A stretch of 40,000 bases of DNA from Calditerrivibrio sp. (GTDB taxonomy: Bacteria > Chrysiogenota > Deferribacteres > Deferribacterales > Calditerrivibrionaceae): assembly GCA_026415135.1 (NCBI GenBank), contig JAOAHS010000008.1, positions 1 to 40,000 of the forward strand, written 5' to 3'. This document shows positions 1 to 40,000 of this stretch, in pieces. The notes below the pieces were generated by a model. That model saw nothing but the letters and a program-made list of their open reading frames with translations. It ran no database searches and was not told where the DNA came from. Each line of letters opens with the position of its first letter. Within the stretch, counting starts at the first letter, position 1. A program made the position numbers and the translations under genes.

Positions 1-364
1 CATCATCCATAGACTGAACACCCAAGCTCACCCTCGTAACTTTTGCCTCATGAAAGCATTTCAGTTTTTCCACTGAAACACTCTCCGGGTTCATCTCCAC
101 TGTAAACTCTGTAACTTCGACATTAAAATACTTATAAATGCCGTTTAAAAGCCTTTTAAAATCATGGATATCAAGTAGTGAAGGTGTCCCACCCCCAATA
201 TAGATGGTATCGATCTTTTTTCCTTTATGGGCATTAATCTCCTTTAATAAAAGATCTACATACTTTGACTGTAGATCCTTACCATCTGACACGGAATAAA
301 ATCCACAATACTTACACTTACTTATACAAAAAGGTATATGGATATATAGCCCAAAAACGCTCAT
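1..364 (-). CDS. hemW: HemW-like radical SAM protein, N-terminal part (runs off window)
   Basis: Only the first 121 codons lie in the window; the 3' end is beyond position 1. HemW is a radical-SAM haem-binding protein, formerly annotated as oxygen-independent coproporphyrinogen III oxidase-like and thought to act as a haem chaperone. The protein begins MSVFGLYIHIPF and carries the radical-SAM cysteines C13, C17 and C20 (CxxxCxYC followed by GF, the HemW pattern). IYIGGGTPSLL, an NPESV segment and RVSLGVQS follow, all typical of the family. The start at 364 fits the family N-terminus; a GTG six codons upstream is possible. It is the last visible gene of the hslV-hslU-bioB run, about 65 bp after bioB. 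Both downstream neighbours are radical-SAM enzymes of cofactor metabolism. HemN or another HemN-like paralogue cannot be excluded from this fragment. Confidence 0.85.
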   Translation of the reverse strand, partial: MSVFGLYIHIPFCISKCKYCGFYSVSDGKDLQSKYVDLLLKEINAHKGKKIDTIYIGGGTPSLLDIHDFKRLLNGIYKYFNVEVTEFTVEMNPESVSVEKLKCFHEAKVTRVSLGVQSMDD

Positions 365-429
365 GGCATTCTTACTTTTCACTGCTATCTTACATGAATA
401 TGGTAAAAAAACATGACTTCTCTTAAAAC

Positions 430-1425
430 TTACTCCGTAAGTGTAGCACCACCCACCTCTTTGCCACCAGTTTGGATCACAACTCGGATATCCTCCAGAT
501 CAGAATCTATCGGAAATCCTGTAGTGGTAAGATAATCACCCACCATGATACCACTTGCACCTGAAGTAAGAATCCTCGATTTACTTTTTTCATTAAAGAC
601 CCTATTTCTTCCCCCACATACTCTAATCTGCACATCAGGTAAGATAAGCCTATACAACGCTATTATTTTCAGAGCCTCTTCTTCCGACAACACTGCCATA
701 TTTTCAAAGGGTGTACCTTTGATCGGATTAAGAAAATTTATCGGTACTGAGTGTACTCCCAACCTTTTTAACTCATAAGCCAGTTCAATCCTATCCCCCC
801 AGCTTTCTCCAATACCAAAAATACCCCCAGAACATACATAAAGCCCCACCTCCACCGCATCCCTAACAGTTTGCACATCCTCTTCATAATCGTGGGTGGA
901 ACATATCTTGGGGAAATACGAGCGGGATGTCTCAAGATTATGATGAAAACCATTTAGACCGGCCTCCTTGAGCTTCAATAACTGTTCACGGCTAAGTATC
1001 CCCACAGAAACATCTGGGATTATCCCCTTCTCTTTTACTAATCTCACACCCTGTAAAACCCTTTTGAATGTATCATCATCGAGGGTCTTACCACTTGTAA
1101 CTATAGAAAACCTTTTGACCCCTTTCCCCTTGTAAAAATCTATCGCATTAATGAGCCTTCGTTCGTCAATATAGTCGTAAACAGCAGCCTCCGTATTGTA
1201 ATGGGCAGACTGGGCACAAAATTTACAGTCCTCTGAACAAAGCCCACTTTTCACATTTGCTATGGAACATAAATCTATCCCATCACCCAAAAAAAATCTT
1301 TTAACCTCATAAGCCACCTTTAAGAGCCCATCAAGCTCTTCATACGGTAGATCAATAAGAAACTCTATATGAATACCCTGCAGATCTCTTCTTTCTATGA
1401 CAACCTTTTTTATCTCCTCAAGCAT
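430..1425 (-). CDS. bioB: Biotin synthase BioB, with atypical auxiliary-cluster cysteines
   Basis: BioB is the radical-SAM enzyme that inserts sulfur into dethiobiotin in the last step of biotin synthesis. At 331 aa it has the usual length. The SAM-cluster triad is C63, C67, C70 within GLCSEDCKFCAQS. As I align it with E. coli BioB, the auxiliary [2Fe-2S] ligands C97 and C128 are replaced (RFSIVTSG and PDVSVG here), while C188 (here C198, YVCSGGIFGIGE) and R260 (here R268, RVCGGR) are kept. Three further cysteines, C53, C175 and C270, sit at other sites, which matches the pattern I recall for BioBs of anaerobes with a different auxiliary cluster. It follows hslU by 8 bp with a TAGGTAGAG ribosome site. 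No other bio gene is in the window. Confidence 0.95.
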   Translation of the reverse strand: MLEEIKKVVIERRDLQGIHIEFLIDLPYEELDGLLKVAYEVKRFFLGDGIDLCSIANVKSGLCSEDCKFCAQSAHYNTEAAVYDYIDERRLINAIDFYKGKGVKRFSIVTSGKTLDDDTFKRVLQGVRLVKEKGIIPDVSVGILSREQLLKLKEAGLNGFHHNLETSRSYFPKICSTHDYEEDVQTVRDAVEVGLYVCSGGIFGIGESWGDRIELAYELKRLGVHSVPINFLNPIKGTPFENMAVLSEEEALKIIALYRLILPDVQIRVCGGRNRVFNEKSKSRILTSGASGIMVGDYLTTTGFPIDSDLEDIRVVIQTGGKEVGGATLTE

Positions 1426-1433
1426 AACTCTAC

Positions 1434-2756
1434 CTATAAAATGTATTTACTTAGATCCTGTTTTGATATTATGTTTTTTAGTTTGCTATCCACAAAGGCA
1501 CTATCGATAATAACTTTTGCATAATGTCCAAAAGGTGCTTCAAAGGACACATCTTCTAACACCTTTTCAATTATAGTATGAAGTCTTCTGGCTCCTATAT
1601 TTTCATTTGTTTTGTTAAGCTCTGTGGCAACTTCAGCTATCCTTTCTATCCCATCGTCGGTAAACTCAATCTCCACATCGTCTGCAAGTAAAAGATCCCT
1701 ATACTGCTTGGTCAGGGCATTTTCAGGCTCCTTTAAGATCCTGACAAAATCGTCCTTGCTCAATGAATCCAGCTCCACCCTTATCGGGAAACGCCCCTGT
1801 AGTTCCGGGATTAGATCTGATGGCTTGGCCATATGAAAAGCGCCAGCACCGATAAAAAGGATATGGTCTGTCTTTACCATACCGTATTTCGTCATCACTG
1901 TGGAACCCTCTATAATAGGCAAAAGGTCCCTCTGAACCCCTTCTCTGGACACATCTCCACCTTTGGTATAGCCTTCCCTTGAACATATCTTATCAATCTC
2001 ATCTATAAACACAATACCTGCATGCTCCACCTTGTAAATGGCCATGCGTTTTACTTTATCCATATCAAGCATCTTGTTTGCCTCTTGCTGTTCCAATTGA
2101 TTTAGGGCATCCTTTACCTTCATCTTCCTCTTTTTCTTCTGACCAGGAAATATATTTTTAAACATATCCTGTAAGTTCGCCGTTATATCATCAAGTCCTG
2201 CACTGGAAAAGATCTCAATCTGGGGGTGTTGTTCCTCTGTATCTATCTCTATCTCCCTATCATCCAGTTTGCCAGATTCTAATAACTTTCTTAATTTTTC
2301 CCTGGAGGAGGCAACAGAATCACTATCAATATACCCCGATGTCACCGGTAAAAGAGCATCAAGGACTATCTCTTCAGCCCTTTTCCTTGCCGACTCCATC
2401 ACCGAGCTTCTCATTCTTATCTTCTCTTCAGAGATAGCTATCTCCACAAGATCTCTTATGATCGACTCCACATCTCTACCAACAAAGCCCACTTCGGTAA
2501 ACTTACTGGCTTCTACCTTTATAAATGGAGATTCTGTGATCTTTGCAAGCCTTCTTGCAATTTCGGTCTTCCCTACACCGGTAGGTCCTATGAGCAATAT
2601 ATTTTTTGGGGTTATATCGTCCCTTTTTTCTGGTGGCAATTGTAGCCTTCTCCACCTGTTTCTAAGTGCTATAGCCACAGCCTTTTTGGCCACACTCTGA
2701 CCTATTATATATTTATCCAGTTCTGCCACTATCTGCTTTGGTGTCAAGTGCTCCAT
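1434..2756 (-). CDS. hslU: HslU, ATPase/unfoldase of the HslUV protease
   Basis: HslU is the AAA+ hexamer that unfolds proteins and feeds them into the HslV peptidase in the cytoplasm. The 440 aa protein has Walker A GPTGVGKT (57-64), the pore loop GFVG (90-93, usually GYVG), an intermediate (I) domain at roughly 110-240, and Walker B IVFIDEID (248-255). The C-terminus ends KYIL, the type of hydrophobic tail that docks into HslV and activates it. Its ATG overlaps the hslV stop by one base (TAATG), so the two are translationally coupled, as expected for a stoichiometric complex. The next gene, bioB, starts 8 bp later, so cotranscription is likely. Confidence 0.98.
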
Positions 2757-3283
2757 TACACTTCCTCTACAGTAATTTCTTTATTGGTATATATGCAGAT
2801 CTCCCCTGCTATCTCTAAGGACTTTTTTACTATATCTACAGCACTCAAACCGGTATTGTTCTTAAGGGCAACTGCTGCAGCGTATGCATAAGGTCCACCA
2901 GATCCTATGGCTGCAATGCCGTATTGGGGTTCTACCACATCACCATTTCCGGTAATGATGTACATATTCTCCTTGTTTGCAGCAATCATCATCGCTTCGA
3001 GACTTCTTAAGTACTTATCGGTTCTCCAGTCCTTTGCCAATTCCACACAGCTTCTAAGTAACTGCCCACCATGCTCGTTGAGTTTTTTTTCAAATCTCTC
3101 AATTAAGGTAAAGGCATCAGCAGTTGATCCTGCAAACCCACAAACAATATCACCGTTGTAAAGCCTACGAATTTTTTTAGCATTGTTTTTTAAAACAGTG
3201 TGCCCAAATGTCACCTGACCATCCGCACCTATTGCCGTTTTCCCATCTGTTTTCACGCATATCACCGTAGTTCCATCAAACAT
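2756..3283 (-). CDS. hslV: HslV, proteolytic subunit of HslUV
   Basis: HslV is the dodecameric threonine peptidase of the HslUV (ClpYQ) complex. The product of 175 aa begins [10 protein letters not shown]. The family nucleophile is the first Thr of the TT pair, so a four-residue leader (MFDG) must be removed to expose Thr5. GADGQVTFG, the NNAKKIRRL stretch and [10 protein letters not shown] are family signatures. The start is supported by a good ribosome site (AGAGGTGAG) just before the ATG. It is the first gene of the hslVU-bioB-hemW run, and the upstream gene has its own terminator, so a promoter must lie in 3284-3424, though none is convincing by eye. Confidence 0.97.
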
Positions 3284-3424
3284 ACGCTCACCTCTAAGAA
3301 AGCTAAATCGATTTTAAGTCAACTTTAAAAGATATTATTTTATCTCTTTTTTTGCAATAAAAAATTATTTTCTTTTATGGACAAAATATACAAAGACCAA
3401 AATAATCGATTTTTATCTATAAAA
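3284..3424. other. Intergenic region upstream of hslV
   Basis: This AT-rich gap lies between the lipoprotein terminator and hslV and should hold the hslV promoter. I see a TTGACT on the minus strand about 32 bases before the ATG, but no good -10 at the right distance. Two AATCGATTT words occur near each end (about 3306 and 3406). They are too short and AT-rich to call an operator. No CIRCE element is present here, although HslUV is heat-inducible in many bacteria. Confidence 0.4.
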
Positions 3425-3448
3425 TAAAAAAGGTGGCCTATGCCACCT
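3425..3448 (-). terminator. Rho-independent terminator after the lipoprotein gene
   Basis: Read on the minus strand, AGGTGGC pairs with GCCACCT around a four-base loop (3431-3448) and is followed by a T-rich run. It begins a few bases after the stop codon of the lipoprotein gene and would end the pst transcript before hslV. Confidence 0.85.
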
Positions 3449-3450
3449 AA

Positions 3451-4020
3451 TTATTTTGCAGCCATATAGGCATCTATCGTTTCTTTATCAGGCCCTTTTA
3501 TTGTAATCCCATGGGGGCCACCTGCAGGGATGGTTACATGCTTTGCAAGCTCACCATCTTTCTCAAATTTGGCATACTCCTTATCTCCCTCTTTGAAAAC
3601 CCAAAGCCTTCCATCCACAATCTTTGTAATAAATCCAGCCTTACTAAAGTTGTATCTACTCCAATCGACTTCAGCCTCCTCAAGGTTGCCATAAGCTTTT
3701 AGATACTCATCCACTGTTTCCTTATCTGGTGCCTTTATGGTAACCTTTAAAGGTCCAGCAAGGGGAAGTGTAACATGCTTTGCAAGCTCACCATCTTTCT
3801 CAAATTTGGCATACTCCTTATCTCCCTCCTTGAAAACCCATAATCTGTTGTCAACTATTTTTGTTTTAAAACCTGGTCGATCAAACTTATATTTACTGTA
3901 ATCAAGCTCAACTATCTCCACATCATCATCAACATCCTCAGACGTAGTAACTCCATTTTTTGTGGCACACGCCGTCATAAACACAAAGCTGATCAGTGTT
4001 AAACTTAAGAGCTTTTTCAT
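3451..4020 (-). CDS. Lipoprotein with two tandem ~70-residue repeats, at the end of the pst operon
   Basis: I do not recognise a named family. The 189 aa product starts MKKLLSLTLISF and has a lipobox MTAC with the lipidated cysteine at C18, so it should be membrane-anchored outside the cytoplasm. A short acidic linker follows, then two repeats spaced exactly 79 codons apart. Each repeat contains RLWVFKEGDKEYAKF and a tail of the form TIK-(A/G)-PDKET; the central 26 residues are identical in both. A very strong ribosome site (AGGAGG) precedes the ATG. The gene begins 24 bp after pstB with no terminator between them and ends in a terminator, so it is probably expressed with the pst genes. A role in phosphate uptake or sensing is inference from position only. 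Confidence 0.85.
   Translation of the reverse strand: MKKLLSLTLISFVFMTACATKNGVTTSEDVDDDVEIVELDYSKYKFDRPGFKTKIVDNRLWVFKEGDKEYAKFEKDGELAKHVTLPLAGPLKVTIKAPDKETVDEYLKAYGNLEEAEVDWSRYNFSKAGFITKIVDGRLWVFKEGDKEYAKFEKDGELAKHVTIPAGGPHGITIKGPDKETIDAYMAAK
3533..3603. repeat. Direct repeat copy A (second protein repeat of the lipoprotein)
   Basis: These 71 bp match 3770-3840 with only two differences, and include an uninterrupted 56-bp identity (3536-3591 against 3773-3828). The spacing is 237 bp, exactly 79 codons. The surrounding parts of the two protein repeats are clearly more diverged. Confidence 0.95.
3770..3840. repeat. Direct repeat copy B (first protein repeat of the lipoprotein)
   Basis: This is the partner of the copy at 3533-3603. 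Near-identity at third codon positions as well as at the protein level suggests recent duplication or gene conversion rather than protein constraint alone. Confidence 0.95.
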
Positions 4021-4043
4021 GGTTCCTCCTAATTTATATTTTT

Positions 4044-4859
4044 TTAGCCAAATCTACCTGTTATATAGTCTTCGGTCTCTTTTAACTTGGGCTTTTTAAA
4101 TATATTAACAGTATTACCATACTCCACCAGATACCCCATGTACATAAATGCTGTAAAATCGCTAACCCTAGCTGCCTGTTGCATGTTGTGGGTTACAATC
4201 ACCACAGTGTATTTCCCCCTCAGAGAAAGGATAAGCTCTTCAATTCTAAGTGTAGCAAGAGGATCCAAAGCAGAACAGGGCTCATCCATCAAGATAACCT
4301 CAGGCTCTGGGGCAATTGCCCTTGCTATGCATAACCTCTGCTGTTGACCACCAGAAAGACCAAAGGCGTTGTCCTTTAGCCTATCTTTCACCTCATCCCA
4401 GAGACCTGCCTGAACCAGTGAACGCTCGCAGACCTCATCCAGAATAGACTTCTTTTTCACCCCCGAAATCTTCAATGGATAAACCACATTATCATATATA
4501 CTCATGGGGAAGGGGTTGGGCTTTTGGGCAACCATACCAAGACTTTTTCTTAGCTCTGAAAGATCCACAGATCTATCATAGATATTCTCACCATTAATCT
4601 CAATAGTCCCATCAATTTTGACTATATCCAATAGATCGTTCAACCTATTTATGCAGCGCAAAAGTGTAGACTTACCACAACCGGAAGGTCCAATGAGGGC
4701 TGTAACTTTACCTTTCGGGATATCCATGTTTATATTAAATAAAGCCTGCTTTTCACCATAAAACAGGTTTAACTGTTTTATCTTTATAATTATCTCCTCT
4801 TTTTCAATGAGGGGGTCATAAACGGTCTGTCTAACTTTTTCCGTAGAAACATCAATCAT
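4044..4859 (-). CDS. pstB: PstB, phosphate ABC transporter ATPase
   Basis: PstB is the cytoplasmic ATPase of the high-affinity phosphate importer PstSCAB. The protein of 271 aa has Walker [10 protein letters not shown] (57-65), a Q-loop in [16 protein letters not shown] (a PstB hallmark), signature LSGGQQQR, Walker [14 protein letters not shown] and a switch histidine in [14 protein letters not shown]. The ATG has a GGGAG ribosome site and lies 13 bp after pstA. About 25 residues precede the usual PstB core. It is the last transporter gene of the operon; the lipoprotein gene follows immediately. Confidence 0.98.
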
Positions 4860-4872
4860 ATTAACTTCTCCC

Positions 4873-6609
4873 TTAGAATATACTGCCTATAAATTTTTTC
4901 CTTAATCTGTTCCTAATATAGATTGCAACTACATTTAAAAGTACAACAATTGTTATCAAAAGTAACGTAGTAGTATATACCATAGGTATTGCAGCATCAC
5001 TGTTTTGGCTTTGAAACCCTAAATCGTATATATGAAAACCAAGATGCATAAAGCTCCTCTCCAAATGTACAAATGGGAAGATACTATCCACCGGCATCTC
5101 TGGCGCAAGCTTAACCGCTCCCACCAGCATAAGAGGTGCAACTTCACCAGCCCCCCTTGACATCGCCAAAATAAAACCCGTCATAATACCCGGCATTGCC
5201 CTCGGTAATACAATATATCTTATCGTTTGCCACTTTGTAGCACCGCAAGCGTAGGAACCCTCCCTCAGGGAGTTTGGTACAGCATTTATGGCCTCTTCTG
5301 TTGCAACAATAACCACAGGAAGCGTCAAAAGCGCCAGCGTCAAAGAAGCCCATAGTATTCCACCCGTTCCAAAGGTGGGGTTTGGAAGCTTTTCCGGATA
5401 AAAGATCTTGTCTATACCAGCACCAAATGTATAGGCAAAAAACCCTAAACCAAAAACGCCATATACGATCGATGGCACCCCTGCTAAGTTGTTTATGGCA
5501 ATCCTAAGGGTACTGATTATTTTACCACTTTTGGCATACTCCTTCATATAGATAGCAGCCATAACACCAAAAGGTACCACAAATATACTCATTATTATCG
5601 TCATCACTACTGTACCAAATATCGCAGGGAAAACACCACCTTCGCTATTGGCCTCCCTCGGTTCACCAGTGAGGAACTCATGCCATCTACTAAAATAGAT
5701 GCCCAATTTTTCCATAAAGCTCAGTTGGTTAGCATAATATGCTCTCACCATCTCATAAAGCTTGACTTCTTTCCCTTTACCATCTGCTGTCTCAAAATGT
5801 ATGGAATACCTTTCGTACTCTTTTTTAAGTTTCTCGATCTGCAGTAGGTAATCGTCAAACTTGGCCTTACTTAACGTTTCAAATCTCTTGTACTCCTCCA
5901 TGATCTTTTGCAGCTCTTTTTTGGCTAACTCTATCTTTTCAGCATTATTACTCGCTTTTGCTTCGGTGAGCTTGAGCATAGCCTTTTTAACCTTTAACCT
6001 TTCTTTTTCTATCTTATGGTTTAATTTTCCTATCTCACCCTTCTCTATGGATACCTTCTTATACCAAAGATTAACCGCCATATCATGATATTTCTTATAG
6101 TTTTTAAAGATCTCCTCTTCGCCAGTAGCAACAATAACCCCATCTATCTTAAACTCCTTAGGTATCCCATAAAATCTACCCCACTCCAGTCGCTCAATTA
6201 TCATCGCATGTTTGGGATAAAGTACATTTTTTATTTCATGCTGACTTACCCATTTAAAATGCTCGTTTGTGAGTTCGTAGTTACCAATCCTGACAAGAAA
6301 TCGCTTCTCCTTTAAATCATTTTCTTGAATCCTTTTTCTGTCCGATGCGTCAAGAGTATCTACTTTTGCCTTATCTATCCTATAAACCTCGACTTTAGTA
6401 ACCTCACCCATAACCTTCTCACCATTTTTCAGTTCGTATAATGTTATAGGTATAGGCCAATAGTTACCCAAACCGTTTTTTAATACCAGCAGCAACAGAA
6501 ACCCTATCATAGCAAGTGAAACAACAAGTCCACCTCCAGTTAACCACAGTATCGGTTCCCCTTTTGACTTGAAAAATATTTTATAATTCTTCCTAATGAA
6601 TAACCCCAT
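4873..6609 (-). CDS. pstA: PstA, phosphate ABC transporter permease with large extracytoplasmic insertion
   Basis: PstA is one of the two membrane permeases of the phosphate importer. The product has 578 aa, against roughly 280-300 in E. coli. After one membrane segment (about 22-44) comes a charged region of some 280 residues, including a likely coiled coil at about 185-270 rich in Lys, Glu and Leu. The conserved permease core begins near residue 325 ([14 protein letters not shown]), with the ABC-coupling EAA loop at about 438-472 ([23 protein letters not shown]). Long PstA proteins of this kind occur in some proteobacteria such as Pseudomonas. It starts 9 bp after pstC with an AAGGAG ribosome site. 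PstC is also extended, so the two insertions probably pair outside the membrane (inference). Confidence 0.96.
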
Positions 6610-6618
6610 CTCTGCTCC

Positions 6619-9153
6619 TTACAGTTGGCTCGATCTCTTTCGGTATCTTATTCTGACCATTTCTGCTATTGTATTTATTACAAATGTCATCAAAAACAGC
6701 ACCAGTGCTGCCAAGTAAAGTATCCTGTAATGGGTACTTCCTATAACCGCCTCAGGAAGTTCAACGGCGATATTTGCAGAAAGTGTTCTAAAACCAGCAA
6801 AGATGTTCATATCGAGGATAGGTGTATTACCTGCTGCCATTAGAACAATCATAGTCTCACCGATAGCTCTACCAAATCCGATCATTATCGCAGAAAATAT
6901 CCCACTCATCGCCACAGGTAAAACTATATTGATAACAGTCTGCCACTGGGTAGCACCAGCTGCCAAAGATGCTGACCTTAAGTGCTCCGGAACAGCATTC
7001 AGAGCATCCTCAGAAACAGTATATATTATAGGGATAACGGCAAACCCCATAATAAAACCTACAATTAATGCATTTCTCTGAACATAAGTGGACATTATAC
7101 TCTCTATGAAAGGTAATCCGAATCTAAGATCAATACCCAATGCAGTAACTGTATAAGCTAATAACAAGGTAACTAACACTGAAAATATCGTAATCACTAA
7201 AAACTTTGCAATCTCAATAACTGCGCAGGTGGTATAACCCTTATTTTCTAAAAGATTTTCATAAATATCATATAGAAATGTTCTGTATAGATAAATAGTA
7301 ATAAATACACCCAAAGGCAACAAGATAATTGCCCAGCCACCAAATGGTGATTGGGTACTGGAATGCAGCCACAGTTTAAAATCGCCATAAAACAATATCT
7401 TTTCCACATAAACAGCGCTTTTCATCCCCACATACCCCCCAACAGGAAGCGCTAAAACAGCAATCAAAGGGATTCTATATCTATCCATATTATTAAGTAT
7501 GTTTTTTGGCATAAGCTGCACAAGATTACCAAAAAATAACAGGAAAAAGGGGATAAATATGATAGCCATAAGCAAACCAAGCACGATATTCTCCACAAAG
7601 GGGGAGACAATAAGTGCAGCAATAAAACCGAGCACCACAGAAGGTAAAGAAGCCATCACCTCAATAGTTGATTTTATAGCATTTCTATAGCTTTTATGGG
7701 CAAATTCACTGGTATAGATAGCTGCAAGAATTGCTATTGGTACTGCAAAGAGCATCGCAATGATCGTAGCCTTTATAGTCCCAAAGATAAGGGGCATCAA
7801 TCCAAATTTTGGCTCAAAGTCATCGCTACCGCTGGAAGACTGCCAAACATGTTCCGGTTTACTGCTTAGCTCATATTGTACCTTACCAAAAATAGATCTA
7901 AAAGAGGCCTCGGGATGGGGTATATCCATGTCAAAATTTACTATCTTAGCCTCACCCAATACTATGATCCTGTTGTTTTTCTGATTGATGACAGCCACTT
8001 TCCCCTTCAAGTCGTTAAGTTTTTCTAAAAATAGCTTTTTTTGCGACGTCATGTGGTACATGGAAACAAAATCTGCCTCGTTTAAAATCAAAAACGACTT
8101 ATCCCTCTGGGATGGGAATATAAAACGTATCGGCGATGAACTACCGCTATAGAAAGTATGAATATGGGAAAGGATATAGTTCTGTTTATTCAGATTGCTC
8201 TCCACAGGCCACCACGTGGTTACCTCACCCTTGTTGTCCCCGATCAAAACAGTGTTTCTACCGATAAGCATGTCCAAATAGGTTATCTTCCTTCCATCGC
8301 TAAAGAGGACTTTATCCTCAACGATGTAGGGATTTTTAAAGTTTTTTACATCTATATTTATATACCTTGAATTTTCAAAAAAGAGCATAATATTAGTCTT
8401 ACTCGAATTGATCTTTAAAAACTTAGGGAAGTCTTTGTTTATCTGTCTTGATAAATCGATTACAGACTCATCAAAACTCTCAGTAATCTCCCCCGTCATC
8501 ATGTTCTCTTTTTTCGTGAGCAGATCCACATGTAAGTTTTTTTTATCATCCAGAAAAGCTATAAATCTCTCATTGTCAGTACTAATACCATCCAAAAGTA
8601 CTATCTTCCTTTTAGCATCATCCTTAAATATCTGAGTCTGTTTAAAGGATATGAAGTACTCACTCTCCATTTCACCATATTTCTCAATCAACCTACTATC
8701 TTTGATCTGATAGATGGGCTTCCCAAAGATATCTCCAGATTTGAACGTATTTTTCGCATATTCGATCTTTACCTCGTAAAGTCCACCGCCCTCATCAGAT
8801 ATGAGGTAGCTACGGTCCTTTGGGCTGTAGCTAAATGCCACATACTTACCACCAAAACCAGTAGTATTAAGCAAGGAACCATCTTGCACAAAATATGTTT
8901 TAAAATTTTTCCCATCAAAAACTGTTGTAAAAAGACCATATTCATCTGAAACTGCATGAACAATATCAAACTTGTCCTTTACAGTAGTAAACTTTTGCTC
9001 TAATACTTTGCCTCCCTCAAACAGTGGGAATACGGTCCACAAAAGGAATATAAACACAAGCAAAACAGATGCTATTGTGCCTACACCACCTATTGTGATG
9101 ATATACCTGGCAAGCCTATCAATGAATTTTCTCTTTAGATTCGTATTTTTCAT
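6619..9153 (-). CDS. pstC: PstC, phosphate ABC transporter permease with large extracytoplasmic domain
   Basis: PstC is the second permease of the phosphate importer. At 844 aa it is far longer than the roughly 320 aa of E. coli PstC. A membrane segment at about 17-40 is followed by about 400 extracytoplasmic residues with beta-rich, repeat-like stretches (for example TVLIGDNKGEVTTWWPVE), suggestive of a propeller-like fold. The permease core runs from about 449 to 835 and itself contains an extra membrane and loop insertion near 550-670. The coupling EAA loop is at 715-750 (SEDALNAVPEHLRSASLAAGATQW). The gene lies downstream of pstS, separated by a hairpin. Extended PstC proteins are known in some proteobacteria, so this is a recognised but little-studied form. 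Confidence 0.96.
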   Translation of the reverse strand: MKNTNLKRKFIDRLARYIITIGGVGTIASVLLVFIFLLWTVFPLFEGGKVLEQKFTTVKDKFDIVHAVSDEYGLFTTVFDGKNFKTYFVQDGSLLNTTGFGGKYVAFSYSPKDRSYLISDEGGGLYEVKIEYAKNTFKSGDIFGKPIYQIKDSRLIEKYGEMESEYFISFKQTQIFKDDAKRKIVLLDGISTDNERFIAFLDDKKNLHVDLLTKKENMMTGEITESFDESVIDLSRQINKDFPKFLKINSSKTNIMLFFENSRYINIDVKNFKNPYIVEDKVLFSDGRKITYLDMLIGRNTVLIGDNKGEVTTWWPVESNLNKQNYILSHIHTFYSGSSSPIRFIFPSQRDKSFLILNEADFVSMYHMTSQKKLFLEKLNDLKGKVAVINQKNNRIIVLGEAKIVNFDMDIPHPEASFRSIFGKVQYELSSKPEHVWQSSSGSDDFEPKFGLMPLIFGTIKATIIAMLFAVPIAILAAIYTSEFAHKSYRNAIKSTIEVMASLPSVVLGFIAALIVSPFVENIVLGLLMAIIFIPFFLLFFGNLVQLMPKNILNNMDRYRIPLIAVLALPVGGYVGMKSAVYVEKILFYGDFKLWLHSSTQSPFGGWAIILLPLGVFITIYLYRTFLYDIYENLLENKGYTTCAVIEIAKFLVITIFSVLVTLLLAYTVTALGIDLRFGLPFIESIMSTYVQRNALIVGFIMGFAVIPIIYTVSEDALNAVPEHLRSASLAAGATQWQTVINIVLPVAMSGIFSAIMIGFGRAIGETMIVLMAAGNTPILDMNIFAGFRTLSANIAVELPEAVIGSTHYRILYLAALVLFLMTFVINTIAEMVRIRYRKRSSQL

Positions 9154-9180
9154 TTAACCATCCGTAGATTTTTAAAGAAG

Positions 9181-9198
9181 ATGGGGGAGCACCCCCAT
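9181..9198 (-). terminator. Hairpin between pstS and pstC (likely attenuator or mRNA stabiliser)
   Basis: ATGGGGG pairs perfectly with CCCCCAT around a four-base loop, beginning four bases after the pstS stop codon. On the minus strand it is followed by CTTCTTTAAAAATC, which is only moderately T-rich. It may partly terminate transcription or protect the 3' end of pstS mRNA, giving more binding protein than permease, as is common in pst operons. Confidence 0.7.
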
Positions 9199-9201
9199 TA
9201 T

Positions 9202-10167
9202 TTATTTAAGTCCTACTTTTGCAAGCTCCTGCTCGGCAACTTTTGCAGTTATAGGGAAATAACCATCCTTAACAACCACTTCCTGCCCCTGCTTACTAAA
9301 GATCAGCTTAATAAATTCAGCCCTCAGAGGATCCATCTGGGTCCCAGGCTTATGATTTACATAAACATACAGGAACCTTGCAAGAGGGTATTCCCCTGTA
9401 TAGGCATGGGCAGCATCAGGCTCGATACACTTACCACCTTTTTTCTCGGAAAGAGCCACAGCTTTAACCCCAGCAGTCTTATAACCAATACCACTATAAC
9501 CTATTGCATACTTATCGCTTGTCACACCCTGTACCACTGATGAACTACCAGGCTGCTCCTTGACATTATCCTTAAAATCTCCGTTTTTAAACACATGCTC
9601 CTTCACATACCCATAAGTACCAGATGCTGAGTTCCTGCCATAGAGACTAATTGGCTTATTTGCCCACTCTCCGGTAAGCCCCAAGTCACCCCATGTAACA
9701 ATGTCCTTAGGATAACCCCTCTTTCTTGTCTTTGAAAAAATAGCATCCACTTCTTCAAGGGACAAACATTGAATTGGGTTATCTTTGTTCACATAGATGG
9801 CAAGCATATCTATACTCGTTCTAAGAGCTACGGGCTTATATCCATACTTCTTTTCAAAATCATCTATCTCCTTGCCCCTCATCTCCCTTGACATGGGACC
9901 AAAATGAGCAGTACCGGAGACTAACGCTGCAGGTGCCGTTGAAGAACCTTTACCCTCAATCTCGATCTTCACATTAGGATAATAGCTCATGAACTTCTCT
10001 GCCCAGAGCGTCATAAGATTGTTCATGGTATCTGATCCCACACTCTTAATATTCCCAGTAACACCTTTGGCTTTCTTGTAGGATGGAAGAGCCTTGTCTA
10101 CAAGATCAGAAGAGTAAGATACTGTCGCAAATGATAACAAACAGAACAATGCAACTAATTTTTTCAT
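9202..10167 (-). CDS. pstS: PstS, periplasmic phosphate-binding protein
   Basis: PstS captures phosphate in the periplasm and delivers it to PstCA. The 321 aa product has a signal peptide (MKKLVALFCLLSFATVSYSS). It then shows GSDTMNNL, GKGSSTAPAAL, FGPMSREM and the segment GRNSASGTYGYVKEHV, which resemble PstS proteins of the larger, SphX-like type. The start is fixed by a GGAGG ribosome site seven bases upstream. A Pho-box-like double repeat and a -10 element lie in the 101-bp gap between phoR and pstS, so the gene probably has its own phosphate-starvation promoter in addition to any read-through from phoUBR. Confidence 0.96.
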   Translation of the reverse strand: MKKLVALFCLLSFATVSYSSDLVDKALPSYKKAKGVTGNIKSVGSDTMNNLMTLWAEKFMSYYPNVKIEIEGKGSSTAPAALVSGTAHFGPMSREMRGKEIDDFEKKYGYKPVALRTSIDMLAIYVNKDNPIQCLSLEEVDAIFSKTRKRGYPKDIVTWGDLGLTGEWANKPISLYGRNSASGTYGYVKEHVFKNGDFKDNVKEQPGSSSVVQGVTSDKYAIGYSGIGYKTAGVKAVALSEKKGGKCIEPDAAHAYTGEYPLARFLYVYVNHKPGTQMDPLRAEFIKLIFSKQGQEVVVKDGYFPITAKVAEQELAKVGLK

Positions 10168-10215
10168 ATTTTTACCTCCGTTTTATACTTACTTGTGAAA
10201 AACTAACCTTTGTTT

Positions 10216-10253
10216 GTTATAAAACCTTCTTAAAAATTTCAAATTTTTGTAAA
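10216..10253 (-). promoter_or_regulatory. Pho-box-like direct repeats and -10 element of pstS
   Basis: Read on the minus strand, TTTACAA (10253-10247), spacer AAAT and TTGAAAT (10242-10236) form two 7-bp units with an 11-bp period, the geometry of PhoB boxes. After exactly 14 bases comes TATAAC (10221-10216) as a candidate -10. The core is 17/18 identical to the one upstream of phoU, and the distance to the -10 is the same. PhoB, encoded nearby, is the natural candidate regulator. Confidence 0.7.
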
Positions 10254-10268
10254 TTTTTTTTCATGCAG

Positions 10269-11936
10269 CTACTTCTCTTTAAGGACAACCTTAAAACAAT
10301 TACCACCATACACACTCTTGATAAGCTCCACATAACCGCCATAGAGCTCTGCAGTATGTTTAACAATAGATAGACCCAAACCTGTACCTGAATGTTTTCT
10401 ATTGCGGGATCTTGAGGATGTATAAAACCGCTCAAATATCTTCCCCTTTTCCTCATCAGGTATTACAGGCCCCTCATCCTCTACAGAGAGAACAATCTTG
10501 GATTCTGATTTAACAAGACTCACATAGACATTATTACCTGTAGAATAAGTCAAGGCATTGTCTATTAAATTTTTAAAAATAGACAAAAGGTGCTCCTTCA
10601 AAACCTTAACCTCGCTGTCATCAAAGTTATAATGTATCTTTTTTACAGCATCCCTATAGATCTCTTCCAGTTCAGACATAAGTTCTGACGGATAAACCCC
10701 CCTTTCTACAGAGAAATTTCTATCCGAACTCTCAAGGGAGTGTAGCTGTATGATATCTGCTATCAAATTATCGAGTCTCACTGACGAATCGTAGAGCTTT
10801 TTTAAAAATTTTTCCCTGGTATTTTGATCCATTTCGTTATTCAAAAGGGTTTCAGCATAGCCCATGATAATGGATACCGGCGTCTTAAGTTCGTGGCTTA
10901 CATTGGCCACAAGCTCACTTTTAAAGGCATGATACCTCATCTGGTCCGAAGAATCATGAAAGACTATAATCTTATAATTACCTGAAGATTTTATACTTAT
11001 TTCATATATCCTGTTCTTATATTTGCAAAAGTGTTTACCATCATCTTTATTTTTTAATTCATTAAAAAGCTTGATACATTCGTAATCCTTAGCATCTTTC
11101 AACGAATCACAGAACAGCTCTTTGTATTTTTCATTACCATATACAAGTTCCCAATTTTCATCAAAAAGCGCCACAGAGTCTGAAAGAGAAGATAGTATAA
11201 AATGTATTCTATTTTTCTCCTCCGCTATAGCCCTTTCCCTTAACAACATATTATTATAAAACCTTGTAACCAGTGTAGATATCTCATCACTAAAAACCGT
11301 ATATTTTTGAATATCTATCTTTTCACCCTTTTCAGCCTTTGTTATTAGTTCATTTAGGTTTTCTATAGGTAGAAGTAACTTTTTTGTAAAATAATAGGTC
11401 AACATAAAAATCATCCCAACAACGGCAACAAATATCATCATCAGCTGATACTTAAGATCTTTTGCATATGTCTCCAAGTTTATCAATGGTAGAGAAAGTC
11501 TTAAGATATATTCATCATTTATGAGCTTTGCGTAGTATATATATTTGACCCCAAGGGTACTGGATAATCTTACATCAAACCCCTCTCCAACTTTTAAAGC
11601 ATCCACAACCTCTTTTCTACCAGCATGGTTCTCCACCTTCAAAAGGTCTTTCTCACTGAAAAATGTTGAATCGTATCTAACAGCTCCATCCTTGTCCACT
11701 ATGGTTACTCTTACCTCCAAACTCGCCAATATATTTTTCAGATCGATATTTAGATAGTTATACTGCCCTTTTTCAGGGTATATTTTATAAAGCATCGTGC
11801 TGTACTGTCTTAAGGTATTTACTCTATCATTGAGTATATCCTTAGACAACGCAGAAGTGATTACATAAACACTAAACAAGATCACAGCAATCAAAGATGT
11901 GGATAAAAGCAGAAGGTACTTTAAAAATATTTTCAT
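10269..11936 (-). CDS. phoR: PhoR-type sensor histidine kinase
   Basis: This membrane kinase phosphorylates the response regulator encoded just upstream, PhoB, under phosphate limitation. The protein of 555 aa has membrane segments at about 7-29 and 163-183 flanking an extracytoplasmic region of about 130 residues, unlike E. coli PhoR, which has almost none. It then has a HAMP-like linker, a PAS domain (about 240-330), the dimerisation/phosphoacceptor helix NVSHELKTPVSIIMGYAETL with His348, the N box (NLIDNALTY, about 456-464), DEGP (487-490) and GTGLGLSIV (517-525). It starts 3 bp after the phoB stop. The architecture resembles Gram-positive and delta-proteobacterial PhoR. Assignment to phosphate rests on linkage with phoU, phoB and pst. 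Confidence 0.93.
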   Translation of the reverse strand: MKIFLKYLLLLSTSLIAVILFSVYVITSALSKDILNDRVNTLRQYSTMLYKIYPEKGQYNYLNIDLKNILASLEVRVTIVDKDGAVRYDSTFFSEKDLLKVENHAGRKEVVDALKVGEGFDVRLSSTLGVKYIYYAKLINDEYILRLSLPLINLETYAKDLKYQLMMIFVAVVGMIFMLTYYFTKKLLLPIENLNELITKAEKGEKIDIQKYTVFSDEISTLVTRFYNNMLLRERAIAEEKNRIHFILSSLSDSVALFDENWELVYGNEKYKELFCDSLKDAKDYECIKLFNELKNKDDGKHFCKYKNRIYEISIKSSGNYKIIVFHDSSDQMRYHAFKSELVANVSHELKTPVSIIMGYAETLLNNEMDQNTREKFLKKLYDSSVRLDNLIADIIQLHSLESSDRNFSVERGVYPSELMSELEEIYRDAVKKIHYNFDDSEVKVLKEHLLSIFKNLIDNALTYSTGNNVYVSLVKSESKIVLSVEDEGPVIPDEEKGKIFERFYTSSRSRNRKHSGTGLGLSIVKHTAELYGGYVELIKSVYGGNCFKVVLKEK

Positions 11937-11939
11937 GAT

Positions 11940-12614
11940 CTACTCAAGAACATAACCAATTTTTGGGATAGATTTTATAAGATCACCTTTACTTTCGAGT
12001 TTTTTTCTTAAGGAGGATATATGCGAATCGACTGTTCTGGTATAGATGTCGGCCTCATACCCCCAGATATTGCTCAAGAGCTGGGATCTTGTAAAAACCT
12101 TCTTAGGGTGTTTCATTAAAAACAGGAGCAGTTCAAACTCTTTGTAAGTAAGAGAAATCTCATTGTTATCAACAAAAACCTTGTATTTCTCAGTATCCAC
12201 ATAGATACCTTTGTAACTGATAATCGCATCATCCTTTTTATTTACTTTTCTAAGTAAAATCTTTATTTTAGCTAACAATACCTTCATACTAAAAGGCTTT
12301 GTAATATAATCATCAGCACCAAGCTCAAGGCCTTCTACAATATCAGACTCACTACTTCTTGCTGATATTATGATCACTGGTATAGATGAATACTTGGGAG
12401 ACCTTTTTAAGATCTGCAAAAACTGAGTCCCTTTAAGCCCCGGCATCATAATATCCAAAAGTACGATATCAGGCGTGATCTCATCCATAAATATTAATGC
12501 ATCATTGGCATTTTCTGCTTCGATAACATCATAACCAGCTTTGGTAAGGTTAAAGGCAATAAGCTCCCTTAAAGGGTCCTCATCTTCCACTAACAACACC
12601 TTATTCATGATCAT
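11940..12614 (-). CDS. phoB: PhoB, OmpR-family phosphate response regulator
   Basis: This DNA-binding response regulator is probably phosphorylated by the PhoR downstream. It has a receiver domain with acidic pocket EDED near residue 10, phosphoacceptor D54 (IVLLDIMMPG), S84 and K106 (ITKPF). A winged-helix domain fills about 125-224, with the family pattern FTRSQLLSNIWGYE and TVDSHISSLRKKL. The gene overlaps phoU. Two in-frame ATGs exist: the second (12608, MNKVLLVEDED) has a better-spaced GGA ribosome site and the more usual family N-terminus, so the true start may be two codons inside the given one. It likely binds the Pho-box-like repeats before phoU and pstS. Confidence 0.94.
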   Translation of the reverse strand: MIMNKVLLVEDEDPLRELIAFNLTKAGYDVIEAENANDALIFMDEITPDIVLLDIMMPGLKGTQFLQILKRSPKYSSIPVIIISARSSESDIVEGLELGADDYITKPFSMKVLLAKIKILLRKVNKKDDAIISYKGIYVDTEKYKVFVDNNEISLTYKEFELLLFLMKHPKKVFTRSQLLSNIWGYEADIYTRTVDSHISSLRKKLESKGDLIKSIPKIGYVLE

Positions 12615-13281
12615 TTCCGTTTAGCTCGTTATATTTCTTATGCCTGATATTCTCGCCTCTTGCCATGAAATAAACTGTTTCTGCTATATTAGTAGCATGA
12701 TCTGCAATCCTTTCAAGACTTCTCGAAATGAATATCAGCGACAAACAACCTTTCGTCTTTCTGAAATCCTCAACAATATATGTCAAAAGCTCCCTCAATA
12801 TCTGGTTATTGAGGTTATCCACGTAATCATCCCCTTTTATAACCTTGAGAGCATCCTTAGGATTTTTAGCAAAAAAGCTGTTTACAGCATTTTTTACCAT
12901 CTCTGCAGAGTAATCTGCCATTTTAGGCAGATCTATGTAGGGTTTGATAGGTGGAATCTGATTAAGCTTGATTATCTCTTTAGCTATATCCACACAATGA
13001 TCCCCAATCCTCTCCAGATCAGTTATAATTCTAAGGGCTGTTACCACAAACCTCAGGTCAGTTGCCTTTGGCTCGTACAAAGCAAGTCCATCAAGACACA
13101 TCTCCTCTATTTTTACATCCAGCTCATCTACTTTATCATCCATAGCTATTATATTTTCAGCTATCTCGTTATCCCGTTCCACAAGAGATTTAATACACAT
13201 TGTAATCATGTCGGTTACCATATCAGTCATCTCAGCCAGATTACCTTTTACTTCAGAAATAAGATTTTCTATCTGCTTCAT
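12601..13281 (-). CDS. phoU: PhoU, phosphate uptake/signalling regulator
   Basis: PhoU links the Pst transporter to the PhoR kinase and holds the Pho response off when phosphate is plentiful. The product has 226 aa, all-helical by appearance, with two PhoU repeats. Each carries the acidic metal-binding helix type: DRIGDHCVDIAKEI in the first and ERIADHATNIAETV in the second. It is the first gene of phoU-phoB-phoR and overlaps phoB by about 14 bases (8 if the second phoB ATG is used). Upstream lies a Pho-box-like triple repeat and a -10, so the regulatory genes appear autoregulated. In many proteobacteria phoU instead follows pstB. Confidence 0.97.
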   Translation of the reverse strand: MKQIENLISEVKGNLAEMTDMVTDMITMCIKSLVERDNEIAENIIAMDDKVDELDVKIEEMCLDGLALYEPKATDLRFVVTALRIITDLERIGDHCVDIAKEIIKLNQIPPIKPYIDLPKMADYSAEMVKNAVNSFFAKNPKDALKVIKGDDYVDNLNNQILRELLTYIVEDFRKTKGCLSLIFISRSLERIADHATNIAETVYFMARGENIRHKKYNELNGNDHE

Positions 13282-13314
13282 TAGACATCCCCAAATATTA
13301 TTTTTGAGAAATTT

Positions 13315-13352
13315 ATAATATTATTGTAACGCAAATTTCATATTTTTGTAAA
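13315..13352 (-). promoter_or_regulatory. Pho-box-like triple repeat and -10 element of phoU
   Basis: On the minus strand TTTACAA (13352-13346), ATGAAAT (13341-13335) and GTTACAA (13330-13324) are separated by four-base spacers, giving three units with an 11-bp period. TATTAT (13320-13315) is a candidate -10, 14 bases after the second unit, exactly as at pstS. The third unit is absent at pstS. Confidence 0.7.
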
Positions 13353-13371
13353 AAAAATGCAAAACAGCAAC

Positions 13372-13845
13372 TCACAGCTCTACTATTGAACAATGATGCG
13401 TGTTTAGATCAATTAAAGCAAACGTAGATCTACCTGAGACATACCCGGACAGAGTACCTGGATTTATGATCTGCTGTCTACCTTTTTTTAAAACGCCTCC
13501 TTGATGGGAATGCCCATAGAGTACAAAATCTATACTCTCATCTATGTACTCCGCAATATCGCCTTCATGTAGAAGTAAAAATCTACACCCGCCAACAGTT
13601 GTGAGATAAGGTGGTTTAAAGAACCTATTGTTAGTAATTTTACTGATACCTAAATATTCACCGTCGTTATTACCAAATACACCGATATAGGGGCAGATCA
13701 ACCTATTGAGATAATTCGCAGCAAAAGGGGAACAAACATCCCCTAAATGAAAACATTGGGCTACACCTCTACTATTTATTACTTCCACAGCTTCTTGCAA
13801 TTTTAACAGATTATCATGGGTATCAGAAATTACGGCTACCAACAT
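13372..13845 (-). CDS. YfcE/MJ0936-type metallophosphoesterase
   Basis: This is a small cytoplasmic calcineurin-like phosphodiesterase, 157 aa from the start chosen here. It shows the metal-binding motifs DTHDN near the N-terminus, GDVCSPFAANY, GNND and GHSH in order, as in E. coli YfcE and Methanocaldococcus MJ0936, which hydrolyse phosphodiesters in vitro; the natural substrate is unknown. The longer open frame to 13923 would add 26 hydrophobic residues. The ATG at 13845 has a G-rich ribosome site (GGGGGT) and places MLVAVISDTH at the N-terminus as in relatives, so I use it. It is divergent from lysS and sits upstream of, and on the same strand as, phoU, with the phoU promoter in between. 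Confidence 0.9.
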   Translation of the reverse strand: MLVAVISDTHDNLLKLQEAVEVINSRGVAQCFHLGDVCSPFAANYLNRLICPYIGVFGNNDGEYLGISKITNNRFFKPPYLTTVGGCRFLLLHEGDIAEYIDESIDFVLYGHSHQGGVLKKGRQQIINPGTLSGYVSGRSTFALIDLNTHHCSIVEL

Positions 13846-13875
13846 AATTACCCCCAAAAAATATTGTTTTTTTAC

Positions 13876-13905
13876 TTGAAATGGTTTATATAAAAAGAAT
13901 ATAAA
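13876..13905 (+). promoter_or_regulatory. Candidate promoter of lysS
   Basis: TTGAAA and TATAAA are separated by 18 bases. The -10 lies about 30 bases before the lysS ATG. It overlaps the region that must also drive the divergent phosphoesterase gene. Confidence 0.5.
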
Positions 13906-13936
13906 TAATGATAATAAATGCAAGGGGAATAATTAG

Positions 13937-15409
13937 ATGGAAAGTCATAGACTGGAAAAGCTCAACAGGCTTAAAGAAAACAATATTCAGACTTATGTAA
14001 ACAGTTTTAAAGTATCTAACGATATAAAAGATATAAAAACAAAATTCCAGTCAGAGGATGAGAAAGCATTGCTCGAAAATAGATACAAAACCACTTTAGC
14101 CGGCAGAATTGTGGCCATGAGAAGTTTTGGCAAAGCCACCTTTGCCACAATAAAAGATAGGACCGGTTCTATTCAGGTCTATATAAAAAAAGATGAACTT
14201 CAGGAAGAAGAAAAGCTCTCCTTTGACAATACTGATATTGGCGACTTTATAGGTGTATCAGGGTTTTTGTTTAAAACAAAAACTGGGGAGCTCACACTGT
14301 ATGCAGAAAAATACAAAATCCTTACTAAAACCCTTAGGGATCTTCCAGAAAAATGGCATGGACTTAAGGATGTTGAAATTAGGCAAAGACAACGCTACGT
14401 GGATCTCATCGTAAACCCAGAAGTCAAAGAGGTTTTCAAAAAAAGAAGCTTGATAATAAAATATATAAGAGACTTTTTTTATAGGAACGATTTTCTTGAG
14501 GTGGAAACACCAATGATGCACCCAGTAGCTGGTGGAGCCACCGCAAAGCCGTTTATTACCCACCATAACACACTGGATATGAAGCTTTTTCTCAGGATCG
14601 CTCCAGAGTTATATCTGAAAAGACTTGTAGTAGGCGGATTTGAAAGAGTTTTTGAGATAAACAGAAATTTTCGCAATGAAGGGATTTCAACAAAACACAA
14701 CCCCGAATTCACCATGATAGAATGGTATCAAGCCTACGCCGATTATTTCGACCTTATGAGGATGACAGAAGACCTCATCTATGAGATAGCTCTAAAGGTA
14801 AACGGTAGTCCCAAAATAACCTATTCCGATCTCGAAATCGATCTAACACCCCCATGGGAAAAGCTCACCCTCGAACAAGCCATTGAAAAATATGCCAATA
14901 TTCCAGAATCTGCTCTATCAAGCTACGACAACGCAAAAGCAAAAGCTAACCAACTGAATATCAAGGTGGAAGACAGTTGGGGAAGGGGTAAAATTGTTTT
15001 AGAAATATTTGAAAAGTTTGTGGAGGATAAGCTTATAAACCCTACTTTTATAATCAATTACCCCAAAGAGGTCTCACCCCTTGCAAAATCGAAAAAGGAT
15101 AACCCAGAGATAACAGAAAGGTTTGAACTATTTATTGCTGGGATGGAAGTGGCAAACGGATTTAATGAGCTAAACGATCCCATTGATCAATTTGAAAGGT
15201 TTGAAAAGCAGGTTAAAGCAAAAGAGGCTGGTGATGAAGAAGCTCATATGATGGATAAAGATTACATAAGAGCCCTTGAATACGGATTACCACCCACCGC
15301 AGGTGAAGGTCTCGGAGTGGATCGACTCGTCATGCTACTAACCGATACCCGTTCCATAAGGGAAGTCATCCTCTTCCCACATCTTAGACCAGAGGAACTC
15401 TGTGACTGA
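13937..15409 (+). CDS. lysS: Lysyl-tRNA synthetase, class II
   Basis: The enzyme charges tRNA-Lys. It has 490 aa, the usual class II LysRS length. An OB-fold anticodon-binding domain lies at about 50-140 ([19 protein letters not shown]). The catalytic domain follows with motif 1 around the [20 protein letters not shown] segment, motif 2 [20 protein letters not shown] and motif 3 [13 protein letters not shown]. The start has an AGGGG ribosome site nine bases upstream. The last eight bases overlap the GTG start of the following diguanylate cyclase, so the two are very probably cotranscribed. Confidence 0.98.
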
Positions 15410-16343
15410 TTTAAAAGTTTATCACAATATCACAGATAAGCAACTGACAACTTTTTTAGAACATATCTGTTCATCTCTGTACTATGAAACCCTTAATGAG
15501 ATTACCGATTTAGAAAACAGCTTTGTCATCCTGCACCTGAAAGATAGTTCCGAAATAGATGAAACAACCCTTTTGCACCTATTGAGTAAAAACACTGTAA
15601 TGATCATATCAGATGTTTATATGCTCGATTATTTCTATAAACTCAGCAGAGAAGCCCGTTTTCTCTTAGCACTAAACGGTATCGACAATAAAACCCTTTT
15701 AGAGATAAATGTAAAAGCTTTTATTTCATTTGTTTATAAAATGTATGAGATGGAAAACCAAAACAGGGAACTCGAAGAAAAGATCTTTGATCTGGCGTTT
15801 GCTACTACTGATGTTTTAGAACAAAAAGAGAAGATGGAAGACATGGTCTCTAAAGATGGCATGACCAAACTCTTTAATCATTCTTTCTTCAAAGATATTC
15901 TAAACAAGGAGTTCCAAAAAGCTAAGCTGGAAAATGGCTCCTTTGTCATCGCCATTATGGATCTTGATTATTTCAAAAATGTGAACGATCATTATGGGCA
16001 TCTAAAAGGAGACGAAGTTCTGAGGGCTTTTGCCCAGTGTATCAATAACCACATTGATAACAAGCAGGATATCCCAGCCAGATATGGAGGAGAAGAATTT
16101 GCTGTAATATTTAGAAATCAGACGGTGGAAGAAGCCCTTATAAAGATTCAAAAGATTAGAAATTGTTTGGATAGTACCGTTTTTACTTATGAAAACTCAT
16201 GTTTTAAAGTAACCTTCAGCGCAGGGATTACACCCTTTTCTCCCGCTTTAACCGATACCACACAGATGATAAAAATCGCCGATGACGCCCTTTATCAGAG
16301 CAAACGCGACGGTAGAAATAGAAATACCGTAAAAACCATCTAA
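15402..16343 (+). CDS. Diguanylate cyclase (GGDEF) with unrecognised N-terminal domain
   Basis: The protein has 313 aa and no membrane segment. The C-terminal half is a GGDEF domain with [27 protein letters not shown] and the active-site motif GGEEF (229-233), so it should make cyclic di-GMP from two GTP. The inhibitory I-site position five residues upstream reads NKQD rather than RxxD, so product inhibition may be absent. Residues 1-110 match nothing I recognise; a short coiled coil (about 115-150) links them to the cyclase. It starts at GTG with an AGAGGA ribosome site inside the end of lysS. Confidence 0.9.
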
Positions 16344-16346
16344 AGA

Positions 16347-17558
16347 ATGATCGTAACAATACTGCTAATCTGCAGTCTCACAGCTATCGCCATAGGCTAC
16401 ATACCAAAATTTAGAATGAATAGGACCACTATAGCCCTCGTGTCCGCTACATTTCTCGTTGTTACCGGTGGGATCGGTTATGAGGATGCCATCAAATCTA
16501 TCCATTTTGATACAATTATACTGCTTTTTTCTATGATGATAATAAATGCTAATTTCGGCGTATCCGGCTTCTTCAATCTGATTTCAATGACAATTATAAA
16601 AAGGGCAAAGACACCTAAGAAACTATTGTTTATAATAATTTTTACATCTGGTTTACTCTCATCCTTACTATTAAATGATACTGTAGCCATAATGTTCACA
16701 CCTATAGTCATCAATATGTTAGCCAAACTAAATAGAAACCCCATCCCCTACCTAATCGGTTTAGGTATGGCAACCAATATCGGTTCTGCGATGACACCAA
16801 TTGGTAATCCACAAAATATGCTTATAGCAAGCTATTCAGGGATGAGCTTTATCGATTTTGTTACACCATTGTTTGCTGTATCCATAGTTTCCCTTTTTGT
16901 GCTCTATTATGTTATAATGTTTTTTTATAAGGATGAGTTTAACAATATTGAAATAGTACCTCTTGAATTCGAAAGAATAAGGCTTTACAAGCCACTTCTT
17001 ATAAAATCTATCATAGCCACATCAATCATGCTCGTTATGTTTTTTCTAAAATTTTCAGTGGCTTATTCTGCACTTGTAGCAGCAGCTATTCTTCTATTCA
17101 CAAGGCGAATAAAACCAGAAAGGGTATTTAGGGAGATAGACTGGTCACTATTAGTATTTTTTTCATCCCTTTTTGTTATCACCACCACTGTTCAATCATC
17201 GGGATTAGGTGATAAGCTCTATCACATCTTTAAAAACTATATCTTTTCAGGAATAACCCCATTTTCCATATCGATGGCACTTTTTAGCAATATAGTTTCA
17301 AACGTACCAGCTGTAATGCTTTTTAGCCCATTTATTAAAACAATCGAAAATCCTTACCAATACTGGATTATAGCTGCAATGTCATCAACCTTTGCGGGGA
17401 ACCTAACCATCATAGGCTCAGTAGCCAATATTATAGTTGTAGAACTAGCTTTAAAACATGGTATAAAAATAAACTTTACTAATTTTTTTAAAACAGGAGT
17501 TGTCATAACAATAACCACAATCTCAATTGGCGTCATCTGGCTAAATATCATTTTTTAA
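16347..17558 (+). CDS. ArsB/NhaD-type ion transporter (SLC13-like permease)
   Basis: This inner-membrane protein of 403 aa has about 10-12 hydrophobic segments. Conserved pieces of the ArsB/NhaD/CitMHS superfamily are visible: LLNDTVAIMFTPIV, then NIGSAMTPIGNPQNMLI, and near the end the mirrored SNIVSNVPAVMLF and GSVANIIVVE. Members move anions such as arsenite or citrate, or exchange Na+ for H+; the sequence alone does not tell which. It starts 3 bp after the diguanylate cyclase with a weak ribosome site, so translational coupling is likely. No arsenic genes are nearby. Confidence 0.85.
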   Translation: MIVTILLICSLTAIAIGYIPKFRMNRTTIALVSATFLVVTGGIGYEDAIKSIHFDTIILLFSMMIINANFGVSGFFNLISMTIIKRAKTPKKLLFIIIFTSGLLSSLLLNDTVAIMFTPIVINMLAKLNRNPIPYLIGLGMATNIGSAMTPIGNPQNMLIASYSGMSFIDFVTPLFAVSIVSLFVLYYVIMFFYKDEFNNIEIVPLEFERIRLYKPLLIKSIIATSIMLVMFFLKFSVAYSALVAAAILLFTRRIKPERVFREIDWSLLVFFSSLFVITTTVQSSGLGDKLYHIFKNYIFSGITPFSISMALFSNIVSNVPAVMLFSPFIKTIENPYQYWIIAAMSSTFAGNLTIIGSVANIIVVELALKHGIKINFTNFFKTGVVITITTISIGVIWLNIIF

Positions 17559-17605
17559 AGGATTTGGTTAAGTGAAACTTAATCTACGCTCACATCAAAA
17601 AACTC

Positions 17606-17634
17606 TTGAAAAGTTATTTCTTTTTGTTTATAGA
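17606..17634 (+). promoter_or_regulatory. Candidate promoter of the 2-oxoacid oxidoreductase operon
   Basis: TTGAAA and TATAGA are separated by 17 bases, and the -10 ends about 30 bases before the first ATG. It is a good match to the vegetative consensus in the only real gap before this gene cluster. Confidence 0.6.
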
Positions 17635-17666
17635 TTAAAGTACTATTAAACAACTCGGAGGACTAA

Positions 17667-17876
17667 ATGCCCAAAGTCATCATAGATACCGATAGGTGCA
17701 AAGGGTGTGGCATCTGTATTACCGTCTGTCCCAAAAAGATCCTAAAATTTTCTGGTAAATTTAACACATCTGGATATAATTATGTGGAATGTACGGACGA
17801 ATCCATCTGTATTCTTTGCAAAAGCTGTGCATTGATGTGCCCAGATGTTATTTTTACCCTCAAAAAAGAGGAATAA
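17667..17876 (+). CDS. korD: 2-oxoacid:ferredoxin oxidoreductase delta (ferredoxin-like) subunit
   Basis: This 69 aa protein carries two 4Fe-4S clusters. The first set is C11, C14, C17, C21 (CKGCGICITVCP), the second C48, C51, C54, C58 (CILCKSCALMCP). It is the electron-transfer subunit that passes electrons from the thiamine-containing core to free ferredoxin. It has a CGGAGG ribosome site and opens a tight cluster with the alpha, beta and gamma subunits. Delta-first order is typical of the four-subunit KorDABC and VOR enzymes. Confidence 0.92.
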   Translation: MPKVIIDTDRCKGCGICITVCPKKILKFSGKFNTSGYNYVECTDESICILCKSCALMCPDVIFTLKKEE

Positions 17877-17886
17877 GGAGAAAGAT

Positions 17887-18936
17887 ATGTCAGATAGAGT
17901 ATTGATGAGAGGTAACGACGCCATCGCTGAAGCAGCTGTAAGAGCTGGTGTAAAAGGGTATTTCGGTTATCCGATAACCCCCCAGAATGAGGTTACAGCC
18001 TACATGTCCAAAAGGATGCCAGAGCTTGGTAGAGCTTTTGTCCAAGCTGAAAGTGAAGTGGCAGCTATAAACATGGTTTATGGAGCAGCCTCCACAGGAG
18101 AACTTGCCATGACCACCTCCTCCAGCCCGGGTATTGCTCTCATGCAAGAAGGGCTTTCTTACATGTGTGGCGCAGAAGTCCCTGGGGTAATCGTAAACAT
18201 TGCAAGGGGTGGCCCAGGTCTTGGTAATATAGGACCAAGTCAGGCAGACTACAATCAAGCTACAAGAGGTGGTGGTAACGGTGATTATTACCTAATCGTA
18301 TACGCACCAAGCAACCTACAGGAGGCAGTGGATATCACATATAAATCCTTTGATATCTCGAGAAAATATAGAAACCCTGTCCTCATTTTAGGGGATGGTG
18401 CCTTAGGACAGATGGCCGAAACTGTTTCACTACCTCCTTTTAAAGATGTCTGCAGATCGGATGATGGGTGGGAGTTGACTGGGTGTAAAGGGAGGGGGCC
18501 TAGATCTGTAAAATCGTTAAGACTTGCAGAAGGAACCCTTAGGTTGCACAATTACCATTTAAAAGAGAAATTTGAATTGATAAAAAAACAGGAAATAGAA
18601 TATGAGCTCACCGGTGAGGATTATGACCTACTTGTGGTCGCTTTCGGCACATCAGCAAGAGTTGCTAAAAGTGCCATAAAAGAGGCCAAAAAACAAGGTA
18701 TAAAAGTGGAACTCTTCAGACCGATATTGATATGGCCTTACCCTTATTTAAAACTTACCGAAGCATCCAAAAAAGCTAAGAAGGTGTTGGTAATAGAGAT
18801 GAACAATGGTCAGATGCTTTTCGATGTGATGCTTGCTGTAAAGGACGACAGTAAAATAGAGTTTTTGGGCAAACCCGGTGGCGAAGTTGTATCTCCAGAT
18901 GAAATTTTAGAGAAAATATTATCTATTAAGGGGTAA
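17887..18936 (+). CDS. korA: 2-oxoacid:ferredoxin oxidoreductase alpha subunit
   Basis: This is the large subunit of the complex that oxidatively decarboxylates a 2-oxoacid to its acyl-CoA with ferredoxin as acceptor, or runs in reverse in reductive carbon fixation. The 349 aa product starts MSDRVLMRGNDAIAEAAVRAG and contains GYPITPQNEV, FVQAESEVAAI, TTSSSPGIALMQEG and GPGLGNIGPSQADY, all family signatures. A longer open frame reaches 17845, but the ATG at 17887 has an AAGGAG ribosome site and the family N-terminus. Relatives are annotated either as 2-oxoglutarate (KorA/OorA) or branched-chain 2-oxoacid (VorB) enzymes. The substrate cannot be settled by eye; 2-oxoglutarate is my preference. 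Confidence 0.88.
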   Translation: MSDRVLMRGNDAIAEAAVRAGVKGYFGYPITPQNEVTAYMSKRMPELGRAFVQAESEVAAINMVYGAASTGELAMTTSSSPGIALMQEGLSYMCGAEVPGVIVNIARGGPGLGNIGPSQADYNQATRGGGNGDYYLIVYAPSNLQEAVDITYKSFDISRKYRNPVLILGDGALGQMAETVSLPPFKDVCRSDDGWELTGCKGRGPRSVKSLRLAEGTLRLHNYHLKEKFELIKKQEIEYELTGEDYDLLVVAFGTSARVAKSAIKEAKKQGIKVELFRPILIWPYPYLKLTEASKKAKKVLVIEMNNGQMLFDVMLAVKDDSKIEFLGKPGGEVVSPDEILEKILSIKG

Positions 18937-18939
18937 GAT

Positions 18940-19686
18940 ATGAAAACTGTTTATGAAAAGCCCATAAGCCTAAAAGACAACAAATCGATATATTGTCCCG
19001 GTTGCAGTCACGGTTTGATACATAGATTGGTAACAGAAGCTTTGGATAGCTTGAATATCCGGGAACAGACATTAGCAGTGGCCCCTGTCGGGTGTGCTGT
19101 TCTTTTGTACGATTATTTTAACTTTGATGTTGTAGAGGCACCCCACGGAAGAGCTCCAGCACTTGCAACTGGCATAAAAAGGGTTAGACCTGACCTTATT
19201 GTTTTCACTTATCAAGGGGACGGTGATCTGGCATCCATAGGAATGGCAGAGATCATTCATGCAGCCAATAGAGGTGAAAACATCACAGTGGTTTTCGTAA
19301 ACAATGCCAACTATGGGATGACCGGAGGACAAATGGCTCCCACTACGTTGCCTGGGCAAAAGACCACTACAACACCTTTCGGCAGAGACACAAAGCACGA
19401 TGGTTTCCCCTTCAGAATGGCAGAGTTAATCGGGAGTCTGCCAGCCGTTGCCTACTCTTCAAGGGTGAAAGTTACCTCGCCAAAACATGTCATTGCAGCA
19501 GGAAAAGCCATAAAGAAAGCCTTTCAAAACCAGCTTGACGAAAAAGGGTTTTCCTTTGTTGAGGTTTTAGCAACATGTCCCACAAATTGGAGCATCGATC
19601 CTATTCAAGCCCTTAAATGGGTAGACGATGTGATGGAAAGTTACTATCCACTCGGCACATTTAAAGACATAGACGGGGGTAAATAA
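18940..19686 (+). CDS. korB: 2-oxoacid:ferredoxin oxidoreductase beta subunit (thiamine diphosphate-binding)
   Basis: This subunit binds thiamine diphosphate and Mg2+. The 248 aa product has cluster cysteines C19 and C22 (YCPGCSHGL) and C52 (APVGCAVL), and the cofactor motif from GDGD (93-96) to the [11 protein letters not shown] stretch (121-131). It lies 3 bp after the alpha gene and overlaps the gamma gene by one base (TAATG), which indicates coupled translation of the complex. Confidence 0.92.
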
Positions 19687-20237
19687 TGTATTTCGATTGT
19701 ATAATGGCAGGATTTGGTGGTCAAGGGATCTTAAGTGCAGGGATGATGCTTGCCCATATGGCTGTAAGTCAAAACCTTAATGCCACCTGGTTCCCTTCTT
19801 ATGGAGCCGAACAAAGGGGGGGAACTGCAAACTGTATGGTGGTGGTTTCTGATGATGAAATAGGTTCTCCAGTTATCACAAAACCCCATTTCGGTTTTAT
19901 CATGAACTACCCATCCCTTGTAAAATTTCAACCAAGATTTAGAAAAGGTGCAGGTGTAATACTGGATAGATCACTTATCCCCCTTGAATATATCCAGAGG
20001 GATGATCTTAACTTCTATGGTGTAAATGCAACAGAAGTAGCAGAATCTTTAGGTAGCGTGAAGGTGGCCAATGTCATTATGATTGGAGCATTACTGAGGG
20101 TTTCCGGGTTGTTCGATCTTTGCGTAGCTGCTGAAGCGATTAAGCATGCTATCCCAGAAAAGTACCATAACCTTTTGGATCTCAACAAACAAGCCCTTGA
20201 GGCAGGATTTAATATGGTTGAGGAGATAAAAAGGTAA
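19686..20237 (+). CDS. korC: 2-oxoacid:ferredoxin oxidoreductase gamma subunit
   Basis: This is the small subunit completing the KorDABC-type complex. The 183 aa product carries the N-terminal motif AGFGGQGILSAGMMLA and the conserved SYGAEQRGGTANC segment of the POR/KOR gamma domain. It starts on the stop of the beta gene and is followed one base later by an acylphosphatase gene, so the operon probably continues. Confidence 0.93.
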   Translation: MYFDCIMAGFGGQGILSAGMMLAHMAVSQNLNATWFPSYGAEQRGGTANCMVVVSDDEIGSPVITKPHFGFIMNYPSLVKFQPRFRKGAGVILDRSLIPLEYIQRDDLNFYGVNATEVAESLGSVKVANVIMIGALLRVSGLFDLCVAAEAIKHAIPEKYHNLLDLNKQALEAGFNMVEEIKR

Positions 20238-20238
20238 C

Positions 20239-20511
20239 ATGAAAAGATTGCAGATACTTGTAAAAGGTAGAGTTCAAGGGGTTGGCTACAGGGCATTTGT
20301 GCAGGATAAGGCCACCTCTTTGAAACTGTATGGATATGTTAAAAACATGCCTGACGGATCGGTATTTATAGATGTGCAAGGGGATGAAGAAAAACTAAAT
20401 CTCCTTATCGACTATCTAAAAAAAGGCCCTCCTATGAGTAGAGTAGATAGTCTCGATATAAAACCGATGGATATATTAGCTGATTATACCCGATTCAGTA
20501 TATCATATTAG
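20239..20511 (+). CDS. acyP: Acylphosphatase
   Basis: This is a small cytoplasmic enzyme (90 aa) that hydrolyses acyl phosphates such as acetyl or carbamoyl phosphate. The signature GRVQGVGYRAF gives catalytic Arg18, and YVKNMPDGSV gives catalytic Asn36, both at the positions seen in other bacterial acylphosphatases. It begins one base after the 2-oxoacid oxidoreductase gamma gene and is followed directly by the AEC transporter gene. Whether it serves the acyl-CoA-producing complex upstream is speculation. Confidence 0.93.
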   Translation: MKRLQILVKGRVQGVGYRAFVQDKATSLKLYGYVKNMPDGSVFIDVQGDEEKLNLLIDYLKKGPPMSRVDSLDIKPMDILADYTRFSISY

Positions 20512-20519
20512 GTGAAACA

Positions 20520-21461
20520 ATAGAAAAACTGATCTACTCTATCTCTCTTGCTACTTTTGTAGGTCTGAAAATAACCCCTCTTTATATCAATGTTTTATTA
20601 GGTTTTTTAGCGAGTAGATTTCTAAATGCCCAGAAGGAGTCACTGGCTACAATACTTATCTACATCATAGGCCCCGTTGTTTTTTTTAATGCCTCCTACA
20701 GGGTAAAATTCGAGATAAACATGATCTCGTTGCCTATTCTTATCGTGTTTGTAGGAGGGATACTTGCGTTTTCGACATATTATGCTGGTAAAAGGTTTTT
20801 CAAAGACAATACCCTCAACATCCTTTCCTTTTCTGCTGGTACAGGGAACACAGGTTATTTTGGAATACCTTTGGCTTTTATGCTCTTAGATGAAAGATTA
20901 GCAAATGTCTATGTATTTTCGGTTCTTGGTTCCCTTATATATGAAAGCACCATAGGATTTTTCATCATAGCAAAAGGCAGCTACAATATAAGAGATAGCC
21001 TTAAAAGGGTTTTAAAGCTACCTGCCATCTATGCAATGATATTAGGACTTCTATTTAACTTCAACAATATACCTATTTCAGAAGATCTCTTAAACTACTT
21101 AGACTATTTCAAAGGTGCTTACGCTATCTTAGGTATGATGATGATCGGGATGAGTCTTTCTGGTATCAATAAGATAACGGTAGACAAAGTTTTTATTGCT
21201 ACTGCATTGATAATCAAGTTTTTAGTATACCCAATCCTGATACTTCTAATTATCTATATAGATAGGATCTATATTGGAGTAATTCCAGAGGAACTACATA
21301 AGGTATTGTTCCTCTTCGCAGTACCACCAATGGCAGGGAATGTAGTAGCTATAGCAACTATTCTAAGATCTAACCCTGAAAAAGCAGCCATAGCTGTGAT
21401 AATAAGCACTTTAGTATCGATATTTACAATACCTATTATGGTTGCCTACTTTATGCCATGA
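20520..21461 (+). CDS. AEC (auxin efflux carrier-type) transporter, apparently lacking a canonical start codon
   Basis: This is an inner-membrane permease of the AEC/PIN-like family, whose bacterial members carry organic acids or amino acids. The first ATG (20721) gives only 246 aa and cuts off the first membrane helices. The frame stays open upstream to a stop at 20481, and the extra residues look like a normal AEC N-terminus (ITPLYINVLLGFLASRF, ILIYIIGPVVFF). No ATG, GTG or TTG occurs there. ATA at 20520 sits four bases after AGGTGA and would give 313 aa, the normal family length. Either ATA is used, or a base is missing near a GTG at 20512. It lies 8 bp after the acylphosphatase gene and ends one base from a convergent gene. 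Confidence 0.75.
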   Translation: MEKLIYSISLATFVGLKITPLYINVLLGFLASRFLNAQKESLATILIYIIGPVVFFNASYRVKFEINMISLPILIVFVGGILAFSTYYAGKRFFKDNTLNILSFSAGTGNTGYFGIPLAFMLLDERLANVYVFSVLGSLIYESTIGFFIIAKGSYNIRDSLKRVLKLPAIYAMILGLLFNFNNIPISEDLLNYLDYFKGAYAILGMMMIGMSLSGINKITVDKVFIATALIIKFLVYPILILLIIYIDRIYIGVIPEELHKVLFLFAVPPMAGNVVAIATILRSNPEKAAIAVIISTLVSIFTIPIMVAYFMP

Positions 21462-21462
21462 A

Positions 21463-22770
21463 CTATTTTACTTCCACTATCCCGAGGGTATTCTCTATAA
21501 AAGCTCTATTTCTACCATTTTCTTTAGCCATATAAAGCAGATTGTCAGCCCTTTTTATATACTCATCTATATTAGGTAAATAGATATTGCAAAACTTTAC
21601 ACCTATGCTCGTAGTATAACTTATCTCCACATTATTATAAATTATTTTAGAGTTTCTTACATTGTTCAATATCTTAAGGGTTATATTATAGAGGTTTTCT
21701 TCATCTATATTCTGAAGAATGACAATCAGCTCTTCCCCACCAAAACGCCCTACAAAATCTGTTTTTCTAACGGAGCCTTTAATACGATTAGCAAAATCTA
21801 TTATCACTTTATCTCCAGCATCATGACCATATTTATCGTTTATCTGTTTGAACTTATCCAGATCCATAAGCATAATACTAAAGTTATACCCATAACGCTC
21901 AAAATTATAGTTCAAGATATTAAGTTGTTCTAATATATATCTTCTATTATACAGACCAGTCATGGAATCTGTGGTAGCCATCTTGTAGAGTTCATTGTTT
22001 ATTTTGTCTAAATAATCGTAAAGCCTTTTGGTCCTTATATTAGTGGTTACCCTCAGCATCAGGCTTTCAGTAGAAAGGGGTTTAAGTGTATAGTCGTTGG
22101 CCCCAAAGAGCATAAAGGATCTAAGGATAGTATTTTCTCTAGAATCTGTTATGATAAGGATTGGTGTTTTTTTCATTGAATTTATCTTTCGAATATTTTT
22201 GACAAGGTTTAAACATTCATTCTTCCCCACATCAAGATCAAGTATAACAATGTCAGGGGAACTAGCAATGAGGTCCATCTCTATGTCCTGTTTAAGAGTG
22301 CAGTTATGAACCAACATACCAAGAGAGCTTAAGACATTACCAACAAATTTTTCTTCATTAAGGTTTTTTATAACCGTACAGGCTGTTGCACCTCTAACAT
22401 TTGATATCTCAAGCAACTCCACCAATTCATCGACATAAGTAGTTATTGTATCATCTATCTTATTCCTTACAATATAGTCTATGGCTCCTGATTCAAGGGC
22501 TAATCTTCGCCTCTCATCGCTATCCTCAGAGCTCAATATAACCACAGGAACATTCTTAAACTTTTCGTTTACATATCTACACAACTCATAGCCTAACCCA
22601 TCTTTTAACTCATGAGCAACCAATACCAGAGAAGGTATAGCAAGGGAGAGCATCTTTTTGGACTCAGCCACAGATTCAGATAGTAATATATTGTACTTAT
22701 CGGACAGATAATATTCCAAAACAAACCTTGACACTTTTGAAGGGTCTGCTATAAGTATATACTTTTTCAT
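21463..22770 (-). CDS. PleD-like response regulator: two receivers plus GGDEF diguanylate cyclase
   Basis: The protein has 435 aa and should be cytoplasmic. Receiver 1 (about 3-120) lacks the phosphoacceptor: the site reads LVLVAHELKDG with Ala52 where Asp is expected, and the K-P motif is also lost. Receiver 2 (about 130-245) keeps Asp178 (IVILDLDV) and K230-P231. The GGDEF domain (about 265-425) has TDSMTGLYNRRY, MDLDKFKQINDKYGHDAGD, an I-site RKTD (335-338) and the active site GGEEL (344-348). It should make cyclic di-GMP, controlled through receiver 2 and limited by the I-site. No histidine kinase is adjacent. It is convergent with the AEC gene and divergent from gltX, only 38 bp away. 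Confidence 0.92.
   Translation of the reverse strand: MKKYILIADPSKVSRFVLEYYLSDKYNILLSESVAESKKMLSLAIPSLVLVAHELKDGLGYELCRYVNEKFKNVPVVILSSEDSDERRRLALESGAIDYIVRNKIDDTITTYVDELVELLEISNVRGATACTVIKNLNEEKFVGNVLSSLGMLVHNCTLKQDIEMDLIASSPDIVILDLDVGKNECLNLVKNIRKINSMKKTPILIITDSRENTILRSFMLFGANDYTLKPLSTESLMLRVTTNIRTKRLYDYLDKINNELYKMATTDSMTGLYNRRYILEQLNILNYNFERYGYNFSIMLMDLDKFKQINDKYGHDAGDKVIIDFANRIKGSVRKTDFVGRFGGEELIVILQNIDEENLYNITLKILNNVRNSKIIYNNVEISYTTSIGVKFCNIYLPNIDEYIKRADNLLYMAKENGRNRAFIENTLGIVEVK
22728..22755 (+). promoter_or_regulatory. Candidate gltX promoter inside the divergent gene
   Basis: TTGACA and TATAAG are separated by 16 bases, pointing toward gltX. The element lies within the first codons of the divergent PleD-like gene, because the 38-bp gap is too short to hold two promoters. 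Transcripts from the two genes would therefore overlap at their 5' ends. Confidence 0.55.
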
Positions 22771-22808
22771 AATAATATATTAAATTATGATAATACATCG
22801 GAGGATTA

Positions 22809-24269
22809 ATGTCAATAAGAGTTAGGTTCGCTCCAAGCCCCACAGGCCATATTCATGTTGGAAATGCAAGGACAGCTTTATTCAATTATCTTTTTGCAAA
22901 AAAAAACAAAGGAACATTCATACTTAGAATAGAAGATACAGATTTAGAGAGATCCACAATTCAATCCGAACAGATTATATACGAAGATTTAAAATGGTTG
23001 GGGCTTGATTGGGATGAAGGCCCTATAGTTGGGGGAGATTTTGGACCCTATAGACAGTCGGAAAGGTTAGAGATTTATAAAAAATATGCAGAAAAATTAA
23101 AGGCCTTAGGATATGCGTATGAATGTTTTTGTTCGAAAGAGGAATTGGATAGCGAAAGGGAGAAAGCCCTTTTAGAGGGGAGACAGCCTATCTATTCCGG
23201 CAGATGTCGTCATCTAACAGAACCAGAAAAAATAGCTTTAAAGGAAAAAGGGATTAAACCAGCTTTGAGATTTCTTGTAAAAGATCAAGAGGTAATTGTC
23301 AGTGATTTTTTAAAAGGTGAGGTACACTTCCCCACTGAAACATTTGGAGATTTTGTGATAGTTCGCCCCGATGGGATACCGGTGTATAATTTTGCCGTCG
23401 TCATCGATGATGCTTTGATGAAGATAACCCATGTCATAAGAGGGGATGATCACCTAAACAACACCCCTAAACAGGTATTGATTTTCAATGCGTTAAGTTT
23501 TGAACTACCAGTTTTTGTTCATATCCCCATGATCTTAGGAGAAGACCACTCAAAACTCAGCAAAAGACATGGTGATACTTCGGTAAATCTCTTTAAAGAA
23601 AAGGGGTATCTCCCTGAGGCTTTGTTTAACTTTTTGGCACTTTTAAGCTGGTCAGCTCCGGACGACAGAGAGCTTTTGTCAAAAGATGAACTTATCTCAC
23701 TTTTTAGCCTTGAAAGAATCTCTAAAAGTTCATCTGTCTTCGATTTTAAAAAGCTACGCTGGATGAATGGCCATTACATAAGAAACCTATCCATAGAAAA
23801 GCTCCATGAGGTAGCTCTACCTTTTTTAGAAAAATCTGGAGTTCTTACGGAAGAGTTTAAGCAAAGATACCATAACAAAATACCCGAGATGATATTTTCC
23901 CTTAGGGAAAAGTTCGAGATATTCCTTGAGTTACCCGAACTTTTCAGAGTTTATACCTCTTTCAAAGAGGACTTTGACAATGACGCCATAGAACTGCTCC
24001 GATTACCCACATCAAAGAAGGTCTTAGAAGGTTTTATAGACAGCTTGGGAGATAAAGAGTTTTTGACAGTTGAAGATTACAAAACCATAACATCTACTAT
24101 ACAAAATAAGATAGGCGTAAAAGGTAAAGGGCTTTTCATGGTACTAAGAATTGGGATTACAGGAACTACTAAGGGTCCAGACTTAGACAAACTTGCCACA
24201 TTACTTATGGCAAGTGACCTCAAAAAACGCATACAAACCTGTCTAAACCTAATGACACAGCTATGCTAA
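22809..24269 (+). CDS. gltX: Glutamyl-tRNA synthetase
   Basis: This is a class I aminoacyl-tRNA synthetase of 486 aa, the usual length. It has the HIGH-type motif as [14 protein letters not shown] near the N-terminus and the KMSKS-type motif as [27 protein letters not shown] and [15 protein letters not shown] are family signatures between them. A CGGAGG ribosome site supports the ATG. The last seven bases overlap the start of der (ATGCTAA). Some relatives in other phyla are non-discriminating enzymes that also charge tRNA-Gln; I cannot decide that here. Confidence 0.97.
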
Positions 24270-25582
24270 AAGTTGGCATCTTAGGAAGACCAAACGTAGG
24301 TAAGTCCACACTTTTTAACAGACTGGCCGGCAAAAGGATCGCAATTACCGATGATATACCCGGTGTAACAAGGGATATGCTTGAGGCAGTTTGTAGGTGG
24401 GAGGGCAAAAGTTTTCTGATCATCGATACCCCTGGATTTGACCTAAAAGAGGACATAATCAAGCAGGAGATGCACAGACAGTTTTACAATGCCCTCGAAG
24501 AAGTAGATCTTGCCATACTTATGCTTGATGGCAAAGAAGGCTTACACCCGTTGGATGAGATTGTTTTTTCGATGCTAAGGGAAAAGGGGACAAACTTTAT
24601 AGTGGTGGTAAACAAGATAGATAGTGACGAAAAAGAGATAAACTTAGTTGAATTCTACAAGCTTGGCATAGACGATATGATCTCAATAAGTGCATCCCAT
24701 GGTAGAAATGTGGATCTGCTCCTTGACCGAATAGTTGAGTACGTTCATGAAGATATATCGATGGACGAAAATGATAGGCTTAAAATAGTAGTCATAGGTA
24801 GGCCCAACATGGGTAAATCAAGTCTTATAAATGCATGGCTCAATGAAGAAAGGGTAATTGTCACACCTATTCCAGGGACTACAAGGGATGCTGTTGATAG
24901 TTATTTTGAATATCAAGGTAAAAAATACACCCTTATAGATACAGCAGGTATAAGGAAAAAATCGGTAATGTTCAAAGATCGTATAGAAAAATACGGATAT
25001 TACAGAGCTTACGACTCCATAGAAAGGGCTGACGTAGCTGTTTGCCTTATGGATGCAACTGAAGGGGTAACAGAAAGGGATGTTAAAATAGTCGCAGACG
25101 CTTACGAACTGGGTAAACCTGTCATTATTGCCCTTAATAAATGGGACATTGTTGAAGAAAAAACAGCTTCCCAAAAAAAGCTCATAGCAGAGATAGAGGA
25201 GCGCTTTAATTTCATATACAAACCAAAATACCTTTTTATCTCTGCTGTCCAGAAAAAGAACATTTTTAAGATATTTAATATGGCCCAAGAGCTTAATGAA
25301 GAGTCAAGCAAAAGGATCCCCACCTCTAAGCTTAACGAAATATTAGAGCTTGCTCAAGCAAAACACCAACCCCCCATGATAAAAAATAGAAGACTCAAGT
25401 TTTACTACATGACACAGGTAGCAGTAAAACCGCCTGAGTTTGTAGTATTCGTCAATTATCCTGATGCAGTTCACTTCTCTTATCAGCGTTTTCTGTTTAA
25501 TATGGTCAGAGAACATTTTGGATTCGAAGGCATTCCTATGAAAATGCATTTTAGGGGTAGAAAAGAAAAAGACATAGATTAG
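24263..25582 (+). CDS. der: GTPase Der (EngA), 50S ribosome assembly
   Basis: Der is an essential GTPase with two tandem G domains that acts in large-subunit maturation. The 439 aa product has the first P-loop GRPNVGKST (about 8-16) with DTPG and NKID, the second P-loop GRPNMGKSS (about 179-187) with DTAGI and NKWD, and a C-terminal KH-like domain (about 350-435). It overlaps gltX by seven bases, so translation is probably coupled. The aminotransferase gene follows after 17 bp. Confidence 0.98.
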
Positions 25583-25599
25583 TAAAAGGAGAGGATAAG

Positions 25600-26901
25600 A
25601 TGAGAACAACCTTAGCAAAAGGTAACAGTGGCCTGACCTATGAGATAAGAAACATAGTATTAGTGGCTGAAGTACTTAAGAAAAATAATATCGAAGTAAC
25701 CTGGGAAAACATCGGTGACCCAGTAAACAAAGGGGAACAGATCCCGGATTGGATGAAAGAGATTGTGAAAAAAGTAGCAGATACAAACGAAAGCTACGCC
25801 TACTCCCCCACCAAAGGTGTACTAAAGACAAGGGAATACCTGGCTAGTAAGTTAAATGAAAGGGGTGGTGCTCAAATCACTCCAGAGGATATACTCTTTT
25901 TTAATGGACTGGGTGATGCTGTGGACAAGCTTTACACATGCCTGAGAAGTGATCTTAGAATACTTTTACCAGAACCCACATATTCTTCCCACTACATCGC
26001 AGAAGTAGCACATGGCTCCATACCTCCTATGACCTACAGAATGAACCCAGAAAAAGGTTGGGAGCCAGATCTCACTGAAATCAGAGAAAAGGTAAAAAGG
26101 TATAAAGCAATAGTTGGCATCCTGGTACTAAACCCTGATAACCCCACCGGCTTTGTTTATCCAGAGCATTTACTAAAGGAGATAGTGGAAATAGCAAAAG
26201 AAAATGATCTATTCTTAGTATTTGACGAGATCTACAACAGAATTGTATATAACGGTAAAAAAAGTGTATTGTTGGCAGATATTGTGCAGGATGTTCCCGC
26301 TATAAGTCTAAAAGGGATATCAAAGGAATTCCCTTGGCCTGGGTCAAGGTGTGGATGGATGGAATTTTACAATACATACAAAGACGAAAACTTTAAAGAA
26401 TATATAAACGCAATCTTTCAGAAAAAAATGTCTGAGGTATGCTCCACTACTTTACCCCAAATGGCTATACCCCTCATTATGGAACACCCCAAATACGAGG
26501 AATATCTCAGTGAAAGATCCAAACATTATGAACTACTGTCCAACATAGCTTATGACATTCTAAAGGAAAACAGATATCTTTTTGTCAACAAAACAAATGG
26601 TGCTTTTTATATGGCTGTAGCCTTCAAGGATAACTTACTAAACGATAAAATGAAATTAAAGATACAAAACGACAATGTATGTCAGTTTGTAGAATCCCTG
26701 ATGGACAATAATACAGAGTTGGATAAACGCTTTGTTTACTATTTACTCGGAGCAACAGGGATATGTGTAGTCCCCCTTACCTCCTTTTACACAGACATAC
26801 CAGGTTTTAGAATGACCCTTCTTGAAAAAGATGTAAAAAAGTTTGAAAAGACTGTAAAAACCATCTCAGACAAGGTAACAGAATATATAGAATCTGTATA
26901 A
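25600..26901 (+). CDS. PLP-dependent aminotransferase, class I/II
   Basis: The product is a 433 aa fold-type I aminotransferase. It shows LNPDNPTGFVY (Asn178 and Pro of the cofactor pocket), VFDEIYNRI with Asp209, the Schiff-base lysine K242 within GISKEFPWPGSR, and Arg250. The N-terminus (GLTYEIRNIVLVAEVL) and the YAYSPTKGVLKTREYLA segment fit the aspartate/alanine-type group. The amino donor cannot be told from sequence alone. It follows der by 17 bp with a GGAGAGG ribosome site and ends in a perfect hairpin, closing the gltX-der unit. Confidence 0.88.
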   Translation: MRTTLAKGNSGLTYEIRNIVLVAEVLKKNNIEVTWENIGDPVNKGEQIPDWMKEIVKKVADTNESYAYSPTKGVLKTREYLASKLNERGGAQITPEDILFFNGLGDAVDKLYTCLRSDLRILLPEPTYSSHYIAEVAHGSIPPMTYRMNPEKGWEPDLTEIREKVKRYKAIVGILVLNPDNPTGFVYPEHLLKEIVEIAKENDLFLVFDEIYNRIVYNGKKSVLLADIVQDVPAISLKGISKEFPWPGSRCGWMEFYNTYKDENFKEYINAIFQKKMSEVCSTTLPQMAIPLIMEHPKYEEYLSERSKHYELLSNIAYDILKENRYLFVNKTNGAFYMAVAFKDNLLNDKMKLKIQNDNVCQFVESLMDNNTELDKRFVYYLLGATGICVVPLTSFYTDIPGFRMTLLEKDVKKFEKTVKTISDKVTEYIESV

Positions 26902-26903
26902 AG

Positions 26904-26927
26904 TAAAGCCGGTAGTTACCGGCTTTA
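26904..26927 (+). terminator. Hairpin after the aminotransferase gene
   Basis: TAAAGCCGGTA is followed after two bases by its exact complement TACCGGCTTTA. The stem begins two bases after the stop codon. The T-run after it is short (TTTAT), so it is a likely but not ideal intrinsic terminator. Confidence 0.75.
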
Positions 26928-26951
26928 TCCCCACAACATATAAATAATCTA

Positions 26952-26979
26952 TTGACCAAAAGTTATATTCATATATACT
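26952..26979 (+). promoter_or_regulatory. Candidate promoter of the TehA-like gene
   Basis: TTGACC and TATACT are separated by 16 bases. The -10 ends about 30 bases before the ATG, directly after the preceding terminator. Confidence 0.6.
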
Positions 26980-27009
26980 AATATGCAAATATCTACAAAG
27001 AGGTGACAG

Positions 27010-27963
27010 ATGAACCAGAACAGAAGGCTCCCCTTTTTCCCTATCACCTTTTTTGCTTCTGTTATGGGTTTAGGTGGATTTACCATAGCCCTGAGCAGAG
27101 TTAACGAAGTCTTTCAGCTTGGTCTTAAACCAATATTAGATATAATGTTATATCTTGTAACAATATGGTATTTTTTTATTCTGAGTACATACATAATGAA
27201 GTTTTTAAAGTATCCTCAAGAAGTTAAAAAGGATTTTGATCACCCCATAAAAATAAATTTTATACCTACATCATCAATAAGTTTGTTGCTTTTATCAATA
27301 GGTTACATAAACATATCAGAAGAAGTTTCCTTACTACTTTGGATAGCAGGCTCTTTACTACACCTAATTCTTCTACTTTTCATTATAAATAAGTGGTTTT
27401 TCAAAGACTTTAAAATAAACTTTAAAAATCCATCATGGTTTATCCCTGTAGTGGGGCCAATTCTGGTACCTATAAGCGGAGCAAATTACTCTCAAGAGTT
27501 ATCGTGGTTTTTCTACAGTATAGGCATAATCTTATGGTTACCTATGCTCTCTGTTCTAATGTTTAGGCTAATCTTTAACGATCCGATGCCAATAAAACTG
27601 CTACCAACATTAGCAATACTCCTTGCCCCGCCTGCTGTGGGGTTTATATCGTATGTAAAACTCACAGGTATGATTGATCCATTTGCAAAGATACTGTTCT
27701 ATTTTGGCGTGTTCACCTTTTTAATGCTCCTTACCTTTATAAAGCGATTTCTTAAAATACCATTTTTTCTATCCTGGTGGGCTTATACCTTCCCTCTTGC
27801 TGCCTTTACCATATCAAACATCTTGTATTATAAATTAACCGGTATCACATTTTTTGCTTACCTCTCCGGTGCACTTATGCTTTTGACAACTATAGTTGTA
27901 CTAATTGTTACGGTAAAAACCATAATATCTATCTCTAAAAAAGAGATCTGTGTAGAAGAATAA
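27010..27963 (+). CDS. TehA/SLAC1-family transporter
   Basis: This inner-membrane protein of 317 aa has about ten hydrophobic helices and belongs to the tellurite-resistance/dicarboxylate (TDT) family that includes TehA, Mae1 and SLAC1. Visible family features are FFPITFFASVMGLGGFTIAL at the N-terminus, the HPIKINFIPTSSISLLLLS segment, and WFIPVVGPILVPISG. Members are anion channels or C4-dicarboxylate carriers; the substrate is unknown here. The ATG has an AGAGGTG ribosome site. It stands alone between a terminator and the hrcA promoter, with its own promoter candidate. Confidence 0.88.
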   Translation: MNQNRRLPFFPITFFASVMGLGGFTIALSRVNEVFQLGLKPILDIMLYLVTIWYFFILSTYIMKFLKYPQEVKKDFDHPIKINFIPTSSISLLLLSIGYINISEEVSLLLWIAGSLLHLILLLFIINKWFFKDFKINFKNPSWFIPVVGPILVPISGANYSQELSWFFYSIGIILWLPMLSVLMFRLIFNDPMPIKLLPTLAILLAPPAVGFISYVKLTGMIDPFAKILFYFGVFTFLMLLTFIKRFLKIPFFLSWWAYTFPLAAFTISNILYYKLTGITFFAYLSGALMLLTTIVVLIVTVKTIISISKKEICVEE

Positions 27964-27989
27964 CCCATTGAAATCAAACAAAAAAAACC

Positions 27990-28017
27990 TTGACATCTTA
28001 CCATATATAGCTATATT
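27990..28017 (+). promoter_or_regulatory. Promoter of hrcA-grpE-dnaK
   Basis: A perfect TTGACA is followed after 16 bases by TATATT. The predicted transcription start falls on the first arm of the CIRCE element just downstream, the usual arrangement for HrcA repression of a vegetative promoter. Confidence 0.8.
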
Positions 28018-28022
28018 CATTT

Positions 28023-28049
28023 TTAGCACTTAACACTTGAGACTGCTAA
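28023..28049 (+). promoter_or_regulatory. CIRCE element (HrcA operator)
   Basis: Arms TTAGCACTT and GACTGCTAA flank nine bases. The consensus arms are TTAGCACTC and GAGTGCTAA, so each arm has one mismatch. It lies between the promoter and the hrcA start, indicating that HrcA represses its own operon and that heat stress relieves this. Confidence 0.9.
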
Positions 28050-28060
28050 CAGGTGATAAA

Positions 28061-29110
28061 ATGAACGACATCCTCAACGAAAGGGAAAAGATTGTATTAA
28101 AGATGATAGTAGAGGAATATATCCGTACCAGTGAACCTGTTGGATCACGTTTTATTTCAAAACATAGCCCTCTTGGGTTAAGCCCTGCTTCTATTAGAAA
28201 TGTGATGAGTGACTTAGAAGATAAGGATATGATAAAACAGACCTATATTTCATCCGGACGGGTTCCATCTGATACCGGATTACGTTACTATGTAGATAAA
28301 CTTATCTCAATAAAACCTTTCAATGAAAACCAAATAAAAGATGTCCTTGTGGGGAAGAGATTAAATTTGAAATCGGTTTTCGACGATATTACAAAAAAGT
28401 TAGGTGAATTAACAAACTCAGTTGGGTTTGTTGTTTCACCAAAGCTAAACAGTTCTTTCTTGAAGCATATCGAATTTATAAAATTAAATAAAGATAGCAT
28501 TCTTGCTATCATAGTAACACGAGCTGGAATAGTACACAATATCATTATAGAATCAGAAAATGAGATCAAAGAAAATGAGCTTACAATGATCAGTAACTAC
28601 CTGAACAAAAACTTTTCCAACCGCAGCCTTGGAGAACTAAAAGATGCTTTACGCCAAGAGATGTTGAACGACAAAGAAAAGATCCAGATGGTATATAACA
28701 AAATGCTTTCATTGAGTAAGTTAGTTTTTGAAGGTATAGATGATGAATACGAAATCATACTGCACGGCATAAACCATATAGTGACCCAGCCGGAGTTTAA
28801 AAAAGATCTTGATACATTAAAAGAGCTTTTAGAAATACTCGAAAGCAAACAAAAGATCTTAGATATTTTAAACAAACTTGTCACAAGACATGGCATCAAG
28901 ATCTTTATAGGTTCAGAGATCGGAGATAAGGTGGCTCAGGAACTTGGGGTAGTTCTTACCGAATACAAGAGAGGTAGCAATATAATAGGTATGTTAGGGG
29001 TAATAGGACCTAAAAGGATGCGATATCCGGAGGTCTTACCAATTGTTGACTATACATCCAAACTAATTACAAATATTCTTACTGAAATAGGAGGCGATGA
29101 TGAGCAATAA
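28061..29110 (+). CDS. hrcA: HrcA, heat-shock repressor
   Basis: HrcA binds CIRCE elements and represses the class I heat-shock genes; its activity depends on GroE. The product has 349 aa from the ATG at 28061, which follows an AGGTGA ribosome site. A longer frame from TTG at 28037 would begin inside the CIRCE element and is unlikely. An N-terminal winged helix (NEREKIVLKMIVEEYIRTSEPVGSR, shown here only as its start NEREKIVLKMI, and LSPASIRNVMSDLED) is clear, followed by the HrcA-type C-terminal domain ending in SKLITNILTEIGGD. It is first in hrcA-grpE-dnaK, overlapping grpE. Confidence 0.96.
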   Translation: MNDILNEREKIVLKMIVEEYIRTSEPVGSRFISKHSPLGLSPASIRNVMSDLEDKDMIKQTYISSGRVPSDTGLRYYVDKLISIKPFNENQIKDVLVGKRLNLKSVFDDITKKLGELTNSVGFVVSPKLNSSFLKHIEFIKLNKDSILAIIVTRAGIVHNIIIESENEIKENELTMISNYLNKNFSNRSLGELKDALRQEMLNDKEKIQMVYNKMLSLSKLVFEGIDDEYEIILHGINHIVTQPEFKKDLDTLKELLEILESKQKILDILNKLVTRHGIKIFIGSEIGDKVAQELGVVLTEYKRGSNIIGMLGVIGPKRMRYPEVLPIVDYTSKLITNILTEIGGDDEQ

Positions 29111-29717
29111 TAAAAACAGTAAACAGTTCAATAAAACTGAAGAACAGATAGAGAATGAAGAATGTTGTGCTCATGTAGAATGCTCTGTACAACAGGAGCA
29201 GAATCCTAACGAATCTGACACCCAACAACCAACAGAAAACATTTTAGACGAAAAAGATAAAATAATAGAGCAGCTTAGAACTGCTCTGGCAGAAGCTCAA
29301 GATACCATATTAAGGGTAAAAGCAGATGCTGAAAATTTTAAAAAGCGCCTAACAAAGGAATTTGATGAAAAACTAAAATTTGCTAACCAAAGTCTACTTA
29401 TGGACTTCATTGCTTTCGCTGATAATGTGGAAATAGCAATGAGCCACATTCAAAAGAGTGATGATGAAACCGTATGCAAAATAATTGAAGGGTTTGAACT
29501 CATTTTAAAGCAGTTTAAGGATATCCTTGCAAAACATGGGATGAGGGAGATCGATTGTCAAGTAGGGGATTCTTTCGATCCAAACAAACACGAAGCTCTA
29601 ATGTTAGACGCCCGTGAAGATTTTGAAAACAATGCCATCACTATGGTACTCCAAAAAGGATACACCCTAAACGATAGGGTTATCCGTCCAACCAAAGTAA
29701 AAGTAAATAAAAAATAA
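29100..29717 (+). CDS. grpE: GrpE, nucleotide exchange factor for DnaK
   Basis: GrpE releases ADP from DnaK. The 205 aa product has an acidic, Gln/Asn-rich and probably disordered N-terminus (residues 1-55) with three cysteines (C24, C25, C29), a long coiled coil (about 58-110), and the C-terminal family pattern DSFDPNKHEALM and DRVIRPTKVKV. Two consecutive ATGs exist at 29097 and 29100; the AGGAGG ribosome site is only two bases before the first but five before the second, so I choose the second. The gene overlaps the end of hrcA and precedes dnaK by 15 bp. Confidence 0.95.
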   Translation: MSNNKNSKQFNKTEEQIENEECCAHVECSVQQEQNPNESDTQQPTENILDEKDKIIEQLRTALAEAQDTILRVKADAENFKKRLTKEFDEKLKFANQSLLMDFIAFADNVEIAMSHIQKSDDETVCKIIEGFELILKQFKDILAKHGMREIDCQVGDSFDPNKHEALMLDAREDFENNAITMVLQKGYTLNDRVIRPTKVKVNKK

Positions 29718-29732
29718 ATAAGGAGAAACAAT

Positions 29733-31652
29733 ATGGGAAAAGTAATAGGTATCGACTTAGGTACTACAAACTCTGTTGTCGCAGTAATGGAGAATGGTCA
29801 ACCAAAAGTAATTATCAATGCCGAAGGGATGTCCACCACCCCATCTGTTGTAGCATTCACCGACAGCGGTGAAAGATTAGTGGGTATGCTTGCCAAAAGA
29901 CAAGCTATTACAAACCATGAAAATACTATTTTCAGTATTAAAAGGTTAATCGGTAGAAAATACGATTCCGCTGAAGTGGCAAAAGCGAAATCGCTTCTAC
30001 CCTATAAAATTGTCCCTTCAGATATAGGAGACGCATGGGTAGAGGTAAGGGGTAAAAAATACTCACCCCAAGAGATATCTGCAATGATACTTCAAAAGCT
30101 AAAAAAAACTGCAGAAGACTATCTGGGTGAGACAGTAACAGATGCCGTTATCACAGTACCAGCTTATTTCAACGATGCCCAAAGACAGGCGACAAAAGAT
30201 GCTGGTAGAATAGCAGGTCTAAACGTACTAAGAATCATAAACGAGCCCACAGCTGCAGCTCTCGCATACGGTCTTGACAAGAAAAAGGATGAAAAGATCG
30301 CAGTTTACGATCTCGGTGGTGGAACCTTTGATATCTCCATACTGGAATTAGGTGACGGTGTCTTCGAAGTAAAATCCACCAACGGCGATACCTACTTAGG
30401 TGGAGATGACTTCGATCAAAAGATCATAGAATGGCTCGTGGAGGAGTTCTTAAAAGAAACAGGGATTAACCTAAAAAACGACAAAATGTCTCTACAGCGT
30501 CTGAAAGAAGCCGCCGAAAAAGCAAAACACGAGCTTTCTACTGCACTGGAAACAGAGATCAACCTACCTTTCATCACTGCAGACCAAACAGGGCCAAAAC
30601 ACCTTGTGAAAAAACTTACAAGGGCAAAACTCGAATCCCTTGTTATCGATCTCGTGGAAAAAACACTCGAACCATGTAGAAAAGCACTAAACGATGCAGG
30701 CCTTACCGTAAAAGATATAGACGAAGTGATCCTTGTGGGTGGGATGACAAGGATGCCCCTTGTGCAGCAAAAAGTTAGGGAATTTTTTGGGAAAGAACCC
30801 CACAAAGGGATAAACCCCGATGAAGTTGTTGCAGTAGGTGCTGCTATACAGGCTGGTGTTTTGAAGGGTGAAGTAAAGGATGTTCTACTTTTGGATGTTA
30901 CACCCCTTTCACTTGGTATAGAGACATTAGGTGGTGTAATGACTAAGATCATCGAAAGAAATACCACAATCCCCACAAAGAAAAGTCAAATCTTTACCAC
31001 AGCAGCAGATAATCAACCATCCGTTACCATCCATGTATTGCAGGGTGAAAGGGAGATGGCCGCTGACAACAAGTCCATCGGTAGATTTGACCTTGTAGGT
31101 ATACCACCTGCCCCAAGAGGTGTTCCACAAATTGAGGTTACTTTTGATATAGATGCTAACGGTATTCTGAGCGTAACAGCAAAAGACTTGGGTACAGGCA
31201 AAGAGCAATCTATTAGGATCACACCAAGTAGCGGCTTGACAGAAGAAGAGATCAATAGGATGATAAAAGAAGCCGAGTTAAATGCCGAAGAAGATAGGAA
31301 GAAAAAAGAACTTGCCGAACTTAGGAATCAGGCTGATACCCTCATCTATACCACAGAAAAATCACTACACGAGCATGGATCTAAAATAGATGAGGCTACT
31401 AAAAATACTATTAATCAGGCATTGGATGAGCTAAAAAAGAACCAGTCATCGAACGACCCGGCAGTATTGAAGGCTTCAATTGAAAAACTTGCCAACGCTT
31501 CCCATAAGTTAGCTGAAGAGGTTTACAAGTCAGCTTCAAGCCATACTTCAGGGGAACAGACCCAAGATACCCACTCCAGCACTGGAAGCCAGACAAAGAA
31601 AGATAACGTTTACGATGCAGAATTTGAAGAGGTAAAAGACGATAAAAAGTAA
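29733..31652 (+). CDS. dnaK: DnaK, Hsp70 chaperone
   Basis: This is a complete Hsp70 of 639 aa. The ATPase domain (1-380) shows [52 protein letters not shown] and [15 protein letters not shown]. The linker [15 protein letters not shown], the peptide-binding domain and a helical lid follow, ending in the conserved tail [10 protein letters not shown]. It has an AAGGAG ribosome site. It is third in the hrcA operon, so HrcA/CIRCE regulation is expected. A 9-bp stem-loop separates it from dnaJ. Confidence 0.99.
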
Positions 31653-31654
31653 CA

Positions 31655-31677
31655 AAGAGGTGGTAAAACCACCTCTT
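31655..31677 (+). terminator. Stem-loop between dnaK and dnaJ
   Basis: AAGAGGTGG pairs perfectly with CCACCTCTT around a five-base loop, two bases after the dnaK stop. The following bases are CCCCTTACTC, not a clean T-run, so it may terminate only partly or may protect the dnaK message. Confidence 0.65.
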
Positions 31678-31709
31678 CCCCTTACTCATCTTGTAAAACA
31701 ATTTTACAG

Positions 31710-31737
31710 TTGTTTTTGTCTGTATTTTTGATATAAA
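31710..31737 (+). promoter_or_regulatory. Candidate promoter of dnaJ
   Basis: TTGTTT and TATAAA are separated by 16 bases, with the -10 about 27 bases before the dnaJ start. The -35 is weak. Just upstream, TGTAAAA and TTTTACA (31692-31708) form an inverted repeat that could be an operator. Confidence 0.45.
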
Positions 31738-31763
31738 CATCTAACCCTGTTTCGGAGGTTATT

Positions 31764-32864
31764 TTGGCAAAAGACTACTATGAAATATTAGGTGTAAATC
31801 GAAATGCATCAGAGAGCGAGATAAAAAAAGCTTACAAGCAGCTCGCTCTAAAATATCACCCAGATAGAAACCCGGGCAACAAAGAAGCTGAGGAGAAATT
31901 TAAAGAGATAAGCGAAGCTTACAGTGTCCTGAGCGACCCCCAGAAAAGGGCCCAATATGATCAATACGGTCGCGTCCTCGATGGAAATCAGGGTTTTAGT
32001 GGAGCAGATGATCTCGGATCTATCTTTGAAGAGTTCTTTGGTGATGCCTTTGGTTCTTTTTTTGGAGGTTCCACAAGATCTAAAAATAGGCCCAGAAAAG
32101 GCTCAAACATAGAAATGGAGATAGAAATAGAATTTGAAGAATCCGCAAAAGGGGCAAAAAAACAGATAGTAGTTCCAAAAACTGTTACATGTAAAAGATG
32201 TGGGGGCACAGGTGCAGAACCTGGAGCCATCATCACTTGTCCAAGGTGTAACGGAACTGGACAGCAGGTCTATAGACAAGGCTTCTTCACCATGTCCACC
32301 CCTTGCCCAAACTGTCACGGTAGTGGTAAATTTATAAAAGAAAGGTGCAACGAATGCAAGGGTGAGGGTACCATAAGGGAAAGAAAAAATATTGAGATAA
32401 AAATCCCTGCAGGTATAGAAGATGGAATGATATTAAGGGTCTCTGGTGAAGGTAACAACGGTATAAACGGCGGCCCAAACGGGGACCTTTTTGTTAAAAT
32501 AAATGTCAAACAACATAAATTCTTTGTAAGAAAGGGTAGAGATCTTCATCTTGAACTACCTATATCCTTTATTGATGCCATCTTAGGGAAAGAGATCAAT
32601 ATCCCCACACTTGATGGAAGCGAAACGATTAAAATAAAACCCGGATCCCAACCTGATGACACAATTATACTAAAAGGTAAAGGTTTTCAAGATGTAAACG
32701 GATACGGTTTGGGCAATATGGTGGTGACACTAAAAGTGGTTCTTCCCACAAATATAAACAAAACCCAAAAGGAGCTTCTTGAAAAGTTTGTGGAATGCTC
32801 AGATGAAAATACATACAAAAAACACAAATCCCTCTTTGAAAGAATAAAGGAGTTTTTTAGCTGA
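31764..32864 (+). CDS. dnaJ: DnaJ, Hsp40 co-chaperone
   Basis: DnaJ delivers substrates to DnaK and stimulates its ATPase. The 366 aa product has the J domain with [16 protein letters not shown], a Gly/Phe-rich stretch (about 70-105), and four zinc repeats in order: [24 protein letters not shown] and CNECKGEG. The C-terminal peptide-binding domains follow. The start codon is TTG, fixed by the family N-terminus ([10 protein letters not shown]) and by a GGAGG ribosome site five bases upstream. It is separated from dnaK by a stem-loop and a promoter candidate, so its control may differ from that of hrcA-grpE-dnaK. Confidence 0.98.
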
Positions 32865-32870
32865 TATAAT

Positions 32871-34175
32871 ATGAAAAATCTACTGATAGTTGATGATGAA
32901 CAAAATCACAGGCTAATGCTCCGTCTTCATCTAAAAGATCATGGGTTTGTCATACATGAAGCAGACAATGGTTTTGAAGCCTTAACTATAATTGAAAACA
33001 ATAAAATAGATATTATCCTCCTTGATATAAAAATGGATATTATGGATGGACTTACCTTTCTTCATAAAATAAGATCGGAAGGAATCGATATACCAGTGAT
33101 TATGATCTCCGCCTTTGATAACGCCAAGTACGCAGTGGAATCCCTCAAGCTTGGTGCAGCTGATTATATCACTAAACCCGTGGACATAGATCAACTGATC
33201 AAAATTATCAAAAAATTAATACAAACCAATCCTACTGTAGAGCAAACTACATTTCTCTCCGATTATGTTTTTGACGGTATTTATTCAGAAAGAGGTTTGG
33301 GTAAAGTTATCTCTTTGCTAAAAATGGTTGCCCCCACAGATGCAACCGTATTGATAACAGGTGAATCCGGCACAGGTAAAGAGCTCATTGCAAAATCGAT
33401 ACATAAAAACTCCCCCCGCTCAAAAGGCCCTTTTATAGCAGTAAACTGTGCCGCTTTAAATGAAAATATCATAGAAAGCGAGCTCTTTGGTCACGAGAAA
33501 GGGGCTTTTACTGGTGCCATATCCCAGAAAAGAGGCAAATTTGAATTAGCTGACAAAGGCACAATATTTCTTGATGAAATTGGTGAAATACCACAACATA
33601 TTCAGGTAAAACTGTTACGTGTTTTACAGGAAAAAGTCATCGAACGGGTAGGCAGCGAAAAATCGATAAAAGTGGATGTTCGTATTGTGGCAGCTACCAA
33701 TAGAGACCTAAAAAAGCTCGTAGAAAAAGGTGACTTTAGAGAAGATCTCTATTTCAGGCTCAATGTTTTCCCCATTCACTTACCACCTTTAAGAGAAAGG
33801 TATGAAGAGATCCCTTTACTCATAGATTTTTTCATCAAAAAGTACTCAACAAATTTTGGCAAAAATATAAAGGGATACACCGAAACATTTTGTAATAAGC
33901 TAAAAAATTATCACTTTCCGGGTAATATCAGGGAGCTTGAAAACATCATCGAACGCGCCATCATTTTATCAAAAAATGACATACTGGATGAGTCTCTACT
34001 ACCAGATCTCGATCTACGTAACAATTCGGATCTTTTAATAAAAAACAACGAAAAACAACTCATTTTAAAGGCCTTAGTAGATGCAAAATACAATAAAACA
34101 AAGGCTGCAGAAATCTTGGGCATTTCGAGAAGAACTCTACACAACAAAATAAAAGAATACAAATTAGAGGTTTAA
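32871..34175 (+). CDS. NtrC-family sigma-54-dependent response regulator
   Basis: This 434 aa activator works with RNA polymerase carrying sigma-54. The receiver has phosphoacceptor D52 (IILLDIKMD) and K102 (ITKPV). The AAA+ domain has Walker A GESGTGKE (164-171), the sigma-54 contact loop GAFTGA (211-216), Walker B TIFLDEIGEI (231-240) and the R-finger region FRLNVFPIHLPPLRER. A Fis-type helix-turn-helix ends the protein (KTKAAEILGISRRTLHNKI). No sensor kinase is adjacent, so input and targets are unknown. It starts 6 bp after dnaJ with no clear ribosome site and ends one base before argH. Confidence 0.95.
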   Translation: MKNLLIVDDEQNHRLMLRLHLKDHGFVIHEADNGFEALTIIENNKIDIILLDIKMDIMDGLTFLHKIRSEGIDIPVIMISAFDNAKYAVESLKLGAADYITKPVDIDQLIKIIKKLIQTNPTVEQTTFLSDYVFDGIYSERGLGKVISLLKMVAPTDATVLITGESGTGKELIAKSIHKNSPRSKGPFIAVNCAALNENIIESELFGHEKGAFTGAISQKRGKFELADKGTIFLDEIGEIPQHIQVKLLRVLQEKVIERVGSEKSIKVDVRIVAATNRDLKKLVEKGDFREDLYFRLNVFPIHLPPLRERYEEIPLLIDFFIKKYSTNFGKNIKGYTETFCNKLKNYHFPGNIRELENIIERAIILSKNDILDESLLPDLDLRNNSDLLIKNNEKQLILKALVDAKYNKTKAAEILGISRRTLHNKIKEYKLEV

Positions 34176-34176
34176 T

Positions 34177-35562
34177 ATGGCAAAAGAAAAGTTGTGGGGT
34201 GGTAGGTTTAATCTTACCACAGACAAATTAGCAGAGGAGTTCAATGCCTCAATACATTTTGATAAAAATCTTTACCCATACGATATAGAGGGCAGTATAG
34301 CCCATTGCAGGATGCTTGCAAAACAGGGTATCATAACAAAGGAAGAATCTGATCAGATTATAAACGGCCTTAAAATCATAAAGGAAGAGATCGAAAATGG
34401 GCAATTTGTATTTAAAACAGAAGATGAAGATATCCACATGGCCGTTGAAAAACGGCTCAAAGAGCTGATAGGCTCCCCAGCAGGCAAACTCCACACAGCA
34501 AGAAGTAGGAACGATCAGGTGGCTACTGATTTCAGACTATTTTTAAGAAGCAATATAGATGAGATACAAAAAAGCCTCAAACAACTCATGTCAACCATTA
34601 TAACAAAAGCCGAATCCCACCTGGAAGTTATCATGCCCGGCTACACACATTTACAAACTGCACAGCCTATTCTGTTTTCCCACTGGATAATGGCCTATTT
34701 CCACATGCTATTAAGGGATTTTCAACGCTTTGATGATTGTAAAAAAAGGCTAAACTACTCCCCCTTAGGTTCTGGTGCCTTAGCAGGAACAACCTTTAAT
34801 ATCGATCGTTTCTTTACTGCCAAAGAGTTGGGCTTTGAAGCACCAACAGAAAACAGTATAGATTCTGTAAGTGATAGAGATTTTGCTTTAGAGTTTCTTT
34901 CAGCTGCCTCCATCTGTCAGATGCATCTATCACGTTGGGCAGAAGAGCTTATAATATTTTCATCATCTGAATTCAAATTTATTGAGTTTTCTGATGATTT
35001 TTGTACAGGTAGTAGCATTATGCCCCAAAAGAAAAACCCAGACATGGTGGAACTAATAAGAGGTAAAACCGGTAGAATCTATGGCAACCTTATCTCTTTA
35101 CTTACGACGATGAAAGGTCTACCCCTTGCCTACAACAAAGATATGCAAGAGGATAAAGAGCCTGTCTTTGATGCGGTAAATACACTGCTTACATCGCTGA
35201 AGATATTTGCCCCAATGATATCAAAAATGAAGATCAACTCGGAGAAAATGTACCGATCTGCACAGTTAGGATACGCTACAGCCACAGATTATGCTGACTA
35301 CCTCGTCACGAAAGGGATCCCCTTCAGGGAAGCCCATCACATCGTTGGCAAAACAGTAGCCTACGCAATCAGCCAAGAAAAAGATCTTTCAGAACTTACT
35401 TTAGGGGAATTCAAGCAGTTTACTGATGTAGTGGATGAAGGGGTTTTTGAAGTAGTTACAGTGGAAAGCTGTATATCGAAAAGGAAGTCCTACGGTGGCA
35501 CAGCCAAAGAATCTGTCCAACTCCAGATAGATAACGCGAAAAAAATACTAACTTCTTTATAG
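34177..35562 (+). CDS. argH: Argininosuccinate lyase
   Basis: ArgH splits argininosuccinate into arginine and fumarate, the last step of arginine synthesis. The 461 aa product has the usual length. LWGGRFNLTTDKLAEEFNAS at the N-terminus, TARSRNDQVATDFRLF, PGYTHLQTAQPI and the fumarase/aspartase-family signature GSSIMPQKKNPD are all present. It starts one base after the sigma-54 activator gene, with a ribosome site inside that gene. No other arg genes are in the window. Confidence 0.98.
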   Translation: MAKEKLWGGRFNLTTDKLAEEFNASIHFDKNLYPYDIEGSIAHCRMLAKQGIITKEESDQIINGLKIIKEEIENGQFVFKTEDEDIHMAVEKRLKELIGSPAGKLHTARSRNDQVATDFRLFLRSNIDEIQKSLKQLMSTIITKAESHLEVIMPGYTHLQTAQPILFSHWIMAYFHMLLRDFQRFDDCKKRLNYSPLGSGALAGTTFNIDRFFTAKELGFEAPTENSIDSVSDRDFALEFLSAASICQMHLSRWAEELIIFSSSEFKFIEFSDDFCTGSSIMPQKKNPDMVELIRGKTGRIYGNLISLLTTMKGLPLAYNKDMQEDKEPVFDAVNTLLTSLKIFAPMISKMKINSEKMYRSAQLGYATATDYADYLVTKGIPFREAHHIVGKTVAYAISQEKDLSELTLGEFKQFTDVVDEGVFEVVTVESCISKRKSYGGTAKESVQLQIDNAKKILTSL

Positions 35563-35577
35563 AGATACACTTTAAGC

Positions 35578-35606
35578 TTGACAAGTTTGTAGTTTTGTTG
35601 TATCGA
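35578..35606 (+). promoter_or_regulatory. Promoter of the TetR-efflux operon
   Basis: TTGACA is followed after 17 bases by TATCGA, which is a weak -10. The predicted start of transcription falls in the palindrome immediately downstream, consistent with a repressed promoter. Confidence 0.6.
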
Positions 35607-35607
35607 T

Positions 35608-35621
35608 TGACTAATCAGTCA
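35608..35621 (+). promoter_or_regulatory. Likely TetR-family operator
   Basis: TGACT and AGTCA form an inverted repeat around AATC. It sits between the -10 and the start codon of the TetR-type gene, a classical place for autoregulation; TGACT/AGTCA half-sites are common in TetR operators. Confidence 0.65.
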
Positions 35622-35634
35622 CATGGAGTAGCAG

Positions 35635-36204
35635 ATGACAAAAAACCTATACCCAGATAAAAAAAGATTACTCATGGATGCAGCCTTAGATGTTTTTTCA
35701 GAAAAAGGTTTTTGGTCCACCAAAATATCTGATATCGTTCAAAAAGCAGATTTAGCACAAGGCACATTCTATCTTTACTTTAAAAACAAAGAGCACCTTT
35801 TTAAGGAGATGCTTTTATCTCTACATTACGAGTTTTCAGAAGATCTGGACAGTATCTTTAGTGAGCCTCAGAAAAATCTATGTTCCATACTTGCCAAGAA
35901 AATGATCATAAACTTTTTTGAAAGAAAAAAGATTATAAAGGTATTCCTTTACGAAGTTTTGAGTTTAGGTGCTGAATTCTCAGATTTGTACTACTTTTTC
36001 AGGGAAAATAGCCTAAAATATTTTGAAAAGGCTGTCAAAATAGACTACCCTTCATTAAACGAATCCACAGTAAAGAAAAAAGCATTCATATTAGGAGCTT
36101 TACTAAAAGCAATACTCGATTTTTATATCCTCAGAGAAGAAAAGTCTTTTGAAGAGGTCATAGATATTTTTTTAGAATATATGCAAGAGGTGCTCAGCAA
36201 ATGA
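35635..36204 (+). CDS. TetR-family transcriptional repressor
   Basis: The protein has 189 aa with the TetR N-terminal helix-turn-helix (LLMDAALDVFSEKGFWSTKI, then IVQKADLAQGTFYLYFKNKEHLF). The C-terminal ligand domain is helical and unrecognised, as usual. It is first in an operon with three efflux genes and overlaps the TolC-like gene by four bases (ATGA), so it most likely controls that operon through the palindrome at 35608-35621 and senses a substrate of the pump. The ligand is unknown. Confidence 0.93.
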   Translation: MTKNLYPDKKRLLMDAALDVFSEKGFWSTKISDIVQKADLAQGTFYLYFKNKEHLFKEMLLSLHYEFSEDLDSIFSEPQKNLCSILAKKMIINFFERKKIIKVFLYEVLSLGAEFSDLYYFFRENSLKYFEKAVKIDYPSLNESTVKKKAFILGALLKAILDFYILREEKSFEEVIDIFLEYMQEVLSK

Positions 36205-37481
36205 AAAAGTCTTTGCTATTCATACTATTTCCCACATTAGTCTTTTCTGCAGAGCTTACCATAGAAAACGCCATAAAATTAGGTTTAAAGGAAAACCTCT
36301 CCATTAAAGCCAAAGAACACCAGATAAAAAGTACATTATGGACTTTTGAAGCAGCCAAATCGGATAATTTCCCCTCCATTGTTGCAGATTACACTTACAC
36401 AAAAATGGACGAAAAAAAACAGCTCTCCTTAAATACTCTTGGTGGAACAATGAAGGTTACCCAAGTGGAAGAAACCTACAATACGCTAAATTTAGGAATA
36501 CAATACAATTTTTATACAGGAGGACTGGTTACTGCATTGGTGGATATAGCAAAGAAAAATGTGGAAAAGTCCCAACACGATCACACTGAACTATCAAACG
36601 AGATACGTTATCAAATACAAAATGCCTACATAAATATACTTGAGCTATACGCCATCAGGCAGCTGTATGAAAAAGAGATAGAATCCCTCAGGGCCCATCA
36701 AAAGGACGTAGAATTGTTACATCATCAGGGTTTGGCAGCAAAAATCGATATTTTACATACCTCTGTAAAAGTAAAAGAGGTAGAAAAAAAGATCTTTGAA
36801 ATAAACAACAACATAAAAATCGCCAAGCTAAACCTTAGAATGCTGTTAGGACAAGAACCAGATGATAACTTTGATGTTTTAGAAATAGATCGAGATTTTT
36901 TAAACACCCAGATCGATGAAACAAAGATTATAGAACAAGCTTACTCCAACAGAGCTATATTAAAGTCCCTCAAAGCAGATCTCGAAAACCTAAAAAAAAC
37001 CTTGGAAATAGAAAAAAGTGCTTACATGCCCAAAGCCTTTATTTACGGGGGTTATAACTACACAGACTCCAATGAGGCAATCTCACCAAAAGGTGGCTTC
37101 TTGCTTCAGGCTGGACTAAAGTTCAAACTGGATTGGGATAAACCCTCAAATCTGTTAAAAGGGAAAAAAGAGGAGATATATGCCTTTGAAAATAAGTTAA
37201 AAGAAGTTAAGTATAGAATAAAAATAGCTGTACAAAAAAGTATAGAGGATTTCTATACAGCGATTAAAACCTATGACCTGGCAAACCAGCAGTTAAAGGA
37301 AGCAGATGAATATTTCAGAGTCATGAATCTCAAATACAAAAACGGCTTAGCTTCCAATACAGACTTACTTGATGCAGAAGCAATGCTCACAGCTGCAAGA
37401 ATCTCCACTAAAAAAGCTTATTACGATATAGCACGAGCTTTTTATAAAATAGAATTTGAATCAGCTTCGGAGGTAAAATAA
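36201..37481 (+). CDS. TolC-like outer-membrane efflux protein
   Basis: This is the outer-membrane channel of a tripartite pump. The 426 aa product has a signal peptide (MKKSLLFILFPTLVFSA) and two outer-membrane efflux repeats with long helices and AYINILELYAIRQL-type heptads. The second repeat contains AYMPKAFIYGGYNYTDSNEA and the closing DLANQQLKEADEYFRVMNLK region. It starts four bases inside the regulator gene and ends one base inside the adaptor gene. Presence of this protein shows that the cell has an outer membrane. Confidence 0.92.
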   Translation: MKKSLLFILFPTLVFSAELTIENAIKLGLKENLSIKAKEHQIKSTLWTFEAAKSDNFPSIVADYTYTKMDEKKQLSLNTLGGTMKVTQVEETYNTLNLGIQYNFYTGGLVTALVDIAKKNVEKSQHDHTELSNEIRYQIQNAYINILELYAIRQLYEKEIESLRAHQKDVELLHHQGLAAKIDILHTSVKVKEVEKKIFEINNNIKIAKLNLRMLLGQEPDDNFDVLEIDRDFLNTQIDETKIIEQAYSNRAILKSLKADLENLKKTLEIEKSAYMPKAFIYGGYNYTDSNEAISPKGGFLLQAGLKFKLDWDKPSNLLKGKKEEIYAFENKLKEVKYRIKIAVQKSIEDFYTAIKTYDLANQQLKEADEYFRVMNLKYKNGLASNTDLLDAEAMLTAARISTKKAYYDIARAFYKIEFESASEVK

Positions 37482-38608
37482 TGGGTAAAAAAATAAAGAT
37501 AGCCCTAATATTACTAATTATTGGTTTTATAGCGTTTGCTGCTCTATCCTTTTGGTGGTTAAAAATGAGACTCGAGTACGCCTCCACAGATGCCGTTTTC
37601 ATAAAATCTGACACAATTTCAAATGTTGGTTTTAAAAGAGTCTCAGGTAAAATCATAAAGCTCAACTACAAAGAGGGTGATCGGGTAAAAAAGGGTGATA
37701 TACTGGCGATCATAGATGACAGTGACTACAGGATCAAAGCAGAACAACTAAGGTTTGAAATTCAATCATTAGAAAACCAGGCAAAATCTTTAGACGATAA
37801 AAAGAAAAAGGTTTATAGTGATCAAACAGCATCAGCAAATATCCAAAAAGATAAAATAAATGTCCTAAAAATAGAGCTTTCTTCACTGAATAAATCAATA
37901 GAAGAGCTTGAGATTCAGATAAAGCAATCAGAAAAGGATGCAGAACGATATAAAACACTTTTCGAAAAAAATGCTATACCAAGAAAAAACTATGAAGATG
38001 TAAGCAACCAACTTGAGATATTATACAAAAAAAGAGACTCCTTAAAATTGAAAACTGAAAGTGTAAAAAAACAGATAGATATAGCAGAAAAAGAGGTAGG
38101 ACTAATCGAAAACAATAGATTTACCATAGCAGAGGTAGATAAAAACAAACAATCAATTCAAGAAAAGATAAATAGCCTAAAAAAACAACTCGAAGATGTA
38201 GAAAACCTTATTGCAGACTGCAGGCTTTTAGCCCCTTTTGATGGTGTGATAGGGATGAAATATGCTGATGTTGGTTCAGTAGTTTCCAGCGGAAATTTTG
38301 TTTACTCTATTGTAAGTGACAAAGATCTTTACGGTTATGTACTTTTAGAAGAGGGTAAGATAAAAGGTGTAGATGTAGGGGATAAAGCATACTTAACAGT
38401 AGATGCATACCCAAAGGAACAGTTTGAAGGAGAGGTGGAAGCAATACTACCAGCCTCTGCAGCCACCTACGCTCTGGTACCCCGTGATATTTCTGCTGGG
38501 GAGTTTACAAAGGTCTCCCAGAGAATTCCAATAAGGATAAAAATTACTAAGGGGAAAAAAGAGCTACTAAAAGTCGGTATGGGTGGAGAAATAAGAATTA
38601 AAAGATAA
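37481..38608 (+). CDS. EmrA/HlyD-type membrane-fusion (adaptor) protein
   Basis: This periplasmic adaptor joins the inner-membrane pump to the TolC-like channel. The 375 aa product has one N-terminal membrane anchor (about 5-27), a split lipoyl domain (GKIIKLNYKEGDRVKKGDIL, then LLAPFDGVIGMKYADVGSVV), a long coiled-coil hairpin between them (about 85-240), and a beta-barrel domain. The start overlaps the TolC-like stop by one base. EmrA is the nearest well-known relative, given the MFS pump that follows. Confidence 0.92.
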   Translation: MGKKIKIALILLIIGFIAFAALSFWWLKMRLEYASTDAVFIKSDTISNVGFKRVSGKIIKLNYKEGDRVKKGDILAIIDDSDYRIKAEQLRFEIQSLENQAKSLDDKKKKVYSDQTASANIQKDKINVLKIELSSLNKSIEELEIQIKQSEKDAERYKTLFEKNAIPRKNYEDVSNQLEILYKKRDSLKLKTESVKKQIDIAEKEVGLIENNRFTIAEVDKNKQSIQEKINSLKKQLEDVENLIADCRLLAPFDGVIGMKYADVGSVVSSGNFVYSIVSDKDLYGYVLLEEGKIKGVDVGDKAYLTVDAYPKEQFEGEVEAILPASAATYALVPRDISAGEFTKVSQRIPIRIKITKGKKELLKVGMGGEIRIKR

Positions 38609-38621
38609 CAAGAGCTATATC

Positions 38622-40000
38622 ATGGTTAACAACTTAAACCACGAAGAACCTCTCTACAAACAGATACCTCTTGTGGGAAGGTTACTCATAACCTTTGTTG
38701 TGATGACTGGTACTTTTATGGCGATTCTCGATACTACTATAGTTGATGTTGTTGTACCAAAGATGATGGCCCCTCTTAACACAGATCTTTATGGTATTCA
38801 ATGGGTCATAACCGCATACATGATGGCAGCAGCTACTGCATTACTCTTAGTGGAATCGCTGGATAAAATACTGGGGCTAAAAAAACTTTTTTTAACAGGT
38901 ATCATAGTTTTTACCATCTCAAGTGCTTTCTGTGGCTTAGCAGAAGATCTTCCCATGATGATAGTCTCAAGGGTAGTTCAGGGGATTGGTGAAGCTTTTA
39001 TAGTAGCTTCAGCCCAAACAATTATGTTTTCCATATTCCCCCCTGAAAAAAAAGGGGTAGCAATGGGTATTTATGGTATGGGCGTAAGTTTCGCCCCTGC
39101 ATTAGGGCCAACTCTTGGGGGGTGGTTAACAGAACACATGAGTTGGAGAGCAATTTTTTATGTAAATTTGCCAGTTGGAGCGATGGTGATTATTTTAGGG
39201 ATGTTGTTGCTACCTAAGTTTAAAACGGAACATGTAACTTTTAGATTCAATTTTATAAGTTACACCCTATTATCGATATTCACCATTTCACTTCTTATAA
39301 TGCTATCAAAAGGTCAACAAAAGGGTTGGTGGCAATCGGATTATATATGGATACTTTTAATAATCTCTCTCGGGGCTTTAATACTTTATGCCATTTCGGA
39401 GCTTGCTTCAAAACACCCCCTTATAGACTTTTCTATATTCAAAATCCCCCATTATCGATACGCAATGATGATTTACTTTTTCACTTTGGGATTTTCCATC
39501 TATCAGATTTTTTATCTCATCCCATTATATTATGAAAACCTCAAACACTATACAACACTTCAGACTGGTTTACACATGCTGTCCTTTGCCATTTTTATAG
39601 GATTTACCTCACCTATAGCTGGTATTTTGTCTGATAAAATCGGTGAAAAAAATATACTTCTGGTAAATGCTTTTTTATACATCACCACATCTGTCTTTCT
39701 AATACCCAACTTAAACTACTACACCCCTTCCGTTCAAACAATGATTCTCACAATACCTTTAGGTTTTTCGTTGGGATCCTTTTTTGCACCTATCACAACC
39801 CTTGCCATGAGGACATTGGGTCCTAAAACAAGTCTTGGTGTTGGTCTTATGCACTATATCAGATTTATGGGGGGCTCCTTCGGAACAGCCATAGCTACCA
39901 ATACACTCCAATCCAAATTTAATTATCACTTTGAAGAGATCTCTCTAATGCAAAACAACCAACATATCTATAACTACATAGCAACTGTCAAAAAATATTT
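38622..40000 (+). CDS. EmrB-like MFS drug:H+ antiporter (runs off window)
   Basis: Only the first 459 codons are present and no stop is reached. The protein begins MVNNLNHEEPLYKQIPLVGR and has many membrane helices. The DHA2 (14-helix) drug antiporter pattern is clear: MAILDTTIVDVVVPKM in helix 1, QWVITAYMMAAATALL, SRVVQGIGEA, and motif C GVSFAPALGPTLGGWL in helix 5, then WRAIFYVNLPVG. It follows the adaptor gene by 13 bp and is the proton-driven pump of the EmrAB-TolC-like system. Drug range cannot be predicted. Confidence 0.93.
   Translation, partial: MVNNLNHEEPLYKQIPLVGRLLITFVVMTGTFMAILDTTIVDVVVPKMMAPLNTDLYGIQWVITAYMMAAATALLLVESLDKILGLKKLFLTGIIVFTISSAFCGLAEDLPMMIVSRVVQGIGEAFIVASAQTIMFSIFPPEKKGVAMGIYGMGVSFAPALGPTLGGWLTEHMSWRAIFYVNLPVGAMVIILGMLLLPKFKTEHVTFRFNFISYTLLSIFTISLLIMLSKGQQKGWWQSDYIWILLIISLGALILYAISELASKHPLIDFSIFKIPHYRYAMMIYFFTLGFSIYQIFYLIPLYYENLKHYTTLQTGLHMLSFAIFIGFTSPIAGILSDKIGEKNILLVNAFLYITTSVFLIPNLNYYTPSVQTMILTIPLGFSLGSFFAPITTLAMRTLGPKTSLGVGLMHYIRFMGGSFGTAIATNTLQSKFNYHFEEISLMQNNQHIYNYIATVKKY

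Follow-up and report, generated by a model that had tools for sequence, protein, structure and literature searches.

The window, the whole stretch of 40,000 nucleotides analysed here, belongs to contig C8 of a 1.98 Mb Calditerrivibrio genome (Deferribacterota) and carries phoU, phoB, and phoR followed by pstS, pstC, pstA, and pstB, all on the minus strand. PhoU (12601..13281) matches PF01895 and exceeds the cut-off of TIGR02135 with 207.9 bits. Downstream of it lie phoB (11940..12614), encoding an OmpR/PhoB-family response regulator with the recognition helix RTVDSHISSLRKKL and the wing IPKIGY, and the sensor kinase gene phoR (10269..11936), which together form a cognate PhoB–PhoR gene pair. 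The top NCBIfam match of the phoB product is TIGR02154 (PhoB) at 245.8 bits, which is under the curated cut-off of 296.2 and is the highest score for this model among all regulators of the genome. PhoR contains HisKA and HATPase_c domains, and its top NCBIfam matches are PhoR/PnpS models, also under the cut-off. PstS (9202..10167; TIGR02136 family, 253.8 bits), PstC (6619-9153; TIGR02138), PstA (4873-6609; TIGR00974), and PstB (4044-4859; TIGR00972) all score over their cut-offs and are encoded in a putative pstSCAB operon, in which the transport genes downstream of pstS span 4044..9153. The last gene of the pst operon (3451-4020, minus strand) encodes a lipoprotein-like protein of 189 aa that contains two nearly identical repeats, and profile searches gave no convincing family for it; this protein is also found in the C. 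nitroreducens-type genome G006 (L220 4763-5338).

Upstream of both phoU and pstS, the first-pass annotation had described a shared 18-mer resembling a Pho box, and both copies were found exactly where it placed them on the minus strand, TTTACAAAAATATGAAAT at 13335-13352 before phoU and TTTACAAAAATTTGAAAT at 10236-10253 before pstS. They differ in a single base, and this agreement of 17 out of 18 is the highest that any ungapped 18-mer attains between the two upstream regions. In the whole genome, TTTACAAAAATWTGAAAT matches exactly at these two 18-mers only. When upstream pairs were shuffled with preservation of dinucleotides (n = 4000), the best agreement was most commonly 13 and at most 16. 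Exactly 14 bases past the 18-mer, as had been reported, a putative -10-like hexamer begins in both promoters, TATTAT (13315-13320) for phoU and TATAAC (10216-10221) for pstS. The third phoU unit GTTACAA likewise lies in 11-bp phase, and a fourth, TTTTGCA, had been overlooked.

In the register obtained by expectation maximization (EM), the Pho box array before phoU (13321..13364, minus strand) consists of four 11-bp units, TTTTGCA (13358-13364), TTTTACA (13347-13353), TATGAAA (13336-13342), and CGTTACA (13325-13331), which are separated by the spacers tttt, aaaa, and tttg and followed by ataa and the hexamer TATTAT. The Pho box before pstS (10222..10265, minus strand) reads CATGAAA, ATTTACA (10248-10254), TTTGAAA (10237-10243), and TAAGAAG, with the spacers aaaa, aaaa, and tttt, and is followed by gttt and TATAAC; here the middle two units match well and the outer two poorly. 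Between the last good unit and the -10-like hexamer there are 14–15 bp. For phoU, the hexamer has equal spacing in the Calditerrivibrio genome G008 (TATCAT) and looser spacing in G006 and G007. For pstS, the spacing is unchanged throughout the genus, where the hexamer is TATAAC, CATAAC, or TATGAC, and in G001–G003, where it is CATGAC or CTTGAC; as -10 elements, sequences such as CATGAC and TATAAC are poor. A comparison of the pstS promoters of G001–G003 and G006–G008 also revealed a block like GAANGTTYCATRAC between the box and the pstS -10 (10216-10235, minus strand), which is conserved out to phylum-level relatives.

Among 51 genomes of the GTDB phylum, PhoU was detected in 48, and the 11-bp period recurs far beyond the genus. 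Upstream of phoU, TTNACA pairs occur 67 times at lag 11 (21 genomes; shuffle mean 1.4, maximum 6) and 39 times at lag 22, and upstream of pstS 38 times at lag 11 (19 genomes; shuffle mean 0.7, maximum 4). Apart from lag 11 and its echo at lag 22, no lag stands out comparably. These pair counts are not independent, because genomes inside one genus are related, but the lag-11 signal recurs in several families whose flanking sequences are quite dissimilar. An EM fit of an 11-bp unit on 42 phylum upstream regions yielded TTT(T/G)ACA followed by N4, three or four times in tandem, with the third T, the fifth A, the sixth C, and the seventh A nearly invariant. The arrays thus contain at least two direct repeats of about seven conserved and four less conserved bases. 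Of the 7+4 Pho-box geometry proposed initially, the direct repeats and the 11-bp period hold, whereas the register and word need correction, since TTTNACA fits all relatives. In particular, the word pair TTTACAA plus WTGAAAT has to be abandoned: its second word is a degenerate TTTNACA unit that lacks the ACA core (TATGAAA, TTTGAAA).

Within the genus, no upstream stretch is better conserved across four Calditerrivibrio genomes than the box, the Shine-Dalgarno and start region aside. The phoU array is kept in all four, as is the core TTTACAAAAATTT of the pstS box despite differing upstream genes. The pst operon of G006 is inverted, so that it converges on phoU-phoB-phoR (locus L220), and the pstS gene of G008 sits on a separate contig behind unrelated upstream sequence. 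Both boxes nevertheless persist in either genome and stand out as conserved within upstream regions that have otherwise diverged. A genus model (R1) scores the eight phoU and pstS sites of the four genomes at 1e-8 to 1e-10 and the next match at 5e-3, but it was trained on those eight sites, so that their E-values are circular. A phylum model (R2), built from 24 training sites and run over the 51 genomes, has its top whole-genome match directly before the pst operon in six genomes that supplied no training site (G030, G033, G035, G037, G041, and G043). At these six loci the match precedes the first pst permease gene, and the genes were assigned by blastp to the Pst proteins of the window. In G038 the top match lies before a gene judged by inspection to resemble pstS, with a weaker match before the pst operon. 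The sensitivity of R2 is limited, because several other held-out genomes have their top match elsewhere; in many genomes of f6, f7, and f8, too, the top match is not at pst. With the lag-11 enrichment, the four-genome footprint, and the held-out genomes, the conservation that had been anticipated before phoU and pstS in relatives is borne out. The boxes stand before the pst and the pho regulatory genes and are conserved alongside them.

On the strength of the conserved 11-bp array, the held-out pst matches, and the persistence through rearrangement, we regard the reading of both sites as Pho boxes as well supported, with a probability of roughly 0.9, and from it we infer PhoB binding and autoregulation. 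At low phosphate, PhoB, itself a product of the phoU-phoB-phoR operon, would be phosphorylated and bind the 11-bp direct repeats head to tail, the arrangement in which regulators of the OmpR/PhoB family bind such repeats (PMC4832192). The bound regulator might then recruit RNA polymerase at promoters that have a -10 but no separate good -35. In this way PhoB would switch on phoU-phoB-phoR, and thereby its own synthesis, as well as pstSCAB. Binding, its dependence on phosphorylation, the transcription start, and induction are all predictions of this model.

The shared words might instead belong to two ordinary promoters in AT-rich DNA and serve as their sigma-70 -35 elements (TTTACA/TTGACA). 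A promoter scan did pair TTTACA at 13352 with TACAAT over 18 bp (10 of 12 matches), and TTGACA-like units are found in relatives, but such scan matches are no more numerous than in shuffles (18 vs. 15.0). Moreover, a -35 element would not form tandem arrays of three to four copies with a strict 11-bp period in the homologous promoters of this phylum, nor would it single out pst operons genome-wide, and we consider this explanation very improbable. Equally small is the chance that the repeats are bound by another OmpR-type regulator rather than by the neighboring PhoB. Two more OmpR/PhoB-type regulators with DNA-binding domains are encoded in the genome (C37:35731-36417 and C24:30876-31511), and binding to direct repeats is general in this family (PMC4832192); however, the arrays track phoU-phoB-phoR and the pst genes throughout the phylum, and it is the neighboring regulator that best matches the PhoB model. 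A chance likeness of two intergenic regions can practically be dismissed: the region is indeed very AT-rich, matches with up to three mismatches arise by chance (4 vs. 0.83 expected), and the loose two-word pattern KTTACAANNNNWTGAAAT occurs 7 times in the window vs. 4.25, which is not significant alone, but 17/18 sharing was never attained in the 4000 shuffles, the lag-11 counts far exceed those of shuffled sequence, and the motif is conserved in relatives and held-out genomes.

The PhoB box of E. coli, CTGTCAT(A/T)4CTGTCAT, also consists of 7+4 bp direct repeats, is bound head to tail, and precedes pst and phoB genes (PMC4415409; PMC4832192); the Calditerrivibrio Pho boxes resemble it in geometry, position, and predicted mode of binding. 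As had been noted from the window, their word is a different one, TTT(T/G)ACA according to the unit matrix. In further contrast to E. coli, the box has three to four units, phoU is the first gene of the regulatory operon, and the distance from box to -10 is longer (14–15 bp compared with 10 bp; PMC1906773). The cyanobacterial SphR box CTTAACCT, with three tandem 8-bp repeats and 3-bp linkers (PMC1906773), shares the 11-bp period, the three units, the TTNAC core, and the position before pst genes, but unlike the Deferribacterota unit it invariably has A as its fourth base and ends in CCT. TTAACA-type 11-bp arrays are also predicted before genes of the same PstS family in a planctomycete (L009), Dadabacteria (L063/L067), and Desulfobacterota (L037). 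There, in contrast to the Deferribacterota boxes, the variable position is A, and the corresponding PhoB proteins keep the wing arginine. Since TTNACA-type 11-bp boxes exist in other phyla, the Pho box can be called lineage-specific, as the first-pass annotation did, only in part: the core is common property, and it is the PhoB contact residues that look specific to the phylum. Upstream of the Brocadia-type pstS (L052, L058, L060, L064, L069–L071, and L073), no TTNACA array was seen; a differing conserved stretch, roughly AATRAGTCGACTTCYNTAATNAATTTGAKTAAGATA, is present at these loci.

In E. coli PhoB, whose sequence was verified against 1gxp, the helix contacts bases through T194, V197, and R201, and the wing does so through R219 (PMC3264566; PMC3973317). 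Among 30 PhoB sequences of the phylum, T194 is retained, and V197, R201, and R219 are replaced throughout: position 197 is S, T, or A, position 201 is S (T in one), and position 219 is Pro in 29 of the 30 and Gln in G050. Calditerrivibrio PhoB accordingly differs from the E. coli protein in having neither Arg201 nor Arg219. None of 53 PhoB-like outgroup proteins has Pro at the wing position. Thus PhoB, rather than the box, looks lineage-specific in this phylum.

It is possible, and on balance somewhat doubtful, that the reading surface of the phylum's PhoB was rewired with a parallel shift of the box word, and that across bacteria the identity of residue 201 goes together with the letter at one position of the box. 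At the tested position, G occurs in 92% of the units of 4 outgroup genomes with R201 vs. 0% in 10 without it, in a comparison of clear-box genomes scored blind to that position (label permutation, p about 0.001). The former tend to have [T/C]GTAACA units, the latter T or C in place of the G. E. coli CTGTCAT can be aligned to these words only to within one base; placing its G at the degenerate fourth unit position was dropped in favor of the second, because the R201 outgroups have TGTAACA. The covariation is put forward only tentatively, because there are exceptions among the cyanobacteria and in several weaker cases: SphR reads CTTAACCT although its contact residues are those of E. coli (PMC1906773), G is missing from the weaker boxes of L024/L027, L049, and L056 despite their R201, and it is present in the phoU unit CGTTACA alongside S201. 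With base-contacting residues far from those of E. coli, the PhoB of this phylum offers a natural case for studying how regulator and operator word change together. A search of a collection of open-access papers found no description of a Pho box in Deferribacterota. The sites would thus form an ordinary PhoB switch in a lineage where it is apparently undescribed, and the analysis supplies a usable Pho-box matrix for the phylum.

An R1 scan of the four Calditerrivibrio genomes found no convincing third Pho box, and the predicted Pho regulon is small, with two operons. Most of 22 further R1 matches inspected in the genus are within reading frames, and the extra candidates of the window's own genome, at C37:127326 and on C39, C48, and C25, were dropped because of their position within genes or at gene edges. 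A weak candidate reads TTTTACA N4 AATGAAA N4 TATTACA at L291/L292, upstream of approximately 1501 (G007:C46, G006:C2), and TTTTACA N4 AATAGAC N4 CTTTACA at L293, approximately 1385-1425 (G000:C35). Downstream of it lie a gene for a 777-aa protein without a known family and then one for a phosphatidylserine decarboxylase; the R1 E-value of the candidate is only 0.064.

The window PstS (9202-10167), which is accompanied by long forms of PstC and PstA, has close relatives in 7 of the 51 phylum genomes, all in Calditerrivibrio and family f10, and more distant ones in 22. Its other nearest relatives belong to planctomycetes and further phyla, a distribution that suggests acquisition of the pst operon by transfer.
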